A DNA stretch of 58,705 nucleotides, from the NCBI GenBank assembly GCA_913055745.1, contig CAJXJZ010000008.1, forward strand, positions 1-58,705. The letters are read 5' to 3'. This stretch comes from an uncultured bacterium. GTDB taxonomy: Bacteria; Hydrothermota; Hydrothermia; UBA1063; CAJXJZ01. The notes below the pieces were generated by a model that saw nothing but the letters and a program-made list of their open reading frames with translations, ran no database searches and was not told where the DNA came from. Each line of letters opens with the position of its first letter. Within the stretch, counting starts at the first letter, position 1. This document shows, piece by piece, positions 1-58,705 of the stretch. The translations under genes were made by a program, and so were the position numbers.

Positions 1-1
1 T

Positions 2-1039
2 GCTACGCATACAGAGGACTTCTTATCACATATAGGAGGAGGAAAAACCCTAATTTCTTTCATCAACGATGGTGTAATAGGAGGGCTGGGCTCTGTCCTT
101 GTATTCGTACCAAATATCATGATACTTTACTTCTTACTTGCTATATTGGAAGACTCAGGTTATATGGCTCGTGCTGCTTTTGTCGTTGATAAGATAATGC
201 ATAAGGTGGGTCTTCACGGTAAATCAGCAATACCATTTGTGATTTCCTTTGGCTGCAATATACCTGGCATCCTTGCTACAAGGACAATAAAATCAGAAAA
301 GGATCGCCTGCTTACAATATTGGCTATACCATTTATACCCTGTTCGGCAAGGCTTCCCATATTTATTCTCTTTGCATCCGTGTTCTTTAAAGGACATGAA
401 GGGCTTTTTATTTTATCTATGTATGTGCTCGGTATCATTGTGGCATTCTTTACTGCCTTGCTGTTTAAGAGACTCTTTTTTAAGAGTATAAGTGCACCTC
501 TTATCATGGAACTCCCTCCTTATCGTTTCCCTGATCTTAAGGTTGTTTGGAGAGTTACATGGCAAAGAACAGGTATGTTTTTGAAAAAGGCAGGAACATT
601 TATATTTCTTACCATTGTATTGGTATGGCTTTTAGGTTCACTACCTTTTGGTGTGGAGTATGCAAGTTCAAATTCATTGGTTGGTCATCTTGGGCGCATA
701 CTTGCCCCATTGTTTAAACCACTTGGATTTGGCTTTTGGCAATCTACAGTGGCCTTGTTCTTTGGATTTTTGGCTAAAGAGGCAGTAATTGGAACCCTTG
801 GAACAGTTCTTGGTGCAGGTGAAGAGGGATTGAAAATGATATTGCCACATTATTTCAGCATTGCATCTGGGATAAGTTTCTCTGTTTATTCTCTTTTGTA
901 TGTTCCTTGTGTTGCAACTGTTTTTGCCATATATAAAGAAACCAACTATAAATGGATGATATTGTCAGTTGTTTATGGAATGAGTGTAGCATATATATTG
1001 GCACTTATTGCCTTTTATCTATCTAAGATATTAATTTAA
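2..1039 (+). CDS. feoB: Ferrous iron transporter FeoB, C-terminal part (5' end outside window)
   Basis: This is the membrane permease part of FeoB, which imports Fe(II) across the inner membrane. The frame is open from base 2, so the N-terminal GTPase domain lies upstream of the window. The visible 345 residues contain the conserved permease motifs FGCNIPGI and IPCSARLPI, whose cysteines are typical of the Gate regions. A PCVATVFAIYKE stretch follows near the end, and all lie among hydrophobic segments. A conserved DGVIGGLGSVLVFVPN stretch precedes the first internal Met at base 119, which is therefore not the start. The gene is followed after about 13 nt by a broken barrel gene with a good ribosome site. 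Confidence 0.95.
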   Translation, partial: ATHTEDFLSHIGGGKTLISFINDGVIGGLGSVLVFVPNIMILYFLLAILEDSGYMARAAFVVDKIMHKVGLHGKSAIPFVISFGCNIPGILATRTIKSEKDRLLTILAIPFIPCSARLPIFILFASVFFKGHEGLFILSMYVLGIIVAFFTALLFKRLFFKSISAPLIMELPPYRFPDLKVVWRVTWQRTGMFLKKAGTFIFLTIVLVWLLGSLPFGVEYASSNSLVGHLGRILAPLFKPLGFGFWQSTVALFFGFLAKEAVIGTLGTVLGAGEEGLKMILPHYFSIASGISFSVYSLLYVPCVATVFAIYKETNYKWMILSVVYGMSVAYILALIAFYLSKILI

Positions 1040-1052
1040 AAAGGAGGTGTGT

Positions 1053-1660
1053 ATGCGTTATATAATCTCAGTACTTATAACAGTAGGGGTAGTGTTTGGA
1101 GCAAGGCCCTACATGACAGATGACTATGGGGTCGTAGGAAATGATGTCGTTGAGTTCGAGTAGGGTAATGACTATACAACAAAAGATAATACGCTGTCAA
1201 GTTATCTGGCGATAAAACACGGATTTTCCCCAAGGTCTGAGTTAGACCTCTCTTTATCTTATAACTATCCTGGTTTAAGTGATTTGAATGCATTTTTAAA
1301 ACTCAATATCTTGGATCATGCACCTTTTCATTACACGCTCTCTTTTAGCGGTGATTGGGGGCAAAGGATTTTGATATTAATAATATCGCATCTTTTGAGA
1401 AAAACTGTTTCTTAATAAACTTAAATCTCTCTCTTTTGTCCTCCCTTCAAAGCGTAGAACTTGGCCTCTCTCCAGTTTATGAGTTGAAAAAAGGACTGTC
1501 CTTAGGCCTTGATATACGATATAATTTAGAGAGGAAAAGTGTTTCAAGTCTTGTGGGATGTGCTTTTGAGGTTGCGCCTTTTAACATTGATTTTGGTATA
1601 GGGTATTTTAGTGATAATAAAACCTTGGACCTCACTTCCGGTATAGTATTTGACCTGTAG
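1053..1660 (+). pseudogene. Broken outer-membrane beta-barrel gene (in-frame stop plus frameshift)
   Basis: A good ribosome site (AAGGAGGTG) precedes ATG 1053. The frame encodes a signal-peptide-like start and then ARPYMTDDYGVVG, similar to the start of mature porin-like or MetA-type barrel proteins. An in-frame TAG interrupts it after VVEFE (about base 1161), where CAG (Gln) would fit. The protein sequence continues in the same frame to about base 1357. A run of five G at 1357-1361 then marks a shift to another frame, which continues to the stop at 1660 with alternating strands typical of a barrel (for example LGLDIRYNLERK). Two lesions suggest a decayed gene rather than a single read error. 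The family call is tentative and no function is assigned. Confidence 0.7.
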
Positions 1661-1690
1661 CTACTTTGAAAGGGGCTTTGACCTTTTCAT

Positions 1691-1719
1691 TTGTAGATTC
1701 ATCTTTATTGCATTATAAT
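1691..1719 (+). promoter_or_regulatory. Promoter of tRNA-Gly (and probably mnmG)
   Basis: TTGTAG at 1691-1696, a 17-bp spacer and TATAAT at 1714-1719. The tRNA begins 12 nt after the -10 box, so a short 5' leader is expected. Confidence 0.75.
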
Positions 1720-1730
1720 ATTATTACTAT

Positions 1731-1803
1731 GCGGGAGTAGCTCAGTTGGCAGAGCATCAGCTTCCCAAGCTGAGGGTCGCGGGTTCAAATCCCGTCTCCC
1801 GCT
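1731..1803 (+). tRNA. tRNA-Gly (anticodon CCC)
   Basis: A full cloverleaf can be folded by eye. The acceptor stem is GCGGGAG/CTCCCGC with discriminator T, and there is a D arm GCTC/GAGC. The anticodon stem TCAGC/GCTGA has loop TTCCCAA, giving anticodon CCC. The T arm is GCGGG/CCCGT with TTCAAAT. No CCA is encoded. The anticodon decodes GGG. mnmG, a tRNA wobble-uridine modification enzyme, follows 23 nt downstream and may be co-transcribed. Confidence 0.95.
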
Positions 1804-1826
1804 TTTATTAAAAGAGGTTAATATCT

Positions 1827-3683
1827 ATGATTGCATATCCCCAGAGTTTTGATGTTATTGTTATAGGTGGTGGACATGCAGGTATTGAAGCATCTCTTGC
1901 TGCCGCGAGAATGGGGGGGCGGGTCTTACTCTTTACATTGAGTGTAGAACAAATAGGTCAGATGTCATGTAATCCAGCAATTGGCGGACTTGCAAAGTCC
2001 CATCTTGTAAAGGAGATAGATGCCCTTGGCGGTGAGATAGGTAAAGCAGCAGATGCAACTGGCATACAGTTTAAGATGTTAAACACATCAAAGGGCCCTG
2101 CTGTCTGGTCTCTTCGTTCACAAAACGATAGAAAGGCGTATAGAGAATACATGAGGGATGTTGTGTTATCCCAGGAGAATCTGTGGGTAAAACAGGAAGA
2201 GGTGTATGAGATTGTTGTTAAAAATAATGCTGTTTTAGGTGTGATAACCAATACGGGTCTATTTTACAGGGCGCCTTCAGTGGTGGTGGCAACAGGTACA
2301 TTCTTAGGAGGTAGGATCTTCATTGGTATGAATATGATGGAAGCAGGTAGGATGTATGAGTTTCCATCAAAGAAACTCTCTTTCTCTCTTAAGTCCCTCA
2401 ATCTAAAAATGGGGAGGTTTAAAACAGGCACTTCACCTCGTATAGACATAAGAACAGTGAAATTGAACAAGATGGAAGAACTCCACGGTGATGAACCACC
2501 GAGGGGATTTTCATTTAGGCATCCCTTTTTAAATGTCAAGCAGATGCCATGTTTTGGAACCCGTACGAACCCAAAAACACACAAGTTGATACGCGATTCA
2601 CTTGTAAGGTCTCCACTTTATACGGGGATGATAGAGGGAAAGGGGCCAAGGTACTGTCCATCCATTGAGGTAAAGATCGTTGATTTTCCAGAAAGGGAAA
2701 GCCACAGGGTAATCCTTGAGCCAGAAGGAAGGGATACCTTTGAGTATTACTTAAATGGCCTTGCTACATCCATACCAATGGATTATCAGATAAAAATGCT
2801 CAGGTCCATTGAGGGCATGGAGAATGTAGAGATTATAAGACCTGGTTATGCAGTTGAGTATGATTATGTTGATCCATCTGAACTCTTGCCATATCTTGAA
2901 ACAAAGAAGGTAAAGGGACTTTTCCTTGCAGGGCAGATAAATGGTACATCAGGGTATGAAGAGGCGGCAGCACAAGGTTTTATTGCAGGCGTAAATGCAC
3001 TATTAAGACAGGATGGTAAGGAGTTTTATCTAAAGCGTCACGAGGCCTATATAGGTGTTTTAATAGATGACCTTATATCAAAAGGTACAGATGAACCATA
3101 CAGGCTTTTTACATCAAGGGCAGAATACAGGCTTCTCCTTCGGATGGACAATGCTCAAGATAGACTCATGCATTATGGATACAATTTAGGTCTTATAAAG
3201 AAGACAGAGTATGAGGATTATTTAAAGAAAAAAGAAGAGAGGGAGAAACTCCTTGATTACTTGAAACATAAAAGGGTGAAATCTACACTTCTTAGAGAGC
3301 AATTTCCTCATTTAAACCTTAAACTACATGATGCACCAACTCTTTTTGATGCACTTAAAATAAAGGGTATTTCTTATAATGACCTCGTTCAAATGGGACT
3401 TGCTCCAAAGGTAGATGCCCTCCTTGTCGAGAGGGTGGAGATAGAGGCACGGTATGATGGGTATATTCAGAGGATGGAAAAAGAGGCAAGGAAACTGGAA
3501 AAAATAGAATCTATGAGGATTCCTGATAATTTTGATTTTAATCGTGTGCAGAACCTATCCAACGAGGCAAGGGAAAAACTTACGAAAAAAAGGCCCCTTA
3601 CACTTGGACAGGCTCAGAGGGTGCCAGGTGTTTCCCCAAGTGATATAATGGCTATTTATTATTTTTTGGAGGGTGTAAAATGA
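1827..3683 (+). CDS. mnmG: tRNA uridine-5-carboxymethylaminomethyl modification enzyme MnmG (GidA)
   Basis: This FAD enzyme works with MnmE to install the carboxymethylaminomethyl group on wobble U34 of several tRNAs. The 618 residues are the usual full length. The N-terminal dinucleotide-binding motif [10 protein letters not shown] is intact. It is followed by the family signatures [26 protein letters not shown] and [12 protein letters not shown], and by [16 protein letters not shown] near the FAD site. The C-terminal helical tRNA-binding region ([21 protein letters not shown]) is present. ATG 1827 has AGAGGT about 10 nt upstream. The stop overlaps the next gene by 4 nt, so the two are translationally coupled. 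A G7 run lies near base 1914 but the frame is intact across it. Confidence 0.97.
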
Positions 3684-4093
3684 GACTATTAATGTTTGAT
3701 GCAGCATATGTGAGGTATAAACCAACTCAAAAAGGGTGGGAAGAAGGTGAGGATATAGAAGTAAAAGAATATCAATTTGAAGATGTAGTCTTATGCTTTG
3801 TACATGCAGAACCAGATGATGAGGAATATGGTAGTAAAAAAATAACCAAAATTTTAAAAAATATAAAATGGCTGTGCGGAAAATTAAACAAAAAAAGAGT
3901 TTTACTGCACTCATTTGCGCATCTTGGGGAGAAAAAATCCAATCCAGCGTTTGGTAAAGAGGTATTAGACAAGGTAGAGGAGAGGCTAAAAAATGTAGGG
4001 TATGAGGTCTTTCAGACCCCTTATGGATGGTTTCTTGACTTTGAGTCAAAATGGAGAGGGCATCCACTTGGTAGAATCTATAAGGAGTTTTAA
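3680..4093 (+). CDS. Free-standing archaeal-type threonyl-tRNA synthetase editing domain
   Basis: The 137 residues resemble the N-terminal editing domain of archaeal threonyl-tRNA synthetase, a DTD-like fold that hydrolyses Ser-tRNA(Thr). Matching features are the start [13 protein letters not shown], the strand-helix pattern around [17 protein letters not shown], and the C-terminal [17 protein letters not shown] block, which mirrors the family's PFGWYK...GHPLSE. No synthetase catalytic core follows, so it would act in trans. It overlaps mnmG and the next gene and so sits in a tRNA-quality operon. Bacterial ThrRS normally carries an unrelated editing domain. The family call is from memory of the motif, not a search. 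Confidence 0.8.
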
Positions 4094-4845
4094 TGAGGCT
4101 CTTTGCATTCTTCGGGCACTCAGGTACAGGAAAGACCACGCTTTTAGAAAAACTCTCAGAGCAGTTTAAAGATGAAGGTTACAGAGTAGGGTATTTGAAA
4201 CTTACCCGTCATAAGGGCTCATTTGATAAAGAGGGGAAGGATACCTTTAGAATCAGTCAAAAAGGCGTAAGAAAAATAGCGCTCTTGCATGATGAGGGTT
4301 CTGTATTGTGGGAATACAATCCGAGGGATCAGATAGATTTTATAAAAAAGCATTTCATAGGTTTTGATTTTTTATTCATTGAAGGCAATCCATCCATCTA
4401 TGTCCCCAAAATGCAGTGTATAAAAGATAAGATGGAAACTGTAGAGAACGACCCTTTGGTACTTTACACATGTTCATTTAACAATGAAGGCGATTTACAT
4501 ATAGATAGGGATTTTAATAGGATATATGAGATAGTGAAAAGCAAAGCCATGCCACTTTTGCCACATCTTGACTGTGGAGAATGTGGATATAAGACATGTC
4601 TTGAGTTTGCAAGATCCTATCTCAAAGATGAGGTTAAATTAAAAGACTGCAAGATACTCTCAAAAAACGCTGTCTCAGTTTGGGTAGATGGTAAAAGGAT
4701 TGAAATGAAGTCGTTTGTTCAGGATTTTCTTGGAAGCACCATCATTGGAGCACTCTCATCTCTCAGAGGATTTGAAGAGGGAGGGCATATAAGAATAAGG
4801 GTAGATATGGAGACTTTAAAAAATTTAAAAAAGGAGGGAATATGA
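4093..4845 (+). CDS. MobB-like P-loop GTPase fused to a 4Fe-4S domain
   Basis: Residues 1-150 match MobB, the P-loop partner in molybdopterin guanine dinucleotide synthesis. The Walker A GHSGTGKTTL is near residue 8, and a LFIEGNP segment is typical of MobB. Residues about 158-190 hold a cysteine cluster, DCGECGYKTCLEFA followed by KDC, which fits the PF04060-type 4Fe-4S domain found in RnfB and the corrinoid FeS protein. The last 60 residues are unassigned. The start ATG overlaps the preceding stop (TAATG). No other molybdenum-cofactor gene lies in the window, so its role as a cofactor enzyme or a metal-sensing GTPase is open. Confidence 0.75.
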   Translation: MRLFAFFGHSGTGKTTLLEKLSEQFKDEGYRVGYLKLTRHKGSFDKEGKDTFRISQKGVRKIALLHDEGSVLWEYNPRDQIDFIKKHFIGFDFLFIEGNPSIYVPKMQCIKDKMETVENDPLVLYTCSFNNEGDLHIDRDFNRIYEIVKSKAMPLLPHLDCGECGYKTCLEFARSYLKDEVKLKDCKILSKNAVSVWVDGKRIEMKSFVQDFLGSTIIGALSSLRGFEEGGHIRIRVDMETLKNLKKEGI

Positions 4846-5237
4846 AAGACAAAATAACCTTGAGGGATTTCACAATGGACTATGTAAAACAAAGGGCAGA
4901 GGAGGAGATAACCCCTGATGTATTAAAAGGTCTAATAGAAAAGAAGGATCAAATTATAGCAAAATGTCAAGAGGATAAACTCCTTTCACATTTTAAAGAC
5001 GATATTAGCATTTTTCTTAAGATAATTGAGGAGTATGAAAAAGGAGTGTATTCTTCTATACCATTTTCTGTCTTGAGCGTAATGGCTTATGCCCTCAAGT
5101 ACATACTTGAGGAAAATGATATTATTCCTGACTATATTCCATGCCATGGACAGTTGGATGATGCTATAATAATGCTCTATGCCATACATTTAACGCAGAA
5201 AGAAGTAGATAAATACCTAAGGTCAAAGACTCAATAA
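4842..5237 (+). CDS. DUF1232 (YkvA-like) small protein
   Basis: The 131-residue protein has a helical N-terminal half and a C-terminal DUF1232 signature: SVLSVMAYALKYILEENDIIPDYIPCHGQLDDAIIMLYAI. The family's IPDxIPxxGxLDD core is complete. Members are small, often membrane-associated proteins of unknown function. It overlaps the MobB-FeS gene by 4 nt and ends the mnmG operon. Its 3' end converges on rubrerythrin across 77 nt. That gap holds only a weak GGGGA/TCCCC hairpin (about 5262-5284) with no clear U-tract. Confidence 0.75.
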   Translation: MKDKITLRDFTMDYVKQRAEEEITPDVLKGLIEKKDQIIAKCQEDKLLSHFKDDISIFLKIIEEYEKGVYSSIPFSVLSVMAYALKYILEENDIIPDYIPCHGQLDDAIIMLYAIHLTQKEVDKYLRSKTQ

Positions 5238-5314
5238 TTGGGCGAAATAGTAGTATTTCTATGGGGAATCAATAATGGTGTCCCCTTTAACACTTTAAGT
5301 AATAGTAACTTTAT

Positions 5315-5818
5315 TTAAAATTTAACGAATTTCTCCCCTGGATACCCACAAACAGGGCATTTTTCTGGAACTTCATCAATTGTAGTGTATCCACAAACAG
5401 GACATATGTATACATTTTCAATATCAATATCAGCGTTCTTTTCTGCCTTTTCTTTTGCATCCTTGTATAGCCCTGCATGGATTTTTTCTGCTTCAATAGC
5501 GAAATGTATAGAACGCTCCGCTCCCTTTTCTTGCTGTAATTTTGCAATAGCATCGTAGGCAGGATACATCTCTTCTATCTCAAATGTCTCTCCCTCAATG
5601 CCAGTTTGAAGATTATGAACAGTGTCTTTTACAATCCCCAATTCCCTGGCATGGTTTCTTGCATGAACATACTCAGCATATGCGATTGCTTTAAATAGTT
5701 TTGCTATCTTTGGATAGCCCTCTTTTTCTGCTATCTCACTGAAGATGGTGTATTTCATATGAGCCATTGACTCACCGGCAAAGGCCTCATTTAGAGATTT
5801 TTCAGTCATCTTTTTCAT
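5315..5818 (-). CDS. Rubrerythrin
   Basis: This non-haem diiron peroxidase detoxifies hydrogen peroxide in anaerobes and microaerophiles. The N-terminal ferritin-like four-helix domain carries the diiron ligand helices (GESMAHMKY, EYVHARNH, GAERSIHF and EAEKIHAG). The C-terminal rubredoxin-like domain has two CPVCGY knuckles (residues about 138-160), the single-iron site that delivers electrons. The 167 residues are within the normal size. ATG 5818 has a strong GGGGGG-rich ribosome site and its own promoter at 5844-5872. It is a single-gene unit on the reverse strand. Confidence 0.96.
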   Translation of the reverse strand: MKKMTEKSLNEAFAGESMAHMKYTIFSEIAEKEGYPKIAKLFKAIAYAEYVHARNHARELGIVKDTVHNLQTGIEGETFEIEEMYPAYDAIAKLQQEKGAERSIHFAIEAEKIHAGLYKDAKEKAEKNADIDIENVYICPVCGYTTIDEVPEKCPVCGYPGEKFVKF

Positions 5819-5843
5819 GTTACCCCCCTTTAGTTTTAAAATA

Positions 5844-5872
5844 ATTATAAACTAATAAATCCGTTTGTGCAA
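5844..5872 (-). promoter_or_regulatory. Promoter of rubrerythrin
   Basis: On the reverse strand TTGCAC (5867-5872), a 17-bp spacer and a perfect TATAAT (5844-5849). The start codon lies 25 nt further on, with a GGGGGG ribosome site between. No operator palindrome was seen next to it. Confidence 0.8.
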
Positions 5873-5939
5873 GGATCATATTTGGTGGTTCCATTATGCT
5901 CTCTTTTTAATTCCATGTGTTTTATTTTAAAATCTTTAT

Positions 5940-6365
5940 ATGTCTTTGGTAAATGCAACCTTTAATTTTCTTTATGAGAGGTTTGGTATTCGGGAAGAAG
6001 TTTTTGAAGACTATGCACTCGTAGAGGATAAAGATATATGGGTTTGTTCAAAGATGGCAAGAGATTTTAATATGAAGTTCTGGAAGAGAAGAGGAATACG
6101 TCTTGTGCGTGTATTTAAAAAGGGATTTAAGTTTACAACAGCAGGAATGCAGATTTTTGGAAGGTATGCAACAAAGAATGTTGTTTATATAAAGGATGAT
6201 GAACTTGATAGGTTTTTAAAGGGTGAGAATATAAAGATTGAACCTATGGAAGGGGTAGAGGAGGGGCAGGTTATAGTAAAGTACAAGGATGATGTTATCG
6301 GTTCTGCGATTTATAAAAAAGGCATGCTTAAAAACCAGTTACCCAAGGGGAGAAGGATACGTTGA
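5940..6365 (+). CDS. PUA-like RNA-binding protein, archaeal type
   Basis: The 141 residues resemble the RNA-binding PUA-like tail of RsmF/Nol1-type RNA methyltransferases, as found in short stand-alone archaeal proteins. Visible signatures are the FLYERFGI start, KPTTYF-like KFTTAGMQIFGRYATKN in the middle, and the end GSAIYKKGMLKNQLPKGRRIR. There is no SAM-binding domain. ATG 5940 has no ribosome site. A TAAAAT box ends 6 nt upstream, so the mRNA may be leaderless, though the -35 is poor. Its stop overlaps the guaA TTG start. The function is probably RNA binding or modification support; the substrate is unknown. Confidence 0.6.
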   Translation: MSLVNATFNFLYERFGIREEVFEDYALVEDKDIWVCSKMARDFNMKFWKRRGIRLVRVFKKGFKFTTAGMQIFGRYATKNVVYIKDDELDRFLKGENIKIEPMEGVEEGQVIVKYKDDVIGSAIYKKGMLKNQLPKGRRIR

Positions 6366-7897
6366 AGGGTGTTGTCATTCTTGATTTTGGCTCTCAATAT
6401 ACACAACTTATACAAAGAAGAATAAGGGAATTAGGGGCCTATTCAGAAATACTTCCTTATAATGCTCCCTTGGAAGAAATAAAAGAAAAAGCACTTGCCA
6501 TCGTTCTATCTGGAGGCCCTGATAATGTTTATAATGAAAACGCTCCTTTGTGTGATAGGGAAATATTTAATCTGGGTATTCCTATACTCGGTATTTGTTA
6601 TGGACTACAACTTATGACTTATGTGCTTGGTGGAGATGTGGCAAAGGGTGAAAGGATGGAGTATGGGCCTGCGTATTTGGTGAAGGATACAGATGATGTT
6701 ATTTTTGAGGGTATAGACCTTAAAAAACCCGTGTGGATGAGCCATAAGGATAAGGTAAGGTCCCTTCCCTCTGGTTTTATAGGTATTGCACATACTGAAA
6801 ACTCTCCCTATGCAATAATAAGAAGTTATGATGCAAGGATTTACGGATTACAGTTTCATCCAGAGGTTGTCCATACTGAGGAAGGGAAAAAGTTTTTAAG
6901 AAACTTCATTTTTAAGGTAGCAGGCCTTAAGAAAAACTGGGACATGGAGAATTACCTTGAAGTGCTTAAATTTGAAATTAAAAATAAAGTACGAGATGGC
7001 AATGTTTTACTTGCCCTATCTGGCGGTGTAGATTCATCAACACTTGCTTTTTTGCTAAAGGAGGCTCTTGGCGAAAAAAGGGTGTATCCTGTTTTTATTG
7101 ATACTGGTCTCTTAAAATACGGTCAGGTAGAAAGGATAAAAAATTATTTTGGTATGTTTGGTAATCTTGTGATTGTTGAAAAAAGTGATGTGTTTTTTAA
7201 AAAACTTGAAAAGGTAGTCGATCCTGAAGAAAAAAGAAAGATAATAGGTAAGACCTTTATAGACATTTTTACTGATGTTGCAGAGGAACTGAAAGGTAAG
7301 GTAAAACTGGAGTTCCTTGCTCAAGGGACACTCTATCCAGATGTTATTGAATCTGGCATGCAGAGAGGACCTGCTAAAACAATAAAGAGTCATCATAATG
7401 TGGGAGGACTTCCAGAAAAATTAGGTTTTAAATTACTTGAGCCCTTTAGATTACTGTTTAAGGATGAGGTTAGGCAAATAGGTAGCCTTCTTGGCGTACC
7501 TCGTGAACTTTTGTGGCAGCATCCCTTTCCAGGCCCTGGTTTTGCCGTTAGGATAATAGGAGAGGTGAGAAGGGAAAGGGTTGAGAAATTAAGAAAAATT
7601 GACAAAATACTGGATGAAGTATTGAAGGAAAGTGGTTGGTATGATAGGATATGGCAGGCTCTTGCAGTTTTATTATCAGATAAGAGTGTTGGAGTGCGGG
7701 GTGATGAACGGAGCTATGATGAGGTCTGTGCTTTGAGGATGGTAGAATCCGAAGATGGCATGACTTGTGATTTTGTTCGTATCCCGTATAGTATTCTCTC
7801 AGAACTTTCAAGAAGGATATTAAATGAAGTAGAGGGGGTAAGCAGGGTAGTGTATGACATAAGCACCAAGCCCCCTGCAACAATAGAGTGGGAATGA
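6362..7897 (+). CDS. guaA: GMP synthase (glutamine-hydrolysing)
   Basis: GuaA converts XMP to GMP using ATP and glutamine. The N-terminal class I amidotransferase domain has the nucleophile motif GICYGLQLM and the QFHPEV His-Glu pair. The ATP-pyrophosphatase domain has the PP-loop LALSGGVDSSTL near residue 217. The C-terminal dimerisation domain ends in the conserved DISTKPPATIEWE. The 511 residues are full length. The start is TTG 6362, which overlaps the preceding stop by 4 nt. The amino acid sequence from that codon (KGVVILDFGSQYTQL) is the normal N-terminus. It belongs to the PUA, guaA, phosphoesterase, kdsA operon. Confidence 0.97.
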   Translation: MKGVVILDFGSQYTQLIQRRIRELGAYSEILPYNAPLEEIKEKALAIVLSGGPDNVYNENAPLCDREIFNLGIPILGICYGLQLMTYVLGGDVAKGERMEYGPAYLVKDTDDVIFEGIDLKKPVWMSHKDKVRSLPSGFIGIAHTENSPYAIIRSYDARIYGLQFHPEVVHTEEGKKFLRNFIFKVAGLKKNWDMENYLEVLKFEIKNKVRDGNVLLALSGGVDSSTLAFLLKEALGEKRVYPVFIDTGLLKYGQVERIKNYFGMFGNLVIVEKSDVFFKKLEKVVDPEEKRKIIGKTFIDIFTDVAEELKGKVKLEFLAQGTLYPDVIESGMQRGPAKTIKSHHNVGGLPEKLGFKLLEPFRLLFKDEVRQIGSLLGVPRELLWQHPFPGPGFAVRIIGEVRRERVEKLRKIDKILDEVLKESGWYDRIWQALAVLLSDKSVGVRGDERSYDEVCALRMVESEDGMTCDFVRIPYSILSELSRRILNEVEGVSRVVYDISTKPPATIEWE

Positions 7898-8592
7898 GGA
7901 TACTTGTTTTAGCAGATATACATGGAAATATGCCCGCTTTAAAAGAGATAGCAAAGAAGGAATCATGGGATATGATGTTGTGTCTTGGTGATCTTGTAGA
8001 TTATGGACCATGGCCAGATGAGGTTATAGATTTTATCAAGGAGAATGCAGACTATGTGGTCCTGGGAAATCATGATTATTCCCTTGCTTTTGATGGAGAT
8101 TGTGGGTGCACTTCGGAATATATAGACCTCACTATGTATTCACGAAAGGCTGTTTTAGATAGATTAAACAAATCACACATCTTGTATCTTAAAAGCCTTC
8201 CACATAGGCTCAAGTTAGACATTGATGGACTTGTTCTAAATCTGGTTCATGGAAGCATAAGACATCCACTTTATGGTTTTGTTGCACCGTTTGTAGAAGA
8301 AAATAAGATAAGAGAGGAGATGGATGGAGCAGAGGGTATTGTCCTCTTTGGGCATTCACACTATGCTATGCAAAAGAGGCTGTCTTCGAACCTGGTTATT
8401 ATCAATCCTGGATCTGTTGGTTTTCCAAAAGGTGATGACCCAAGGACTTCTTATGGGGTTTTTGAAGATGGTAAATACTATCAAAAGAAACTTGAATATG
8501 ACATAGAAAGTGTTGTAAATGGCATAAAGAACATGAATATGCCAAAAAGGGTTAAAGATGTTTTAATTTATAAAATAAAAGAGGGGAAATAA
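7894..8592 (+). CDS. YfcE/MJ0936-type metallophosphoesterase
   Basis: A small calcineurin-like phosphodiesterase of 232 residues. All five metal motifs are visible in order: LADIHGN, GDLVDYG, GNHD, LVHG and GHSH. I chose ATG 7894, which makes the usual ATGA overlap with the guaA stop; a GTG two codons earlier is possible. Family members hydrolyse phosphodiesters or cyclic nucleotides. The physiological substrate cannot be read from the sequence. Position between guaA and kdsA is the only context. Confidence 0.85.
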   Translation: MRILVLADIHGNMPALKEIAKKESWDMMLCLGDLVDYGPWPDEVIDFIKENADYVVLGNHDYSLAFDGDCGCTSEYIDLTMYSRKAVLDRLNKSHILYLKSLPHRLKLDIDGLVLNLVHGSIRHPLYGFVAPFVEENKIREEMDGAEGIVLFGHSHYAMQKRLSSNLVIINPGSVGFPKGDDPRTSYGVFEDGKYYQKKLEYDIESVVNGIKNMNMPKRVKDVLIYKIKEGK

Positions 8593-8593
8593 G

Positions 8594-9433
8594 ATGGATG
8601 AAATAAAAACAAAATTGGTAAAAGTGAAGGATGTTGAAATTGGTGCAGGAAAGAAACTGGTACTTATTGCAGGCCCGTGTGTGATAGAAAATGAAAAACT
8701 TAATATGTATGTTGCAGAGGAACTTAAGAAAATAACAGAAAAACTCGGCATGGGTTTTATCTATAAATCATCTTACGCAAAGGACAATAGGTCAAGTGTC
8801 AAAAACTACTATGGGCCAGGATTAGAAAAGGGACTTAAAATCCTTGAAAAGATAAAAACTACCTTTGGGGTGCCTGTTTTGTCGGATGTTCATTATCCAG
8901 ATGAGGTGGATATGGCAAAGGATGTCCTTGATGTAATACAGATACCTGCGTTTTTGTCCATGCAGACAAAATTGGCGTTAAAGGTGGCAGAGACGAAAAA
9001 AGTGGTAAATGTTAAAAAAGCACAATTCCTCGCACCAGAGGATATAAGGCATGTTGTGGGAAAGTTGGAGTATGGGGGGGCAAAGGATATCTTACTTACA
9101 GAGCGTGGCACTGTGTTTGGATACCACAATCTTGTGGTTGATATGAGGTCATTCAGAACAATGCGAAAGACAGGTTATCCTGTTGTCTTTGATGTAACAC
9201 ACACGGTTAGGCGGTATGGTATTCCTTCGAGCAATCCAGAAGGTGGTTCTGTAGAGGATGTTCCAGGCCTTGCGAGGGCTGGCGTCGCAGCGGGTGTTGA
9301 TGCTATTTTTATTGAAACGCATCCAGAGCCCCATAAGGCATTATCCGATGCCTACAGTATGTTGCCCCTTTCAGAGATTGAAGACCTATTAAAGGTTTTA
9401 TTAGAGATAGACAGCATTGTAAAAGGCCTTTGA
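8594..9433 (+). CDS. kdsA: 3-deoxy-8-phosphooctulonate (Kdo-8-P) synthase
   Basis: KdsA condenses arabinose-5-phosphate and PEP to make Kdo-8-phosphate for lipopolysaccharide. The sequence matches the Aquifex-type enzyme: LIAGPCVIE, FIYKSSYAKDNRSS, GVPVLSDVH, IIQIPAFL-like VIQIPAFLSMQTKL, TERGTVFGYHNLVVDMRS and DVTHTVR. Cys29, the His of DVTHTV, the Glu of ETHPEP and the Asp of ALSDA are the four ligands of the metal-dependent class. These exclude the metal-free E. coli class and argue against DAHP synthase. GAGGGG precedes ATG 8594. It implies a diderm envelope with Kdo. Its stop directly abuts the stop of the convergent gene. Confidence 0.93.
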   Translation: MDEIKTKLVKVKDVEIGAGKKLVLIAGPCVIENEKLNMYVAEELKKITEKLGMGFIYKSSYAKDNRSSVKNYYGPGLEKGLKILEKIKTTFGVPVLSDVHYPDEVDMAKDVLDVIQIPAFLSMQTKLALKVAETKKVVNVKKAQFLAPEDIRHVVGKLEYGGAKDILLTERGTVFGYHNLVVDMRSFRTMRKTGYPVVFDVTHTVRRYGIPSSNPEGGSVEDVPGLARAGVAAGVDAIFIETHPEPHKALSDAYSMLPLSEIEDLLKVLLEIDSIVKGL

Positions 9434-10789
9434 TTATTTTTTCCTCATAGTAATTACTACTTTCTTCTTTTCCTCTTTACTTAGGGCAATGTATCTTGAT
9501 ATTGTTTTATACCCGTTTTTATGTACTCTTATTAGGTATGTTCCACTTTTCAGTTTAAGGTTTGTTGTACCCATTTTGTCTGTTTGAAAAGTCTTATTTA
9601 ATTCCACTATGTATACCTTTGCGTTCTGAACAGGTTGCTTGTTTTGGTCTTTCACCTTAATTACGAGCGTTCCAGAATCGCTTAAAGGCCTTTTCTCCAT
9701 AAATACAGTAAAGGATGTATCTCTTTTGATAGATATGTTGAGTGTTTTTGGTTTATATCCATTTTTACTAAACGTTAATGTGTATATCCCATGTTTAAGT
9801 GTGTCAATAGTAAAACTATTGTTTAATTTAAACCTTTTGATGAGTTTTCCTTTTCTAAAAATACTGAGATTTACATCATTTAAGACGGTGCTGTCCTTTT
9901 TATCCGCTACCTTTATGCCCATATGATAAAAACGTCTCAACAATAAAAAACGTGCCGCTTTTTCATTCCTTGGTTTGTATACCCTTTTGTAAGTTTTATT
10001 AGGGAACCAACTCTCTATAATTATGCCAAGTCCGTATTTATAGGCACTATTTAAAAGAAAAACACTGTTTTCTTGATTTGTGCTAACAAAGGGCCTCAAT
10101 ATAAAATAGGTGGTGAATGATGTGTTAAAAGATGAGATAAAGGTTATTCCACCCAAAAGGCTAAAGGCTTTCGGATGCACTTTACCGGATATACCAGGAT
10201 ATATTAGACCATGTGGGGTTAAAAAGAATCTTGTGCCATGTAAGTCGTAAAAAACTGTAGTAGAGAAATTGAGTGAATAACTTTGCATGCCATATATAGG
10301 ACCTTGATATGCAACTTGCGAGGATATTCCAATGTTTTTTGAGGTCCATTTATGATAAATACGAAGCCCTGGGGATGCTTTATGTGAAAGTGGGAGGCCA
10401 TTTATATCCAGACTGTCCTTCTTTGTAAAAAGGTATATGGGTATTTCAATATATGCTCCTATGCCCATGTCAGCCCTTTTTGTGATGGGGAAACCGAATT
10501 TTGTACCTATTTGTACAAGGTCAGGATTAAACCTATAAAGAGTGGTATCTGATTGAATATAGTAGAACCTTCCCTCAAAGTCTGTACCAAAAGAGGCATG
10601 CTGGTCAATGTTGTAATAAATGCCTGTATAACCTTCTACAAAATAGTATGTTGTATCTTGAGTCTTGTTGTAAAGGACAGAAATATTGGGAATGGTTAGC
10701 CCGATGCCTTTAAAATCATTGATAGGAGAGATATTAGTAGATCCGTACAAAGGACCAAACAATGATATTATAACCATTAAAATTGCCAT
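9434..10789 (-). CDS. Exported beta-barrel-like protein with C-terminal PEGA-like repeats
   Basis: I do not recognise the whole protein. ATG 10789 is chosen because AAAGGAG lies just upstream and it gives a clean signal peptide (MAILMVIISLFGPLYGS); a longer frame to 10912 has no ribosome site. Residues about 30-290 alternate polar and aromatic residues in short strands, as in outer-membrane barrels. Residues about 300-451 hold two PEGA or carboxypeptidase-regulatory-like repeats, each ending in a strand such as GIYTLTFSKNGYKP or GTYLIRVHKNGYKT. PEGA domains often bind or present at the surface. It may anchor surface layers. The stop touches the kdsA stop with no gap. Confidence 0.65.
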   Translation of the reverse strand: MAILMVIISLFGPLYGSTNISPINDFKGIGLTIPNISVLYNKTQDTTYYFVEGYTGIYYNIDQHASFGTDFEGRFYYIQSDTTLYRFNPDLVQIGTKFGFPITKRADMGIGAYIEIPIYLFTKKDSLDINGLPLSHKASPGLRIYHKWTSKNIGISSQVAYQGPIYGMQSYSLNFSTTVFYDLHGTRFFLTPHGLIYPGISGKVHPKAFSLLGGITFISSFNTSFTTYFILRPFVSTNQENSVFLLNSAYKYGLGIIIESWFPNKTYKRVYKPRNEKAARFLLLRRFYHMGIKVADKKDSTVLNDVNLSIFRKGKLIKRFKLNNSFTIDTLKHGIYTLTFSKNGYKPKTLNISIKRDTSFTVFMEKRPLSDSGTLVIKVKDQNKQPVQNAKVYIVELNKTFQTDKMGTTNLKLKSGTYLIRVHKNGYKTISRYIALSKEEKKKVVITMRKK

Positions 10790-10846
10790 TTTTGCTCCTT
10801 TTTTAAATTTTAAGGCATGTAAGATGGAGTGTAAAGCAGGTAGTGT

Positions 10847-10875
10847 TTGCATTAACAAAAAACATATCATATAAT
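10847..10875 (+). promoter_or_regulatory. Promoter of ispE operon, apparently leaderless
   Basis: TTGCAT (10847-10852), 17-bp spacer, perfect TATAAT (10870-10875). ATG 10884 begins 8 nt after the -10 box, where transcription should start, and no Shine-Dalgarno sequence fits. Confidence 0.75.
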
Positions 10876-10883
10876 TAAAATTG

Positions 10884-11690
10884 ATGAAGTATCTTGCTCC
10901 TGGGAAAATCAATCTTGGTCTCTGGGTTATAAGAAAAAGGGATGATACATATCATGATATTGTTACTGTATTTCACAAAATACCGCTTTATGATGAGATT
11001 ATAGTTGAAGAAGCGAGTGATTTTAAAATATCTTGTGATATGTGTCCTGAAAGCAAAGAAAACTCTGTTTATCGTGCATATAAATTATTGCGTGATAAGA
11101 CGGGAAAAGATATAAATCTTTCAGTAAAAATAAAGAAAAAGATCCCCAGCAAGGCAGGGCTTGGAGGTGGTTCCTCAGATGCGGCAACATTTATCAAGGC
11201 GGCAAACGAGATATTGTCCTTGGGCCTATCTCAAGAAGAGATGATGGATATTGGAAAGAATGTAGGTGCAGATGTGCCTTTCTTTATCCTTCGCGAAAAT
11301 GCGGCCATAGGAGAAGGACTGGGGGATAAATTATTGCCATTTCACTCACATCTTGCGGGCCTTTTAGAGATATACAGACCTTCTTTTGGCATATCTACAG
11401 GTTGGGCTTATTCTATGATAGACGCCTTATCTATTTATACGCCTTATAAAAAAGCAATAAAAAAGGCTCTTTTAATTATGGACGATCTTAAGAGGGGTAA
11501 AGTTTCTAAGGTAATTGAAAATGTTTTTGAAAAGATAGTTGTTGAGCAACACGAAGAATTACAGGAATATAAAAAAGATGCACTTATGAAGGGTGCATCA
11601 CTCTCACTTTTATCAGGTTCTGGTTCCTGTATGTTTTCCATTTATCCCAAAGACAATGTTTTAAGGATAAGATACATTGAAGATATATGA
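10884..11690 (+). CDS. ispE: 4-diphosphocytidyl-2-C-methyl-D-erythritol kinase
   Basis: IspE phosphorylates CDP-ME in the MEP isoprenoid pathway. It is a GHMP kinase with the substrate-binding start APGKINLGLWVIRKRDDTYHDI and the ATP loop SKAGLGGGSSDAAT near residues 90-105. The third motif near the end is LLSGSGSCMF. The 268 residues are slightly short for the family but all motifs are present. ATG 10884 is preferred over the in-frame TTG at 10881. It lies 8 nt after a strong -10 box and probably starts a leaderless message. It heads a nine-gene operon; its stop overlaps the next start by 4 nt. Confidence 0.93.
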   Translation: MKYLAPGKINLGLWVIRKRDDTYHDIVTVFHKIPLYDEIIVEEASDFKISCDMCPESKENSVYRAYKLLRDKTGKDINLSVKIKKKIPSKAGLGGGSSDAATFIKAANEILSLGLSQEEMMDIGKNVGADVPFFILRENAAIGEGLGDKLLPFHSHLAGLLEIYRPSFGISTGWAYSMIDALSIYTPYKKAIKKALLIMDDLKRGKVSKVIENVFEKIVVEQHEELQEYKKDALMKGASLSLLSGSGSCMFSIYPKDNVLRIRYIEDI

Positions 11691-14600
11691 GTGAGATGAT
11701 TGTTCGTGACCCGCTAACTGGTGTCTTCGTGCGTAAGGTTTTTGAGGAAATGGTACGCGTTGAGATAGAAAAATTCAAAAGATATGGAGTAAAGTTTTCT
11801 CTCATACTTTTGGACCTGGATCATTTTAAAGCAGTAAATGATACACTTGGCCACAAAATTGGAGATAAAGTTCTGGTAGAAGTTGTTAAAAGGTTAAAAG
11901 GTCTTTTGAGAGAGTCAGATGTTATAGGGCGATGGGGTGGAGACGAATTTGTTGTTCTTTTGCCATACACAGATGAGAAGAGTGCCATGAGGGTTGCAAA
12001 AAGGATAACAGAAACCCTTGAAGTTAAGGTTCAGGACCTTACTGTTAGCATCTCATGTGCTTTTGTAACACCCCATTATGGCAAAGAAATCTCTTATAAT
12101 AATCTCTTTGCTACACTTGATGAACTGCTTTACAGAGCAAAGAGACATGGTCGTAAAAGGGTTGGGAATCTACTTGATATAAAGGATAGAATTATCATAC
12201 CCTCTTATAAATTCGTTGGGAGAGAAATGGAGTATAATTTGCTTTATAAATCTTTGATTGATATGAAATCACGCGTTGTAATTGTAAGTGGAGAGACGGG
12301 TATAGGAAAATCGCGTCTTGTATCAGAGTTCTTGCAGAAAGAACGTTTACCTTTTATAAAAACACGCACTTTTGGGCCAACATTGGGGGTTCCACTTTTT
12401 TCTATAAAAAACCTATTTGTTTCTCTTTATAGGGACAATAGAGAATTGTTTACGAAAATCGTTGAGGAGTTCACTGAAGAGGAGAGGGCCATTGTAGGGA
12501 TTTTTATTCCTTCCTTTTATCAAAAGGATATAAAAGATGAGGGTTTTAAGGAGTTCTTCCTCTCAAAAATAGCAGACTTGTTGATGCGTGTCTTTGAAAA
12601 ATATGAGATTGAGATATTGGTAGTTGATGACATTCAATGGGAAAGCAGGGAAAGTTTTGAGGTTTTGAAAAACATCGTTTTTTCAAGTAATGGTATTCGC
12701 TTAGTTGCCACACTGAGAGAAGAGGAAAAAGGGCATATATACCAGTTTTTAGCAAAATGGCAGATGCCATATGATGAAATTGCCATAAAAGGATTAAAAA
12801 GAGAACACACTAAAGAACTTCTTTTACAAATACTTGGAACAGAGATAGATGAAAATCTTTTGGATTATGTTTACCGTTATTCAGGTGGTAACCCTTTTTA
12901 TATAGAAGAGATAGCATCTTATCTTGCCCAAAAGGGGTTTTTGCGAGAGCAGGATGAGATAATATTCCTTGATAAGGTTCCAAAAACATTACCTTCTTCA
13001 TTGGAAGACATCACATCATACAAACTCCGAAATTTTGACCAGGATGAACTTAAGATTATTCAATTTTTGGCAGTATATCATAACCCTGTAAGTAAAGAAA
13101 CGCTTTCTACTATTTTGGAAAGAGAAGTATCATTTATCAGTGGGGTATTGGATAAAGCAAAAAATGTTGGTATTATAAATAAATCGAACAACATGGTCTT
13201 TATTCCAATAGAGTCTGTGAGGATGATTATTGTAAAGAATATACCTTTGGGTACTTACAGGTACTATCATAAACTTTCTGCCAGAATAAAGGAGAAAATT
13301 TTTGATAAAACAGGTATAGAGCCATTTGAACTCTATGAGCATTTTAAAGAGGCAGGGGAAACGGAAAAAATGGTTATTTGGGCAATAAAGTCAGGGGAGG
13401 AAGCACAACGAAGGTTCTCACCTGATGTCGCATTTAATTATTATAAAGAGGCATTTTTTAATGCAAAAGATGATAAACTTAAAAAGGATGCACTTTTGGG
13501 TATGATAAGAAATGGCCGTATCGCGGGAAGAATAAGAGATACTATTCAGGTTGTTGAGAAATACGGAGAAAAATTCCTTGAGGATTATCTGTATAATTTC
13601 TATCTTGGAAGTATGTATGAACATGCGGGAAAGTTAGAAGAAGCACTTTTGCTATTAAATAAGGCAAAAAAGAAGGCACCTTGTAATGAATTTAGGGCAG
13701 AGTGTATGTTTGAAATATCCTGGGTTTACAGAAAGCAGGGTAAATTGGGTGATTGTATAAAACAGTTGGAGCAGATTTTGAGTATGGATATATCTTCTCG
13801 CATGCGAACTGTTGTACTTAGCCTTTACGGTGGTGTATTGCTTGAGAGTGGAGATGTTAAAAAGGCAGAGGGTATACTCAGGGAAGTTATTTCCTCTGCG
13901 GAAAAAACACATACAGAGTACAGAATAACCAGCGCATATATTAATTATGCCTTGCTAAAGGCTGAAACAATGGACTTTTCTGAAGCAGAAAAGTACTATA
14001 AAAAAGCCATTGAAATAATAGAAAAAAATGGTGAAAAAGGAAAACTGTTAACTGCTTTTAATAATCTTGGTACTCTGTACCTTACCACATTAAGGCTTGA
14101 AGAGGCAGAAATGTATTATATGCGTGGCCTTGACATAGCTAGAGAGACAGGCAATCATAGTCTTGAAGTAATTATTCTTAACAATCTTGGAAGCACAATG
14201 CGTGAGAGGGGTCTTTACAAAGAAGCCTATGATTTTTACATGAAAACTATGCAAAAGGCCCAAGAATACGGGTATAGGGAGTGGGTAAGTCATTCCATGT
14301 CAAATATTCTTATAACTTACGCAAATTTTGATAAAGGCTTAAAGATCAAAGAAGACCTCCCTTTGGAACTTGAGGATATATTGATGTATTTGGATGTCCC
14401 GAATGAGAAGGCATACGGATATATTGCCCTGATGGAATACTATATAAGTATAGGTAAGTTTGAAAAAGTTAGAAAATATATAAAGGCATTTAAAAAACTT
14501 CCAGCATTTGTAAAAGAGCAATATCTTTTGAATTATGATTTTGCTATGGCAAGATTTTACGAATCTCTGGGAAATAGAAGAATGAGCGATTATTATATGA

Positions 14601-14800
14601 AAAAGGTTGAACAATTTACCATTAGCATAGATGATATGCGAACAAAAGCTGAACTTTATAGAAACCTGGGCGATTGGTATTTTGAACATAATAGACTAAG
14701 AAAAGCGAAGCCCATGTATAAAAAGGCATTTGAACTTAAAAGATATCTTTCAAAAGAGGCCCTCAAGTTATTGGAAAACAGGATGGAGGAGATAGAATGA
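11687..14800 (+). CDS. Diguanylate cyclase fused to AAA-type ATPase and TPR repeats
   Basis: A 1037-residue cytoplasmic signalling protein. Residues 1-165 are a GGDEF domain with an intact active site GGDEF (84-88), the metal site DLDHFK and a complete allosteric I-site RESD (75-78). It should make and sense c-di-GMP. Residues about 185-480 are an AAA/STAND-type ATPase with Walker A GETGIGKS (202-209) and Walker B ILVVDDIQW. Residues about 530-1030 are TPR-like helical repeats (for example LNNLGSTMRERGLYKEA). The ATPase-TPR part resembles the tails of MalT-like or multi-domain adenylate cyclase regulators. No transmembrane segment or phosphoacceptor domain is seen, so the input is unknown. 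It overlaps both neighbours by 4 nt. Confidence 0.85.
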   Translation: MSEMIVRDPLTGVFVRKVFEEMVRVEIEKFKRYGVKFSLILLDLDHFKAVNDTLGHKIGDKVLVEVVKRLKGLLRESDVIGRWGGDEFVVLLPYTDEKSAMRVAKRITETLEVKVQDLTVSISCAFVTPHYGKEISYNNLFATLDELLYRAKRHGRKRVGNLLDIKDRIIIPSYKFVGREMEYNLLYKSLIDMKSRVVIVSGETGIGKSRLVSEFLQKERLPFIKTRTFGPTLGVPLFSIKNLFVSLYRDNRELFTKIVEEFTEEERAIVGIFIPSFYQKDIKDEGFKEFFLSKIADLLMRVFEKYEIEILVVDDIQWESRESFEVLKNIVFSSNGIRLVATLREEEKGHIYQFLAKWQMPYDEIAIKGLKREHTKELLLQILGTEIDENLLDYVYRYSGGNPFYIEEIASYLAQKGFLREQDEIIFLDKVPKTLPSSLEDITSYKLRNFDQDELKIIQFLAVYHNPVSKETLSTILEREVSFISGVLDKAKNVGIINKSNNMVFIPIESVRMIIVKNIPLGTYRYYHKLSARIKEKIFDKTGIEPFELYEHFKEAGETEKMVIWAIKSGEEAQRRFSPDVAFNYYKEAFFNAKDDKLKKDALLGMIRNGRIAGRIRDTIQVVEKYGEKFLEDYLYNFYLGSMYEHAGKLEEALLLLNKAKKKAPCNEFRAECMFEISWVYRKQGKLGDCIKQLEQILSMDISSRMRTVVLSLYGGVLLESGDVKKAEGILREVISSAEKTHTEYRITSAYINYALLKAETMDFSEAEKYYKKAIEIIEKNGEKGKLLTAFNNLGTLYLTTLRLEEAEMYYMRGLDIARETGNHSLEVIILNNLGSTMRERGLYKEAYDFYMKTMQKAQEYGYREWVSHSMSNILITYANFDKGLKIKEDLPLELEDILMYLDVPNEKAYGYIALMEYYISIGKFEKVRKYIKAFKKLPAFVKEQYLLNYDFAMARFYESLGNRRMSDYYMKKVEQFTISIDDMRTKAELYRNLGDWYFEHNRLRKAKPMYKKAFELKRYLSKEALKLLENRMEEIE

Positions 14801-15348
14801 AAATAGCAGAAGGCATGCCTAAAACATATTATCATTATCCAAGAATAGTTGCAATTGCAGGTATAAGTTTGGGTAGGGAAGTTAATTTTATTCCCCTTGT
14901 CTGGCATACAGGACTTTCCTTTTCTCCACCACTTTATGGTATTTCTATCTCTCCAAAGAGATATTCCTATGAACTTGTGCTAAAAAGTGGGGAGTTTTCT
15001 GTAAATTTTGTTGAGTATAAGTACAGGCATATAGTAGAGCGTATGGGAAGCGTATCCGGCAGGGACATAGATAAGGCAAAACTCTTAGGATTAAACTTTA
15101 AAAAAGGCGTGAAAACAAATGCGCCTTTGCTTGATATCTCTTATATCGTGCATGAATGTGAACTTATAGAACACTATAAATTGGGAGACCATACGCTTTT
15201 CGTAGGCCTTGTTAAGGCAACGCATTACAAAGAAGATTATTTTGATGACAAAACAATGCTTAAGGTAGAGAGTATTTCACCTTTATTGTATCTTGGCAGG
15301 CATGTGTATATAACAGTGGACCCAGAAAGTAAAAGTGCTGAAGGATAG
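14797..15348 (+). CDS. Flavin reductase-like FMN-binding protein
   Basis: The 183 residues fit the flavin reductase-like domain family (PF01613): a split-barrel start with PRIVAIAGISLGREVNFIPLVWHTGLSFSPP, followed by GISISPKRYSYELVLKSGEFSVNF, the usual FMN-binding region. Members are NAD(P)H:flavin oxidoreductases or small flavoproteins. The residues that would fix the electron donor cannot be judged by eye. It overlaps the GGDEF gene by 4 nt and comEC by 14 nt. The operon also carries apbE, another flavin gene. Confidence 0.75.
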   Translation: MKIAEGMPKTYYHYPRIVAIAGISLGREVNFIPLVWHTGLSFSPPLYGISISPKRYSYELVLKSGEFSVNFVEYKYRHIVERMGSVSGRDIDKAKLLGLNFKKGVKTNAPLLDISYIVHECELIEHYKLGDHTLFVGLVKATHYKEDYFDDKTMLKVESISPLLYLGRHVYITVDPESKSAEG

Positions 15349-16684
15349 ATTAAAACTCTATAAATACCCTGTATTTTTTGTTTTTCTTTCCTTCTGGTTT
15401 GGCATATTTGCCTCTTTATGGGGCATGTATTCGGTTGTGGGATTTGTTTTTGGTGCTATACTTCTAAGATACATTTTTGGGAGTGATTTTTTGTATACAT
15501 TCTTGTTTTTCATAGCAGGTTATCTTTATATGACAGCAATGCCTAAATATAAACAAAACTATGGCAGGGTAGTGGCAAAGTGTACTGTTATGAGAAAGGG
15601 TTTAGTAAAGGTAGATTCTATTATTGTAGGTGATAAAACCTTAAAAGGTAAAGAACTTAGAATATGGCATCTTTCAGGATTGGAACGCGGTGATATTATT
15701 TTGTCTATGATGAATGTCAAAAAACAAGGCTTTGCTTTAGTTGGAGACCCAATAAAGATAAAAAAGACTGGTTCAAAAGATGGTTTTATCTATAAAATGA
15801 ACAGATTTTTAAAAGAAAAGATAGAAGAACTCTCAGATAGGGAAGAGATTAGGGGATTTATATTGGGTGTTCTTATAGGGTATAGGGATTTTATCTCAAG
15901 AGATTTAATGGATGATTTTAAAAGAACATCAACCATGCATATACTTGCACTCTCCGGACTTCATATAGGCATACTCATATCGCTTTTTTATATGCTCTTT
16001 ATTCCACTGCTCGGTCATAGAAATAGGGCATATTTAATCTCCTTGAGTTTAGTGTTTTTATATATGGAAATTGTTGGTGTCACACCCTCTATCTTGAGGG
16101 CTTACATAGTATTTTTTGTTATGGTGATCACAAGTCTTTTAAGGAGAAAAACCTCTTTTTTCAATGTAATAGGGATTTCAGGTCTTTTTAGCCTTATTTT
16201 ATGGCCCTCTTGGGCATTTTCTTACAGTTTTATGCTAAGTTATCTTGCCATCTTTGGTCTTGTTTATTATAACCAGGTCCTGGGCATTAAAAACAAATAT
16301 CTTGGCGTTTTGATTGCATCTCTTGGTGCCATACTTTTTACGCTTCCTATAACCTCATATCTCTCAGGATACATTCCCTTATTGGGTTTCTTGTTTAATA
16401 TCGTTGTTATTCCACTTTTTACCATTTGTATGTGGCTCCTTTTTGGCGTATTAATAATTTATATTGCATTCCCACCTATGTCATCACTTTTGATAGGGTT
16501 TACAAACGCTATCCAGGGTACATTCCTTGAGGTAATACATGTATTTTCTAAAATTTCACCAGTTTTACATATAAAGATGCAGGAACCTTCTTCTTTTGTG
16601 TTTTACTACCTTGTAATACTTATAATTCCCGTTATAATTACTATGCTAAAAGAGCGCATGGGAGGTGTATATGAGAGCAGTTGA
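15335..16684 (+). CDS. comEC: ComEC/Rec2-type DNA uptake channel, short form
   Basis: An integral membrane protein of 449 residues. The N-terminus has two or three hydrophobic segments and a small soluble domain. The Competence domain follows with the signature MHILALSGLHIGILISLFY and about seven further segments. In transformable bacteria ComEC carries single-stranded DNA across the inner membrane. The C-terminal metallo-beta-lactamase-like domain of full-length ComEC (usually 700 residues or more) is absent, as in some other lineages. The start is GTG 15335 inside the preceding gene. No other competence gene is in the window. Confidence 0.85.
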   Translation: MLKDRLKLYKYPVFFVFLSFWFGIFASLWGMYSVVGFVFGAILLRYIFGSDFLYTFLFFIAGYLYMTAMPKYKQNYGRVVAKCTVMRKGLVKVDSIIVGDKTLKGKELRIWHLSGLERGDIILSMMNVKKQGFALVGDPIKIKKTGSKDGFIYKMNRFLKEKIEELSDREEIRGFILGVLIGYRDFISRDLMDDFKRTSTMHILALSGLHIGILISLFYMLFIPLLGHRNRAYLISLSLVFLYMEIVGVTPSILRAYIVFFVMVITSLLRRKTSFFNVIGISGLFSLILWPSWAFSYSFMLSYLAIFGLVYYNQVLGIKNKYLGVLIASLGAILFTLPITSYLSGYIPLLGFLFNIVVIPLFTICMWLLFGVLIIYIAFPPMSSLLIGFTNAIQGTFLEVIHVFSKISPVLHIKMQEPSSFVFYYLVILIIPVIITMLKERMGGVYESS

Positions 16685-17972
16685 TATTATTAGAAAAAAG
16701 AGGGATAAAGAGAGACTTTCAAAGGAAGAGATAGGTTTTTTTGTAAAGGGATATACTAATGGCACTATACCAGACTATCAGGCAGCAGCATTTTTAATGG
16801 CAGTATACTTAAACGGAATGGATAATGAGGAAGCCTTTATACTTACAGAGCATATGATGCATTCAGGTACGGTGTTTGATTTTTCTCATATAGATGCAAT
16901 AAAGGTGGATAAGCACTCAACAGGTGGCGTTGGTGATAAGATTTCTTTGCCGCTTGCTCCACTTGTTGCCTCCTTTGGTGTTGTCGTACCAATGATTTCA
17001 GGTAGAGCCCTTGGACATACAGGTGGTACCTTAGATAAACTTGAGTCCATAAAAGGATACAGGACCCGCCTCTCCCCAGATGAGTTTAAGAAAGCATTAG
17101 AGAGCGTAGGCGTTGCTATCATAGGACAGACCGAGGATATAGTACCTGCAGATAGAAAGATGTATGCATTAAGAGATGTGACGGCAACGGTTGAATCTAT
17201 CCCTCTTATTTCGGCATCAATAATGTCAAAGAAACTTGCAGAAGGTATAGACGGTCTTGTACTTGATGTCAAAACAGGCACAGGTGCCTTTATGAGAAGG
17301 TATGATGATGCGAAACTCCTTGCAAAGACCATGGTTTCAATTGGCAAGATGTTTGGAAAGAAGGTTTATGCACTTATAACAGATATGAACCAGCCCCTTG
17401 GTAGAGCCATTGGTAATGCTAATGAGGTTAGAGAGAGTGTGGATGTTCTATTGGGAAAAGGGCCTTCTGATATTACCGCATTAACAGTGGAACTTGGTGC
17501 CTACATGTTGCTCATAGCAGAGGTGGCACAGAGCGTAGAAGAAGGAAGGGAACTTATAAAAAAGGCCATAGAGAATGGTAAAGGCTATGAAAAATGGTGC
17601 CAGATGGTAGAAAATCAGGGGGGAGACCCGGATGCTATTTTAAAGGATGATTTCACAAGAACAAGGTATATAAAGGAGGTTGTATCTTCAAAGGATGGCT
17701 ATCTTAATATAGTTGATACATATAAAATAGGCGTTGCCTCCTCATTGCTTGGTGCAGGAAGGGCAAAAAAAGAGGATGTAATTGACCATAAGGTTGGATT
17801 GTACATGAAGAAGAAACATGGAGAGAAGGTAGAAAAAGGTGATGTTATCTTTGAGGTCCATGGCAATGATGAAAATAAGATAGAGGACGCTATCCGTGTG
17901 CTTGATGGGAGTTTTGAAATCTCTCCCACTAAACCAGAGGATTTCAAATTGATTTATGAGGTAATAGATTGA
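16671..17972 (+). CDS. pdp: Pyrimidine-nucleoside phosphorylase
   Basis: It phosphorolyses thymidine or uridine to base and (deoxy)ribose-1-phosphate in salvage. The family signature KHSTGGVGDKISLPLAP is at about residue 80, with SGRALGHTGGTLDKLE and DVTATVESIPLI following. The C-terminal PYNP domain is complete (VASSLLGAGRAKKED). The 433 residues match the family. ATG 16671 is chosen because GGAGG lies directly upstream; a GTG at 16665 is unlikely. Whether it is a thymidine (deoA) or broad pyrimidine enzyme cannot be settled. It overlaps comEC by 14 nt and nadC by 1 nt. Confidence 0.92.
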   Translation: MRAVDIIRKKRDKERLSKEEIGFFVKGYTNGTIPDYQAAAFLMAVYLNGMDNEEAFILTEHMMHSGTVFDFSHIDAIKVDKHSTGGVGDKISLPLAPLVASFGVVVPMISGRALGHTGGTLDKLESIKGYRTRLSPDEFKKALESVGVAIIGQTEDIVPADRKMYALRDVTATVESIPLISASIMSKKLAEGIDGLVLDVKTGTGAFMRRYDDAKLLAKTMVSIGKMFGKKVYALITDMNQPLGRAIGNANEVRESVDVLLGKGPSDITALTVELGAYMLLIAEVAQSVEEGRELIKKAIENGKGYEKWCQMVENQGGDPDAILKDDFTRTRYIKEVVSSKDGYLNIVDTYKIGVASSLLGAGRAKKEDVIDHKVGLYMKKKHGEKVEKGDVIFEVHGNDENKIEDAIRVLDGSFEISPTKPEDFKLIYEVID

Positions 17973-18811
17973 TGGAACACATAAAAAAATATGTAATTTC
18001 TCAGTTTGAGCGTTTTTTGCGCGAAGATGATGTAGAGTGGGACCTTACATCAATGTATTTTGCTCATGAAAAATCGCATTTTGATGTTCTTTTAAAGGAT
18101 GAAAGTTATGTGCCAGAACTATTTATATTCAGGTGGATACTTGAGCACTATGGCATAGAAGTCTTAGACACAAAACAAGGTGGATTTTTTAAAGATACAA
18201 TACTTTTCAGGTTAAAGGGCGATGCATCAGATCTATTGGCAATAGAGCGCAGTTTTTTAAACCTTTTATCGCATTTTCTTGGTGTATCCACAATCACTAA
18301 AAAAGCCGTCATGATGAGAGATGATGTATCTTCAAGCACGCGCATTGCAGGCACACGAAAAACCTATCCAGGGCTCAGGTATTTTGAAAAAATGGCCATC
18401 TTGCTATCAGGAGGTGATACTCATAGATTCTCTCTGAAAGACATGGTTATGATTAAAGACAATCATATCGCGCTTTGCGGGGGAGATATAAAGAAACTCA
18501 TACGAGAAATAAGACAAAAGGTAGGATTTTCTAAAAAAATAGAGGTTGAGGTTGATAGTATTGCAAGACTGAAAGAAGTGATAGAGGAGGATGTTGATAT
18601 TATTATGCTTGACAACTTCACGCCCTCAAAGATAAAAACTGCTATGGATATTATTAGAGCAAAAAATGATAGGGTTTTAGTGGAGGCATCAGGTGGCATA
18701 ACATTGGATAATTTAAGGGATTATCTTGAAACAGGGGTGGATATTATTTCCATGGGAAGCCTTATATACTCTGCTCCATGGATTAACATAAGTATGGAGG
18801 TATCAAAATGA
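17972..18811 (+). CDS. nadC: Nicotinate-nucleotide pyrophosphorylase (quinolinate phosphoribosyltransferase)
   Basis: NadC turns quinolinate and PRPP into nicotinate mononucleotide in de novo NAD synthesis. Diagnostic stretches are LLSHFLGVST, RIAGTRKTYPGLRYFEKMAI and GGDTHRFSLKDMVMIKDNHI. Later come EVEVDS, IMLDNF and the barrel end VEASGGITLDNL. The 279 residues are full length. I take ATG 17972, which overlaps the preceding TGA, rather than the TTG one codon before. It is followed by nadX with a 4-nt overlap. Confidence 0.94.
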   Translation: MEHIKKYVISQFERFLREDDVEWDLTSMYFAHEKSHFDVLLKDESYVPELFIFRWILEHYGIEVLDTKQGGFFKDTILFRLKGDASDLLAIERSFLNLLSHFLGVSTITKKAVMMRDDVSSSTRIAGTRKTYPGLRYFEKMAILLSGGDTHRFSLKDMVMIKDNHIALCGGDIKKLIREIRQKVGFSKKIEVEVDSIARLKEVIEEDVDIIMLDNFTPSKIKTAMDIIRAKNDRVLVEASGGITLDNLRDYLETGVDIISMGSLIYSAPWINISMEVSK

Positions 18812-19581
18812 AACTTGGTATCATAGGTTATGGTGCAATTGGCAGTTTTGTTGCAAGGTCAATAAAGGATGGACTTTTAAAGAAGTATAATGTGAGCCTT
18901 GTTTTTGACCTTGATGAGGAGAAACTTGAAAAGGCGAAAAAAGATGGGTTTAAAACAACGAATAGTTTTGAAGAGTTCCTTAATGAAAATTTAGATATGG
19001 TGATGGAAAGCGCATCCCAAAAGGCGGCAAAGTTATATTTACCAGATCTTTTGAAAAAAGGCCTGAGAGTGCTTGTTATGAGTGGTGGGGTCTTTTCTGA
19101 TATGGCCTTTAAGAAAAAGATAGATGAACTTGCAGAAGAGTATGATGCAAAGGTCTATGTCCCTTCAGGTGCTATTTCAGGCCTTGATGGTATTGAGGCA
19201 ATGAAGTTTGCAGGAGAGTTAAGTGTTTTATTAGAAACAAGAAAGAATCCGAGGTCACTTGGAAGAAGTGATGAGTCTCCTGTTCTAATCTTTGAGGGTG
19301 GTGCTAAGGAGGCAGCAGAGAAGTTTCCGAAAAACATTAATGTAGCCATGGCCCTTGCCCTTGCCACAGAGCACCCTGAAAATGTCAAGGTAAGAATAAT
19401 ATCAGATCCAAATGTCCATACTAATACCCATACCATTGTCGCAGAGGGGAAAAGCGGCAAAATGAAAATAACAGTAGAGAATGTGCCATTTCCAGAAAAC
19501 CCTAAAACGAGTTTTCTTGCCGCACTTTCTGCACTTCAAATTTTAAAGAAGATAACACAAAACTTTATTATAGGAGGTTAA
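18808..19581 (+). CDS. nadX: L-aspartate dehydrogenase
   Basis: NadX oxidises L-aspartate to iminoaspartate with NAD(P)+, replacing the oxygen-dependent NadB in NAD synthesis. The Rossmann motif GIIGYGAIGSFVA opens the protein. The conserved segments VMESASQKAAK, VYVPSGAISGLDGI, KFPKNINVAMALALA and DPNVHTNTHTI are all present. The 257 residues are typical. Pairing with nadC supports the function and fits an anaerobic lifestyle. nadA was not seen in the window. Confidence 0.93.
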   Translation: MKLGIIGYGAIGSFVARSIKDGLLKKYNVSLVFDLDEEKLEKAKKDGFKTTNSFEEFLNENLDMVMESASQKAAKLYLPDLLKKGLRVLVMSGGVFSDMAFKKKIDELAEEYDAKVYVPSGAISGLDGIEAMKFAGELSVLLETRKNPRSLGRSDESPVLIFEGGAKEAAEKFPKNINVAMALALATEHPENVKVRIISDPNVHTNTHTIVAEGKSGKMKITVENVPFPENPKTSFLAALSALQILKKITQNFIIGG

Positions 19582-19583
19582 TG

Positions 19584-21008
19584 ATGAAGGATTTTGCACA
19601 GGTAATAGTTGATTTGTTAGAGCAAGAGGACATAGATTATGGTGATGTTAGAGTAGAGGAGAAAAAAAGGGAAGTGATTTATGTAAAAAACGGTGTTGTG
19701 GAACAAGCCATTTTGGATACAGAACTTGGTTTTGGTGTAAGGGTATTAAAAAACGGTGCCTGGGGCTTTGCAGCAAGTAACGACCTTTCTGCGCTTTCAG
19801 CAGAAAAGGTTATAAAAAGGGCCATATCTCTTGCAGAGGCATCATCCATTAAAGGGCCTCAGATAGCGCTTGGCAATGAAGATGTTGTAAGTGGAGAATA
19901 TACGTCAGATGTTGAAGAAGATCCATTTAATGTTTCACTTGATGATAAGATAAAAATGCTGCTTGAGATTGATGGAATATTTGCCTCTTCTAAATACGCA
20001 TTTTTAAGACGTGGGCACATTGATTTTATGCAGAGTGTGAAGTATTTTGCATCTACAGAGGGTGCCTTTCAAAAACAGAAAATTGTCCATTCTGGTGCAA
20101 ACATTGGCCTTATGGTAATGAAAGATGGGGAAGTGCAAGAACGGTCATTTGAAAATTACCTTCAAGGGGGGTATGAAATAATAAAGGGATTTAATCTTAA
20201 AGAAAGGGCAACCAATTTGAGGGAAGAGGCAGAGAAACTCCTTTTTGCAGAGCCAGCACCCGAGGGCGAAATGGATATCATTATAGGTCCACAGCAGATG
20301 GTGCTTCAGGTACATGAATCCATAGGACACGCAGTGGAACTTGACAGAATATTTAACTATGAGATCTCCTATGCAGGTGGCAGTTTTATAAAACCAGAGA
20401 TGATAGGCAGTCTAAGATACGGCTCTGATGTCATGAACATATATCAGGATGCAACAAATAAAAGGTCCATAGGGGGCTTTGGTTTTGACGATGAAGGAGT
20501 CCCTGCAAAGAAAGAGTACATTGTGAAAAATGGCATACTCATGGGCGTATTGTCAAGCAGGGAAACAGCAAGAAGGATTGGAAGACTTAGCAGCGGTGCG
20601 GCAAGAGCAGAGAGTTTTGCCCATATTCCCATTGTTAGAATGACCACTGTCTCCATTGAGCCTGGCGAAAGCAGTCTGGAGGAGATGATAGATAGCGTAA
20701 AGGATGGAATAATGGTAGATTGGAATAAGAGTTGGTCTATTGATGATAAACGGTTAAACTTCCAATTTGGAACAGAGATTGGTTGGAGAATTAAAAACGG
20801 CAGGATTACAGGCATAGTAAAGAACCCTATTTACTACGATATTACACCGAAGTTTTGGAATAAATTAGAAAAGGTTGGTAAAAAAGAACATCAGGTTCTA
20901 TTTGGCGTTCCAAACTGTGGAAAAGGAGAACCTGGGCAAACTATGCGGGTTGCACATGAGACAGTTCCCGCACTCTTTAGAAAGGTTAATGTAGGCTACG
21001 GTAGATGA
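19584..21008 (+). CDS. tldD: TldD-type metalloprotease
   Basis: A 474-residue member of the TldD/PmbA (U62) family. TldD carries the zinc motif HExxxH, here HESIGHAVELDR near residue 248, whereas the usual sequence is HEAxGHGLE. TldD and TldE together trim unfolded peptides and mature some modified peptides. No tldE/pmbA lies in the window. Two ATG codons are possible; 19584 is preferred because AGGAGG then sits 6 nt upstream. The next gene overlaps by 4 nt. Confidence 0.9.
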   Translation: MKDFAQVIVDLLEQEDIDYGDVRVEEKKREVIYVKNGVVEQAILDTELGFGVRVLKNGAWGFAASNDLSALSAEKVIKRAISLAEASSIKGPQIALGNEDVVSGEYTSDVEEDPFNVSLDDKIKMLLEIDGIFASSKYAFLRRGHIDFMQSVKYFASTEGAFQKQKIVHSGANIGLMVMKDGEVQERSFENYLQGGYEIIKGFNLKERATNLREEAEKLLFAEPAPEGEMDIIIGPQQMVLQVHESIGHAVELDRIFNYEISYAGGSFIKPEMIGSLRYGSDVMNIYQDATNKRSIGGFGFDDEGVPAKKEYIVKNGILMGVLSSRETARRIGRLSSGAARAESFAHIPIVRMTTVSIEPGESSLEEMIDSVKDGIMVDWNKSWSIDDKRLNFQFGTEIGWRIKNGRITGIVKNPIYYDITPKFWNKLEKVGKKEHQVLFGVPNCGKGEPGQTMRVAHETVPALFRKVNVGYGR

Positions 21009-21967
21009 ATAAAAGGGTATTATTGTTTTTTATCCTCCTGTTTTTAAGTTGTGGAAGAGGGCAGGATTATCAAAAAAAACTCTATTTCACTATGGGCACG
21101 GTGCTTGAGGTTACCCTGCCCTCTTCAAAATTGCAGTATGCTGATTCAGTTTATGCAATTTTTAATAAACTTGATTCCCTTTTCCATCCTACAAAGAAAA
21201 ACTCAGATGTCTTTCGCATCAATGAAAACGCCGGTAGATGGACAAAGGTTGCAAAAGAAACCGCAGATTGTGTAAAAAAATCCCTTATCCTTTCAGAAGA
21301 GACAAAAGGCGCCTTTGATATAACCGTAGGCAAGATGGTCAATCTCTGGCATTTTGAAGAAGAGGGCAAATACACAAAACCACCGCAAGATACAATAGAA
21401 AAATATAAGTTGTTTGTTGATTATAGGCGCGTTAAGGCGGAAGGTGATAGCGTTTTCATAGGAAAAGGGCAGGAGATAACCCTATCTGGTATTGCAAAGG
21501 GATACGCCCTTGACCTTGTAAGAGGATATCTTCTTAAAAAAGGCATAACATCGGGTATTGTAAATGCAGGTGGAGACATGCTTATTCTTGGAAAAAAGAA
21601 TAAAAAGGCATGGATGATTGGGATACAAAAGCCTTGGGATAAAGGTGTTTTCATGGTGCTTGATGTAGAAGATAAATGTGTTGCCACTTCAGGCAACTAT
21701 GTAAGATATCTAAAAGAAAATGACACAACCTATACCCATATCTTTAACCCAAAAACAGGCATACCTCTTGAATACAAAAAACTTTCTGTAACTGTGATAT
21801 CAGATTCAGGTTATATAGCAGATGGCCTTGCCACGGCTTTGTCTGTGATGGGAAAGGATGAAGGGTTAAAACTTGCGAATAGGTTGAAGCTAGGCCTTGT
21901 TGGCATTTATGATGAGGATACAGTTATAAATTATATAGCAAAGAAATATATTGAGAGAGACAGATAA
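21005..21967 (+). CDS. apbE: FAD:protein FMN transferase ApbE, lipoprotein form
   Basis: ApbE attaches FMN covalently to Thr or Ser in flavoproteins such as RnfG/NqrC subunits. The N-terminus has a signal peptide ending in the lipobox FLSC, so it is anchored on the periplasmic side. The catalytic region shows YFTMGTVLEV, GAFDITVGKMVNLW, SGIAKGYALDLV, VNAGGDMLILG and the metal-binding end THIFNPKTGIP. The 320 residues are normal. It ends the nine-gene operon. Its substrate flavoproteins are not in the window. Confidence 0.93.
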   Translation: MNKRVLLFFILLFLSCGRGQDYQKKLYFTMGTVLEVTLPSSKLQYADSVYAIFNKLDSLFHPTKKNSDVFRINENAGRWTKVAKETADCVKKSLILSEETKGAFDITVGKMVNLWHFEEEGKYTKPPQDTIEKYKLFVDYRRVKAEGDSVFIGKGQEITLSGIAKGYALDLVRGYLLKKGITSGIVNAGGDMLILGKKNKKAWMIGIQKPWDKGVFMVLDVEDKCVATSGNYVRYLKENDTTYTHIFNPKTGIPLEYKKLSVTVISDSGYIADGLATALSVMGKDEGLKLANRLKLGLVGIYDEDTVINYIAKKYIERDR

Positions 21968-22027
21968 TCGGTTAATTTTATAAATAAGATAAAAAACATA
22001 TTTTTTGATATTTTTAAAATAATGTTA

Positions 22028-22120
<93 letters not shown>

Positions 22121-22132
22121 GTATAATAATAA

Positions 22133-22161
22133 ATTATAATGGAAGTTATAGGGACCTGCAA
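22133..22161 (-). promoter_or_regulatory. Promoter of tRNA-Ser
   Basis: TTGCAG (22156-22161), 17-bp spacer, perfect TATAAT (22133-22138). The tRNA begins 13 nt after the -10 box. It lies just beyond the stop of the flippase gene. Confidence 0.8.
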
Positions 22162-22182
22162 AACCTCGGCACAAAGAAGTGT

Positions 22183-23388
22183 TTATTTTGTATATTTTCT
22201 CCAGTCTATTAGAGAATAGAGTAAAACAACCAATGTAGCAAAGAGCATACCAAAGGAGAAGGCATAAAGATGGAGTTTTTTAAAGGTAAATAGAATAAAT
22301 ACCAAGAATGACAAAAGCCATATGGCATTTATCTTAAAAAAGAAGTCCATTCCATCCCTTGCCCTTCTATATGTGGTATACGGAGCGTATAAAAGGGAAA
22401 AGAAGAACGAGATCATTAAAATAATAAGGTGTGGATATGCTAAAAGATATTTTTTGCTTGAAACCAGGATTATAAGTGGCTTTCCGAATACGATGAATAA
22501 GATACTTATGAGGGCACCTGATATAGCATATACCAAGGTTAGTTTTTTTAAAACCCTTTTGGATGCTTCGTGGTTTTCTTCTTCATAGAGTTTTGAGAGT
22601 TCTGGTGCAAAGGCTGAAATTGGAACAAACAAAAATCCTCTTGCACCTTGTTCCAGTTTTCTTGCGATTTGGAATATGCCTAACGCCTCATAACCGAGCA
22701 TAAAAGGTATCATTATACGATCTATGTACATAAAAAATGGGCCTAAAAGATGTGTGTATAGGGCATAAGAAAAATACTCCTTAATTTCAAGAAATACCCT
22801 TTTTACATTGTTGAGGGACATAGAAGAGGGTAGGGGAAGATGTATATATGTAAGGATTAAAACGAATACTGTTGAAGTAATCAGGCTATAAGAAACTTTA
22901 ATTATAGAAAGCGGACGCATGGAAAGTAGCATGATTATTAAAATTATGTAATAAATCCCCTTTAATATGGTTACAGGTTCTGCCCTTCTCTGTGAGATGT
23001 ACACATTGAAAAACAGATCCATGTGTGATACAAGATAAAAACCTATGTATATTAGGGTGTATGGTAGATTTTTTCCTACTGCAAAAAACATAAATGGAAG
23101 GGATACAAGCATTATAATAAGATGAAACATTAAAGAAAACCATATAAGGGTGAGTTTGTCCTCCTGTCTTTTTTCATGGTCGTATCGTGGTATAAACCTT
23201 TGAAACACATACGGAAATCCTATCTGTGCAATAGACCCTATGAGTATGCCAAGCCCACCTGCGAAAAAGTATTTTCCAAGTTCCTGTTTTGAGAGGTCCC
23301 ATACAAGGATTTTAAGTTGTATAAACCCGCCCAAAAAGTTCCATATATAGGCAATATAGAGGAAAATAGAGTTCTTAATAGCCCTCAT
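22183..23388 (-). CDS. Polysaccharide flippase (Wzx-like, MOP superfamily)
   Basis: A 401-residue membrane protein with about 11-12 hydrophobic segments. It fits lipid-linked oligosaccharide flippases of the MOP group: an N-terminal QLKILVWDLSKQELGKYFFAGGL segment, a short basic loop, and a YIDRIMIPFMLGYEALGIF segment like the conserved start of the second half. It would move a lipid-linked glycan across the inner membrane. It is the last gene of the coiled-coil/lysS operon and overlaps the glycosyltransferase start. Confidence 0.8.
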   Translation of the reverse strand: MRAIKNSIFLYIAYIWNFLGGFIQLKILVWDLSKQELGKYFFAGGLGILIGSIAQIGFPYVFQRFIPRYDHEKRQEDKLTLIWFSLMFHLIIMLVSLPFMFFAVGKNLPYTLIYIGFYLVSHMDLFFNVYISQRRAEPVTILKGIYYIILIIMLLSMRPLSIIKVSYSLITSTVFVLILTYIHLPLPSSMSLNNVKRVFLEIKEYFSYALYTHLLGPFFMYIDRIMIPFMLGYEALGIFQIARKLEQGARGFLFVPISAFAPELSKLYEEENHEASKRVLKKLTLVYAISGALISILFIVFGKPLIILVSSKKYLLAYPHLIILMISFFFSLLYAPYTTYRRARDGMDFFFKINAIWLLSFLVFILFTFKKLHLYAFSFGMLFATLVVLLYSLIDWRKYTK

Positions 23389-24448
23389 TTAATCTCTCAA
23401 GATAAAAATCTACTTCCATTTTTGCCCTTTTTTCCATATCCATAAAAGTGTTCTCTGCAAATTGCATTGTATTGTTTTTCATACCCAATATTTGTTTTTT
23501 CCTAAGGGTTTTTAATAGAAAAACGATGGATTTTATGTCAAAGGGTTCTGCCAGAAAACCACTTACATTATGCTTTATAAACTTAGATGTTTCTTGAATA
23601 TCAAAGGCAATAACAGGTATACCTGCTGCCTGTGCCTCAACAACAGGTAGTGTGCCGTTGGAATACCTGTTTAAAGAAAGGAGTATGTCAATGTTTTTAT
23701 AAAATTCGGGCATTTTTAAATAAGGTAGATAGCCTATGTATTTTACTTTATTTGGATATCTTGCTGATAGTTCTTCTATCTTTTCTTTGTAAGTTCCATC
23801 ACCTGCTATGATGAATCTGAATTTTTCCTTGCCTATGAGTTCATTTATAATGCTTATGAGAAAGTCAATGCCTTTTATAAGTTCAAGGGATGACGCAAAA
23901 CCTATATTTATTACATCTTGATTGTTGTTTACCTTGTCAATATTAAATAGACCTTTAAAATAACCGTTTTTTAAGAAGAGCACATTTCCTTTATAGCCTG
24001 CCTCTTTAACTGCCAAATGCCCATTTGTTCCATCATCTGTCATCACAATGCCCAATGGCTTTGTTTTTGCACTTAAATAGAGCCTTCTGTGATATAGATA
24101 TCTTTTTATCCCTCTTATGAGGAAAAAATCAAACACGCCAAGATACTTTATGAAAAACGGTTTTTTTGTTTTCTTTAATGCCCTTGCCCCAAGACCTGTT
24201 ATTGAGATGCCAAAGTCAAAGTTCTTGTCCTTTATTAGTTTAAAAATATGCCTGTCATAGCACCCTTCTGCAATAAACGAGAGTTTTCCTTTTTTTATTT
24301 TTGGGAAATGTGGTGTTTTTGGACATAAAACCTCTATTTCTATGCCCCTTTTTTCAAGTTCTTTTTTAAGATAAGCATTTTCTGGTGTTCCCTTTACTTT
24401 ATCAAGTTCAAGGTCATAGCACCATGGTGTTATTATAAGACACTTCAT
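23375..24448 (-). CDS. Family 4-type glycosyltransferase
   Basis: The 357-residue protein has the two-lobed GT-B pattern. The N-terminal lobe has ENAYLKKELEKRGIEIEVL. The C-terminal lobe has the family 4 nucleotide-sugar site: FIIAGDGTYKEKIEEL, VKYIGYLPYLKMPEFYKNIDILLSLNR and the E-x7-E-like GTLPVVEAQAAGIPVIAFD. Sugar donor and acceptor are unknown. It lies between the FemAB-like protein and a flippase, so surface glycan assembly is likely. Confidence 0.85.
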   Translation of the reverse strand: MKCLIITPWCYDLELDKVKGTPENAYLKKELEKRGIEIEVLCPKTPHFPKIKKGKLSFIAEGCYDRHIFKLIKDKNFDFGISITGLGARALKKTKKPFFIKYLGVFDFFLIRGIKRYLYHRRLYLSAKTKPLGIVMTDDGTNGHLAVKEAGYKGNVLFLKNGYFKGLFNIDKVNNNQDVINIGFASSLELIKGIDFLISIINELIGKEKFRFIIAGDGTYKEKIEELSARYPNKVKYIGYLPYLKMPEFYKNIDILLSLNRYSNGTLPVVEAQAAGIPVIAFDIQETSKFIKHNVSGFLAEPFDIKSIVFLLKTLRKKQILGMKNNTMQFAENTFMDMEKRAKMEVDFYLERLNEGY

Positions 24449-25362
24449 GCCTTTTCAAAAAAGAGGTATGTTCTTTCTACTGTACCATAACCTTTTTTAA
24501 ATCTTTCAACACCCTCTAAATTATTGGATGAGCCCATATTGTAAATCAAGATATCTTGTGATTTTAAACTCTTCATTATTTCCCAGTGTAAAAGGTCATT
24601 GGGTCTTAGTTGGAAGTATCGTTGAAAGGCCGCACCATGCCAGTATACAGCCTCATTTTTTCCCTTAAGTACGACAGCGCCTGCCACATAATCACCATGA
24701 AACTGAACCATGTAAAGGCTTGCAAGGTCAGAGGAAAGGAGTTTTTTAAAGAAATCCATGTTAAAGACCTTTTTTGCATTCCATCTTCTAAGGGAATCAA
24801 GGTACATGAAATAGTATTTTTTTATTGCATATTCAGAACTTACCTCTTTTACATGGAGTTTCTCTTTTATTGCCCTTTTTATGTTGCGTTTTTTTGCGTC
24901 TATGAACGAGTTAAAAATCTCCTCTTCGGTTCTTGATAGGTCTATGATATGAGTAGAAAATTCCGTTTTTTTAAAGTATTTTTCATAGAGTTTTAAAAGC
25001 CTTTTGTCTTTGTATTCAGGGTGAAGTGTTATGTAAACATACCGTGCTTTATCATGCAATCTTTTTACAATGTGTTCAAGATATTCTGTGTCTTTTTGCG
25101 CTGTGTTGCCAAGAATGCCACCGTATCCTCCAAATGGACCTGTCTCTACCTGTCTGAAAAAAGGTGGAAATCTTCTCTCAAGTACAGGAAGGAAAACATC
25201 ACCATCAAATACCTCTAAGTAGGCTTCTTTAATAGCATTTACATGCGGAATGTACCAGTCAGGAAGATAGAAAAATGACCAGTTTTCAAGTGATTTTATA
25301 TAGTTTTCCCAAAAAAGTGATGTTGCAGGGTATTTTTCAATATTCATTTTCCAATTGCCCAT
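24445..25362 (-). CDS. FemAB/GNAT-fold acyltransferase-like protein
   Basis: The 305-residue protein has a FemAB-like or Acetyltransf_6-like layout: an aromatic start (FFYLPDWYIPHVNAI), then RRFPPFFRQVETGPFGGYGG. A helical DAKKRNIKRAIKEKLHVKEV segment and a typical end, YWHGAAFQRYFQLRPNDLLHWEIMKSL then NMGSSNNLEGVERFKKGYG, follow. FemAB proteins transfer amino acids from aminoacyl-tRNA to cell-wall precursors, while related proteins acylate sugars. It sits in an operon with lysS and glycan genes. The start could also be ATG 25347; both starts have weak ribosome sites within lolD. Confidence 0.7.
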   Translation of the reverse strand: MGNWKMNIEKYPATSLFWENYIKSLENWSFFYLPDWYIPHVNAIKEAYLEVFDGDVFLPVLERRFPPFFRQVETGPFGGYGGILGNTAQKDTEYLEHIVKRLHDKARYVYITLHPEYKDKRLLKLYEKYFKKTEFSTHIIDLSRTEEEIFNSFIDAKKRNIKRAIKEKLHVKEVSSEYAIKKYYFMYLDSLRRWNAKKVFNMDFFKKLLSSDLASLYMVQFHGDYVAGAVVLKGKNEAVYWHGAAFQRYFQLRPNDLLHWEIMKSLKSQDILIYNMGSSNNLEGVERFKKGYGTVERTYLFFEKA

Positions 25363-26020
25363 CCTTTATAGCATAATGGTAATTAAAAAAACGCACAAGT
25401 TCTCTGTTGTGAGAAACCATGCAAAGAGTAGTGCCCATCTCTTTGTTGAGTTTTAATAGCATCTCCATAAGGGACATTGCCCTTTTATGGTCAAGATTCC
25501 CAGTGGGTTCATCTAAAAACAATATGTCAGGTTCGTTTGCAAGTGCCCTTGCCAATTGAACCCTCTGCGCTTCTCCACCTGAAAGTTCATTGGGCCTATG
25601 GTCTTTTCGGTCTTTAATACCTAAGAGTTCTAAAAGTAAAATCGCCTTATTTCGTGCCTCTTTCTCCTTTTTCCCAGAAAGGATTAGTGGTACCATGACA
25701 TTTTGAAGGGCAGTAAACTCAGAGAATAGATAATGATACTGAAAAACAAATCCAATATGTCTTTTTCTTATTTCAGCACGCCTGTTCTCTGGTAATTTAA
25801 AGATGTTTTCGTCCTTTATAAATACCTCTCCACTATCAGGCGAAAGTAGTGTGCCAAGTATGTGTAAAAGCGTAGATTTTCCTGAACCAGATGGGCCTGT
25901 AATTATAACCCTTGAACCTTTTTCAATCTCTATATTGACATTATTTAACACTGTGATACGCTGATTGCCTTCTTTATAGGTTTTTTGGATGTTCTTTGCT
26001 GAAATTATGATATTATTCAT
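25337..26020 (-). CDS. lolD: Lipoprotein-releasing ABC transporter ATPase LolD-like
   Basis: The 227-residue ABC ATPase has Walker A GPSGSGKSTLLH, signature LSGGEAQRVQLARAL and Walker B DILFLDEPTGNLD, followed by a conserved VSHNREL switch. It is of the LolD/MacB/FtsE subfamily. The adjacent LolE-like permease makes lipoprotein release from the inner membrane the likely job. It overlaps its neighbours by 8 nt upstream and about 26 nt downstream. Confidence 0.88.
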   Translation of the reverse strand: MNNIIISAKNIQKTYKEGNQRITVLNNVNIEIEKGSRVIITGPSGSGKSTLLHILGTLLSPDSGEVFIKDENIFKLPENRRAEIRKRHIGFVFQYHYLFSEFTALQNVMVPLILSGKKEKEARNKAILLLELLGIKDRKDHRPNELSGGEAQRVQLARALANEPDILFLDEPTGNLDHKRAMSLMEMLLKLNKEMGTTLCMVSHNRELVRFFNYHYAIKDGQLENEY

Positions 26021-27212
26021 ATCTCAACGCATCAACAGGGTCAAGTTTTGATGCCCTTTGGGCTGGTATGAGGGTTGCAAGGTACGAAAGCAGAAGTGCC
26101 ATTATTATGGTTATTATGACATCCCTTGGATTTACCTGTACTGCAACATGGTTTATAAAGTAAACATCAGCCGGCAGATGCACAAACTGATATTTTTTCA
26201 AAAGATAACTGAAGAGTATGCCAAAGCCAGAGCCCGTTATAACGCCGATTGTGCCTATTATAAGCCCAAGCATTACAAAAATGCGCTTTATTTGTGGCCT
26301 TTTATATCCCATTGCCATCAAGATACCTATTTCCTGTGTTTTTTGCATAACAAGCATCATAAGTGTTGTTATAATACCAAAGGAGGCTACCACCACAATA
26401 AGAGAAAGCACTATAAAGAGTGTAAATTTTTCAAGTTTTAATGCATAAAATAAACTTCTGTTCATATCTATCCAGGTCGTTGTTGTATATGGGTATCCCA
26501 ATATCTTATCTATCCTTTTTGCAATTTGTGGTGCCTTTTCAGGGTCTTTTAGTTTTATCTCTATCCCAGATACACCACTATGTCCCTGTATCTTTTCTGC
26601 ATCTTTTAATGGAGTAAGGATAAACGATGTATTGTAATCATACATACCAGCATCAAATACGCCCTCTATTATAAGGTCCATAGACCTAAGCACCATACCA
26701 AAGGGCGTTTTCTTTGCCGAGTTTGGCACATAGAATCTTAAGGTATCTTTGGGCTTTGCCCTCATCACTGCTGCAAGATTTGTGCCAACAACACACGATT
26801 TTTCTTTGAGTTTACCATCACCCATAACAAAGGCGGTATCTATGATGGAAGGCAGTTTATCTGTACCTTTTAAAATGATGCCATCTGTGTATTCTCCCTT
26901 TGTTACAATGGTTTTGGTGAGTATATAAGGGAAGGCATCCACAATACCGTTTATATGTTGTATCTTCTTTATAATACTGTCTGGGTGTTCAATAGGCATA
27001 TCAAAGAATTTTGTAACTGTTATATGCGGTGAAAGCCCTATGATCCTTGCTTTTAGTTCATTTTGGAAGCCTGTCATTACTGCAATAACAATAATAAGAG
27101 CGGATACTCCTATAAAAATGCCCAAGAAGGAGAAGAATAAGAGAAACGAAAGGAATCCCTTCCTTGCCGATTTTAGATACTCTTTTACAATAAATCGTTC
27201 TTCTTTTTTCAA
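26013..27212 (-). CDS. lolE: Lipoprotein-releasing permease LolC/LolE-like
   Basis: The 399-residue protein has the LolC/E layout: one N-terminal membrane segment ([32 protein letters not shown]), a periplasmic MacB-like domain of about 200 residues, then three C-terminal segments ending in [24 protein letters not shown]. The N-terminal [17 protein letters not shown] block is diagnostic of the family. One permease gene is present, so it may form a homodimer (LolF-like) with LolD. It follows lysS with a 4-nt overlap. Confidence 0.9.
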
Positions 27213-28696
27213 TCTTCTTCTTTTGGTTTAAGTTGAGGGAATAGTATCACATCTCTAATTGAATGTGCATCTGTTAAAAGCATAATAATTCTATCAATGC
27301 CAAAACCAATCCCTGCAGCAGGTGGCATGCCGTATTCAAGTGCATTTAAAAAATCATAGTCTATCTCAGGTGGTATTTCCATATTACCCTTTTCTCTTTG
27401 TTTTGCCTGCTCCTGGAATCTTTTTCTTTGATCTTGTGGGTCATTGAGTTCGCTAAAGGCATTTGCTACTTCCATTCCAAGGACAAAGAGTTCAAAACGT
27501 TCTACTCTCTCTGGTTTTTCTCTGTGAACCTTTGCTAAGGGTGATATTTCTTTTGGATGGTCTATCACAAATGTTGGGTTTTTTATCTCATCTCCTACTA
27601 ATGCGTCAAAGAGTTTATCCACTAATCTCCATCTGTCCAGTGTGTTCCAACCCGCAAGTCCAATCTCTTTTGCTTTTTCTCTAATTGTTTCATCCTGCGC
27701 CGTTAGTATATTAATGCCCATTTTATTTGAAAGTTCATCAATATAACTTATTCTTTTAAATGGAGGAGTGAAATCTATAGCCTCTCCTTGATACTCAAGT
27801 TTATATGAGGAATAAAGTTCTTTTACCAGATGTGAAAACATATCCTCTGCAAGTTTCATCATATCATTATAGTCCCAATATGCAGCATATGCCTCAAGTG
27901 CTAAGAATTCAGGGTAATGAAGTCTATCAATACCCTCGTTTCTAAAGTCCCTTGAAAACTCATAAACCCTTTCATAACCACCTACCAAAAGCCTTTTAAG
28001 GTATAATTCATCGGATATTCTAAGATAGAGATCAGTTTCTAAGGCATTGGCATATGTTTTAAAGGGTTTCGCATAGGCACCACCGTATATGGGTTGAAGT
28101 ATGGGTGTTTCAAATTCAATGAAGCCACGATCATTTAAAAATTTTCTTATTTCATAGATTATTTTAGTTCTCTGTTTAAAGAGCCATCTTGCATCAAGGG
28201 AGCTTAGAAGGTGCAAATATCTTTGTCTGTACATAAGTTCTTTATCTTGTAGTCCGTGCCATTTCTCTGGGAGTTGCCGTAGGCCTTTTGAGAGGAAATA
28301 AAGTTCTTTAACCAGTATGGTGGGCTCGCCTGTTTTTGTCTTAAAGAGCGGTCCCTTTACTCCAATAAAATCGCCTATATCACAATATTTCTTGAAAAAT
28401 TTGAGTGCATCAAGGTCTTTTTCGTGTACCTTTGCCTTGTTTTTTTCAATGGCAATCTGGAGGTCTCCATACTCATCCCTGAGTGCTGCAAAAATGAGTT
28501 TTCCGAAAACCCTTTTTAAAACAATCCTCCCAGCAAAAGAAAACTCCTTATCAAGTAGTTTATCAGCATTTTCTTTAAGATAAGTTGAATTTGCTGTTTT
28601 TTCAAAACTGTATGGATAAGGCTGTATTCCAAGGTCTATAAGTTCTTTTATCTTTTCCTGTCTTATTTCAAATTCATCTTTTTGGGCATTACTCAT
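27209..28696 (-). CDS. lysS: Lysyl-tRNA synthetase, class II
   Basis: LysS charges tRNA(Lys). The N-terminal OB-fold anticodon domain ([27 protein letters not shown]) precedes the class II catalytic core. The core has motif 1 near IIYEIRKFL, motif 2 ([22 protein letters not shown]) and motif 3 ([13 protein letters not shown]). The 495 residues are full length. It overlaps the small coiled-coil gene by 8 nt and is followed by lolE, which ties translation and envelope genes into one operon. Confidence 0.97.
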
Positions 28697-29021
28697 TATT
28701 CTTCTTTTCTCCCTTTTTTTCTTTTTCTAAAACTTTTTTAAAGTCATTGAGTTTGTCCTCTAACTCTTTTACTTCCTCTGATAGTTTTTCAAGTTCTGGT
28801 GTTTTTTCAAATGCCTTTCCTTGTTTTAGCATTTCATAAGTTATGCTGCCCATCTTTGCGAGTTTTTCTGTTATCTTTTTCTCAATTTTCATTATTTCAA
28901 TCTTCACCGTTACCACTGCTGCCTGTTCCTGCGTTTTTTCTGCCGCCCCTTTGGCAATTTTAATCGCTTTTTCTGTTGCGTTCTCAAAATTTTCTTTTAT
29001 CTTTTCCCATATATCTGCCAT
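28689..29021 (-). CDS. Small coiled-coil protein
   Basis: I chose ATG 29021 because AGGAGG lies just upstream; the frame extends further to 29096 with no ribosome site. The 110 residues are almost entirely charged helix, with heptad-like segments around [18 protein letters not shown] and [28 protein letters not shown]. Similar short proteins occur in many bacteria without known function. It is the first gene of the lysS to flippase operon. A possible promoter TTGCTA/TATCAT (16-bp spacer) lies just upstream at about 29042-29069. Confidence 0.6.
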
Positions 29022-29150
29022 TTTATCCCTCCTGTTTGCTATTAAATGATAATGTTTAAAGGATGTATAGCAAAAGCAATATTCGTATTTCCTCAAAAGT
29101 AAATCTCCTGTTGTTATCTCTGTGCATGTTAAGGAAATAATACCCCATCA

Positions 29151-29172
29151 TGTAAATTATTTTGAGAACGCC
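29151..29172 (+). promoter_or_regulatory. Copy 1 of a 22-bp motif upstream of an exported-protein gene
   Basis: The motif ends 59 nt before ATG 29231. It matches 20 of 22 bases with 40404-40425, which ends exactly 59 nt before the patatin gene at 40484. Its core is ATTATTTTGAGAA followed by YGCC. It lies just upstream of the -35 box, where an activator would bind. Confidence 0.45.
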
Positions 29173-29178
29173 GAATAC

Positions 29179-29205
29179 TTGACAAAACACCCCCCCGTTT
29201 ATAAT
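29179..29205 (+). promoter_or_regulatory. Promoter with a C7 tract in the spacer
   Basis: TTGACA (29179-29184) and TATAAT (29200-29205) are both perfect but are 15 bp apart instead of 17. The spacer contains a run of seven C (29190-29196). TAATAT at 29202-29207 would give 17 bp with a weaker -10. A good AGGAGG ribosome site precedes ATG 29231. Confidence 0.6.
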
Positions 29206-29230
29206 ATACACATAAAAGGAGGTTTTTAAT

Positions 29231-31036
29231 ATGGGTATCTTCTTTACCACCTATCTTGCCATGGTTCTCACAGGCACATTCCCTTATGCCTATGAAGAGG
29301 TATCCTACCAGTATTATGCTGCAACAGAGGAGACCTCTTTATATGGTGATGAAGATGGTATATGGGTCCCATTGCCATTTACATTCCATTATGACAATCA
29401 TGATTTTGACTCTGTGTTTATCACAACAAATGGGTATATAACATTTACATCAAACCTTGTATCACCACAATCTCAAAACTTCCCAGACAGTGCCTTCCCA
29501 AATGGTGTTATTGCTCCACTTTGGAATGATTTTGTATTGTATTCTGGAGGGCATGTCAATACAGGCGTTTATGGCACATCTCCGAATAGGTATTTTGTTA
29601 TTGAATGGGATTCTATATATCTTTATGGTGGCAATCCAGATGAAAGATACAAGTTTGAGGTGGTATTGTATGAAAATGGCACAGATGGAGACTCTATCCT
29701 TGTTTCCTTTTATGGCATACCTTCATCGGATAGTGGTTTTGATGCAGTGTGTGGAATAGAGAGCCTTGATGGGAAGGGGGGTGTTGTATATTCATACAAT
29801 GGTGCACCCAATCCCATAACGCAAGGAAAGAGCGTTGTATTTCACAGGGTGCCTGTGCAAAACGACTGTGCAGCACTGGGTATACTTGAGCCATCCTCCA
29901 CACGGGGTACAGGGAAGGAGATTATTCCACTCGGTGCCATACAAAACTATACATCCGCGCAGGCAACAAGATTTGTGCACTTTATTGTAAAAGACCATTA
30001 CAACAACCTCTTATACCACGATTCAACAGAGATTTCCATTGCCGGAGATACCTTTTCCTTTGTATCCTTTTCTCCCCTTACCCTACCCAATGACACAGGG
30101 ATGCTCAAACTTTCTCTGTATCTTTCTCCAGAAGATGACTATCCACAAAATGACACAGCATGGGATACAACCTATGTCCTGAAAAACTGTGATACATTCC
30201 CACACTATATCCTATGGGATATGGGCACATGTGATCTCATAGATATTTCACAGAGTTATGATAAAAAGATTGCACCGGGCATGGATGGTGGTGCTGTGTG
30301 CTCTCTACCCTTTGTTTTCCCATTCTATGATACAACCTATACATCCGTGTATGTTGGTATAAATGGAGGGATCTCACTAAATAAAGACACGGTGGATTAT
30401 TACAACTATCCACTTTCTTCTATGGGGGATGAGGATTTTATAGGTGTATTCTGGGACAATTGGGCAGGAAGCAGTGATACATCATCCACAGACAGCGTAA
30501 TATATGTAAAATCCTTTGGTTCAGATTCTGTGGTGTTCATGTGGAAGGGGATGAAGAAAGAGTATTACACAGCAGGGCCTATAGACTTTGAGGCAGTGCT
30601 TTATCCGAGTGGTGATATAAGATGCCTTTACAACATTGCCATGAACTATTGGTATGAACAGTATGATGTAACAGTGGGCATACATTCAAGAGACAGTGAT
30701 TATGTTCAATACACATTCAATGAAGACCCATGGGTTCCAGATTGGTGGTATCCACATGGCATATACTTCAAAAAGCAAGAGACAGGTATTTATGAGAAGA
30801 AGGTGGAAAAAGAGGCTTTTGTGCCATTAAAATCCGGGATAAATACCCTCCTGTATGATATGAGAAGCCATATAGGCAAACTTGAGATTTACGATGCACA
30901 GGGTAGAAGAATGGGAAGGTATGTATTAAGAAAAAGAGGCATAATTTCATTAAGGCATTTAAGAAGTGGCGTATATTTTGCCGTATTAAGGACAGATGGA
31001 AAGATTTACAAAAAGAAGGTTATTGTAATAAAATAA
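29231..31036 (+). CDS. Large exported protein with two nidogen-like domains and a C-terminal sorting-like domain
   Basis: The function is not recognised. The 601 residues start with a hydrophobic stretch that fits a signal peptide. Two related domains (about 30-205 and 325-510) share the pattern PFTFHYDNHDFDSVFITTNGYITF versus PFVFPFYDTTYTSVYVGINGGISL, each with a following APLWNDF or GVFWDNW. The region between resembles a CARDB-type adhesion domain. The last 60 residues (LEIYDAQGRRMGRY...SGVYFAVLRTDGKIYKKKVIVIK) match the T9SS/FlgD-type C-terminal sorting fold. It is probably secreted and surface-attached. AGGAGG precedes ATG 29231. Confidence 0.7.
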   Translation: MGIFFTTYLAMVLTGTFPYAYEEVSYQYYAATEETSLYGDEDGIWVPLPFTFHYDNHDFDSVFITTNGYITFTSNLVSPQSQNFPDSAFPNGVIAPLWNDFVLYSGGHVNTGVYGTSPNRYFVIEWDSIYLYGGNPDERYKFEVVLYENGTDGDSILVSFYGIPSSDSGFDAVCGIESLDGKGGVVYSYNGAPNPITQGKSVVFHRVPVQNDCAALGILEPSSTRGTGKEIIPLGAIQNYTSAQATRFVHFIVKDHYNNLLYHDSTEISIAGDTFSFVSFSPLTLPNDTGMLKLSLYLSPEDDYPQNDTAWDTTYVLKNCDTFPHYILWDMGTCDLIDISQSYDKKIAPGMDGGAVCSLPFVFPFYDTTYTSVYVGINGGISLNKDTVDYYNYPLSSMGDEDFIGVFWDNWAGSSDTSSTDSVIYVKSFGSDSVVFMWKGMKKEYYTAGPIDFEAVLYPSGDIRCLYNIAMNYWYEQYDVTVGIHSRDSDYVQYTFNEDPWVPDWWYPHGIYFKKQETGIYEKKVEKEAFVPLKSGINTLLYDMRSHIGKLEIYDAQGRRMGRYVLRKRGIISLRHLRSGVYFAVLRTDGKIYKKKVIVIK

Positions 31037-31046
31037 GGAGGAAAAG

Positions 31047-31463
31047 ATGTGGATATTTGCGCTTTTTTTCATATCCCATACAGTAGATTTAAACTACAAT
31101 ATAAAATACCACACAGCAGACCTTAGAGAAGAGGACATTGTTGAGATGGAGGTAAAGAAGGTGGAGAATGAGGTGAATTACTACCTCTTTAATCCCACCA
31201 AAAACATGCCAGAATACTGCAAAAATATACTCGCGAGCATACAAGATAAGGGCGATATTAAAAATCTCTCTCCAATTAAGGGATTAAATCCTGTGCGATT
31301 AAAGGTAATAGGCATAAAGAAAACAAAAGAAGGGCAATACAGGGTAAGACTACAACTTCAGACACTTAGCAAAGAGGCAAACCAGAAGATAGGGAATAAT
31401 GAGATAATATTGGACATGAATATAGAGGGAGGGCATTATAATGGGGATATTAAAGCGCGTTAA
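31047..31463 (+). CDS. Small exported protein of unknown function
   Basis: The 138 residues have a short hydrophobic start (MWIFALFFISHTVDL) that may be a signal peptide, then a soluble domain of mixed strands and helices. No motif is recognised. GGAGGAAAAG gives a good ribosome site. The 3' end overlaps the metzincin lipoprotein gene by 23 nt, so the two are probably co-translated. Its place in the secreted cluster suggests a periplasmic or surface partner. Confidence 0.55.
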   Translation: MWIFALFFISHTVDLNYNIKYHTADLREEDIVEMEVKKVENEVNYYLFNPTKNMPEYCKNILASIQDKGDIKNLSPIKGLNPVRLKVIGIKKTKEGQYRVRLQLQTLSKEANQKIGNNEIILDMNIEGGHYNGDIKAR

Positions 31464-33324
31464 GTATGAAATATTTTTTATAGGCATTTTGGCAATTATG
31501 TTGGGAGGATGCGGAACAGAACACACACGGATCCTGACACTGGAATTACATGATGTAAAATATAATAGCAAAAAAAGTATGCCCTCTTGTGATGCCAGAA
31601 CTATCATAGAGTTTTTGAGAAAGTATAAGCCTTATGCCGGAAGATATGAAGTAAAGGTTACACTGTGGTTTAAAGGTATTGATGTGGATGAGGATTACTC
31701 TGGAACATTTGCTTATTTTGCCACATTCAATGGAGAAGAGGGGGAGTTTTTTGAGCATACCCAACGAAACATTCCTATGGAAATTTTAGTTCCTGGTAGA
31801 TACAAAGTGTATGCAGCAGTGGTTATGCTAAATTTAAAGTCACACAGACAAATTGCACTTCAAAGTCCAGATACCATTATTTATGTAAGTGGTGGGGGTG
31901 GTGGAGGTGGTGAACGCGGCTATTCCATCAACGCAATAACATGTGATTCGTGCATCACCATCAGCACGAATGAACAGACAGACATTCCTTACTCCTTACC
32001 CATATTGTTCAGAACAAAATATAACGGACAGGCACAAAATGGGATATCTGTGAAGTTCCATCTTTCTAATCCATCGGCAGGCTTTATCATAGAAGATCCG
32101 ATATCACATTCCTTTTTAAACCAGACAGGAATTGTTAAGCCAATCTTTCAACCATCTTCAAATTTTACAGGAGATGTAAACCTTATTGCAAGCATACAGG
32201 GTGATAGTGATACAGCAACGGACTCTGTTACAATCCATGTAATTCAAGATGAGGAAACAACTCAACTTTCTGAGTGTAACGGTCATTTCTACACCCATAG
32301 AAGAGCATCTTATCCTGATGGCCCTGAAATAAAAGGAGATGGGATTGAGGATTATAACGGAACTAAGGATGTGTGGGTTGAGATAGATACAGTGGCTGGC
32401 TGGAGAGGGAACTATACTGATGCCAATTTAGATATCATATTAAGTGTTGCCAAGTTTACCCTTGAACATGCAGTATGTGCAGATACTGGCTGGTCGCCGC
32501 AGGGACAGGGATCTACAGATTACTACGATACAGTGCCAAGTGGTATAACAGTGCATTTTAAGCCAATTGGTTTCATAGATGAAACCCAGTATGATACCCT
32601 CTCTTCCAAGTCTAATTTGGCAAAGGTCCTTTCTCTTTATAGAAATCCTAATTATAAGGATGCCATTCATGTAATTATAACATATCTCGGCACAGGGGAA
32701 CTTGCTCGTGACTTTGGAGCGGCTGTAAATTATTCTATTTTTAAAGGTGATAGTGCTGATATTGAGAACCATTTAAGTAGCAGAGATTCTCTATGGGCTA
32801 TACTCTATAAATCTCTTGCTCCTGAAAGAGAACAGTATTTGGATTCAACAGGTTGTGTCGTGTTCTATGGACGCGGCATTGACACGGTTCTTCCTCCATT
32901 GAGAGACAGTTTAGTAGGAATAACCCTTGCACATGAGATAGGTCATGCGCTTGGAATGACGCATGTATGCGATGCAACATTAGCAAAGGATAATAAAGCT
33001 GAGAATTGGTATGAGACAATGTTTAAAGTATTTTACGGAAATGTAATGTATCCTACTATCTATTACTATCCCCCCACTCTTGCTGAGGAGATGCTCGTTG
33101 CTGAAACCCATTTTCTCCTTCAGTCATTAGAGGATTCCAATGACTGGAGAGAGGCACAAGATACGAGTAATATTTCCAATACCCATTTTAAACCTATAAA
33201 AGGTCATCCAGGCCTGTGTACAAGGGATATACTGGGCATTGATAATGCAATCTGTGCATTAAAGGGGTATCTTATGGATGCACCCCCATGGAGTAATCAG
33301 AAAAAACAAGGAGGCACAAAATGA
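31441..33324 (+). CDS. Metzincin-type zinc metalloprotease lipoprotein
   Basis: The 627-residue protein has a signal peptide ending in the lipobox MLGGC, so it is lipid-anchored. A stretch of six Gly near residue 150 separates an N-terminal domain from a Big-like or filamin-like domain (about 170-275). The catalytic domain follows. AHEIGHALGMTH (H498, E499, H502, H508) is a complete HExxHxxGxxH metzincin zinc site, and NVMYPT about 35 residues later could be the Met-turn. The C-terminus (AICALKGYL) is simple. The substrate is unknown. The stop overlaps the next start by 4 nt. Confidence 0.75.
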   Translation: MGILKRVKYEIFFIGILAIMLGGCGTEHTRILTLELHDVKYNSKKSMPSCDARTIIEFLRKYKPYAGRYEVKVTLWFKGIDVDEDYSGTFAYFATFNGEEGEFFEHTQRNIPMEILVPGRYKVYAAVVMLNLKSHRQIALQSPDTIIYVSGGGGGGGERGYSINAITCDSCITISTNEQTDIPYSLPILFRTKYNGQAQNGISVKFHLSNPSAGFIIEDPISHSFLNQTGIVKPIFQPSSNFTGDVNLIASIQGDSDTATDSVTIHVIQDEETTQLSECNGHFYTHRRASYPDGPEIKGDGIEDYNGTKDVWVEIDTVAGWRGNYTDANLDIILSVAKFTLEHAVCADTGWSPQGQGSTDYYDTVPSGITVHFKPIGFIDETQYDTLSSKSNLAKVLSLYRNPNYKDAIHVIITYLGTGELARDFGAAVNYSIFKGDSADIENHLSSRDSLWAILYKSLAPEREQYLDSTGCVVFYGRGIDTVLPPLRDSLVGITLAHEIGHALGMTHVCDATLAKDNKAENWYETMFKVFYGNVMYPTIYYYPPTLAEEMLVAETHFLLQSLEDSNDWREAQDTSNISNTHFKPIKGHPGLCTRDILGIDNAICALKGYLMDAPPWSNQKKQGGTK

Positions 33325-33469
33325 ACCTTTTGTTATCTATCCTATTATGCACCCAATGGGTTGCTATTGACTCCCTCAGGGCAATAGTAAATAGGGAGAA
33401 GGCAAGTGAGTTCTGGATGGATAAGGATGGGAATATAAGGGTAGATGTAATAAGGAACAGGCGTCTTTA
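33260..33469 (+). repeat. Direct repeat copy A (5' part of duplicated gene plus upstream)
   Basis: This block is identical over 210 nt to 34725-34934, an offset of exactly 1465 nt. It covers the last 60 nt or so of the metzincin gene, the ribosome site and the first 50 codons of the next gene. Identity stops sharply after base 33469. Confidence 0.92.
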
Positions 33470-34703
33470 CCATTACATCATATCAGAGCAAGGCAACATA
33501 GACGAAATTAAAGGACCCGAAATACCTGATGGTACGACGCTATTTTATAATCATTGGTTTTATAATTTTGTCTTTAATAACCCCTTTGTTCAGTTATCCC
33601 CATTTGAGGATGGTATGGTTCTTTTATCCAAAAGGGGCGGTTTTTTGGACAGTAGAGCCGATTTTCCTATTTACGAGTACAAAGTGGATAGAAAAAATAG
33701 GAGGATAACATATAAAAGGACAATAATACTCCCGGGGAAAGAACTGTATGAGTTAAAATTGGGTACAGAATACATCACTTTTATTCCTGGTGTTCCTCTC
33801 ATAGCACATCTTGTATGGCTTGGTAAGGACTATGTCTTACTTCTTTTGGGTGGATATCATAAAAGTTATGTGCCCAAACCTCTTCCAAACGCATTTATTG
33901 AGCCAGAGTTACCCAGTGCTTCCAATGCATTATATTTAATCCTCTTCAAACTCACGAAGAAAAGAAAGAAGGTATTTAATGCAGAAATCTATAAAAAGAT
34001 TCCCATAACCGATTCAAAAGGAGAAGCATATTATGTTAAAGGTCGTGATAGGAAGAATAATGACCTCTATTATATAACCTTTAATCCCTTCATAGATTTA
34101 CTTGTAAGAATTCATTTAGCCAATACGATAAAGGGCATGAAGATAGAGAGGTTTCCAATAGGACAATACAAAGATATGCTAAAGGCAGATAAAAGCGTTT
34201 TAAAAGTGACAGACAAATACTTGCCCTATTTTGCTTCTTATTGCGATCTTCCTGTGCTCACACCATGCAATAGTACTGGCATATTAAATGTATCTAATGA
34301 TACTCTTGTGTTCTTTTTCCCATCTCCGAGGGGGCAGAGCTACATTGGTAGAGCAGTGCTTGAACATGGAAAATTAAAGACCATTGAGCCCATTACGAAT
34401 ATCAATGCAATGGAACTTGATTATAAAGATATCAAAGAAAAGTATAATCGTGTGGGTTTTAATTTCGTGAATCCGAAAGTAATAAATAAAGAGATTATCA
34501 AGCATAGATATATTAGATTATTACCGACTTCAGAAGTTCTCTTAAAAGCCATTCCAGTCCAAGATTTATACTTATATGTGTATTTGCTCACGCCCAACGG
34601 CACATTCTATCACAAAAAATTTAAACTTTTACATCTAACAGATAAATTAAGCGAGGAACTGTTACATCACCACAAAAATAAGATAAAGAAGAGAAAACCG
34701 TAG
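33321..34703 (+). CDS. Exported protein of unknown function, paralog A
   Basis: The 460-residue protein starts with a short signal-like stretch (MNLLLSILLCTQWVAI). It has no motif I recognise. The C-terminal block YLYVYLLTPNGTFYHKKFKLL suggests a beta-rich, possibly propeller-like fold. Its paralog at 34786 has the same length. The first 50 codons are identical at the DNA level. A central FLDSRADFPIYEY...RRITYKRTIILPGKE block is also very similar, while the regions between diverge strongly. GGAGG lies 8 nt before the ATG. It follows the metzincin gene with a 4-nt overlap. Confidence 0.6.
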   Translation: MNLLLSILLCTQWVAIDSLRAIVNREKASEFWMDKDGNIRVDVIRNRRLYHYIISEQGNIDEIKGPEIPDGTTLFYNHWFYNFVFNNPFVQLSPFEDGMVLLSKRGGFLDSRADFPIYEYKVDRKNRRITYKRTIILPGKELYELKLGTEYITFIPGVPLIAHLVWLGKDYVLLLLGGYHKSYVPKPLPNAFIEPELPSASNALYLILFKLTKKRKKVFNAEIYKKIPITDSKGEAYYVKGRDRKNNDLYYITFNPFIDLLVRIHLANTIKGMKIERFPIGQYKDMLKADKSVLKVTDKYLPYFASYCDLPVLTPCNSTGILNVSNDTLVFFFPSPRGQSYIGRAVLEHGKLKTIEPITNINAMELDYKDIKEKYNRVGFNFVNPKVINKEIIKHRYIRLLPTSEVLLKAIPVQDLYLYVYLLTPNGTFYHKKFKLLHLTDKLSEELLHHHKNKIKKRKP

Positions 34704-34785
34704 GAGGATGACATGCATAGAAAATAAAGGGGTATCTTATGGATGCACCCCCATGGAGTAATCAGAAAAAACAAGGAGGCACAAA
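34704..34785 (+). repeat. Junction of the tandem duplication
   Basis: This spacer reads as a fusion. Its left part repeats the ribosome site and first codons of the gene at 36187 (shared 22 nt ending in GGAGGATGACATG, then ATAGAAAAT). From 34725 it repeats the last part of the metzincin gene. Both remnants are non-functional here; the first encodes only MHRK before a stop. Confidence 0.85.
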
Positions 34786-34934
34786 ATGAACCTTTTGTTA
34801 TCTATCCTATTATGCACCCAATGGGTTGCTATTGACTCCCTCAGGGCAATAGTAAATAGGGAGAAGGCAAGTGAGTTCTGGATGGATAAGGATGGGAATA
34901 TAAGGGTAGATGTAATAAGGAACAGGCGTCTTTA
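34725..34934 (+). repeat. Direct repeat copy B
   Basis: Identical to 33260-33469 over 210 nt, including about 60 nt that are coding in copy A (the metzincin end) but non-coding here. Confidence 0.92.
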
Positions 34935-36168
34935 TCATTACATCATATCAGAGCATGGCAATATAGATGAGATTAAAGGACCTGAAGTACCTGACAATCT
35001 AACCTTCCTTCACAATCACGCTGACCCACTTTTCTGTATTCATATACCATTTCCACTCATTCAACTTGCTCCTTTGGGCAATGGAATAATTCTTTTGCAA
35101 AACAAACACCCCCATTTCACCACATTTTTAGATAGCAGAGCAGATTTTCCTATTTACGAGTACAGAGTGGATATAAAAAAGAGGAGAATAACATATAAAA
35201 GGACGATAATACTCCCGGGGAAGGAGATTTATGCATTAAAATTGGGCACACGATATGTTACAAGAATACCAGGGGAGTATCTTAGAGCCCGATTGGTTGG
35301 ATTGGGTAAGGATTATGCCCTACTCCTTTTGGCAGGACGCGATAAACTTGAACTTCCACAACCCCCACCAGATAGTATCACTACCATCTATGAGATGGGG
35401 ACATACATAAAACCCGCGGTATATTATCTAATTGTCCTTAAACTTCAAAAGGCAAGCAAGCATGCATTTAGGGGAGTTATTTACAAAAAGGTACCCATAA
35501 CACATGAACAGACGGAGGAAGAACTAAAAAAGTGTATGCACCGGATACAAACTTCTGACTATGTAGAGGGGCGTGATAAGAATGGGCATTTATACTATGT
35601 AACATTTACAACAAAGACCTCGTTGAGAAAATTTTCCAATCCACGCTATCCAAACACCACTTTTCTTTTTGATCGTAAACTTTTGCCTGGTTTTGCAGTA
35701 AAGGTAACCCTTACTGATAAACTAAAGGACCTTGAAATAGAGCGACACTCGATAGAAAAATACATGCAAAGTCCAGATACATCTATTGTAAACAAAATGA
35801 AGAATTATAATGAGCATTTTGTGCATTTGAATGGTTACTATTATTATGAAGGAAGGGGCCTTTTAAATGTAGTTGGAGATACTGTGGTATTCTATTATCA
35901 TCACTATATGGGGAAGATAGTATTTTGTAAAGGGCTATTTGGGTACAAGATGGTAAAGGTTGAGAAGATAAAAAGCGTAGAGCCTTTGGAAATGGATTAC
36001 AAAGACTTCAAGGCGTATAAAGATGTTGTAGAGATGAGATTTAATAGCACCCGCGCGTCAAAGGAGCATATAGATAAAGATTATTATTTATATCTACACT
36101 TTCTCACACCAGATGGGAGATTCTATCACAAGAAGTTTTTGATATTAAAATGGCAAAAATGTGATTAA
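34786..36168 (+). CDS. Exported protein of unknown function, paralog B
   Basis: The 460-residue tandem paralog of the gene at 33321. The first 50 codons are identical at the DNA level, then identity drops quickly with insertions and deletions around residues 70-105 and 190-290. The central FLDSRADFPIYEYRVDIKKRRITYKR block and the C-terminal YLYLHFLTPDGRFYHKKF block are conserved. The same signal-like start is present. It ends 18 nt before the large propeller gene. It probably makes a variant of the same surface or periplasmic protein. Confidence 0.6.
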   Translation: MNLLLSILLCTQWVAIDSLRAIVNREKASEFWMDKDGNIRVDVIRNRRLYHYIISEHGNIDEIKGPEVPDNLTFLHNHADPLFCIHIPFPLIQLAPLGNGIILLQNKHPHFTTFLDSRADFPIYEYRVDIKKRRITYKRTIILPGKEIYALKLGTRYVTRIPGEYLRARLVGLGKDYALLLLAGRDKLELPQPPPDSITTIYEMGTYIKPAVYYLIVLKLQKASKHAFRGVIYKKVPITHEQTEEELKKCMHRIQTSDYVEGRDKNGHLYYVTFTTKTSLRKFSNPRYPNTTFLFDRKLLPGFAVKVTLTDKLKDLEIERHSIEKYMQSPDTSIVNKMKNYNEHFVHLNGYYYYEGRGLLNVVGDTVVFYYHHYMGKIVFCKGLFGYKMVKVEKIKSVEPLEMDYKDFKAYKDVVEMRFNSTRASKEHIDKDYYLYLHFLTPDGRFYHKKFLILKWQKCD

Positions 36169-36186
36169 AAACCGTAGGAGGATGAC

Positions 36187-39100
36187 ATGTATAGAAGATT
36201 AGCAGGTTATATGATTATAATGCTTTTGCTCTCAAGTGCACTAATTGCCGATATAAGGCAGTTAAAGTTTTATGAGGGGAGTTTCACAGTGGATAATCCC
36301 TTGCCATGGGCAGGTGATGAGGAGGTAAACATAGACATACCCGAGTTATCTATTGGCACACAATCAGAGCAATTAAATGGTGTATTTTTATGCGATGTCA
36401 CAGGAATGGATGTGGAAAAAGATGATGGGGTTTACAGGATTGCCCTTGTTGACCCAACAGGCCCATCTCTCATGGTAATCTCCTACCCTGATTATAACAA
36501 TGATATAGGAGTGAGCATAGTTGAATATAGGGGTGGAGGGCTAAAAAGACCTACAAAATGCGTGTTTGGGCCTTCTAATAAGGTGTATGTTATTGATATA
36601 ATGGCTAAAGCGGTCTTTGTTTTTCAAGTAGAGGAGGATACTTTAAGAAAGGTTGGAGCATTTGGGTCTGGGGTAATAAAGGCACCCGTGGACATAGATT
36701 ACAGCCCACTGGATGGTGGTTTTATAGTCGTTTTAGATAGGAAGCAGAGAAGCCTTATTAAATTCTCCTTAAATGGGGATTATATAGGGAGAAGCGACCC
36801 TCAAAAGGTGCCCATATTTAATCCAGGTGGAATAGCCGTAGGAAAGAAGATGGTAAGGGATAGTTGGGGTGCGCTACGTACAGTTAGCACAGATGAGATA
36901 TACATAACAGAGAATGATTTTAAGAGGATTGTGCGTGTAAAGGGTGATTTTCTTTCCAATCCTGAGGTTCAGTATTTTTATCTTTCCAATCTTCCATCCT
37001 CTTCTTATCTGGGAGACATAGAGACAGACCAGTTTGGTGGATACTTCTTTGTTGATGAGTCAAATGGCGCAATTTATGCAGGCTATATGGGCAATGTGGA
37101 TGGGCCTTTTTTCAAAAATGGGGGTAATGCATTTAGGTATCCACGAGATATTGCCCTCTTAGGAGACCAATTATTTGTATCAGAATACATGAACAGACAA
37201 AGGGGTGTATCACGCTTTGCAAGGATTACCACCCTTGACACCTTTTTCCTTTATGGTCCAGATTCAATAATTCCAACAAAAGAGCAGGCATCCTTTGTAT
37301 TTTCCATCTCAGATTGGGGAAGGGTGAGTTATGAGGTAATAGATTCTATAACAGGAGAGGTAAAACTGAGCGAGTCGGAGATAGAATCCCCTGGTTATCA
37401 TTTCAGGGTATTTGATGGGGTTGGAAATGCGGGCACATTGCCAGATGGAGCATATAAATTAAGGATTATAGTAAGGAGTTTATTTGGTGAAAGGGATGGC
37501 ATAGACCCACCTGATACAGGTATGTTGTATGTAAGGGTTTATCAGAGTGAAAACTATCATGTTTTTTCAAAAGGTGCAACAGGTGCTACATTTTTCCATG
37601 ATGATGAGCATCTTATAACAAGGGTATTGGATACATCCTCTTTTGGGAACCTTTCCTCAAGTGTTGTGCTGTTTGAAGGATATAACCCTTCTATCACTTA
37701 CTATGAAGGGTCTTTGAGCAATGATGAAAGTTGCCTTCTTTCACCACACCTCTCTTCTAATGACAGCACATTGCTTTTTGCCCTCCCTCCTGGTGTTGGC
37801 ATTGTCAAAGACCCACTTTTCTTTTATGATACTACACAACTACAATTTGTGGCATCTGGCAAATACCCTGTAATCTCTCCATGCGGTGATAAAATCGCAT
37901 ATCTTAAAAATCACTATATCATAGTAAAAGATTTAAAAAGTGGCCATATTACAGAGAGTTTTCCTGCACCCTATGTAAGGTTTTTATCCTTTCACCCATA
38001 CCACAATGAGATATTATATGCCAAGGGTGGAGATCTGTTTGTGCACAAAAGTAGTAGAGATAGCCTTGTTTTTCATACAGATAGTGGTGAGATAGAGGAG
38101 GCACAGTATTTTCCAGATGGCATAAAGATATTATTGCTCATAAAAGAAGGTGAGGGAGAGAAGATTGCACTTTATGACCCTGTAAGAGAACATGTGATAA
38201 CCATTGAACAAATCAATGGGATAAGAGGTATCTCTGCCACATGGGATGGAAGGTTTATAACATACAGTCAAGGAAAATATGTTGTGGGCTTTCCAGCAGG
38301 AAAGAGGATAAAAGAGCCCAGAACGCTCCTGGCATCACCACTTGTGGGCAATGGGATGGAGGAGAAGATAAGGATAAGAGGGAGCGTAGAGAACAATACA
38401 TCACAGAACGCTGATACTGTTTATGCACATCTTGACCATTTTAAGGTGGAGTGGGGCTATGGAGAATACCCTTCAACATGCCGTTCAGATGGGGTCTTTT
38501 ATCCTCATGGACAGGGTGCTGTAAACAATGATATACTTGCAGAAGTGGTTCCCATGTTCAAAACAGATACTATATCCATAAAACTCACATCCTATAGCAC
38601 AGAGGGTGACTCTGCCATAAGGTATGTTTGGGGGTATTATAGCCCATTGAGGGTGAGATTATGGGGTAATTATAGCATTTTGGATACCATTGACTCTTAT
38701 TTTGATACCTTACATATTGCTATCTCTATGCTGGACACAAGTAATGTAAAGATGCAAAAGATAGAGATTTTAAGTGGAAAGAGGGTAGTGTATGTTATAA
38801 ATACATTCAAAGGGCCTGTGCATGATTCAGATTACACCTTTTTTGCCGATTATGATTTAAGGGATAGCACAGGAAGGTTTCTTGAAGGTGATACATACAG
38901 CGTGTTGGTCTATGCCACATGGCGTGAAGATACGGTTTTATCACTTAAAAAGACCTTTTATATAAAGCACATGCCCCTTATATCAGACAATATAAAGGCA
39001 ACTTATCCTCCACAGGCTAAGCACCTTGAAGTAATATACGCATACGAGAGAGATACAGCGTATATAGCCTATCTATCAAAATATGATGTATTCTTTGCAA

Positions 39101-40374
39101 AAACAACCCTTACAGAAATGCCTCAGAAAAGGGGTAATATAAAGTTTTTAGAGGATACAGCACAGGTAAAACCCCTTTCAAACCGCAGGATAAGAGACTA
39201 TTATCCTTCTATATTACTGGATTCTATTAAAAGAGATGTATTTGTTTTGTGGGGTGATGATGTAGGTGTGTTGCATCTTTGCAAAATAGGCATTGATAAC
39301 AATAATGTTAAGGAATACAAGGTAGAAGTTGGCGGGCATGTCATCTATACAGATATGGCAGAGAAGGATACCACCATTTACATCGTATATGGAGGCACTG
39401 TTTCCAAAGAGGCCTTTTACGGTGTTTTGTCATTTGAAAATGGTAGATTCAATACCATAAGAAAGTGGAACCTTATAAGTAAACTCTATCCACCTGATAT
39501 TCAACTTGTAGGTCAAAACCTATATCTTATGTTAAAAAATGCCAAAGACCTCTTTCTGTATCATATACCTTCATGGGAAAGAGTAAATATAACAAAGGAA
39601 TTAGAAGACACATTGCCCAATGATACCTTTGATATTGTAAATTATGCCATGGGCACGCGCTATATGCCGGGTGACGATACATTAGCCTTAGCATTTTTAT
39701 TGTCACGCAAAAACAAGGAAGGACTTGCTATTTCTCTGTTAAAAGATACAGCAATGAATACGGTGTTTGTCCAGAAGGTGGATTCAGAAGAAGATGCATA
39801 TACAGAGTGTGTTATTTCAGATGGATTTATGGATATTGTTGCCAGAGATTTTACAGGAGGACCATTTGAATATATGAGATGGGTGTTCTCATGGGATGAC
39901 TACAGTGGACAATGGTCTTTCCCAGGTGGAGACGATAACCTAACACATTCCATCTTCAGAAATGGAGTGTATTATGGAGGCACTTATTTTGATTATCTTA
40001 ATGGACCAAGCCCTGTCTCTTTGATAGGTATAAGGGAAACGATGCTAAAGGATAAAAAGGCAAGGCACTCACAGGCACTTGGCACATCCGGGAGGTTGAA
40101 ATACCATTTCTTTGGTGTATATCCCAATCCTGCGAGGGATAATGTGGTTTTTAGGTTTATATTACCAGAAGAGGGAAGGGTGAGACTGAGACTATATACG
40201 GTGGATGGAAGGTGCATAAAAGGATTGGATAAAAAGTTTAAGGCAGGCTTACATGAGATCGATCTAAACCGCATAGTTCCTGTCCAAAAAATGCCAGAAG
40301 GTGTGTATTTTTACAGTTTCTCTTACAAGGATAAAAGAAAAAGTGGTAAATTCGTGTTGATAAAACATAAATAG
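36187..40374 (+). CDS. Very large exported beta-propeller protein with T9SS-type C-terminal domain
   Basis: The 1395-residue protein has a signal peptide (MYRRLAGYMIIMLLLSSALIAD). Residues about 55-350 have an NHL-like propeller pattern (for example RPTKCVFGPSNKVYVIDI and RYPRDIALLGDQLFVSEYMN). Residues about 480-700 are like TolB/WD40 repeats (NDESCLLSPHLSSNDSTLLF, YPVISPCGDKIAYLKN). A middle region has Ig-like strands. The last 90 residues (FFGVYPNPARDNVVFRFILP...GVYFYSFSYKDKRKSGKFVLIKHK) are a T9SS type A sorting domain, including the VYPNP motif. It is probably secreted and attached to the surface. Role unknown; adhesion or binding is possible. Confidence 0.75.
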   Translation: MYRRLAGYMIIMLLLSSALIADIRQLKFYEGSFTVDNPLPWAGDEEVNIDIPELSIGTQSEQLNGVFLCDVTGMDVEKDDGVYRIALVDPTGPSLMVISYPDYNNDIGVSIVEYRGGGLKRPTKCVFGPSNKVYVIDIMAKAVFVFQVEEDTLRKVGAFGSGVIKAPVDIDYSPLDGGFIVVLDRKQRSLIKFSLNGDYIGRSDPQKVPIFNPGGIAVGKKMVRDSWGALRTVSTDEIYITENDFKRIVRVKGDFLSNPEVQYFYLSNLPSSSYLGDIETDQFGGYFFVDESNGAIYAGYMGNVDGPFFKNGGNAFRYPRDIALLGDQLFVSEYMNRQRGVSRFARITTLDTFFLYGPDSIIPTKEQASFVFSISDWGRVSYEVIDSITGEVKLSESEIESPGYHFRVFDGVGNAGTLPDGAYKLRIIVRSLFGERDGIDPPDTGMLYVRVYQSENYHVFSKGATGATFFHDDEHLITRVLDTSSFGNLSSSVVLFEGYNPSITYYEGSLSNDESCLLSPHLSSNDSTLLFALPPGVGIVKDPLFFYDTTQLQFVASGKYPVISPCGDKIAYLKNHYIIVKDLKSGHITESFPAPYVRFLSFHPYHNEILYAKGGDLFVHKSSRDSLVFHTDSGEIEEAQYFPDGIKILLLIKEGEGEKIALYDPVREHVITIEQINGIRGISATWDGRFITYSQGKYVVGFPAGKRIKEPRTLLASPLVGNGMEEKIRIRGSVENNTSQNADTVYAHLDHFKVEWGYGEYPSTCRSDGVFYPHGQGAVNNDILAEVVPMFKTDTISIKLTSYSTEGDSAIRYVWGYYSPLRVRLWGNYSILDTIDSYFDTLHIAISMLDTSNVKMQKIEILSGKRVVYVINTFKGPVHDSDYTFFADYDLRDSTGRFLEGDTYSVLVYATWREDTVLSLKKTFYIKHMPLISDNIKATYPPQAKHLEVIYAYERDTAYIAYLSKYDVFFAKTTLTEMPQKRGNIKFLEDTAQVKPLSNRRIRDYYPSILLDSIKRDVFVLWGDDVGVLHLCKIGIDNNNVKEYKVEVGGHVIYTDMAEKDTTIYIVYGGTVSKEAFYGVLSFENGRFNTIRKWNLISKLYPPDIQLVGQNLYLMLKNAKDLFLYHIPSWERVNITKELEDTLPNDTFDIVNYAMGTRYMPGDDTLALAFLLSRKNKEGLAISLLKDTAMNTVFVQKVDSEEDAYTECVISDGFMDIVARDFTGGPFEYMRWVFSWDDYSGQWSFPGGDDNLTHSIFRNGVYYGGTYFDYLNGPSPVSLIGIRETMLKDKKARHSQALGTSGRLKYHFFGVYPNPARDNVVFRFILPEEGRVRLRLYTVDGRCIKGLDKKFKAGLHEIDLNRIVPVQKMPEGVYFYSFSYKDKRKSGKFVLIKHK

Positions 40375-40403
40375 AGAGAGCGTATTTCAATAGTTTTTCG
40401 TTG

Positions 40404-40425
40404 TGTAGATTATTTTGAGAATGCC
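40404..40425 (+). promoter_or_regulatory. Copy 2 of the 22-bp upstream motif
   Basis: It matches 29151-29172 at 20 of 22 bases and ends 59 nt before ATG 40484, the same distance as copy 1. A possible promoter, TTCACA (40440-40445) and TATAAA (40464-40469) with an 18-bp spacer, lies between. Confidence 0.45.
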
Positions 40426-40483
40426 AAAGGATTTTCCTTTTCACATCATGTATTATATACTTATATAAAACAGGAAACCAAAT

Positions 40484-41416
40484 ATGAAGATTTGTCTTGC
40501 GCTTGGTGGTGGAGGAGCAAGAGGATATGCTCATATAGGCGTATTACGCGGATTTTTTGAGATGGGTATTAAAGACTTTTATGCAATTTCTGGAACCAGT
40601 GCTGGGGGTTTGATAGCAGGGCTTTTTGCTATGTATGAAGACCCTGATGCTATTTTTGAAAAGATAAAGTCCTTTAGAGATAAGCCATTGTTTAAAAGTT
40701 TGAGGTTCCATGAGAAATACAGTGAAAAGGACATGCTCAAAAGACTCTATAGCAATATAAGAGAGAAGGTTTTAGTAGCAAAGACACTTGTTTCAGAGTC
40801 TTTTATGGATGAGGAAACAAGGGATAAGGTTTTTGCCTATTTATATGGAGAGGATACCCTCATGGAACAGTATAACAAGAGGCTCAGGGTTATGGCAGCA
40901 GACCTTATAACTGGAAAGGATATTGCCTTTCGTGGTGGTAGCATGCACAAGGTCATGAAGGCAACAAGTGCTCTACCTGGTGCTTTGCCACCTGTCAAAC
41001 TTGGTGATATGCTTTTAGTTGATGGTGGAATAACGCATAATCTACCAATTTTGCCACTTTTACGGGATGAATGCGATATGATCATTGGTTCCAATGTTTC
41101 AAGGCCATTAAGAGAAAAACATGAATATAAAAACGCCGCTGAAATCCTTTTAAGGTGTGAATATATATCCTTACAAAGGCTTGATGATATTGAGAGCGCT
41201 TTTGCTGATGTGATTATAACCCCAGAACTTTCAGATATTGAATGGTATGAGTTTGACCGATTAGACGAGATAACAGAGAGGGGATATGAGGCATTTAAAA
41301 GGGCGAAACCAGAGTTGGAGAAGGCAATGGGCCTTTTTAATCGTATAAAGAAAAATTTGATACTAAAAAAGGAAATTATTCAAAAAATCACAGAGCACAT
41401 CGTGTATTTTCCATAA
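40484..41416 (+). CDS. Patatin-like phospholipase (RssA/NTE type)
   Basis: A 310-residue serine lipase of the patatin fold. The oxyanion motif is ALGGGGARGYAHIGVL, the nucleophile elbow is GTSAGG (near residue 38) and the catalytic Asp is in VDGGITHNLP. No signal peptide is seen, so it acts in the cytoplasm or at the inner membrane. It is a single-gene unit with ACAGGAA as a weak ribosome site. Its stop is only 2 nt from that of the convergent lipoprotein gene. Confidence 0.9.
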   Translation: MKICLALGGGGARGYAHIGVLRGFFEMGIKDFYAISGTSAGGLIAGLFAMYEDPDAIFEKIKSFRDKPLFKSLRFHEKYSEKDMLKRLYSNIREKVLVAKTLVSESFMDEETRDKVFAYLYGEDTLMEQYNKRLRVMAADLITGKDIAFRGGSMHKVMKATSALPGALPPVKLGDMLLVDGGITHNLPILPLLRDECDMIIGSNVSRPLREKHEYKNAAEILLRCEYISLQRLDDIESAFADVIITPELSDIEWYEFDRLDEITERGYEAFKRAKPELEKAMGLFNRIKKNLILKKEIIQKITEHIVYFP

Positions 41417-41418
41417 TT

Positions 41419-41847
41419 TTATTTAGAGGAGGGATTCTCTAAGGTAAAAAGAAGGCTCCTTTCAAATGTATTATTGAGAAAGATAATAACTTCCCAGTCC
41501 CCTTCAATGTGGTCTGGTATGTATGATGTTATGCATGTAGAAAACTCGTGCGGATATAAGGGAAGATTTATAGAATCTCTTGTATAACCATTTGGATCTA
41601 CAAAGTAAAAGTAAACTGTTTCTGTGTCTTGCACATTTTCCCAAAGGGTGTAAACACAAACGGTATCACCAAAGTAAAAATAATCGGTTATCTTTGCAGG
41701 ATTACCATCTACAAAATCAAGGGATAGGGTGGCATCCACAAGTATGGGACCTTCCTGTACATTGCTCTCTCCACCAATTACACCACTTTTCCTGGTGCAT
41801 GATGCAAAAAGTATCATAAAAGAAAGCATAAAAATTACTCTTTTCAC
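41419..41847 (-). CDS. Small lipoprotein of unknown function
   Basis: The 142 residues have a signal peptide ending in the lipobox LFASC, then a single beta-rich domain (DYFYFGDTVCVYTLWENVQDTETVYFYFVDPNGYTRD). The domain looks Ig-like and resembles C-terminal modules of other exported proteins. No family is recognised. It is the last gene of the serS operon, with a 4-nt overlap with the membrane protein upstream. Confidence 0.6.
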   Translation of the reverse strand: MKRVIFMLSFMILFASCTRKSGVIGGESNVQEGPILVDATLSLDFVDGNPAKITDYFYFGDTVCVYTLWENVQDTETVYFYFVDPNGYTRDSINLPLYPHEFSTCITSYIPDHIEGDWEVIIFLNNTFERSLLFTLENPSSK

Positions 41848-42473
41848 GCCAATCCCTCAAGATTATTTGTTTCTATGCCCTCAAGATTGGACACGAGTTT
41901 TTTGTACATAACAGCCTCTGCTAACATTGTTATGGGTATTGTGAAAATAAGTCCGACAAGTAATAAAAGGGCACCACCCACATTTATGAGAATAAGAACA
42001 ATGTCAATGCCGAATATGGTCCATTTATAGCCACGGGTTAACTCTTTTGAATAGTTCAAACTCTCTATTATGCCGAGTTTTTTATCAATAATAGCATATT
42101 TATAAAACTGAAACATGATGCCTAAAATTATACCAGGTACTATGAGTGCAAGCGTTCCGACGGCAACAATGAGTCCATACAGAATCCCTGCTATGAGAAA
42201 GTTTATATAAACATCATAGGCTGTAAACATGTCTGCGAGTTCAGGTTCCTTGCCGTTTAAATCGTCAAGAATGATTTTAATCACACCTGCTGATATATAT
42301 ATTTCTATAAGATCAGCGATTATATTGCCCCATGTTCCAAGTTTTTCGCATATTAAATAAACAGCAACCATAACAATAAAGAAGACGAGGACCATTGAGA
42401 TATAGAAGCCCATTCTACGCTTAAAATAGGCATATCCCTCATTTACGATTGTGCCAATACTTAAGTCCATCAT
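41844..42473 (-). CDS. Six-helix membrane protein (DUF975-like)
   Basis: The 209-residue protein has about six hydrophobic segments. It opens with a YFKRRMGFYISMVLVFF segment, and LALIVPGIILGIMFQFYKYAIIDKKLGIIESLNYSKELTRGYKWTIFGI follows. This looks like the DUF975 or related PF10110-type membrane domain, in which a GxxxS-x-ELTRG helix-loop is conserved. Its function is unknown, perhaps in membrane organisation. The start overlaps the upstream gene's stop (ATGA). Confidence 0.6.
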   Translation of the reverse strand: MMDLSIGTIVNEGYAYFKRRMGFYISMVLVFFIVMVAVYLICEKLGTWGNIIADLIEIYISAGVIKIILDDLNGKEPELADMFTAYDVYINFLIAGILYGLIVAVGTLALIVPGIILGIMFQFYKYAIIDKKLGIIESLNYSKELTRGYKWTIFGIDIVLILINVGGALLLLVGLIFTIPITMLAEAVMYKKLVSNLEGIETNNLEGLA

Positions 42474-43654
42474 TTAACTATTCCCATTTTTCTTCCTATT
42501 TCACCTGTTATGTGAAGTGCCTTTTGTATCTGCTCCTCTGTGTGTGTGGCCATAATACTTGTTCTTAAAAGTTGCCTCCCAGGTGGAACGGCTGGTGTTA
42601 TTACAGGGTTTGTATATACACCTGCGTCCATTAAAGCCTTCCAAAAGTAAAATGTCTTCTGGTCATCGCCTATTATAATGGGGACTATAGGGGTTTGGGT
42701 ATCACCTATGTCAAAACCCATATTTCTCAGGCCATCTTGCCACATCTTTGCCACTTTCCAAAGATGCTCTCTTCTTTTTTTATCTGTTTTTATTATCTCA
42801 AGGGCTGCTCTTGCTGCGGCAACCATTGCTGGTGGAAGAGATGCGCTGAATATCATTGGTCTTCCAAAGTGTTTTATATAGTCTATAACCTTTGCATCAC
42901 CTGCTACAAAGCCACCGAGTGAGGCAAAAGATTTGCTAAATGTACACATGATAAGATCAACTTCATCAAACATATTGAAGTAGTCAGCAGTACCCGCACC
43001 ATTTGGACCCAAAACACCTATGGAATGTGCATCATCAATCATTAGCCTTGCACCGTATTCTTTTTTAATCTCAACAAGTTCTGGGAGTTTTGCAATATCG
43101 CCCTCCATACTAAATACGCCATCCACCACAATGAGAATACCTTTTTCTTTGGGTATTTTGTCCAGTATCTTTCTTAAATGATCCATATCATTGTGTCTGA
43201 ACCTCATAACCTGTGCAAAGCCCAACCTTGTGCCATCTACTATGGATGCATGGTCCCACTTATCAAGTACCACTACATCGTTTTTGCCAAGAAGGGCTGA
43301 CATAATACCTAAGTTTGTTTGATAGCCCGTGCTAAAGACCAATGCTGCTTCTTTTTTAACGAATTTGGCGAGTTCTTTTTCAAGTTCAATGTGTATATCT
43401 AAGGTTCCATTCAAAAATCTTGACCCGCAACTCCCTGTGCCATACTCATCAATGGCCTTTTTTGCTGCTTCTTTTATCTTTGGATGTGTTGTAAGACCAA
43501 GATAATTGTTAGAACCAAGCATTATTTTCTTTTTTCCATCCACTATTACCTCGGTATCTTCCGCAGAACCTACAGGATAAAAATAGGGATAAAATCCCTG
43601 CTCTTTTGCCTTATCAGCATCTTCAAACTTATGGCACTTTTCAAATATGTCCAT
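42470..43654 (-). CDS. Serine palmitoyltransferase-like PLP enzyme (alpha-oxoamine synthase family)
   Basis: The 394 residues belong to the alpha-oxoamine synthases, which join an amino acid to an acyl-CoA with pyridoxal phosphate. The PLP lysine is in TFSKSFASLGGF. The stretches LGSNNYLGLT, GSRFLNGTLDIHIELE, DHASIVDGTRL, RHNDMDHL and VDGVFSMEGDIAKLPE resemble serine palmitoyltransferases of Bacteroidetes more than 2-amino-3-ketobutyrate ligase or AONS. Sphingolipid base synthesis is therefore an inference. ATG 43654 is chosen with AAGGAGG 6 nt upstream; TTG 43657 is less likely. It sits between alaS and a membrane protein gene. Confidence 0.75.
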   Translation of the reverse strand: MDIFEKCHKFEDADKAKEQGFYPYFYPVGSAEDTEVIVDGKKKIMLGSNNYLGLTTHPKIKEAAKKAIDEYGTGSCGSRFLNGTLDIHIELEKELAKFVKKEAALVFSTGYQTNLGIMSALLGKNDVVVLDKWDHASIVDGTRLGFAQVMRFRHNDMDHLRKILDKIPKEKGILIVVDGVFSMEGDIAKLPELVEIKKEYGARLMIDDAHSIGVLGPNGAGTADYFNMFDEVDLIMCTFSKSFASLGGFVAGDAKVIDYIKHFGRPMIFSASLPPAMVAAARAALEIIKTDKKRREHLWKVAKMWQDGLRNMGFDIGDTQTPIVPIIIGDDQKTFYFWKALMDAGVYTNPVITPAVPPGRQLLRTSIMATHTEEQIQKALHITGEIGRKMGIVK

Positions 43655-46244
43655 CAACTTCCTCCTTTAATATTACCTCTATATTATTCATCAATCTATG
43701 GAGACCTTCAAGGTCTTTACCTCCACCTTCTGCTTTTTGCTTCGTGCCTCCACCGCCGCCTTTTATAAATCTTCCCATCTTTTTGAGAAGATGAGAGGCA
43801 TCTATTTTTGGAGAATTGCTATAAACAAGGATGTTAAAACTCTTATCCCTTATTGCAGCGAGAATAAGTACATATTCCTCATGTCTTGATTGTTTAACCT
43901 CGTCCATGAGTTTTCTTAAAAATCTTATATCAACACCATCAAATTCACCGTAAAGTATGGATATGTCTTTATATACATGCACAGAGAGGCTATCCTTTGC
44001 CAGTTTAGCCATTTTACCATAGAGTTTATCTTTTTCTTCATCTTTTTTACGCATTTCTTCCTGCAACTTTTCTATCCTCATGGGAAGTTTATCCACATTA
44101 CCACCTAATAATGCATGGATTTTTTCTAAGATTTCTGTTTTATGTTGTATTAAACCAATTGCTTTCTTGCCTGTGTAAGCCTCTATTCTACGGATATTTG
44201 AACTTGATGCCTCTTCTTTTACAATTTTAAAAAGACCAATATCACCTGTTCTTTTTACATGTGTTCCACCACAGAGTTCAATGGAGAAATTGTTTATTTT
44301 CACAACGCGAACCGTCTCTCCATATTTTCCCTCAAAAAGTGCCATAGCCCCTATGTTTAAGGCTTCTTTGTATGGCATATATGTAATTTCAAGTGGTATG
44401 TTTTCTATAATTTTTTCATTAACCAGACGTTCCACCTCCTGTAGTTCAGAAGATGTCATGCTCTTAAAATGAAGGAAATCAAACCTTAGTCTATCAGGTT
44501 CTACAAGTGAACCCTCTTGCCTTGTATGTGAACCAAGAACCTCTCTCAATGCGGCATGTAAGAGATGTGTTGCGGTGTGTGCCCTCATACTCCCTTTTCT
44601 ATGCTCTTCGTTGACAGTCAAAACAGCCTCTTTGGGTTCTTTTAACTTCGGAAAATCTCCCTCTATTACATGAACAATATCTCCCATGGTTTTTTGCACA
44701 TCTACAACCTTAAACTTCAATGTTTTGTCATTATATTCAAATTCAATATATCCCTTATCTGCTACCTGTCCACCGCTTTCAGCATAAAAGGGCGTTTTTG
44801 TAAATACGAGATAGGCTTTATCTTTGTCCTTTGAGTATTTTACGAGTTTCCCAATAGCCTTCATCGTTTCATATCCTACAAATTCACTTGTAGGACCTTC
44901 TTCAAGTATGGTCCAATTAGCAATGTCATACTTTGTTTGCTTCTTTTTCCTTGCTCTGCTTTGCTGTTCTGCCATGAGATTATGAAAACCTGTAAGATCA
45001 AGGTTAAGACCATAATTTTCTGCGTACTCTTCAATAAGGTCCACAGGGAGCCCAAAGGTATCATAAAAAGTGAAGATTACATCACCTGAGAGGATGCCTT
45101 TTTCTTTTGCCTTTTCAAATTCTTCTCTTAATTTAGGCAGAGTTCGGGCAATGTTATCAATGAACCTTTCCTCCTCCCTTTTAATGATAATCTCTATTTC
45201 TGACTTCTTTTCCTCAAGTTCTGGATAAGCGTCTTTCATTATATCAACTACAACAGGCACAAGTCTGTATATTATGGGTTTGTCCTCATACCCTATTTTT
45301 TGTGCAAATCTGTGCGCTCTTCTCAAAATTTTCCTTAATATATAACCCCTTGAGTAATTTGAGGGATATATGCCATCAGATATGGCAAATGTTAGTGCCC
45401 TTGTGTGGTCTGCAAGGACCCTAAAAGGTGCACCATTTTCATCAGAGGAATACTTCACGCCAACTATTCTCTCTATCTCTTCAATAATCGGCATAAAGAG
45501 GTCTGTATGAAAGTTTGAATCTGCACCCTGTAATACCCTGAGTATCCTCTCAAGCCCCATGCCTGTATCAATATTTTTAGATGGTAAGGGATGGAGCTTA
45601 CCCTCATCATCCCTGTTGTACTGCATGAAAACGAGGTTCCACAGTTCCAAAAATCTTTCACCTTCTTCCCCTGGTTTTTTTTGATTTGGGTCCTCTTCTT
45701 CTCCAAGGTCGTAGTGTATCTCAGATGAAGGTCCACATGGTCCTGTATCCCCCATCTCCCAGAAATTGTCCTTTTCTCCAAGTCTTAATATCCGCTCTTT
45801 TGGAATGCCTATCTCATCTCTCCATATATTATAGGCTTCATCATCACCCTTATAGACTGTTATCCATAGTCTTTCCTTTTCAAGACCATAAACCTCTGTG
45901 AGTAATTCCCATGCAAATCTGATTGCCTCTTTTTTAAAATAATCCCCAAAGGAAAAATTGCCAAGCATCTCAAAAAAGGTGTGATGTCTTTTTGTAAACC
46001 CCACATTGTCAAGGTCGTTATGTTTACCGCCTGCCCTCATACACTTCTGACAGGATGTTGCCCTTTTAAACGGTGCCTTTTTCTTTCCCAGGAAATAGTC
46101 TTTAAACTGATTCATTCCAGCATTTGTAAACAGGAGTGTTGGGTCCGCATAAGGCAAAAGCGGTGAACTTGGCACATGAACATGCCCTTGTTCCTTAAAA
46201 TAATCCAAAAATGTTTTTCTTACCTTGTTTGCTGTCCATTTCAT
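43641..46244 (-). CDS. alaS: Alanyl-tRNA synthetase
   Basis: AlaS charges tRNA(Ala). The class II core has FTNAGMNQFKDYFLG, RATSCQKCMRAGGKHNDLDNVG and GLERIL. The editing domain has the zinc-like site HTATHLLHAALRE and CGGTHVKRTGDIG. The C-Ala domain ends in a Gly-rich GGGGGTKQKAEGGG tail typical of DHHA1. The 867 residues are full length. The start overlaps the stop of the aldolase gene by 4 nt, and the stop lies 14 nt inside the start of the next gene. Confidence 0.97.
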   Translation of the reverse strand: MKWTANKVRKTFLDYFKEQGHVHVPSSPLLPYADPTLLFTNAGMNQFKDYFLGKKKAPFKRATSCQKCMRAGGKHNDLDNVGFTKRHHTFFEMLGNFSFGDYFKKEAIRFAWELLTEVYGLEKERLWITVYKGDDEAYNIWRDEIGIPKERILRLGEKDNFWEMGDTGPCGPSSEIHYDLGEEEDPNQKKPGEEGERFLELWNLVFMQYNRDDEGKLHPLPSKNIDTGMGLERILRVLQGADSNFHTDLFMPIIEEIERIVGVKYSSDENGAPFRVLADHTRALTFAISDGIYPSNYSRGYILRKILRRAHRFAQKIGYEDKPIIYRLVPVVVDIMKDAYPELEEKKSEIEIIIKREEERFIDNIARTLPKLREEFEKAKEKGILSGDVIFTFYDTFGLPVDLIEEYAENYGLNLDLTGFHNLMAEQQSRARKKKQTKYDIANWTILEEGPTSEFVGYETMKAIGKLVKYSKDKDKAYLVFTKTPFYAESGGQVADKGYIEFEYNDKTLKFKVVDVQKTMGDIVHVIEGDFPKLKEPKEAVLTVNEEHRKGSMRAHTATHLLHAALREVLGSHTRQEGSLVEPDRLRFDFLHFKSMTSSELQEVERLVNEKIIENIPLEITYMPYKEALNIGAMALFEGKYGETVRVVKINNFSIELCGGTHVKRTGDIGLFKIVKEEASSSNIRRIEAYTGKKAIGLIQHKTEILEKIHALLGGNVDKLPMRIEKLQEEMRKKDEEKDKLYGKMAKLAKDSLSVHVYKDISILYGEFDGVDIRFLRKLMDEVKQSRHEEYVLILAAIRDKSFNILVYSNSPKIDASHLLKKMGRFIKGGGGGTKQKAEGGGKDLEGLHRLMNNIEVILKEEVDGHI

Positions 46245-46807
46245 GTAAAAGACCTCCTCATCATTCTAATTTTCATCTCAAATTCTAATCTTTCAAGTCG
46301 TGAGAAGGCATCCCATAGGTCTTTTCCCCCAACTACCACCCCGTGCTTGTGAAGTACAAGGGCAAGACTGTCTTTTATTTTCTCTCTTACTTCCATTGCA
46401 AGATCCTGTGTCCCAGGCTCTCTATATGGAACAAAGTTTATCTTACCAACTAAATCGCGTGTCTCTACAAGTTGAGGCGTGTACTCTCTTGGCATTACAA
46501 AGGAATAGGCAGTGGCATGTGGAGGATGTGCGTGTATAATCGCTCTTACATCTTTCCTTTTTTCATAGATGCCAAGGTGCATGTATATCTCGCTTGATGG
46601 CTTATGCTTTCCTTTTACGATATTACCATTTCTATCCACTACAACAAGGTCATCTTCCGAAAGTTTTTCTTTTCTTAGTCCACTCGGAGTAATGATTATC
46701 CTTTTTTGGTCAATTAGCGCACTTATGTTTCCATCTGTTGCAACTATATAACCCTTTTCATAGAGCAATTTCCCTATCTCAAGTATATCTCTTACAATAT
46801 CGTCCAT
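46241..46807 (-). CDS. Class II aldolase/adducin family protein (FucA-like)
   Basis: The 188-residue protein has the L-fuculose-phosphate aldolase fold. The start VATDGNISA and the site TPSGLRKEKL precede the metal motif AIIHAHPPHATAYSF. A later VLHKHGVVVGGKDLWDAF supplies the third His. The catalytic Glu may be in KPSSEIYMHLGIY. Substrate could be fuculose-, ribulose- or 5-methylthioribulose-1-phosphate. The neighbours do not settle this. It starts 1 nt after serS. Confidence 0.82.
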   Translation of the reverse strand: MDDIVRDILEIGKLLYEKGYIVATDGNISALIDQKRIIITPSGLRKEKLSEDDLVVVDRNGNIVKGKHKPSSEIYMHLGIYEKRKDVRAIIHAHPPHATAYSFVMPREYTPQLVETRDLVGKINFVPYREPGTQDLAMEVREKIKDSLALVLHKHGVVVGGKDLWDAFSRLERLEFEMKIRMMRRSFT

Positions 46808-46808
46808 T

Positions 46809-48056
46809 TCACATAAATTCCTTTAGTACATCTGGGATTTCTATGGTGCCATCGTCTTTGTAATATGTCTCAAGTATGGCGATGAATACCCTTGGTGTTG
46901 CAAGGCCTGAGCCGTTTAATGTATGCACATAAAGAGGCCTCTTTTGACCCTTCCTCCTAAACCTTGTCATTGTTCTTCTTGCCTGAAAATCCTCTGTATT
47001 GGATATACTTGATACCTCAAGCCATCTTTTAACACCAGGTGCCCATACCTCAAGGTCATAGGTCTTTGCCGCAGAAAAGCCAAGATCACCTGTACAGAGT
47101 GCTACAACATGGTATGTAAGATTGAGTTTCTTTAAAAGGTCTTCTGCATCCTCACGCATCTTTTCAAGTTCATCGTATGATGTCTCAGGTGTGGTAAATT
47201 TGAACAGTTCCACCTTATGAAATTGATGTAGCCTTATTATGCCCCGTACATCCTTTCCGTATGAACCTGCCTCTCTACGAAAGCAAGGTGTAAATGACAT
47301 ATATTTGAGAGGAAGGTCATCTTCATTTAATATCTCATTCCTATGAAGGTTGGCAAGAGGCACCTCTGCCGTGGGTATAAGATAGAGGTCATCCTGGGTT
47401 TTATAGAGTTCATCACGAAATTTTGGCAATTGTCCAGAACCGTATAGGATCTCCTCCTTGACAAGGTATGGAGGGAGTATCTCCATATATCCCTTTTTCT
47501 CATTCTCTTTTAAAAAGAAGTTCAAAAGTGCCCTTTCTAATTTTGCTGCAAAGTTTTTAAAGAGATAGAACCTTGAACCTGAAAGATTTGCAGCAACTTT
47601 TAGGTCTATTATATCCAATTTTTCGCCAATTTCCCAATGTGGTATAGGGTTCTGCGATAAAGGTTCTATACCTTTGTACTCACTAATTACCCTGTTTTCT
47701 GTCTCATCTTTTCCGATAGGTACACTTTCATGTGGAATATTCGGAATACGATAAAGGGCATTTTTTAGTTTTTCCTCCAATGTCTCAAGTTCATTCTCGT
47801 AAGATTTAATTGTTTCTGCAAGTTCTTTGAGTTCTGATAGCAACTCTTCTGTGTCTTTGCCTTCTTTTTTTAGTTTTGGTATGAGTTTTCCCTTTTCATT
47901 TCTCTGTTTGCGCAGATCATCCAGTTTCTTTTTTAACTCCCTTAGGCGCATATCCATACGCATTATATCATCTGCTATCTTCGGGTCTTCACCCCTGTGC
48001 AAAAGCGCATTTTTCAATACATCAATATCATCTCTGAAATATTTTGGAGCAATCAT
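46809..48056 (-). CDS. serS: Seryl-tRNA synthetase
   Basis: SerS charges tRNA(Ser), one isoacceptor of which lies at 22028. The N-terminal antiparallel coiled coil (residues about 25-110, RELKKKLDDLRKQRNEKG) binds the long variable arm. The catalytic core has motif 2 (FTPCFRREAGSYGKDVRGIIRLHQFHKVEL) and motif 3 (LNGSGLATPRVFIAILETYY). The 415 residues are full length. No ribosome site precedes ATG 48056, and a -10 box ends 8 nt upstream, so the mRNA is probably leaderless. It heads an operon through aldolase, alaS and the SPT-like enzyme. Confidence 0.97.
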   Translation of the reverse strand: MIAPKYFRDDIDVLKNALLHRGEDPKIADDIMRMDMRLRELKKKLDDLRKQRNEKGKLIPKLKKEGKDTEELLSELKELAETIKSYENELETLEEKLKNALYRIPNIPHESVPIGKDETENRVISEYKGIEPLSQNPIPHWEIGEKLDIIDLKVAANLSGSRFYLFKNFAAKLERALLNFFLKENEKKGYMEILPPYLVKEEILYGSGQLPKFRDELYKTQDDLYLIPTAEVPLANLHRNEILNEDDLPLKYMSFTPCFRREAGSYGKDVRGIIRLHQFHKVELFKFTTPETSYDELEKMREDAEDLLKKLNLTYHVVALCTGDLGFSAAKTYDLEVWAPGVKRWLEVSSISNTEDFQARRTMTRFRRKGQKRPLYVHTLNGSGLATPRVFIAILETYYKDDGTIEIPDVLKEFM

Positions 48057-48064
48057 AGGTTATA

Positions 48065-48093
48065 ATTTTAACTTATAATGAAAAGATATGCAA
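48065..48093 (-). promoter_or_regulatory. Promoter of the serS operon, apparently leaderless
   Basis: TTGCAT (48088-48093), 17-bp spacer, TAAAAT (48065-48070). The start codon of serS begins 8 nt after the -10 box. The -35, spacer and distance to ATG are the same as for ispE. Confidence 0.7.
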
Positions 48094-48105
48094 AGAAACC
48101 ACAGA

Positions 48106-48885
48106 TTATCTTTTTCTTATCTCAACAGAACCATTGGTCGCTATAGCACTTATCTTAAAGGGCCCTTTTAATTGGCTCTCGTCTGTGTATATAGGATAAT
48201 CCGATGATACCTTTCCATTTTCTGAACTTGCATAAATAGATGGCTTTGTGCCTTCTGGAAGATAAACATCTATCTCTCCATTATTGCTTTCCAACTCTAT
48301 CATAGATGTATCAATACAGGATGAAAGCGAGTATTCTATTTCTCCATTATTTGTCTCTGCCTTTATTATGCCCTTTACATCTTCCATTGTAATATCGCCA
48401 TTGGCTGTATGAGCCTCTATATCCCCTTCTATGTTATTCAATGAAACATCACCATTGTTTGAACTTGCATGTATATGCCCCTCTAATCCATCAACACTTA
48501 CATCACCATTCAGTGCTTTTAAAACTAAGTCCCCATCATATGGCATTAAGATGTGAAAACTCACGCCCATATCGCTATGTACAAAATGAGGAAGGGATGC
48601 GTTTATCTCTATACCATCTTCTGTTTTATTAAATGTTATCTTGATATGGTTTAATGCTTTTTCAGCCTTTTCTTTATTAGAAGTTCTTACATACTTTTCG
48701 TATTCCACCTTCAATTGGTTTCCCTCGTATTTTTCTACTCTGATGTCTCCGTTTTCAGTTTTAACCTTAAGCATATTCCCTCTTTCAAAAGGAAATGCCT
48801 TACTTCCTGCTTCTTTTTTGTATATCTTACCACTACCCGATACCATTATCATTCCAGGTATTGACAAGTATAATAATAACTTCAT
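48106..48885 (-). CDS. DUF4097-type exported beta-helix protein
   Basis: The 259-residue protein has a signal peptide, then regularly repeated strands of the DUF4097/putative-adhesin family. Successive turns read TENGDIRVEK, ALNGDVSVDG, SNNGDVSLNN, TANGDITMED, TNNGEIEYS, SNNGEIDVY and SENGKVSSD. The xNGxIxV repeats form a right-handed beta-helix. Molecular function is not known; some members sit near stress or membrane regulators. It has its own promoter (48914-48942) and a GGAGGTG site. Confidence 0.8.
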   Translation of the reverse strand: MKLLLYLSIPGMIMVSGSGKIYKKEAGSKAFPFERGNMLKVKTENGDIRVEKYEGNQLKVEYEKYVRTSNKEKAEKALNHIKITFNKTEDGIEINASLPHFVHSDMGVSFHILMPYDGDLVLKALNGDVSVDGLEGHIHASSNNGDVSLNNIEGDIEAHTANGDITMEDVKGIIKAETNNGEIEYSLSSCIDTSMIELESNNGEIDVYLPEGTKPSIYASSENGKVSSDYPIYTDESQLKGPFKISAIATNGSVEIRKR

Positions 48886-48913
48886 AACACACCTCCATTT
48901 TTAGAATGTTAAA

Positions 48914-48942
48914 ATTATAAGGGTTTGTTTTGGTTATTGCAA
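48914..48942 (-). promoter_or_regulatory. Promoter of the DUF4097 gene
   Basis: TTGCAA (48937-48942), 17-bp spacer, perfect TATAAT (48914-48919). GGAGGTG lies between it and ATG 48885. Confidence 0.75.
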
Positions 48943-48988
48943 TTTAAGTTTTTAGCGTTATGCCAATTTCAAGGCATAATCGTTTATT

Positions 48989-49432
48989 TTAATGTTTTTC
49001 TACAATTAGTGTGACAGGACCATCGTTTTCTATGCTTACAAGCATCTTGGCACCAAACTTCCCTGTTTTTACAACAAGGTTGTAAGATTTTAAATATTCA
49101 AGGAATCTATTGAACTTAAGATACGCCTTATCAGGCAACTCTGCCTTATCAAAGGATGGTCTGCGTCCTTTTTTTGTATTGCCTGCCACTGTGAAGTTTG
49201 AAATAGCGAGGATCTGACCCTTTATATCCAAAGTGGATAGATTCATTTTGCCATTTTCATCCTCAAAAATACGCAGATTAACGCATTTTTGTGCAACCCA
49301 TTTTAAAGTATCGTCTTTATCTTCTTTTTCTATGGCACAGAGGAGCACAATACCCCTCTGTATGTGCTCCTCTGTGCCTGTATCTTCTATATATACCTTT
49401 GCGCTCTTTACCCTTTGAAGAACTACCTTCAA
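48989..49432 (-). CDS. dtd: D-aminoacyl-tRNA deacylase
   Basis: DTD removes D-amino acids and glycine mischarged on tRNA. The 147-residue protein begins MKVVLQRVKSAKVYIE, has the first active-site motif as ILAISNFTVAG (usually SQFTLYA-like) and the cross-dimer NxGPVT motif as ENDGPVTLIV. Both motifs are needed for activity, and the second is intact. It overlaps nothing but follows lutB by 2 nt and is likely co-transcribed. The same window holds an archaeal-type ThrRS editing domain, a relative of this fold. Confidence 0.9.
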   Translation of the reverse strand: MKVVLQRVKSAKVYIEDTGTEEHIQRGIVLLCAIEKEDKDDTLKWVAQKCVNLRIFEDENGKMNLSTLDIKGQILAISNFTVAGNTKKGRRPSFDKAELPDKAYLKFNRFLEYLKSYNLVVKTGKFGAKMLVSIENDGPVTLIVEKH

Positions 49433-49434
49433 TT

Positions 49435-50700
49435 TTATGCCATTTTGAGAATATCTTCTGCGAATTTCCGTACGGCCTCAGGTACATATCCCTTTTTCTT
49501 GAGGTCGTTCCTCAACTTTCCAATCATTTTGGGTGTATCTATCTTAAGTGGACATGCATTTTTGCATTTTCCACAACGAAGGCATGTATATGCCATTGGT
49601 GATGCCTCTTCAAACCCCACAGTGGTGAAGGCATCCCATATTGTACCAATGCCACCGAGGTATTTTTTGCCAAAATATCCTGCTGTAACCTCATAAACAG
49701 GGCATTCGTAGAGGCATGCTCCGCATCTTAAACAATAAAGGGCCTCTTTGTAAACCTTATCCTGTGCCATCTTTTTTCTGCCATTATCCAGAAAGATCAC
49801 ATGAAGTTCCTTCGGTCCATGTGCGCCATAGGTTATGACCTTTTCAATATCCCCTGTCTTTGATGGACCTGATATGATGTTAAGATATGCGGGCATTTTG
49901 TAGTTTGCATACCTCCATGTAACCTCAACTGTTTTAAATGCATCTTGAAGTGTTGGCACAACCTTTTCCATACCCAAAAGGGCTATTTCAACAGGAGGTG
50001 CGCCTGTTACAAGTCTTGCATTGCCTTCATTTTCTATGATAAACATGCTTCCTGTGTCTGCTGATATTACATTGGCTCCATTTATACCAAAATCTGCATT
50101 AAAGTATTTATCTCTCAAAATCTTTCTTACCACATTAACCATAGCCTTTATGTCTCTGTGGTCTATTTTCTCGCCTGTATATTTCTCAAGTAGTTCTGCC
50201 ACCTTTTCCCTTGGGACATTTATGGCTGGTGCAAGAAGATGCATTGGACGATTGCCTAAGAGTTGTGTTATGAATTCACCAAGGTCTGTTTCAAAGACCT
50301 CATTGCCCTTTTCTTCAAGATGATGTCTGAGACCTATCTCTTCTGCTGTGAGTGATTTGCTTTGAACAATGGTCTTCCCTGTGCCAATTATCTTGTCAAA
50401 GATCTCAAGAGCATGCTCTTTGTCCTTTGCCTTATAACAGTGTCCATGGTTTTCCTCTATGGATGCGCATGCCTTGTCAACCAATTCATCCATGTGCTCT
50501 ATGGAATACTCCTTTATTCTTCTTACCTCTTCTGCAAGATATATGGTATGTGGATACCTATTAAGTGCCTCTTTTCTGTTTTTTCTGAATGCATTAGTTG
50601 CTCTATTGAGTGCTATTCTTACAGTTTCGTCTTTAGCACCCTTATTTATGATTCTCTCAACATAATCATTATAGATTTTATCTATTTGATTCTCCGCCAT
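49435..50700 (-). CDS. LutB-like iron-sulfur LUD-domain protein
   Basis: The 421-residue protein combines an N-terminal LUD domain (ITQLLGNRPMHLLAPAINVPREKVAELL...ADFGINGANVISADTGSMFI) with two C-terminal 4Fe-4S motifs (CLRCGACLYECP and CLRCGKCKNACP). This is the layout of LutB/YkgF of the L-lactate oxidation complex. With the CCG-domain protein encoded upstream it probably forms a lactate or 2-hydroxyacid dehydrogenase. LutC was not found as a separate gene. It starts 1 nt after the upstream gene's stop. Confidence 0.88.
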   Translation of the reverse strand: MAENQIDKIYNDYVERIINKGAKDETVRIALNRATNAFRKNRKEALNRYPHTIYLAEEVRRIKEYSIEHMDELVDKACASIEENHGHCYKAKDKEHALEIFDKIIGTGKTIVQSKSLTAEEIGLRHHLEEKGNEVFETDLGEFITQLLGNRPMHLLAPAINVPREKVAELLEKYTGEKIDHRDIKAMVNVVRKILRDKYFNADFGINGANVISADTGSMFIIENEGNARLVTGAPPVEIALLGMEKVVPTLQDAFKTVEVTWRYANYKMPAYLNIISGPSKTGDIEKVITYGAHGPKELHVIFLDNGRKKMAQDKVYKEALYCLRCGACLYECPVYEVTAGYFGKKYLGGIGTIWDAFTTVGFEEASPMAYTCLRCGKCKNACPLKIDTPKMIGKLRNDLKKKGYVPEAVRKFAEDILKMA

Positions 50701-50701
50701 T

Positions 50702-51463
50702 TTATTCCTCCAAAAGTGCTTCTTCTACAATGTTTGAGAAGAATTTTACTTCTATATTATGACCACCGTACTCCTTCCCTGCCTTAAAGGCGTGGTATCC
50801 ATTTGCGCATGTAGATGTTACAATGTCTGGTTCTTCTGGCATCACATATCTGTCAATAACATTCTTCGCAACATGTTTCATAAGTGGTTGCATAGTAATC
50901 TCAAGCCATCCACCTGGACAGGGTGACATATCCCATGGCTTTAGATTTCTCGCGCCAACTTCAAGTTCAGGATGATGTATTTCAAGGAGTTCAAGGGAAG
51001 GTATTGCCTTTAAGACCTCTCTTGGCTCTTTTACCACGCCTGCATATCTACCAAGCCTGCATCCATCATGAATAAGCACCCTCTTTTTATATTCTTTAAA
51101 ATGGAGTTTCGGAAGGTTATCGTACAGGTATTGAGATATGTGTACCATGGGAACTGGAAGTTCAAATCCTTCTTTTTTTAGGGTATAGTTCCAACCATAA
51201 TATGATGCTGCAAATGGAGTTACAATTACGCTTATGCCATGTTTTTCAACAGCCTTTTCTATCTTTTCTTTTATCTTTGGTGCTATTTGAATAAGTTCAT
51301 CGTTGTATCCCAGTCCCGATAGCCCCTCTGCGCAGGTAGCTTCGTCCTCGTGGATTACATAATCCACCTTCATTTTTTTGAATAGATTTACAAGACCCTC
51401 ATTTACTTCAGGGATTCCCAGGTGGAGAGATGATCCCCAGCCGTATATAAGTACCTTTCCCAT
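50702..51463 (-). CDS. CCG-domain (HdrB/LutA-like) protein
   Basis: The 253-residue protein resembles the CCG domain subunits of heterodisulfide reductase HdrB and LutA, which bind a non-cubane 4Fe-4S cluster. Conserved blocks are RVLIHDGCRLGRYAG, MSPCPGGWLEI and TSTCANGYHAFKAG; the last two carry the expected cysteines. ATG 51463 is chosen because GGAGG lies 6 nt upstream; a longer frame would run into the promoter. It forms an operon with lutB-like and dtd. Confidence 0.8.
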   Translation of the reverse strand: MGKVLIYGWGSSLHLGIPEVNEGLVNLFKKMKVDYVIHEDEATCAEGLSGLGYNDELIQIAPKIKEKIEKAVEKHGISVIVTPFAASYYGWNYTLKKEGFELPVPMVHISQYLYDNLPKLHFKEYKKRVLIHDGCRLGRYAGVVKEPREVLKAIPSLELLEIHHPELEVGARNLKPWDMSPCPGGWLEITMQPLMKHVAKNVIDRYVMPEEPDIVTSTCANGYHAFKAGKEYGGHNIEVKFFSNIVEEALLEE

Positions 51464-51484
51464 TAGTGCCTCCAATTTGTTAAA

Positions 51485-51513
51485 ATTATAACTTACTATA
51501 ATTGTAAAGTCAA
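51485..51513 (-). promoter_or_regulatory. Promoter of the lutA-like/lutB-like/dtd operon
   Basis: TTGACT (51508-51513), 17-bp spacer, perfect TATAAT (51485-51490), then GGAGG and ATG 51463. It is back-to-back with the promoter at 51522-51550, and the -35 boxes are 8 nt apart. Confidence 0.8.
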
Positions 51514-51521
51514 ATATAAAT

Positions 51522-51550
51522 TTGTTCATCCATATATTGAAACTTATCAT
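51522..51550 (+). promoter_or_regulatory. Promoter of the propeller/DUF89 operon, apparently leaderless
   Basis: TTGTTC (51522-51527), 17-bp spacer, TATCAT (51545-51550). ATG 51558 follows 7 nt after the -10 box, with no ribosome site. The same TTGTTC -35 is used at 57018-57023. Confidence 0.6.
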
Positions 51551-51557
51551 TTTTCAC

Positions 51558-53555
51558 ATGCATTTGGTAATATCACTACTTATGGCATTAATGCCATTTA
51601 AAAACTATACCAACTATTCTGTTGTAATGGATATGGATGTAAGTGATTCATCTGTGTATCTTGCCACAAATGGGGGTGTTATATCTTTTTCTGATGTGGG
51701 TTTTAATGACACTGCTCTTTATTTCATTGGCTTTGAGATCTATGGAAGCGCCAGAGGACTGCCACACAACACAATTCTTTCTGTCGCGAGCGCTTTTGAT
51801 ACCTTATGGGTAGTGCCAAAAAATGCTGGTCTTTTTTATAAAATGCCTGATGAGAGCAATTTTAATGGGTATTTTATCCCTTATTCTGGAATAAAAGGTG
51901 CAAGAAAGGTAAGAAAATACAAAGATGTATTGTTTTTACAACTTGCAAATGCCATTTTGCGTATAAAACTCAATAACAATCTTGATCCCAATGACGATGA
52001 TCTTTATATCATAAGCCATGATACAACCGGTGTAATGGATGTTTTTGGAGATTCATTATACTATTCTGTGCAAGATACATTGTTTATCTTGCATGTATTT
52101 AGTCAATATCCCACAGATACAGTGCTCTGTCCATCGGTTATAACTGCTCTATCAAAGGGTGAATACCTGTGCATTGGCACAGAGAATGGTGTTTATGTGA
52201 AGGATGCACAAAACCTTGTTCATTATGATACAGGTGAGGTCTATAAACTCTTTGAAAAGAATGACACTATATATGCCGCATGTTCTTCGGGTGCATTTAT
52301 TATACACTCTAACACATTAAACAAGATAGATGATAGGTCTTATGCCCTGTTTGAATTTAAAGGGCATTTATTCACAGACAGGGTAACAAATCCCAAAAAT
52401 ACATACTATAATGGTGGGTTGTTCGTGTTAAAAGATGGGACTTTTCTTCCTTTGCCAAAGGGCATTCCAACCAATTTAATTACCACTATGGCGACAGATG
52501 GAAAATATCTATATGTGGGCACACTTGATTGGGCAAATAAGCCAAAGTATTTGCCATCCAAGGCATTTTACATAACAGATGATGATGGGTGCCATTTTGT
52601 TGATTCTATTGGCAATAGCGATGGTGATGCCATCAGGATAGTAAGATATGGCAATGGGAAGGTGTTTTTTGGCGCCTATGCTTCAGACTCAAGGGGGCTC
52701 TTTGTGTTAGAAAATGGTAAAGTCAGGCATTTGACAGACTTTCCCTCCCTTCTTTTTAATGACCTATGGATAAGGGAGGATTCCTTTATTGCCCTTTGGG
52801 GAGACGGCATATACAGATGGCATGATGGTAAAAAGGACCTTATCTATAGTGTCAACTATCCCTCATTTTTTGCCGTTGATAGCCTTAAAAGGCTTTGGAT
52901 AGGTACAGAGGCATCAGGTATTATTGTGACAGATACTCAGGGGAACATAATAAGGGCTATAAACTACGAATTACCCTCACCTGCCATAACAGCAATAGAG
53001 CGGGTAGGAGATAAGATGGCAGTGGGAACAGATAGGGGGCTTGTGCTCTTTGATAAAAATTTTGTGCCTTTTAATATTATCTCTGGCTTAAGAATAAGGA
53101 GCCTTGCTATGGATAAATACCAAAGGCTCTATGCGCTTTCAGATTCTGCACTCTATTTTATAAATACCAATGATCATTCATATAGAGTTTTACTCTCATC
53201 GCCACCATTGGTTCCTATAGGGGCACCAGATTGGGAGGTAAGAAATGTCCTGGTAATAGACGATAAATTAAATATGTACATAGGGAGCAGAGAGGGCATT
53301 CTCGTTGTTAAATTAGATGAGCCGACACCTTCAAAAGGCAGTATTCGCATATTTCCCAATCCAGTAGAGGAGGGGAGTAGTATCACAATATGTGCCTCCT
53401 CTTCGTTTAAAATCCTATCCATAAACCGTAAAAACATAGGTAGTTTTACAAAAGGATGCCATATTATAAAGGCCGATGGCCTTTCTCCAGGGCTGTATGT
53501 TGTTCTCACATCATCCAAGGAAAAGGGAAAATTCGTAATAAAGGAGAAAAAATGA
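51558..53555 (+). CDS. Exported two-component-regulator-propeller-like protein with T9SS-type C-terminus
   Basis: The 665-residue protein has a signal-like start (MHLVISLLMALMPF) and about 12 propeller-type repeats (VYLATNGGVISFSD, YLYVGTLDWAN, RLWIGTEASGIIVTD, DRGLVLFDKN). These match the two-component-regulator-propeller (Reg_prop) pattern. The last 80 residues (IRIFPNPVEEGSSITI...GLYVVLTSSKEKGKFVIKEK) are a T9SS-type sorting domain. It has no kinase domain and is probably secreted. ATG 51558 is preferred over TTG 51522 because of a -10 box 7 nt upstream. DUF89 overlaps its stop by 4 nt. Confidence 0.75.
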   Translation: MHLVISLLMALMPFKNYTNYSVVMDMDVSDSSVYLATNGGVISFSDVGFNDTALYFIGFEIYGSARGLPHNTILSVASAFDTLWVVPKNAGLFYKMPDESNFNGYFIPYSGIKGARKVRKYKDVLFLQLANAILRIKLNNNLDPNDDDLYIISHDTTGVMDVFGDSLYYSVQDTLFILHVFSQYPTDTVLCPSVITALSKGEYLCIGTENGVYVKDAQNLVHYDTGEVYKLFEKNDTIYAACSSGAFIIHSNTLNKIDDRSYALFEFKGHLFTDRVTNPKNTYYNGGLFVLKDGTFLPLPKGIPTNLITTMATDGKYLYVGTLDWANKPKYLPSKAFYITDDDGCHFVDSIGNSDGDAIRIVRYGNGKVFFGAYASDSRGLFVLENGKVRHLTDFPSLLFNDLWIREDSFIALWGDGIYRWHDGKKDLIYSVNYPSFFAVDSLKRLWIGTEASGIIVTDTQGNIIRAINYELPSPAITAIERVGDKMAVGTDRGLVLFDKNFVPFNIISGLRIRSLAMDKYQRLYALSDSALYFINTNDHSYRVLLSSPPLVPIGAPDWEVRNVLVIDDKLNMYIGSREGILVVKLDEPTPSKGSIRIFPNPVEEGSSITICASSSFKILSINRKNIGSFTKGCHIIKADGLSPGLYVVLTSSKEKGKFVIKEKK

Positions 53556-54406
53556 AGACATATCTTGATTGTTTTCCATGCTTTATGAGACAGGCATTGT
53601 TTGCAGCAAGGATATCAACCAATGATGTTAAACTCCAGAGAGAGGTATTAAATAGGGTGGCAGATGAACTTAGAAGATTTCCACTTGATGCCACACCTGT
53701 TGAGATGGGGGAGAGAATACACAACATCGTAAAAGAGATAACAGGGAACAAAGACCCATTTAAAAAGGAGAAGGAAAAGTATAATAAGATTGCCAAAGGC
53801 ATGCTAAAAGAACTTTGGGAACTTGTAAAAAATGCAGATGACCAACTTTTAATGGCAATTCGCATTGCCATAGCAGGGAATATCATAGACTTTGGCTCAT
53901 TAACAGATTTCAATATAAGGGCATCATTGAATGACGCAATATCTCAGGAATTTGCCATTTTTGATTATGATAAATTCAAAGAAGTTTTAGAAAAAGCGGA
54001 TGAGATAATGTATATAGGAGACAATGCAGGTGAGATATGCTTTGACAAGGTATTGGTAGAAGTTTTAAGGAATATGGGCAAAAAGATATATTTTATTACA
54101 CGAGAAGAGCCTATTATCAATGACATTACCATTCCTGATGCCGAGTTTTGTGGCATGTCCAAAGTAGCAGAGGTATTATCGTCTGGTTCTGTAGCACCTG
54201 GCACCATCATAAAACATACAACAAAAACCTTTCAAAAGTTGTTTTACAGTGTGCCCATGATAATTGCAAAGGGACAGGGCAATTATGAAACACTTTCAGA
54301 TGAAAAACGGCCAATTTTCTTTTTATTAAAAGTAAAATGTCCTGTGATTGCCCGTGATATAGGGGCAAAGAATATGGATATCGTATTGAAATACAATCTT
54401 GCATGA
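53552..54406 (+). CDS. DUF89 (damage-control phosphatase) family protein
   Basis: The 284-residue protein has the DUF89 hallmarks: an N-terminal DCFPCFMRQ with a CxxC pair, then IDFGSLTDFNI, the metal-site motif MYIGDNAGEICFD, and the end KGQGNYETLSDE. Family members are metal-dependent phosphatases that remove damaged phosphometabolites. I chose ATG 53552, which has AAGGAG upstream and overlaps the previous stop; a longer frame from 53456 has no ribosome site. A methyltransferase gene overlaps its stop by 4 nt. Confidence 0.88.
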   Translation: MKTYLDCFPCFMRQALFAARISTNDVKLQREVLNRVADELRRFPLDATPVEMGERIHNIVKEITGNKDPFKKEKEKYNKIAKGMLKELWELVKNADDQLLMAIRIAIAGNIIDFGSLTDFNIRASLNDAISQEFAIFDYDKFKEVLEKADEIMYIGDNAGEICFDKVLVEVLRNMGKKIYFITREEPIINDITIPDAEFCGMSKVAEVLSSGSVAPGTIIKHTTKTFQKLFYSVPMIIAKGQGNYETLSDEKRPIFFLLKVKCPVIARDIGAKNMDIVLKYNLA

Positions 54407-55017
54407 GGCTAAGATTACCCCTTGGCAATGCATATTATGACCTCTTTGTCCCAAGGGAGATGGCATTTTTAGTTTATCCATTAAATACATTCAGGCATAG
54501 CCTTGTAAAGGGCTTTTTAAACTTCTCCAAGGAGAGTGATTTAAACCCACAAAAAATACTTGAAATAGGGTGTGGAAATGGCTTTTTCTCCCGTATACTC
54601 TCATATAAATTCCAAAAGTCTCGCATATTGTCCATAGATACATCAACAAGGTCCATACAGCATGCCCAAAAAAGAAATCTTAATAATGTAGTATTCAGAA
54701 AAACCGATTTTTTTGATGTAAATGAGAGTTTTGATTTAATAGTAAGCCTTCATGTTTTCATACTACTTGATACAGAAAAGTCATTTAAAAAATTACACAC
54801 TATGTTAAAAGATGGAGGCATAGCATTTTTAACATACACAAGAAAAACCATTTTCACCGCATTACATAAAAGGTTTTACAGATTTTTTGTAGGTGACGAA
54901 ATCGAATTTAAAAACGAAAAATACCTTTTAAAAACCGCAAAAAAATATAATCTCAAAGGCAGCATAATCCCACTCAATTACCACGAAGGCAGTTTCGCAT
55001 TAGTTTTGAGGAAATAA
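54403..55017 (+). CDS. Class I SAM-dependent methyltransferase
   Basis: The 204-residue protein has the class I Rossmann motifs. ILEIGCGNGFFSRIL is motif I, LSIDTSTRSIQHAQKR follows as the acidic strand II, and FDLIVSLHVFILLD is motif IV. A LKDGGIAFLTYT stretch completes the fold. It resembles small-molecule or lipid methyltransferases, but the substrate cannot be read. It overlaps the DUF89 stop by 4 nt and ends the operon. Confidence 0.85.
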   Translation: MRLRLPLGNAYYDLFVPREMAFLVYPLNTFRHSLVKGFLNFSKESDLNPQKILEIGCGNGFFSRILSYKFQKSRILSIDTSTRSIQHAQKRNLNNVVFRKTDFFDVNESFDLIVSLHVFILLDTEKSFKKLHTMLKDGGIAFLTYTRKTIFTALHKRFYRFFVGDEIEFKNEKYLLKTAKKYNLKGSIIPLNYHEGSFALVLRK

Positions 55018-55130
55018 GGTAAAATACATATTCCAAAATGGGCAGGAGATGGGAAAAATAGGATTGGATTTTTAGTGTTGGTTTAGTGAAGTTGTTGGCT
55101 TGGAAGGAACGAGTGAGTTGAACGCTTGAT

Positions 55131-55150
55131 TTGCATATTAGATTATGCAA
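55131..55150. repeat. 20-bp palindrome between convergent genes
   Basis: A perfect 7-bp inverted repeat (TTGCATA/TATGCAA) around a 6-nt loop. No T-run follows in either direction. It could be a weak terminator or a binding site. Confidence 0.6.
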
Positions 55151-55164
55151 GATTTATATTACGG

Positions 55165-55707
55165 CTACATATCATTCTCAAAAACGCAGTTATATTTTTC
55201 AATAAAGTATTTAAATGACCTGTTCTTTTGTTTTGCAGTTTCAATAGAAAAATTTTTTAGTATTTCTGACATGAAATCTATTCGTGAACCATATCTTTTA
55301 GGAATTAATCTATTAAATTGCTCTTTTGTAATATTATCTGTAGCATTATAAGGGTGGATTCCTAATTTTCGAGATGTTTCATCATCTAACCCTGCAAGAT
55401 ACCAACTTTCTATTTCCATTATCACCACGATTATTCTTTGTTCATCGATGTTTTTAAATTTGTTTTGTATTGTCCGCTTCTTATCAGTTACACACGGTGA
55501 ACTATTGATATCTGCTACAAAAATATATTCTGCATCCATAGATTTGATACTTTTAAGGAAATTAACAATTTTTTCTTTCTTTAGAGTTGCATAGCGTATC
55601 GTTCTTACAAAATTGTATTTTCTTTGTATCTTTGGTAATATAATCTTATCAAAGAATTTTCTATCATCCTCGCCTTCGACAAATATAAACAATCTTTTAT
55701 AACCCAT
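55165..55707 (-). CDS. TOPRIM-like protein paired with an ATPase (DUF4276/DUF4435-like)
   Basis: The 180-residue protein opens with LFIFVEGEDDRKFFD, the TOPRIM strand with its catalytic Glu. A VADINSS stretch is where the usual DxD would be, with only one Asp clearly placed. It continues with VVIMEIESWYLAGLD, a feature of DUF4276-type TOPRIM proteins. Such proteins pair with AAA ATPases in anti-phage modules (AbiL, PARIS and OLD/Gabija-like types). It starts 2 nt after the ATPase stop and is likely translationally coupled. The family assignment is by motif only. Confidence 0.65.
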   Translation of the reverse strand: MGYKRLFIFVEGEDDRKFFDKIILPKIQRKYNFVRTIRYATLKKEKIVNFLKSIKSMDAEYIFVADINSSPCVTDKKRTIQNKFKNIDEQRIIVVIMEIESWYLAGLDDETSRKLGIHPYNATDNITKEQFNRLIPKRYGSRIDFMSEILKNFSIETAKQKNRSFKYFIEKYNCVFENDM

Positions 55708-55709
55708 AA

Positions 55710-56954
55710 TTATAGTTCAAGTAAATTTTGCACATAAAGTTCTTCTATGCCTATATCATTCTGTAAAAATATCTTTACTTCTTCTTTATCAGCCGGTCTT
55801 GATACTAAAGAAAAACCCTCTTCATCACGCAAAACAAGTAAAATGTTATCCAAACCTGCATATCTTACCATTTCAGGATTATGGGTGGTAACAATAACTT
55901 GTTTCTTTTCTGAGACATCCTTCATCATATCTATTACCCTTGATATGAGATAAGGATGTATATTTCGTTCAGGTTCCTCAATAATAGTTATAGGCTTTCT
56001 CTCAAAATATAAGGCGATAATTAAAGCTGTTATGTTTATTGTCCCATCAGAAATCAGAGACGCTGGCAAATATTCCTTCTCGAAATATTTTTCTTGTAAT
56101 TTAAAAAGCAAAGACTTATCCGCAAATTTCTCTACATTAAGATTTTCTATGAAAGGTAAAAGATCTTTCACTAAATTAAGAAGCTTTCTTCTTTTCTCTT
56201 TGTTTTCCAAAGTATTTTTAAGAATAATGGATAAATTGCTTCCATCCTCTTCTAATTCGGCTTTCCCAGTAATAGGAGTGGCTTTTTTAGGCAACTTTGG
56301 ATCAAAATCGTATATAGAAATATCACTAAATAGTTCCGGCGGAGGCATAAAAAAGAAAGCTCTCTCAAGAAGAAGAGTAGTGGGAGAAAGTTTTTCTTCT
56401 CTTAAAAATGGTGGATATATATCCTTTTCTTCTATGGGCAGTGCTTTCGGCAGGTTGATCTTTATCTTACCATGCGCATCGCGCAATACATGTATTTCCC
56501 CTTCACCTATTTTTTCTTTTTCTATTATTTTCCCATTTTTTCTTTCAAGTTTAAAAAACTCACATTTATAAATTAAATTGTCTTTACTAATTTTAAATCC
56601 CAACCTTCTCTTGTAAAATTTTAATACAAATTCATATATAGTTTCATATATTTTTATTCCTATTAAGCTTTTTTTCTTATTTCTTGCAAAAGCAAATTTG
56701 TCGTCAGAAATAACCTTTAAGGTAAAGTCCTTTGAAGCACCAATATTTATGTTTCTGAGATATTCAACGCCTCCTTGCATTGATATCGCATTCTCTAAAC
56801 CATGCGTTGTTATATCCCTCAGAAATTTAAAAACCTGGATGAAATTGGATTTTCCTGAAGCATTAGCACCAATTAACACATTGAACTTACCGAGGTCTAC
56901 TTTCAATTCTTTGAAGCTTTTAAAGTTTGTTAATTCTATTCTCTTTATTCTCAT
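55710..56954 (-). CDS. AAA ATPase, ABC/RecF-like (AAA_15/21 type)
   Basis: The 414-residue protein has the RecF/ABC-type ATPase layout. Walker A is GANASGKSNF near residue 33. A signature-like region follows, the Walker B is TIIEEPERNIHP and the switch His is VTTHNPEM. Between them lies a long insert (about 80-290). The start LTNFKSFKELKVDLGKFNVLIG is diagnostic for the AAA_15/21 group. With the TOPRIM-like partner it probably forms a two-gene defence system. GGAGG lies 11 nt before ATG 56954, with its own promoter. Confidence 0.85.
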   Translation of the reverse strand: MRIKRIELTNFKSFKELKVDLGKFNVLIGANASGKSNFIQVFKFLRDITTHGLENAISMQGGVEYLRNINIGASKDFTLKVISDDKFAFARNKKKSLIGIKIYETIYEFVLKFYKRRLGFKISKDNLIYKCEFFKLERKNGKIIEKEKIGEGEIHVLRDAHGKIKINLPKALPIEEKDIYPPFLREEKLSPTTLLLERAFFFMPPPELFSDISIYDFDPKLPKKATPITGKAELEEDGSNLSIILKNTLENKEKRRKLLNLVKDLLPFIENLNVEKFADKSLLFKLQEKYFEKEYLPASLISDGTINITALIIALYFERKPITIIEEPERNIHPYLISRVIDMMKDVSEKKQVIVTTHNPEMVRYAGLDNILLVLRDEEGFSLVSRPADKEEVKIFLQNDIGIEELYVQNLLEL

Positions 56955-56994
56955 AGATTAACCTCCGCCAATTTAAATTCTTCATTCTTTTGCT

Positions 56995-57023
56995 ATTATA
57001 GAATATTAGTTTATAGTGAACAA
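56995..57023 (-). promoter_or_regulatory. Promoter of the ATPase/TOPRIM-like pair
   Basis: TTGTTC (57018-57023), 17-bp spacer, perfect TATAAT (56995-57000). Its start codon lies 41 nt downstream, with GGAGG between. Confidence 0.75.
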
Positions 57024-57154
57024 ACAGAAAAACCAAAAACAACTTAGTCTTCATTTTAATGATCATATATAGTGATTTTTTCTACAATTGTTTTTAGCCA
57101 TTACCAACTTTTAGGGTAATTGCTTTGAATAAAGCACAGACCTCTTCCTCGCTT

Positions 57155-57193
57155 TTAATCCATTTTTTTAATCCATTTTCTTAATCCATTTTC
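57155..57193. repeat. Three 13-bp tandem repeats
   Basis: Three copies of TTAATCCATT start at 57155, 57168 and 57181, each followed by three T or C-ending T bases. The period is exactly 13. Confidence 0.8.
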
Positions 57194-57253
57194 TATTGTT
57201 TAAGGCAAAAATCATTAAGATAAACCATTGGAAATATCTTTGGGCAATAATTC

Positions 57254-57526
57254 CTATTTAATCCCCTTTGGCCTTTTAAAGATACATTCGTAAATACCTT
57301 GGCTGGAAAGTCCTGTACCTTTCACGGCTCTTCGGCAATATGCTAATTCCCAACCCTCATCACCAAGTTCTTGCATCCTAAAAGTAAACATTTCATCATC
57401 AATATCCTCAATCATGTAAGCCCATTTAACTGTTTGGGCTTTACCTCCTGCAAACATGTTTGCACAAGAACTAATGAACAAGGCAAGTAGAATCAATATA
57501 ATTATAGTTCCTTGTGCCTTGGTCAT
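57254..57526 (-). CDS. Small lipoprotein with DUF4177-like domain
   Basis: The 90-residue protein has a lipobox FISSC after a hydrophobic start. The remainder, MQELGDEGWELAYCRR followed by YECIFKRP, fits the small DUF4177 fold (two strands and a helix), although it is short. Its function is unknown. AAGGAGGTG precedes ATG 57526. It lies beyond the second cassette-like boundary, but I could not find matching recombination-type core sites around it. Confidence 0.6.
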   Translation of the reverse strand: MTKAQGTIIILILLALFISSCANMFAGGKAQTVKWAYMIEDIDDEMFTFRMQELGDEGWELAYCRRAVKGTGLSSQGIYECIFKRPKGIK

Positions 57527-57588
57527 CTTGCACCTCCTTGCATTTATAAGAGCCTTTATACCTGTTCATAAAAAATCAAAATATTTTA

Positions 57589-57638
57589 GGGCTTTGCGGC
57601 GGGATGTATTTTATTAAACGGGATGAGCCGCAAAGCCC
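57589..57638. repeat. Perfect 11-bp inverted repeat with 28-nt loop
   Basis: GGGCTTTGCGG (57589-57599) is complementary to CCGCAAAGCCC (57628-57638). The loop also has two copies of CGGGATG. On the reverse strand it follows the stop of the PQQ-repeat fragment after a 7-mer ATATAAC. Confidence 0.85.
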
Positions 57639-57655
57639 GTGTTATATAAAGTGGC

Positions 57656-57940
57656 TCATCGCACTGCATAAAGATTTCCATCAACACTTCCGAAATAGAC
57701 TACGCCATCTGCTATGGCGGGAGAAGAGAATACCGCATCTTCTGTTTTGAACTTCCACTTTAGTTCGCTCAATTGATGGACACCTCTTGTGTCGTAGACA
57801 CCTGTTCGCTGCAGGTTCGCACGAAACATTGCTTCTTTGATTGCTTCTTTGGGAGACTTTTCTGATTTGCTACAGCCTGAAAGTAGCAACAATGCAACAA
57901 CACCCACAACTCCAGTAATTGTTCTTATTTGTTTTTTCAT
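57656..57940 (-). CDS. Truncated PQQ-repeat lipoprotein (BamB-like start)
   Basis: The 94-residue frame has a lipobox LLSGC and begins like a BamB or PQQ-repeat propeller lipoprotein: FRANLQRTGVYDTRGV, then KWKFKTEDAVFSSPAIADGVVYFGSVDGNLYAV. The frame ends after the first repeat, whereas intact proteins have several. A single base change or insertion near the end (GTGCGATGA, perhaps GTGGATGAG originally) could explain it. It may be a decayed gene or a short cassette gene. AAGGAGG precedes ATG 57940. Confidence 0.6.
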   Translation of the reverse strand: MKKQIRTITGVVGVVALLLLSGCSKSEKSPKEAIKEAMFRANLQRTGVYDTRGVHQLSELKWKFKTEDAVFSSPAIADGVVYFGSVDGNLYAVR

Positions 57941-57970
57941 CTTAAACCTCCTTATTTTTTATTTCATTTC

Positions 57971-58067
57971 ATATAACCTTCCCAGCATATACGAAGTTGC
58001 AATTGAAGGTATCAATGTTCCGAAGGGCAAGAGCGTAAGCCCCTTGCGTATATGCTGGATTAGGCGA
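57971..58067 (-). repeat. attC-like site between hicBA and the PQQ fragment (tentative)
   Basis: On the reverse strand it reads GCCTAAT (58067-58061), hairpin arm CCAGCATATACG (58058-58047), a 53-nt loop, arm CGTATATGCTGG (57993-57982), GAAG, then GTTATAT (57977-57971). The 97-nt length and the layout of outer 7-mers around a stem match integron attC sites. GCCTAAT departs at its last base from the RYYYAAC consensus, and GTTATAT departs from GTTRRRY by one base. Confidence 0.4.
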
Positions 58068-58077
58068 AGTTTTTCAC

Positions 58078-58305
58078 TCATTGTAACTCTCTTAACTCCT
58101 CCTTACTAATACCTGCTTGTTTCAGAATCTCAAGTAATGTTCCCTTTGGCAAATCTCTTTTATGAAGAGGAACAACGACTCTTCTTTTTGTTTCAGGGTG
58201 GTAGTAAATATGATGGCTTCCTTTACTCCTATCCAATACGGATCCCTTCTTTTCAAGTATCTTAATAATTTTCTGAGGAGTAAGAGATGGAAGTTTAGGC
58301 GTAAT
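58078..58305 (-). CDS. hicA: HicA family mRNA interferase toxin (non-ATG start)
   Basis: The 75-residue frame reads LPSLTPQKIIKILEKKG, then DRSKGSHHIYYHP, RRVVVPLHKRDLPKGTLL and ILKQAGISKEEL, a complete HicA with the catalytic His in GSHHIYY. No ATG, GTG or TTG precedes the conserved start. An in-frame stop (TAA) lies two codons before. The start is therefore probably ATT 58305 (giving M-T-P-K-L-P), overlapping the hicB stop. HicA cleaves mRNA. hicB precedes it, so the order is hicB then hicA. Confidence 0.85.
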   Translation of the reverse strand: MTPKLPSLTPQKIIKILEKKGSVLDRSKGSHHIYYHPETKRRVVVPLHKRDLPKGTLLEILKQAGISKEELRELQ

Positions 58306-58528
58306 CTTTTACCGTTAGGGTATACTCTAAAATCCTTTCATCCGTTGGTATCTCGTCATCATGCTCCTTTAAACTCTCTATGTATAACTCAACAGCTTCT
58401 TTTGCCATCTCTATCGCTTCTTCTATTGTGTCCCCATAGGTTATACAGCCAGGAAGAGCGGGGACTATCACCGTATAACCGCCCTCAGGTTCTTCTCTGA
58501 GCAGGATTCTATATCTTAATGTTTTCAT
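58295..58528 (-). CDS. hicB: HicB family antitoxin
   Basis: The 77-residue protein has the short HicB fold: EEPEGGYTVIVPALPGCITYGDTIEEAIEMAKEAVELYI. The family's GY-x-V-x-(V/A)-P-x-L-PGC-x-(T/S)-x-GDT motif is intact. There is no C-terminal DNA-binding domain, as in the short HicB group. ATG 58528 is chosen because GGAGGTGATAAT lies directly upstream; a longer frame from 58582 has no ribosome site. It precedes and probably neutralises HicA. Confidence 0.85.
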   Translation of the reverse strand: MKTLRYRILLREEPEGGYTVIVPALPGCITYGDTIEEAIEMAKEAVELYIESLKEHDDEIPTDERILEYTLTVKDYA

Positions 58529-58572
58529 ATTATCACCTCCTACAGTATATATAAAAATCTCGCCTAACTTGT

Positions 58573-58704
58573 TTATATCCATAGTTTTGTCAATTTTACT
58601 GCAACATCATGTCCTTCCTGTCCGACTGAAGCCGCACCATCACATGCAAGTATTATGTCAAGACCTTCTGCCTCTTTGGAGCAACTTGGCAATAATTGCC
58701 ACTT
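58573..58704 (-). CDS. Partial gene: DGC-type zinc-binding protein, truncated (start outside window)
   Basis: The frame is open from the right edge of the window and ends at TAA (58573-58575). The visible end reads LLPSCSKEAEGLDIILACDGAASVGQEGHDVAVKLTK, then LWI and the stop. It resembles the N-terminal part of DGC-domain proteins, in which the conserved sequence should continue for another 70 residues or more (ACSGA-like start, then a further Cys-rich end). The break is just before the GTTAGGC boundary at 58562-58568. The domain call is from memory. Confidence 0.4.
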   Translation of the reverse strand, partial: KWQLLPSCSKEAEGLDIILACDGAASVGQEGHDVAVKLTKLWI

Positions 58705-58705
58705 A

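Follow-up and report, generated by a model that had tools for sequence, protein, structure and literature searches.

How did two neighboring genes come to be identical at one end, spacer DNA included, and deeply diverged in the middle? We address this question for paralogs A and B, which lie in tandem in a 58,705-nucleotide stretch of DNA (the window). The window is contig 8 of the draft assembly of an uncultured bacterium of the phylum Hydrothermota (1.79 Mb, 63 contigs, 95% complete). The original prediction, made from the letters of the window, was that gene conversion or cassette exchange had shaped the pair, in a manner resembling systems that vary surface proteins.

Genes of the A/B locus

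The features of the locus are listed in Table 1. The start of A is overlapped by the stop of the upstream ORF (ATGA), and the A and B proteins are 46% identical across 491 alignment columns, 91 of which contain gaps. Pfam and NCBIfam searches with A and B returned nothing above cut-off, and neither has a relative in the PDB. An AlphaFold model built from the two sequences has a pLDDT of 40 and is unusable.

The upstream gene carries the protease-like motif AHEIGHALGMTH and an LGGC sequence, both read off the sequence; its matches to Reprolysin and M10 families are weak and under cut-off, and no relative was found among the relatives' genomes searched. The sorting domain of the downstream gene matches Por_Secre_tail above cut-off, and the genome encodes proteins of the C25 peptidase family, a kind present in type IX secretion systems. 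From these neighboring genes alone, we would guess that A and B are secreted or located at the surface. A relative of the downstream gene, 38 to 40% identical and split, lies near a contig end in a related genome (G002), with its upstream neighbors out of view. This relative (L026, G002:C355, 3367-7562, minus strand) consists of three overlapping ORFs, which reflect either assembly frameshifts or a decaying gene.

Table 1. Coordinates of features at the A/B locus within the window
Feature	Position	Strand	Description
Accessory interval	29097-40483		lysS side to patatin gene, 11.4 kb; holds the whole cluster; from comparison with sister species
Upstream gene	31441-33324	+	putative lipoprotein; metzincin-like HExxHxxGxxH motif; tail duplicated
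Paralog A	33321-34703	+	460 aa; intact ORF; no family match
Paralog B	34786-36168	+	460 aa; intact ORF; no family match
Downstream gene	36187-40374	+	1395 aa; type IX secretion C-terminal sorting domain
Repeat left end, copy 1	33260-33469	+	last 61 nt of protease-like gene and A codons 1-49
Repeat left end, copy 2	34725-34934	+	61-nt protease-tail relic (spacer) and B codons 1-49
Transition zone	A 33470-33529; B 34935-34994	+	7 differences in 60 nt, mostly synonymous; protein conserved
First divergent body segment	A 33530-33641; B 34995-35124	+	codons 71-107; pS 0.82, pN 0.44; indels
Second conserved block	A 33642-33743; B 35125-35226	+	codons 108-141 (FLDSRADFPIYEY...RRITYKRTIILPGKE); pS 0.40, pN 0.04
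Main divergent body	A 33744-34693; B 35227-36167	+	pS 0.71-0.77, pN 0.23-0.41; many indels
Right-end relic behind A	34694-34725	+	Shine-Dalgarno and first codons of downstream gene; 30/32 identical to native right end
Native right end	36168-36199	+	spacer plus opening codons of the 1395-aa gene

Divergence between A and B changes in steps

The left end of the repeat is exact over 210 nt and takes in nonfunctional spacer, as had been predicted. Codons 1 to 49 show zero differences between A and B, at 30 synonymous sites. At codon 50 synonymous differences jump from 0 of 30 sites to 6 of 12, with the protein conserved up to codon 70; over codons 50 to 70, about half of the synonymous sites have changed (pS 0.49, pN 0.04). 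The steepest change-point is at 33530, and beyond it local nucleotide identity is mostly 0.4 to 0.7. The predicted abrupt divergence with indels after the repeat is borne out for the indels (the 91 gap columns); its edge has two steps, synonymous identity stopping at 33470 and protein identity near 33530. The predicted second shared block is present and is about 90% identical at the nucleotide level. Because nonsynonymous change stays well under the saturated synonymous change, the divergence of A and B looks old, not hypermutated.

As a yardstick, we compared four core genes in the window with those of two sister species (8 gene comparisons). The control orthologs have pS values of 0.70 to 0.83 and are equally diverged to the A/B body (pS 0.77). 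The longest exact run in these comparisons is 14 to 29 nt, even at 90% protein identity, versus 210 nt for A and B. Among 49-codon control windows compared across sister species (n = 3548), the lowest pS is 0.42, versus 0 for codons 1 to 49 of A and B, and the probability of seeing no synonymous change there at the rate of codons 142 to 260 is 7e-19. Protein constraint cannot account for 210 nt of identity, because exact runs in the controls reach just 29 nt. The body is much older than the left end, a gap that protein constraint does not explain. For the second block, a pS as low as observed occurs in 0.12% of equally conserved control windows, the block having been chosen after viewing the data. 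Its likeness is mainly due to protein constraint, with an older conversion within it suggested.

Relics at both ends of the repeat unit

The 61-nt relic ahead of B is untranslated in the protease frame, since a stop in that frame precedes it. The relic behind A, which the original prediction did not mention, terminates at the duplication junction, where GAAAAT meets AAAGGGG (join sequence GAAAATAAAGGGG). The junction may contain microhomology, of 2 to 4 nt at most, ATTA being found in both parents. Relics at both ends show that the duplicated unit began in the coding tail of the protease-like gene and stopped within the opening codons of the downstream gene.

The relics are nearly intact (61/61 and 30/32 positions) and the body is saturated, so the junction appears to be much more recent than the two bodies; the right relic gives an independent date for this junction. 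The difference between the left relic (0 of 61 spacer sites changed) and the right relic (2 of 32) has a Fisher p of 0.12, and comparing the right relic with all 210 sites of the left repeat gives p = 0.017; the difference is not decisive. Together, the two relics before B form a possible 17-codon frame at 34706-34760 (MTCIENKGVSYGCTPME) with a Shine-Dalgarno-like GGAGG ahead. This frame may affect translation of B or may have no meaning.

Recombination and the probable origin of the pair

A tract lacking synonymous and spacer divergence thus sits inside otherwise saturated paralogs, and its edge, the synonymous step between codons 49 and 50, is sharp and has no cause in protein conservation. 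Recombination is well supported, the tandem junction and left end being young and the bodies old. The original prediction held that point mutation alone would not suffice, and we agree: identical ends with saturated middles call for recombination. Its proposal of gene conversion or cassette exchange likewise stands, in that some recombination event is needed, be it conversion of an end or the replacement or joining of bodies.

In our preferred reading, to which we give about an even chance, the duplication or joining was recent and involved copies whose bodies were already divergent; we rank it above an old duplication followed by repeated end conversion. The tandem pair would have been made recently, one breakpoint falling within the protease-like gene's tail and the other within the opening codons of the downstream gene. 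The bodies would already have been old and divergent when they became neighbors. One body of a fresh duplicate could have been exchanged for that of a divergent homolog through homologous recombination, with the duplicate's own ends as homology arms. Alternatively, two chromosomes with divergent alleles could have undergone unequal recombination that left both alleles in tandem. Ordinary homologous recombination would be enough for either route, and dedicated machinery would be superfluous. That events took this order, and that one body is of foreign or allelic origin, is what we infer. Three points weigh against the preferred reading: searches of the genome itself, the phylum genomes, GTDB, viral contigs, and plasmids found no donor or second allele; the right relic is just 32 nt long; and selection for the translation start of B may preserve the left relic. 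In addition, the intermediate synonymous divergence of codons 50 to 70 and 108 to 141 suggests several events of differing age, which repeated conversion fits equally well.

The strongest competitor, possible but less probable, starts from an old tandem duplication, after which the two bodies diverged where they stood. Conversion between A and B would then have homogenized the right spacer, the second block at an earlier time, and the left end recently. The gradient of synonymous change along the gene (0, 0.8, saturated, and 0.56) would correspond to conversion tracts of different age, and the second block has a pS below 99.9% of equally conserved control windows. However, this history calls for no fewer than two or three separate conversions, and two of these must have extended to both edges of the duplicated unit. 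A tract homogenized between duplicates by housekeeping recombination is known from Salmonella tufA and tufB (PMC5485169), but these genes are nearly identical over their full length, whereas A and B are so at one end only.

It is unlikely that the assembly strung together two haplotypes of one gene from a mixed population. The draft is in 63 contigs and was judged from the assembled sequence, and a strain bubble would have common flanks and divergent middles, as observed. Against such an artefact, the join lies between sequences with few shared bases, and two substitutions separate the relic from the native right end; a graph-based assembly would presumably have needed real reads spanning such a join.

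No dedicated variation system was found

A system that varies surface proteins is not supported: the genome yielded neither another paralog nor a silent fragment, no match to reverse transcriptase was found, and nothing shows that the proteins lie at the surface. The search for more paralogs or silent fragments of the divergent middle, proposed with the original prediction, was run and recovered A and B only. No third copy or silent fragment was found in the 95%-complete genome by DNA search or by protein search (E up to 10 for B), and the window has no further long direct repeats outside 29 to 41 kb. A profile over 147 phylum genomes found no relative of A or B in the 146 further genomes, and none appeared among plasmids or viral contigs or in two scans of GTDB made with different peptides; the scans need exact short peptides and may miss distant relatives. 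The prediction was to fall if no further paralogs existed and both copies proved fixed, with old divergence, in relatives; the first half of this is what we found, and no relative searched carried the genes.

Hallmarks of known systems were looked for and not found, and we consider it very unlikely that conversion from silent copies supplies the body with new sequence or that a reverse-transcribing diversity generator mutates it. No reservoir of silent partial copies was found in the 95%-complete genome, nor any match to reverse transcriptase PF00078, which the same search detected in control genomes. Diversity-generating retroelements produce adenine-directed substitutions without indels; in A and B, adenine is changed at 0.38 to 0.41 and C/G at 0.53 to 0.60, and gap columns are frequent. 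No G-quadruplex motif lies within 28000-42000.

The idea draws its appeal from the Helicobacter pylori outer-membrane paralogs homA/homB and babA/babB, which have conserved ends, a polymorphic middle, and intragenomic conversion of ends (PMC2795765). A and B share with them the conserved ends, the differing middle, and signs of conversion at an end. In the H. pylori pairs, however, exchange is established across many strains with defined alleles and a surface location, whereas A and B are two tandem copies in one genome with far deeper divergence of the body.

Selection alone, through coding constraint and conserved protein ends, is the least credible explanation for ends kept alike after an old duplication: the N terminus and second block are conserved in protein (pN 0 to 0.04), but the absence of change at 30 synonymous and 61 spacer sites contradicts it, controls at about 90% protein identity have no exact run above 29 nt, and an Rfam search over the repeat ends gave no element, only a chance match.

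The cluster lies in an accessory interval

Three congeneric species differ at the interval between lysS and the patatin gene. In G003 (L028, 9761-10147) the small gene before lysS adjoins the patatin gene and the interval is empty, in G001 (L027, 10421-15325) a radical-SAM/ABC-transporter cluster fills it, and in the genome studied here it holds 11.4 kb of secreted-protein genes. The cluster is accessory in this genus. The same core flanks thus enclose differing content among the three species compared, one of them empty, as in hotspots of gene turnover between core genes; such hotspots lacking mobile elements are common and are attributed to recombination in the flanking core genes (PMC5635113).

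The window also contains a gene with a ComEC/Competence domain (15872-16639). Because the interval is variable among sister species and this ComEC homolog is present, DNA import is plausible. Elsewhere in the window, at 55165-56954 on the minus strand, a 414-aa AAA-ATPase-like ORF is followed by a 180-aa ORF that is DUF4276/TOPRIM-like by eye, at a G+C content of about 0.30; the two look like an anti-phage defense pair.

Implications

As it stands, the locus records one or a few ordinary recombination events, of a known type, and a dedicated system for switching surface proteins is not supported. It offers a clean natural case, from a little-studied bacterial lineage, of old bodies flanked by young ends, with untranslated relics on either side of the duplicated unit providing the dating. 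There is a slim chance that strains swap the bodies of secreted proteins in the lysS-patatin interval by way of the fixed ends; A and B would then belong to a larger pool carried by the population and not by one genome. If strains showed such a pool of exchangeable bodies, the locus would represent a population-level route for varying secreted proteins.
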